The position numbers and the translations under genes were made by a program. The notes below the pieces were generated by a model that saw only the letters and a program-made list of their open reading frames with translations, ran no database searches and had not been told where the DNA came from. This document shows, in pieces, positions 1 through 5,408 of a DNA stretch of 5,408 nucleotides. Position 1 is the stretch's first letter, and every line of letters begins with the position of its first letter. Origin of the DNA: Bradyrhizobium sp. (lineage in GTDB: Bacteria; Pseudomonadota; Alphaproteobacteria; Rhizobiales; Xanthobacteraceae); contig JAQGKJ010000419.1 of NCBI GenBank assembly GCA_028290165.1, positions 1 to 5,408 of the forward strand. The letters run 5' to 3'.

Positions 1-2
1 GA

Positions 3-155
3 ACGCATACATGCGGCTGCGGGGCCAAATACAAAGTTACCGTGACGAAAGCGACCGCGGGGTACATGACCTGTGAGAAATGCGGTATCCTGATGGACAG
101 CCCAGCCAACAATAGCCGTCTGGTTTATAGCCGGGCGTATTCGCGGAGTGCCTGA
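3..155 (+). CDS. Zinc-ribbon small protein, C-terminal part (5' end outside window)
   Basis: The third forward frame is open from the window edge to a TGA at 153-155 and gives 50 residues. They contain two cysteine pairs, C-G-C-G (visible residues 4 and 6) and C-E-K-C-G (residues 24 and 27), with the pattern CxCGAKYKV then CxxCGxxMDS and a basic Tyr/Arg/Ser tail. Four cysteines in two pairs 17 residues apart suggest a zinc ribbon. Short proteins with this pattern (CG-A-x-Y-x-V, then CxxCG, then a D/E-S-x-N-like segment) are familiar hypothetical proteins of rhizobia, but I know no demonstrated function; zinc or nucleic-acid binding is inference. The start lies left of position 1. The 3' end overlaps the end of the opposite-strand gene at 125-328 by 31 bp, so the two genes converge. 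Confidence 0.68.
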   Translation, partial: THTCGCGAKYKVTVTKATAGYMTCEKCGILMDSPANNSRLVYSRAYSRSA

Positions 156-328
156 TCTCGCCGACGTCGGCAGGCCGACGCAAATGCCAGTTTTACCGCC
201 TGATCGATTGGTGCCGCACCAGCAAGGTGCATCTCAAACGCCGCCGCGAGCCATTCACCGTCGCCGCCGAGCGCGCCCGATCGAGCCTGATCGGCAATGC
301 GCGCAAGGCTGGCGGCGAATTCGTTCAT
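125..328 (-). CDS. Small helical hypothetical protein (67 aa)
   Basis: This 67-residue frame starts at ATG 328 and ends at TAA 127-125. A GAGG Shine-Dalgarno (340-337) sits 8 bases before the ATG and abuts the TAA stop of the upstream gene (343-341), so the two are probably translated from one message. The protein is rich in Ala, Leu and Arg with an amphipathic look and a basic C-terminus containing RRRR near residues 54-57. No cysteine cluster, signal peptide or membrane span is visible. I do not recognise a named family. It is the last gene of the leftward group, and its 3' end overlaps the convergent zinc-ribbon gene by 31 bp. The ribosome site and tight coupling argue that it is real; shortness and lack of a family argue for caution. 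Confidence 0.6.
   Translation of the reverse strand: MNEFAASLARIADQARSGALGGDGEWLAAAFEMHLAGAAPIDQAVKLAFASACRRRRDQALREYARL
160..180 (+). terminator. Weak terminator-like hairpin after the zinc-ribbon gene
   Basis: CGTCGGC (165-171), AG, GCCGACG (174-180) form a perfect 7-bp inverted repeat with a 2-base loop. It overlaps a 12-bp palindrome, GCCGACGTCGGC, at 160-171. The hairpin begins a few bases after the forward stop codon at 155. The only T-run (TTTT near 191-194) is about ten bases past the stem, so it is a poor intrinsic terminator. The same bases encode Arg and Ala codons of the opposite-strand 67-residue gene, so the symmetry may be incidental. Confidence 0.22.
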
Positions 329-340
329 GGCCCGAACCTC

Positions 341-670
341 TTAATGGTCCACGGTTTCGTCATTCTGATCGAGCGGTTCATGGCGCATTCCCTCTCCGTC
401 GTCAGGGCGCCCGAACAGTTCAAGCAGCCGGGTTTTCAACCGGTCGATCTCGGCCTGAATTCTCTCCGGGTCGTCGACGCCTGAAAAAAATTTGAGGTTC
501 GATATCCGCCGATCAGAGAGCTGGGTTTCCAGATCGCCGATGCGTTTGTCGATCCGCCTGATTTCGTACTCGCTCGCCCTTCGGCACCTGATCGAGCAGA
601 ACGTCGCGGGCCTGCCGGTCGCCTTCGACGGCGGCAAAATTCGCGGGCACAACGCGCATGTCGTCGGCAT
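341..670 (-). CDS. Zinc-finger and coiled-coil hypothetical protein (109 aa)
   Basis: From ATG 670 the frame gives 109 residues. The N-terminus holds C5-x2-C8 and, after a GRPATF turn, C25-S-x-x-C29, a four-cysteine zinc-binding pattern followed by RRASEYEIRR. Residues 35-60 and 69-86 are heptad-like and charged, typical of a coiled coil. The C-terminus is acidic and polar. The pattern C-x-x-C, GRPxxFCSxxCRRAxEYEIRR is one I associate with short hypothetical proteins of rhizobial and actinobacterial mobile regions; DNA binding and self-association are inferences. The frame extends upstream to a TTG at 757, but GGAG (683-680) lies 9 bases before ATG 670 and the extra 29 residues are basic and nondescript, so I prefer 670. 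The stop overlaps the ribosome site of the next gene (328-125). A 126-bp gap separates it from the 95-residue gene upstream. Confidence 0.78.
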   Translation of the reverse strand: MPTTCALCPRILPPSKATGRPATFCSIRCRRASEYEIRRIDKRIGDLETQLSDRRISNLKFFSGVDDPERIQAEIDRLKTRLLELFGRPDDGEGMRHEPLDQNDETVDH

Positions 671-679
671 TTTTAATTT

Positions 680-683
680 CTCC
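680..683 (-). promoter_or_regulatory. Ribosome binding site that sets the start at 670
   Basis: GGAG on the minus strand, with a 9-base A/T-rich spacer to ATG 670-668. This favours ATG 670 over the upstream TTG at 757, which would add 29 residues. Confidence 0.7.
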
Positions 684-796
684 ACTTGGCATTCACTTCG
701 TAACTTGCGGCGTAACACGCGCGACTCCCAGACCGGTCGCAGACCCCCTACCCCCAATTCCTTTCGAGGTACGCCCCGGGGGTGTGCCGTGCGCTG

Positions 797-1084
797 TCAT
801 CGCGCATCGCGCGCGCTCTTGTCATCGATAGCCGCTTCGACCTCTCGATATTTCGTCAGCTTGTCGAGACTTCTGAAACGCTGCTCGGCAGTTTCCTCAC
901 GCCAACCGCTGAACAGATTGGAGCCCACGTACCACTTCACCCTGTGGACGTCGCACACGAACCAATGCTCGCTGCCCGAATTCAGAAATCCGTTCGTCAT
1001 GTGACAGATCGGGCAGCCACCGAAATAATCGCCCCGTGTTTGCGTTGGTAAGCGCACGATGTTGTCGAGGTGGTTGTCAGGCAT
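797..1084 (-). CDS. Cys/His-containing conserved hypothetical protein (95 aa)
   Basis: The 95-residue protein runs from ATG 1084 to TGA 799-797. It has C24-P-I-C27, then a stretch with H40-W-F-V-C44-D-V-H47, giving a plausible CxxC...CxxH zinc site. It continues with R-V-K-W-Y-V-G-S-N-L-F-S-G-W-R (48-62) and a charged helical C-terminus. The block HWFVCDxHRxKWxxGxNLFSxWR is a signature I recognise from short hypothetical proteins common in Bradyrhizobium and relatives, usually called conserved hypothetical; I know no assigned activity. A strong GGAGG lies 5 bases before the ATG; the TTG at 1096 overlaps that site and is unlikely to be the start. Upstream is the repeat-rich stretch after the ATPase gene; downstream, after 126 bp, is the 109-residue zinc-finger gene. 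Confidence 0.8.
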   Translation of the reverse strand: MPDNHLDNIVRLPTQTRGDYFGGCPICHMTNGFLNSGSEHWFVCDVHRVKWYVGSNLFSGWREETAEQRFRSLDKLTKYREVEAAIDDKSARDAR

Positions 1085-1089
1085 ATGAG

Positions 1090-1094
1090 CCTCC
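1090..1094 (-). promoter_or_regulatory. Ribosome binding site that sets the start at 1084
   Basis: GGAGG on the minus strand, 5 bases before ATG 1084-1082. It overlaps the upstream TTG (1096-1094), which makes that TTG a poor start. Confidence 0.75.
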
Positions 1095-1147
1095 AAGTTT
1101 TCTTGCGTCGAAGTTGCGCAGCAAGGTGTCGCAATGGCACAACACGC

Positions 1148-1182
1148 GCGACACCCTGCTCCACCCTATAAGGGGGTGTCGC
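1148..1182. repeat. Inverted repeat GCGACACCC / GGGTGTCGC
   Basis: The arms are 1148-1156 and 1174-1182, a perfect 9-bp match with a 17-base spacer. The spacer has its own short symmetry, CCCT-ATA-AGGG (1164-1174), which competes for part of the right arm. The structure is made from two oppositely oriented copies of the 9-bp repeat. It could fold as RNA or bind a dimeric protein. Confidence 0.6.
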
Positions 1183-1301
1183 AGGTGTCGCAGTGTCGCA
1201 AAGCCGTGCTTAGCAGGCACTTCTGGCATTGGGGAACGTAGAGCTTTCATTTCAAGGTGTCGCATCTTCGAAAAGCCTTGTGTTTCCGAGGGTTTCTTCC
1301 G

Positions 1302-1333
1302 TTGCGACACTTCGGTCTCTGAAGGTGTCGCAA
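1302..1333 (-). repeat. Inverted repeat just downstream of the ATPase gene
   Basis: TTGCGACACTTC (1302-1313) can pair with GAAGGTGTCGCAA (1321-1333) with one bulged G, giving about 12 paired bases around a 7-base loop. It lies 19 bases past the ATPase stop and consists of inverted copies of the 9-bp repeat. There is no T-tract after it on the minus strand, so an intrinsic terminator is not well supported; mRNA 3'-end protection or protein binding is equally possible. Confidence 0.5.
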
Positions 1334-1351
1334 GGTGTCGCAAAGACTTTG

Positions 1352-2511
1352 CTATTCGGGCATCGGGCCGGGCACCACATAGGATCGTCTATGCCGTGAC
1401 GCCGGGTCCACGCGACACTCGACCGCCAATACGCCGTTGGCGATCCACGCTTTGAGCAGCGTCTTGATCCGCCTCTTTTCGGCGACGACATCTATATCGA
1501 GCACCTCAGCGACAGCGTTGCCGATCCAATCACCGGACTGACTGTCGTTTCGATAGTCTGTTTCGGCCGCCATCACGCGCACTCGCATCATGTCTGCGGT
1601 GCTGACGCCCTCGAAAACGCCGGGCATTTTCCAACGTTCGACGGTGGCGACGCTGTCGCCGTTCGGAAGATCAACAGGGACAAGGTGGAACCACTCAGCG
1701 GCTCCTAGAGGCTGGTAGTTTGACTTCCCGTCGGTAGCCCGGAAGTAGCCTCGGCGGTCGCCGACGCGCCCTTGCTGCGACTCTACCTCGCTCATAGCAT
1801 TCAGAATGCGGACCGATCGGGCGGCGTTCACGAGCGCCGATGCGCCGCGCGCATCCGAGACACCAGTTTCGACCTGGCCGCCCATCGGCGGCTTTCTTAC
1901 GTGATGGACGATCTCCACGGCCATGCTGTTCGCCGCCGCGATCTGCGCCCATTGCTTCACGACGCGATCGATCGCCGTGTTGTCGTTCTCCGAGACGCTA
2001 TGGCAACCGACGAAAGGATCGACGATGACGACATCGAAAAAGGTGAAGTCGAACGCGGCCGGTAAGTCGGCGACGACAATTTTGCCGCGCTCCATGCTGG
2101 CCGCGATGATTGGATGATCGAGCCCCGACTGATAGTGGAACTTGTCGTTAAGCTCCCTTGGGTCAATGCCGTAGTTCTGGCATACAGCGTACGTTCGGCG
2201 TATGATCTCGACGGCGGGCTCCTCCAAATTGATGTATAGAACGTCCTGCCGGACCGGCACCGCGACGCCGAGCAGGTTTAGGCCAAGCGCTATCGCGATG
2301 CCCTCGGCGATTGCCAGCGTGGATTTACCGACGCCGCCGTCAGCAACGGTCACGCTCACGCACCGCGCAGATAGTGTTTGCCGTAAATGAAATCACGACG
2401 CGGGAGCAATGCTGGATCACTGAAATTCGAAAGCGGTTTGATCAAATTGACGTTCGGTCGCGGAGCTGTTTCGCTTGCATCGTCCTGAGATGCTTGAACG
2501 TCGAGCGCCAT
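1352..2511 (-). pseudogene. RepA-like AAA ATPase (RecA-fold, AAA_25 type), split by a one-base frameshift
   Basis: The gene starts at ATG 2511. The first 51 codons include a segment reading DPALLPRRDFIYGKHYLRGA, the usual lead-in of this family to the P-loop, but meet TGA at 2358-2356. The remaining 335 codons are one frame over, from GTG 2359 to TAG 1354-1352. Joined, the protein is about 386 residues, near the family's usual size. In joined numbering: Walker A ADGGVGKS at about 57-64, YINLEEP at 92-98, Walker B strand VVIVD ending at D165, HHVRK at 203-207, RGASALVNAAR at 222-232, and a C-terminal winged-helix-like region near 320-380. These are features of the RepA hexameric helicase-like ATPases of plasmids and integrated elements (RSF1010 RepA kin), so a role in element replication is likely by family, not shown. 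The 335-residue part alone keeps the P-loop but lacks the N-terminal segment. No strong Shine-Dalgarno precedes ATG 2511; an in-frame TGA at 2523-2521 excludes an earlier start. Confidence 0.85.
2355..2361 (-). other. Frameshift site in the ATPase gene (GTGA overlap)
   Basis: On the minus strand the bases read GGT-GCG-TGA-GCG. The family consensus Arg-Gly-(x)-Val-Ser-Val-Thr-Val-Ala-x-Gly-Gly needs GCG followed by GTG-AGC-GTG, so one G appears to be missing. As it stands, the TGA overlaps a GTG in the next frame (GTGA), an arrangement that could in principle allow restart of translation. I see no slippery heptamer or strong ribosome site here. Confidence 0.8.
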
Positions 2512-2528
2512 ATAATGATTTCAATAAC

Positions 2529-2576
2529 TTACGCGGCATATTAGCAGCATTAGCGGCGTATATTAGCGGCATGCCG
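2529..2576 (-). promoter_or_regulatory. Tandem GCCGCTAA operator-like repeats upstream of the ATPase gene
   Basis: On the minus strand GCCGCTAA occurs at 2570-2563 and 2557-2550, then the variants GCTGCTAA (2548-2541) and GCCGCGTAA (2536-2528), all 18-60 bp before ATG 2511. The first copy runs into a perfect 10-bp palindrome, CGGCATGCCG (2567-2576). TAATAT hexamers between the copies could serve as a -10 element, though no clear -35 is seen. The position suggests an autoregulatory operator or excisionase-type binding array; no regulator gene is visible in the window. Confidence 0.55.
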
Positions 2577-2647
2577 GGAGACCAAACTAACGATCCGCGC
2601 GAGAAACCCCAGAGCGACTCGATTGGCGCTTTGGCATGCCCCGCTGA

Positions 2648-2752
2648 ACCACAACGTCGCGGCGTTTCATGGCGATTACAGCTGCAGCCGCGCCTGTTCT
2701 TGGCGCCGCCGTTCTTTTTTTGCGCGGGGCGTTCGACCTGGATCCGATCTGA
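2648..2752 (+). pseudogene. Possible decayed Tat-type signal sequence fragment
   Basis: One forward frame reads TSRRFMAITAAAAPVLGAAV and then LFLRGAFDLDPI before TGA at 2750-2752. SRRFM followed by an Ala/Val-rich hydrophobic stretch looks like a twin-arginine export signal. The frame has a stop (TGA 2645-2647) just before and no usable start before the twin arginines. ATG 2669 alone would give only 27 residues. Another frame through 2571-2660 ends in PAEPQRR, which would lead into the twin arginine if one base were added, and a T7 run (2715-2721) offers a second shift. The parent gene cannot be named, and chance composition is possible. Confidence 0.25.
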
Positions 2753-2859
2753 CTATCACGCTGCCTGCGGACCGCGGTCACCCAGAAGGCGCTGCGTGAC
2801 GTCTCGTCTCACTTATGCGCAAGATCCGCAATCTAGCATAGTCGACGCTCAAGCATGCG

Positions 2860-2940
2860 ATTGTGCCGATGTCTGCTTTGCCGCGCATAACAGACTCAAG
2901 TCAGACATCACGCCATGTCCGAAAAGTGCCGAAGTCATCG
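2860..2940. repeat. Segment resembling a Bradyrhizobium-type dispersed intergenic repeat
   Basis: The forward strand reads like the GATGTCTGC...CAGACATC...CATGTCCGAAA family of short dispersed sequences that I remember from Bradyrhizobium-type intergenic DNA (often mistranslated as MSALPPKAD-like peptides; here MSALPRITD). It contains a perfect 8-bp inverted repeat, GATGTCTG (2868-2875) and CAGACATC (2902-2909), with a 26-base spacer. Identification is from memory of the motif, not alignment. Confidence 0.4.
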
Positions 2941-2958
2941 CCGATGCAAGCCACTCGA

Positions 2959-5408
2959 TCAGAAATTCCAGGTAAATTTGCCTTTGACGGCATGGTCATG
3001 CAGATGCGTGGCCAACTCCCCGAAATACGACAGGCCGATCTTGGCTCGCGGACTTAGCTGTAAGTCGAATCCGCTCTCGACGATCGCCGCATCGCGGGCG
3101 AGAGGCACGCCCGCCACCGAGAACGAGACCCCGGTGGAGAGAAAGGTCAGCGCCGTCGTCGGCGTCACATCGCTGTAGGCGTGCTGCCAGTAGGCCGAAA
3201 CGCGCGGTACGATCGACATCCCGTTCACTAACGCGAAGCTTTCCGCGATTCGCAGGCCGAGCGACGAATAACCGATATCTTCAGTCACGCGCGAACCGGC
3301 AAGCGCAGCGCCGCCGCCGGCCTCGGTAAAGCTGCCGGTGTCGAGATGCACATAGGCCAGTCCCGCGAACGGCTCGACCGCCAAGTTACCGAACGCCCTC
3401 GCGTAGCCGACTTCGCCGAACAGCTGGCTGGTGCTCGCGCCATAATGCGCGGTCGCATTGTCGATGAAGCCGGGAAACAGGATCGTGCGGCTGGTGCCGA
3501 TCGTGTTCCATGCGAAGGCCGCGCCGGATCGGAAATTCAGCGGTCCATAGTCCGCGCCGGCGTAGGCGGCAAGATGCGCCGTATCGATATTGGCAGCACT
3601 TGCGCGCGCATTCACGTTGACGCTCGAATTGGTGTAGCCGCCGGCGATGCCTAGCCGCCAGTTGTCACCGTAGCGACGGTCGACACCGGTAAAGAAGCCG
3701 GCCAGGCTGCGCGAAACATCGGCCGCGTTGCCATCACCGCTGATCCTGCCCCAAGCGCCGATGCCCTGTGACCACCATGTCAAATCAGATGCCGGAGCTT
3801 GCGCCGCGAGCGGCGCGGCCTTGACCGGAAAACCCGACTTGCCGACCGCGTCGTAGGCATTCGATGTATCCGTATAAGCAAAGGCCGGTCCTCCGATGCC
3901 GAGCGCCGCCATTGCTCCGCCGGTGCCCGCAAACGACGCCTGGCGCAGCCGCCCTTCCAAGGCGTCGCGTACGAACAGGCTGTCGTCGGCCAGTGTGCTC
4001 TGCAAGCTGGCGTGAATTTCGCCCGACAGGCTGTCGAACGCCTGCCTCGCCGACGCGCCGCTGAGGCCCGCCGCCGCCAGGAAAAGCGGATTATCCGTCG
4101 GGAAACGATCGAACGCACCAGCTACCGCGCGCTGGTTACGTGTTAGCGCCTGATCCTGGAAGAAGGTCGGGTTGCGGCTCAGGTTCAGAAAAACATCGTT
4201 GGCGTCATAGGACAGCGTCGCCGTCAGGAACGCAAGATTGTCGGTGACACCGGAAAACGCCCCGCTCACGCCGCCATTGGCGGCGAGAATTCGATAGGTC
4301 ACCGCCGACGAGTAGGCGCCGGCTGGCGATACAACCTGCACTGTGCCGCCGGACAGCGTTGCCGTGCCGGTGGCGAGGATCTTGTCCGATTGTCCGGCGA
4401 GGTTGGTCTCCACCTGATAGACGCCGCCGGTGAAGCTGACGTTGCCGCTGACGTTCAACGTGCCGATCGAATGGCCGGGCCCGACCGTGCCGCCGTTCAC
4501 AATCAGGCCGCCCAGTGTGCCATTGCCGGCCAGAAGCCCGCCATTGATGGTGAATGGGCCTGTGGTGCCGTCGATCGAGCTGATGCCGCCGTTCATCACG
4601 GCGGGCCCGGCGATGCCACCGGCGAGCACCGAGAACAGGCCGCCGTTGATTGTCGCCGCGCCAACGGTGCCGGCGATCGTGCTCGTGCCACCATTGGTCG
4701 TGACCGGTCCGCCAATTCCGCCGGCAAGCACCGAAAACGAACCGCCATTGACCGTCGACACGCCGACGGTGCCGGCGATCGAGCTCGTGCCACCGTTCGC
4801 AGTGACCGATCCGCCAATTCCGCCGGCCAGCACCGAGAACTGACCGCCATTGACAGTCGCCGCCCCGATCGTGCCGGTCACCGACAGTGTACCCGCCTGC
4901 ACCGTGAAGGGCGAGTTCGCAAGCGAGCCGGCCACATTGAGCGTGCCCTGCAGCACGGTCCACGGCAGCACCAGCGCATTGGTGCCCGTGAGCGTCCAGG
5001 TCGAGGCATCGATCTTGTTGAAGCTGGCAAAGCCCCGGTATTGCGCCGCCGGTCCGATCAGCGCTGCGTTGAAGCTGCCGCTTCCCGACGCACCGCCGAG
5101 CTGGAACACGTCGGCGCCGGTACCGACCACGTTGCCGGAGATGACGCTGGTCGGCGCAATGGTCAGGATGTTACCGCTGCCGGCGAACTGAACGGCTGTC
5201 CCGCCGGTGCCGGTGATCGTTCCGGCGTTGAAGACATTCACAGCCCCAACCGTCGCCGACACCCCGGTCGGTCCCGTGATGGTGCCGAGGTTGTTGAGGG
5301 CGCTTGCAGTGCCTCCAAGAAAATTGATTCCGGCCAGGGTGCCCACAATCGCGGCGGAGTTATTGACGACGTTTTTTCCGGTGGTCGCGGTGACATCGAT
5401 GGCATCGC
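2959..5408 (-). CDS. Autotransporter (type V secretion): passenger end and complete beta-barrel; N-terminus outside window
   Basis: The frame is open from the right edge to TGA 2961-2959, giving 815 visible residues; the GTG at 5346 is internal, because the 20 codons before it continue the same Gly/Asn/Thr-rich style. Residues 1-410 are passenger: beta-helix-like repeats of short strands with NGG turns, including three tandem 34-residue repeats at 178-279, then a VGPGHSIGTL-type segment and strands typical of the passenger end. Residues about 420-540 form a linker including FFQDQALTRNQ. The barrel starts near W544-W545 (WWSQGIGAWGR) and continues for about 270 residues of alternating strands to a terminal F815 (KFTWNF), the usual outer-membrane beta-signal. 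I see no cysteine. By family, the barrel inserts in the outer membrane via Bam and the passenger is displayed or released at the surface; the ligand is unknown. Signal peptide and true start lie beyond 5408. Confidence 0.95.
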   Translation of the reverse strand, partial: DAIDVTATTGKNVVNNSAAIVGTLAGINFLGGTASALNNLGTITGPTGVSATVGAVNVFNAGTITGTGGTAVQFAGSGNILTIAPTSVISGNVVGTGADVFQLGGASGSGSFNAALIGPAAQYRGFASFNKIDASTWTLTGTNALVLPWTVLQGTLNVAGSLANSPFTVQAGTLSVTGTIGAATVNGGQFSVLAGGIGGSVTANGGTSSIAGTVGVSTVNGGSFSVLAGGIGGPVTTNGGTSTIAGTVGAATINGGLFSVLAGGIAGPAVMNGGISSIDGTTGPFTINGGLLAGNGTLGGLIVNGGTVGPGHSIGTLNVSGNVSFTGGVYQVETNLAGQSDKILATGTATLSGGTVQVVSPAGAYSSAVTYRILAANGGVSGAFSGVTDNLAFLTATLSYDANDVFLNLSRNPTFFQDQALTRNQRAVAGAFDRFPTDNPLFLAAAGLSGASARQAFDSLSGEIHASLQSTLADDSLFVRDALEGRLRQASFAGTGGAMAALGIGGPAFAYTDTSNAYDAVGKSGFPVKAAPLAAQAPASDLTWWSQGIGAWGRISGDGNAADVSRSLAGFFTGVDRRYGDNWRLGIAGGYTNSSVNVNARASAANIDTAHLAAYAGADYGPLNFRSGAAFAWNTIGTSRTILFPGFIDNATAHYGASTSQLFGEVGYARAFGNLAVEPFAGLAYVHLDTGSFTEAGGGAALAGSRVTEDIGYSSLGLRIAESFALVNGMSIVPRVSAYWQHAYSDVTPTTALTFLSTGVSFSVAGVPLARDAAIVESGFDLQLSPRAKIGLSYFGELATHLHDHAVKGKFTWNF
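4570..4875 (-). repeat. Three tandem 102-bp repeats in the autotransporter passenger
   Basis: Units run 4875-4774, 4773-4672 and 4671-4570, each encoding 34 residues: GT-x-G-xx-T-[VI]-NGG-x-FSVLAGGI then a variable NGG-x-S-[ST]-I-[AD]. The DNA is well conserved at exact 102-bp register (for example CCGCCAATTCCGCCGG at 4811 and 4709). A shorter, diverged fourth copy begins at 4569 (GTTGPFTINGG). Units of this kind fit stacked rungs of a beta-helix. Sequence similarity between units suggests expansion by recombination or slippage. Confidence 0.88.

What the first reader, a model, noticed from the sequence alone, without database searches (positions are those of the whole stretch)
2340..2511. 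RepA-like ATPase gene broken by a single-base frameshift just before the P-loop
The 51-codon frame from ATG 2511 encodes the family lead-in FIYGKHYLRGA, and the following frame starts exactly at VSVTVADGGVGKST. Together they match the continuous family pattern, but one base is missing near 2356-2360. Automatic callers would likely start the gene at GTG 2359 and lose the true N-terminus. The split is a sequencing error, a very recent inactivation (the remaining 335 codons look intact), or a GTGA-coupled two-cistron form.
Basis: partly seen in the sequence, partly recalled or inferred. Interest (0 to 1): 0.7.

Follow-up and report, generated by a model that had tools for sequence, protein, structure and literature searches.

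The report
Broken phage replication gene beside its origin
A bacterial DNA fragment carries a virus-type DNA-unwinding gene split in two by a slip of the reading frame, and right behind it a set of short repeats that look like the start point of DNA copying which this protein's tail is built to recognise.

Summary
Window 2359-2511 (51 codons) and 1355-2359 (335 codons), minus strand, are adjoining pieces of one RepA-family (AAA_25) helicase that is continuous in relatives. Among 220 distinct copies read as DNA, 216 keep the lead-in in frame, 3 are cut by contig ends, and only the window is closed. A natural two-cistron form is unlikely. Recent inactivation or assembly error cannot be told apart here; the rest of the gene shows no decay.

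The more interesting feature lies outside the given coordinates. The protein ends in a predicted winged helix. Directly downstream (1125-1342) are nine copies of GGTGTCGCA around a small palindrome. About half of the relatives have such an array, each with its own repeat sequence, and that sequence follows residues of the winged helix: Gln274 goes with GG and Arg/Lys274 with AC at repeat positions 1-2; residue 323 follows position 6. A tree-based pair test supports both links. The window fits when held out.

Best reading: a helicase-initiator with its own iteron origin, organised like SaPI Rep or phage P4 alpha but built on an RSF1010-RepA-type helicase. The frame break itself is ordinary.

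The parts
2356..2511 (-). N-terminal piece of the split helicase gene: 51 codons plus TGA, ending in the family lead-in FIYGKHYLRGA
   Evidence: matches to relatives
2355..2361 (-). frame break; GTGA overlap of the first piece's stop with the GTG of the second
   Evidence: the only one among 220 distinct copies
1352..2359 (-). second piece, 335 codons plus stop: RecA-fold RepA-type helicase (residues 1-246) and winged-helix tail (about 250-335)
2318..2338 (-). P-loop GGVGKST (residues 8-14 of the 335-residue piece)
   Evidence: sequence; G8, G11, K12 invariant in alignment A1
1355..1612 (-). C-terminal winged-helix domain (residues 250-335); Gln274 (1538-1540) and His323 (1391-1393) are the residues that track the iteron sequence across the family
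   Evidence: AlphaFold2 pLDDT 94.2
1125..1342 (.). iteron array: nine GGTGTCGCA copies (six exact, three with one mismatch; two on the minus strand) at 1125, 1147, 1175, 1184, 1192, 1256, 1303, 1324, 1334
   Evidence: position shared with relatives
1162..1178 (.). short palindrome CACCC-TATAAGG-GGGTG inside the iteron array, weak counterpart of the family's C-run/TA/G-run palindrome
   Evidence: sequence; family test
2512..2958 (.). 447-nt gap before the gene; no primase found here, whereas 7 of 10 relatives chosen for a Pfam scan have a Toprim_3/DUF7146 primase directly upstream or fused

Best explanation
The two pieces are one replication gene of a phage or phage-like element, probably in an alphaproteobacterium (inferred from named relatives), broken in this copy by a frame slip before the P-loop. 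Intact relatives make a RepA-type (RecA-fold) helicase, expected to be a ring, whose C-terminal winged helix binds iterons lying directly behind its own gene, opens or loads at the palindrome between them, and starts copying with a Toprim primase encoded next to it or fused to it. Shown here by computation: the split, the helicase fold, the winged-helix prediction, the iteron array with an element-specific core in about half of the relatives, and the covariation of that core with residues 274 and 323. Inferred: physical binding, origin activity, loading, priming, and that the broken copy does not work. Cause of the break: recent inactivation of a remnant element about 0.5, assembly or sequencing error about 0.4, a working split form about 0.1.
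Against: No binding or replication data. 111 of 216 copies show no 8-mer in 4 copies downstream; the named phage RHph_X2_26 has no array. The code is imperfect (3 of 56 Gln274 loci have AC, 2 have AG) and rests on a repeat caller with a fixed shape; only repeat positions 1, 4, 5 and 6 were tested. Position 6 = A with Arg323 is not significant (median p 0.125). Positions 4 and 5 are weak: for position 4 residue rules reach 71 and 78 of 85 against 75 for always guessing G, and the top column over disjoint pairs is 258, with 325 third; for position 5 residue 323 differs in 25 of 30 differing and 26 of 37 same pairs. Helicase residues 177, 174 and 178 also score for position 1 (z 9-12), though they fail as tree controls. 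The tracking residues lie before helix 2 and in the wing, not in the usual recognition helix. A primase was found upstream by plain similarity in only 49 of 220 copies. Five of the other 119 listed proteins are annotated from the same point and their DNA could not be read. Lack of decay fits an assembly error as well as a recent loss.
Confidence: 0.8

Rival explanations
1. The frame break is a sequencing or assembly error and the gene is intact in the organism.
For: No other disruption in about 1,160 coding bases; conserved sites kept; tail and iterons still match the family code; no whole genome is held for this 5408-base contig.
Confidence: 0.4
2. The split is functional: the 51-residue piece and the 335-residue ATPase are made as two coupled polypeptides through the GTGA overlap.
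For: GTGA overlap is a known coupling signal (recalled); the 335-residue piece keeps the first strand, the P-loop and the DNA-binding tail; five database proteins are annotated from the same point.
Against: 216 of 216 other readable copies are continuous; no ribosome-binding-like run is seen before GTG 2359 (by eye).
Confidence: 0.1
3. The downstream repeats are regulatory sites, or sites of another DNA-binding protein, and not a replication origin read by the helicase.
For: No binding or replication experiment; half of the family lacks a clear array.
Against: The repeat sequence follows residues of the helicase's own tail, with control for relatedness; the place right after the helicase gene is that of SaPI/PICI origins (passages).
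Confidence: 0.15

Closest known systems
RSF1010 (IncQ) RepA helicase
   Same: Same helicase fold and only PDB sequence relative; works with a primase and iterons on its plasmid (recalled)
   Different: RSF1010 divides initiation over three polypeptides (passage in PMC4234260); the listed IncQ-type hits reach residue 251-272 of the window piece and 230-255 of L298 (25 of 741 records listed), so the winged-helix tail is not covered
SaPI / PICI Rep with downstream iteron origin (also SCCmec Cch2)
   Same: Initiator helicase whose C-terminal domain recognises iterons directly downstream of its gene (passages in PMC7581432); primase and rep adjacent or fused, then ori with two iteron sets around an AT-rich stretch (passages in PMC6092414)
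   Different: Those helicases are described there as DUF927- or Primase_Cterm/D5-type, ours is RecA-fold RepA/AAA_25; the centre here is a C-run/TA/G-run palindrome; [quoted passage not shown]
Salmonella genomic island 1 rep-oriV
   Same: Iterons immediately downstream of rep (passage in PMC7433901)
   Different: 17-bp iterons with a putative DnaA box and AT-rich regions; SGI1 Rep was not compared here
Phage P4 alpha protein and its origin
   Same: C-terminal winged helix binds repeats at the origin; Toprim-type primase in the same module (passage in PMC4234260)
   Different: One fused protein with another helicase type and its own repeat (recalled); no sequence hit to it or 79
Geminivirus Rep and iterons
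   Same: Element-specific iterons bound by cognate Rep, differing among close relatives (abstract of PMC12548392)
   Different: Rolling-circle Rep of plant viruses, unrelated in fold and mechanism (recalled)

Membership tests
RSF1010 RepA-type (AAA_25) helicase | AAA_25 / RecA-fold domain with P-loop | tested here: met
RSF1010 RepA-type (AAA_25) helicase | hexamer formation and unwinding | not testable with these tools
   needs purified protein
SaPI/PICI-type rep-ori module | iterons immediately 3' of the initiator gene | tested here: met
   window iterons 1125-1342 behind the stop at 1352; relatives (105 of 216)
SaPI/PICI-type rep-ori module | C-terminal domain of the initiator recognises the iterons | tested here: inconclusive
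   covariation with tail residues supports it; no binding data
SaPI/PICI-type rep-ori module | primase gene adjacent or fused | tested here: not met
   no primase in 8 window ORFs scanned and best primase match E 0.48; the window itself is not filed as a PICI. Relatives: 7 of 10 chosen, 49 of 220 by plain similarity
SaPI/PICI-type rep-ori module | helper-phage-induced island with integrase and packaging genes | not tested
   window too short; no integrase among the ORFs scanned, no tRNA
Phage P4 alpha family | relation to the P4 alpha origin-binding domain | tested here: inconclusive
   no PDB sequence hit for the tail profile A5; not listed
Natural two-cistron (GTGA-coupled) gene | split conserved in relatives | tested here: not met
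   216 of 216 other readable copies continuous

The most novel reading that the evidence does not exclude
A large class of phage and phage-plasmid replicons (the named carriers are alphaproteobacteria) initiates with a RepA-type helicase that reads its own downstream origin through a winged helix with a simple, repeatedly switched residue-to-base code (residue 274 Gln to GG, Arg/Lys to AC; residue 323 to position 6), so that each element has a private origin; the window holds a broken member whose tail and iterons still match.
Probability: 0.7. Interest if true: 0.65.

Novelty: new variant of a known kind. Interest (0 to 1): 0.5.

Why it matters
The frame break alone matters little beyond annotation. 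The origin code would matter: it would extend the SaPI/P4 principle (a helicase that recognises iterons behind its own gene) to another helicase fold and to phages and phage-plasmids, would let origins and replicon compatibility be read from sequence, and offers a natural series of variants for testing how a winged helix reads DNA with its wing and the loop before helix 2. It also makes testable why such elements keep private iterons.

Tried and rejected
Conserved two-cistron form: rejected on DNA of 220 distinct copies. These came from 299 loci with a match, the window included; 79 were dropped because they were identical, had no stop in the locus, no P-loop near the start of the match, or under 250 residues after it, so short remnants such as the G378 copy are not counted. 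Decay of the gene: no excess of changed invariant sites. Chance repeats: 0 of 200 shuffles reach the 10 matches of the window, largest 8, pattern chosen after seeing it; position controls in relatives. Overlap of iterons with the codons of residues 321-325: excluded by calling repeats only after the stop, 84 of 85 calls unchanged. Relatedness as the cause of covariation: disjoint pairs and independent tree pairs (quick tree; 6 of 85 rows with neither GG nor AC left out; the grouping His/Lys323 was chosen after seeing the table). ORFs 128-328, 344-757, 800-1096 and 1080-1343: no family at E<=0.01 in Pfam or PHROGs; the first three also none in NCBIfam; best match to the loci held E 0.019. Primase in the window: best E 0.48 for two primase queries; the third query, which runs into the helicase, hit only the lead-in at 2365-2466. 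Close relatives (69-77% identical, P0002-P0011) as DNA: no relative that close in the viral-contig answers (80 best of 315 kept), in 265 genomes of one genus or 391 of its family. Rfam: 0 matches at gathering scores. tRNA: 0. Promoter and terminator scans: at chance level. P4 alpha is not among the rows; that absence says little.

Literature: ten searches listed no paper that by title or shown abstract describes this code in AAA_25/RepA-type phage helicases. Passages were read in PMC6092414, PMC7145576, PMC5537653, PMC7433901, PMC4234260 and PMC7581432, abstract and section list of PMC12548392; all others only as listings.

Full report
What was claimed and what is there. Both frames exist as stated. 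The 51-codon frame (2356-2511, minus strand, stop included) ends FIYGKHYLRGA; the next frame, in another phase, starts with GTG 2359 and runs 335 codons to a stop at 1352-1354. In relatives the two are one protein: in P0004 the short piece matches residues 9-55 (79%) and the long piece residues 56-390 (76%); the ten closest relatives, of 389-398 residues, show the same.

Is the split natural? DNA of relatives came from viral contigs, plasmids and genomes. Of 299 loci with a match, 220 gave distinct proteins that passed the filters. In 216 the frame is open through the lead-in, 3 are cut by contig ends, and the window alone is closed. So the split is particular to this copy. Against this, five of the other 119 listed proteins are annotated from the same point and their DNA was out of reach.

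Error or inactivation? No reads were available. The window departs from otherwise invariant sites at 8 of 143 (one is the start Met), within the 1-13 seen for ten relatives, so there is no sign of long decay. The element looks incomplete: upstream lie a 447-nt gap and the end of an autotransporter gene, and no primase was found. In relatives, 7 of 10 upstream proteins that I chose from the list pass the Pfam cut-off for Toprim_3 or DUF7146 (one of them fused), 1 is weak and 2 have none; a plain similarity search with three queries found a primase upstream in 49 of 220 copies, and 25 others hold under 1,300 nt upstream. Whether the closest relatives have one is unknown. I put recent inactivation at about 0.5, error at 0.4, a working split form at 0.1.

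The iteron array. Right behind the stop lie nine copies of GGTGTCGCA (up to one mismatch, both strands) in 1125-1342; the whole window has 10 matches against 1.98 expected, shuffles reach at most 8 in 200 (pattern chosen after seeing it). In relatives, an unbiased 400-nt scan of 72 long loci finds 8-mers in five or more copies in 28, 70 and 17 of 144 stretches in the three bins around the gene end, and in 0-2 of every other bin out to 6 kb. In 216 copies with enough sequence, 105 have an 8-mer in four or more copies in the 450 nt after the stop, against 1 of 203 for the 450 nt before the matched region (mostly coding) and 0 of 216 elsewhere. A palindrome of C-run, T/A, G-run lies downstream in 59 of 216, against 0 of 203 and 1 of 216; with a looser pattern in the 85-locus set, iterons lie on both sides of it in 35 of 43. 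The window has a weak form at 1162-1178. Half of the family (111 of 216) shows no clear array, and the named phage RHph_X2_26 has none.

The code. The repeat has a fixed shape, mostly (GG or AC)T NNN GCA, and an element-specific core; the caller looks for that shape. Of 105 copies with three or more exact repeats, 4 with uncertain calls were dropped, and 101 were reduced to 85 at 90% identity. Repeat positions 1, 4, 5 and 6 were tested against 290 protein columns, with repeats called only after the stop (82 loci). The top column for each lies in the winged helix: position 1 with residue 274 (z 30.7; then 177, 174 and 178 in the helicase part, 11.6-8.9), position 6 with 323 (15.0) and 321 (8.8), position 5 with 323 (8.1), position 4 with 270 (7.8) and 325 (7.7). 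Gln274 goes with GG in 51 of 56, Arg/Lys274 with AC in 24 of 26; His323 with C at position 6 in 9 of 9, Arg323 with A in 13 of 16. Leaving one out, residue 274 predicts positions 1-2 in 75 of 85 (nearest helicase neighbour 57, majority 51), and 323 with 321 predicts position 6 in 70 of 85 (46, 34); position 5 from 323 gives 55 of 85 (35, 44); for position 4 the gain is nil to small (71 and 78 against 75).

Control for relatedness. In disjoint pairs of helicases at least 50% identical, residue 274 differs in 25 of 30 pairs with different positions 1-2 and 4 of 39 with the same; residue 323 in 35 of 37 against 19 of 38 for position 6; for position 5 there is little contrast (25 of 30, 26 of 37), and for position 4 the best column is 258, not 325. 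On a tree of the helicase part only, GG/AC changes at least 14 times; on seven supported independent pairs residue 274 follows in 6.8 and opposes in 0.0 (median p 0.016), four control residues follow in 1.1-1.2; position 6 = C follows His/Lys323 in 10.0 of 11 and opposes in 0.0 (median p 0.002); Arg323 with A is not significant. Held out, the window's Gln274, His323 and Arg325 predict GG, C and G, which its iterons have; position 5 is not predicted. I take the links of 274 and 323 as well supported and those for positions 4 and 5 as leads.

How it most likely works. By analogy with SaPI Rep and Cch2 (C-terminal domain recognising iterons directly downstream of the gene; passages in PMC7581432), PICI replicons (passages in PMC6092414) and P4 alpha (passage in PMC4234260), the helicase binds its own downstream iterons by its tail, is placed at the palindrome, unwinds, and is primed by the Toprim protein. 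Binding, loading and priming are inferred. What differs is the helicase (RepA/RecA fold), the central palindrome, and the carriers: phage structural genes stand near the gene in plasmids L004 and L006, and most loci fetched are viral contigs. [quoted passage not shown] if origin function is proven, this family would be another case. SGI1 too has iterons right behind rep (passage in PMC7433901).

Verdict. Observation confirmed; cause of the break open; two-cistron form unlikely. The frame break is ordinary. The iteron code is a new variant of a known kind and is directly testable.

Noticed in passing
window 2959-5406, minus strand: Autotransporter gene (beta-domain PF03797, 205 bits), open at the window end, with about three 102-bp tandem repeats at 4564-4877; its 3' end faces the replication gene across a 447-nt gap.
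   Followed up: partly
window 2520-2575, minus strand: Short repeated motif GCTAAT / GCCGC just upstream of ATG 2511 (seen by eye), possibly an operator or promoter element.
   Followed up: no
window 344-757 and 800-1096, minus strand: Two small ORFs downstream of the iterons with Cys-containing, zinc-ribbon-like stretches (by eye) and no family match.
   Followed up: partly
P0013, P0022, P0024, P0033, P0100: Five relatives annotated as starting at the window's break point; may be caller artefacts or further broken copies.
   Followed up: partly
L331 (G584:C1:5464800-5467300) and L332 (G378:C10:110600-113200): Two other broken copies of the family: a frame break near residue 171 and a truncated gene.
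   Followed up: partly
L101:462-1490: Translation over the match contains a stop codon; not examined whether it is internal.
   Followed up: no
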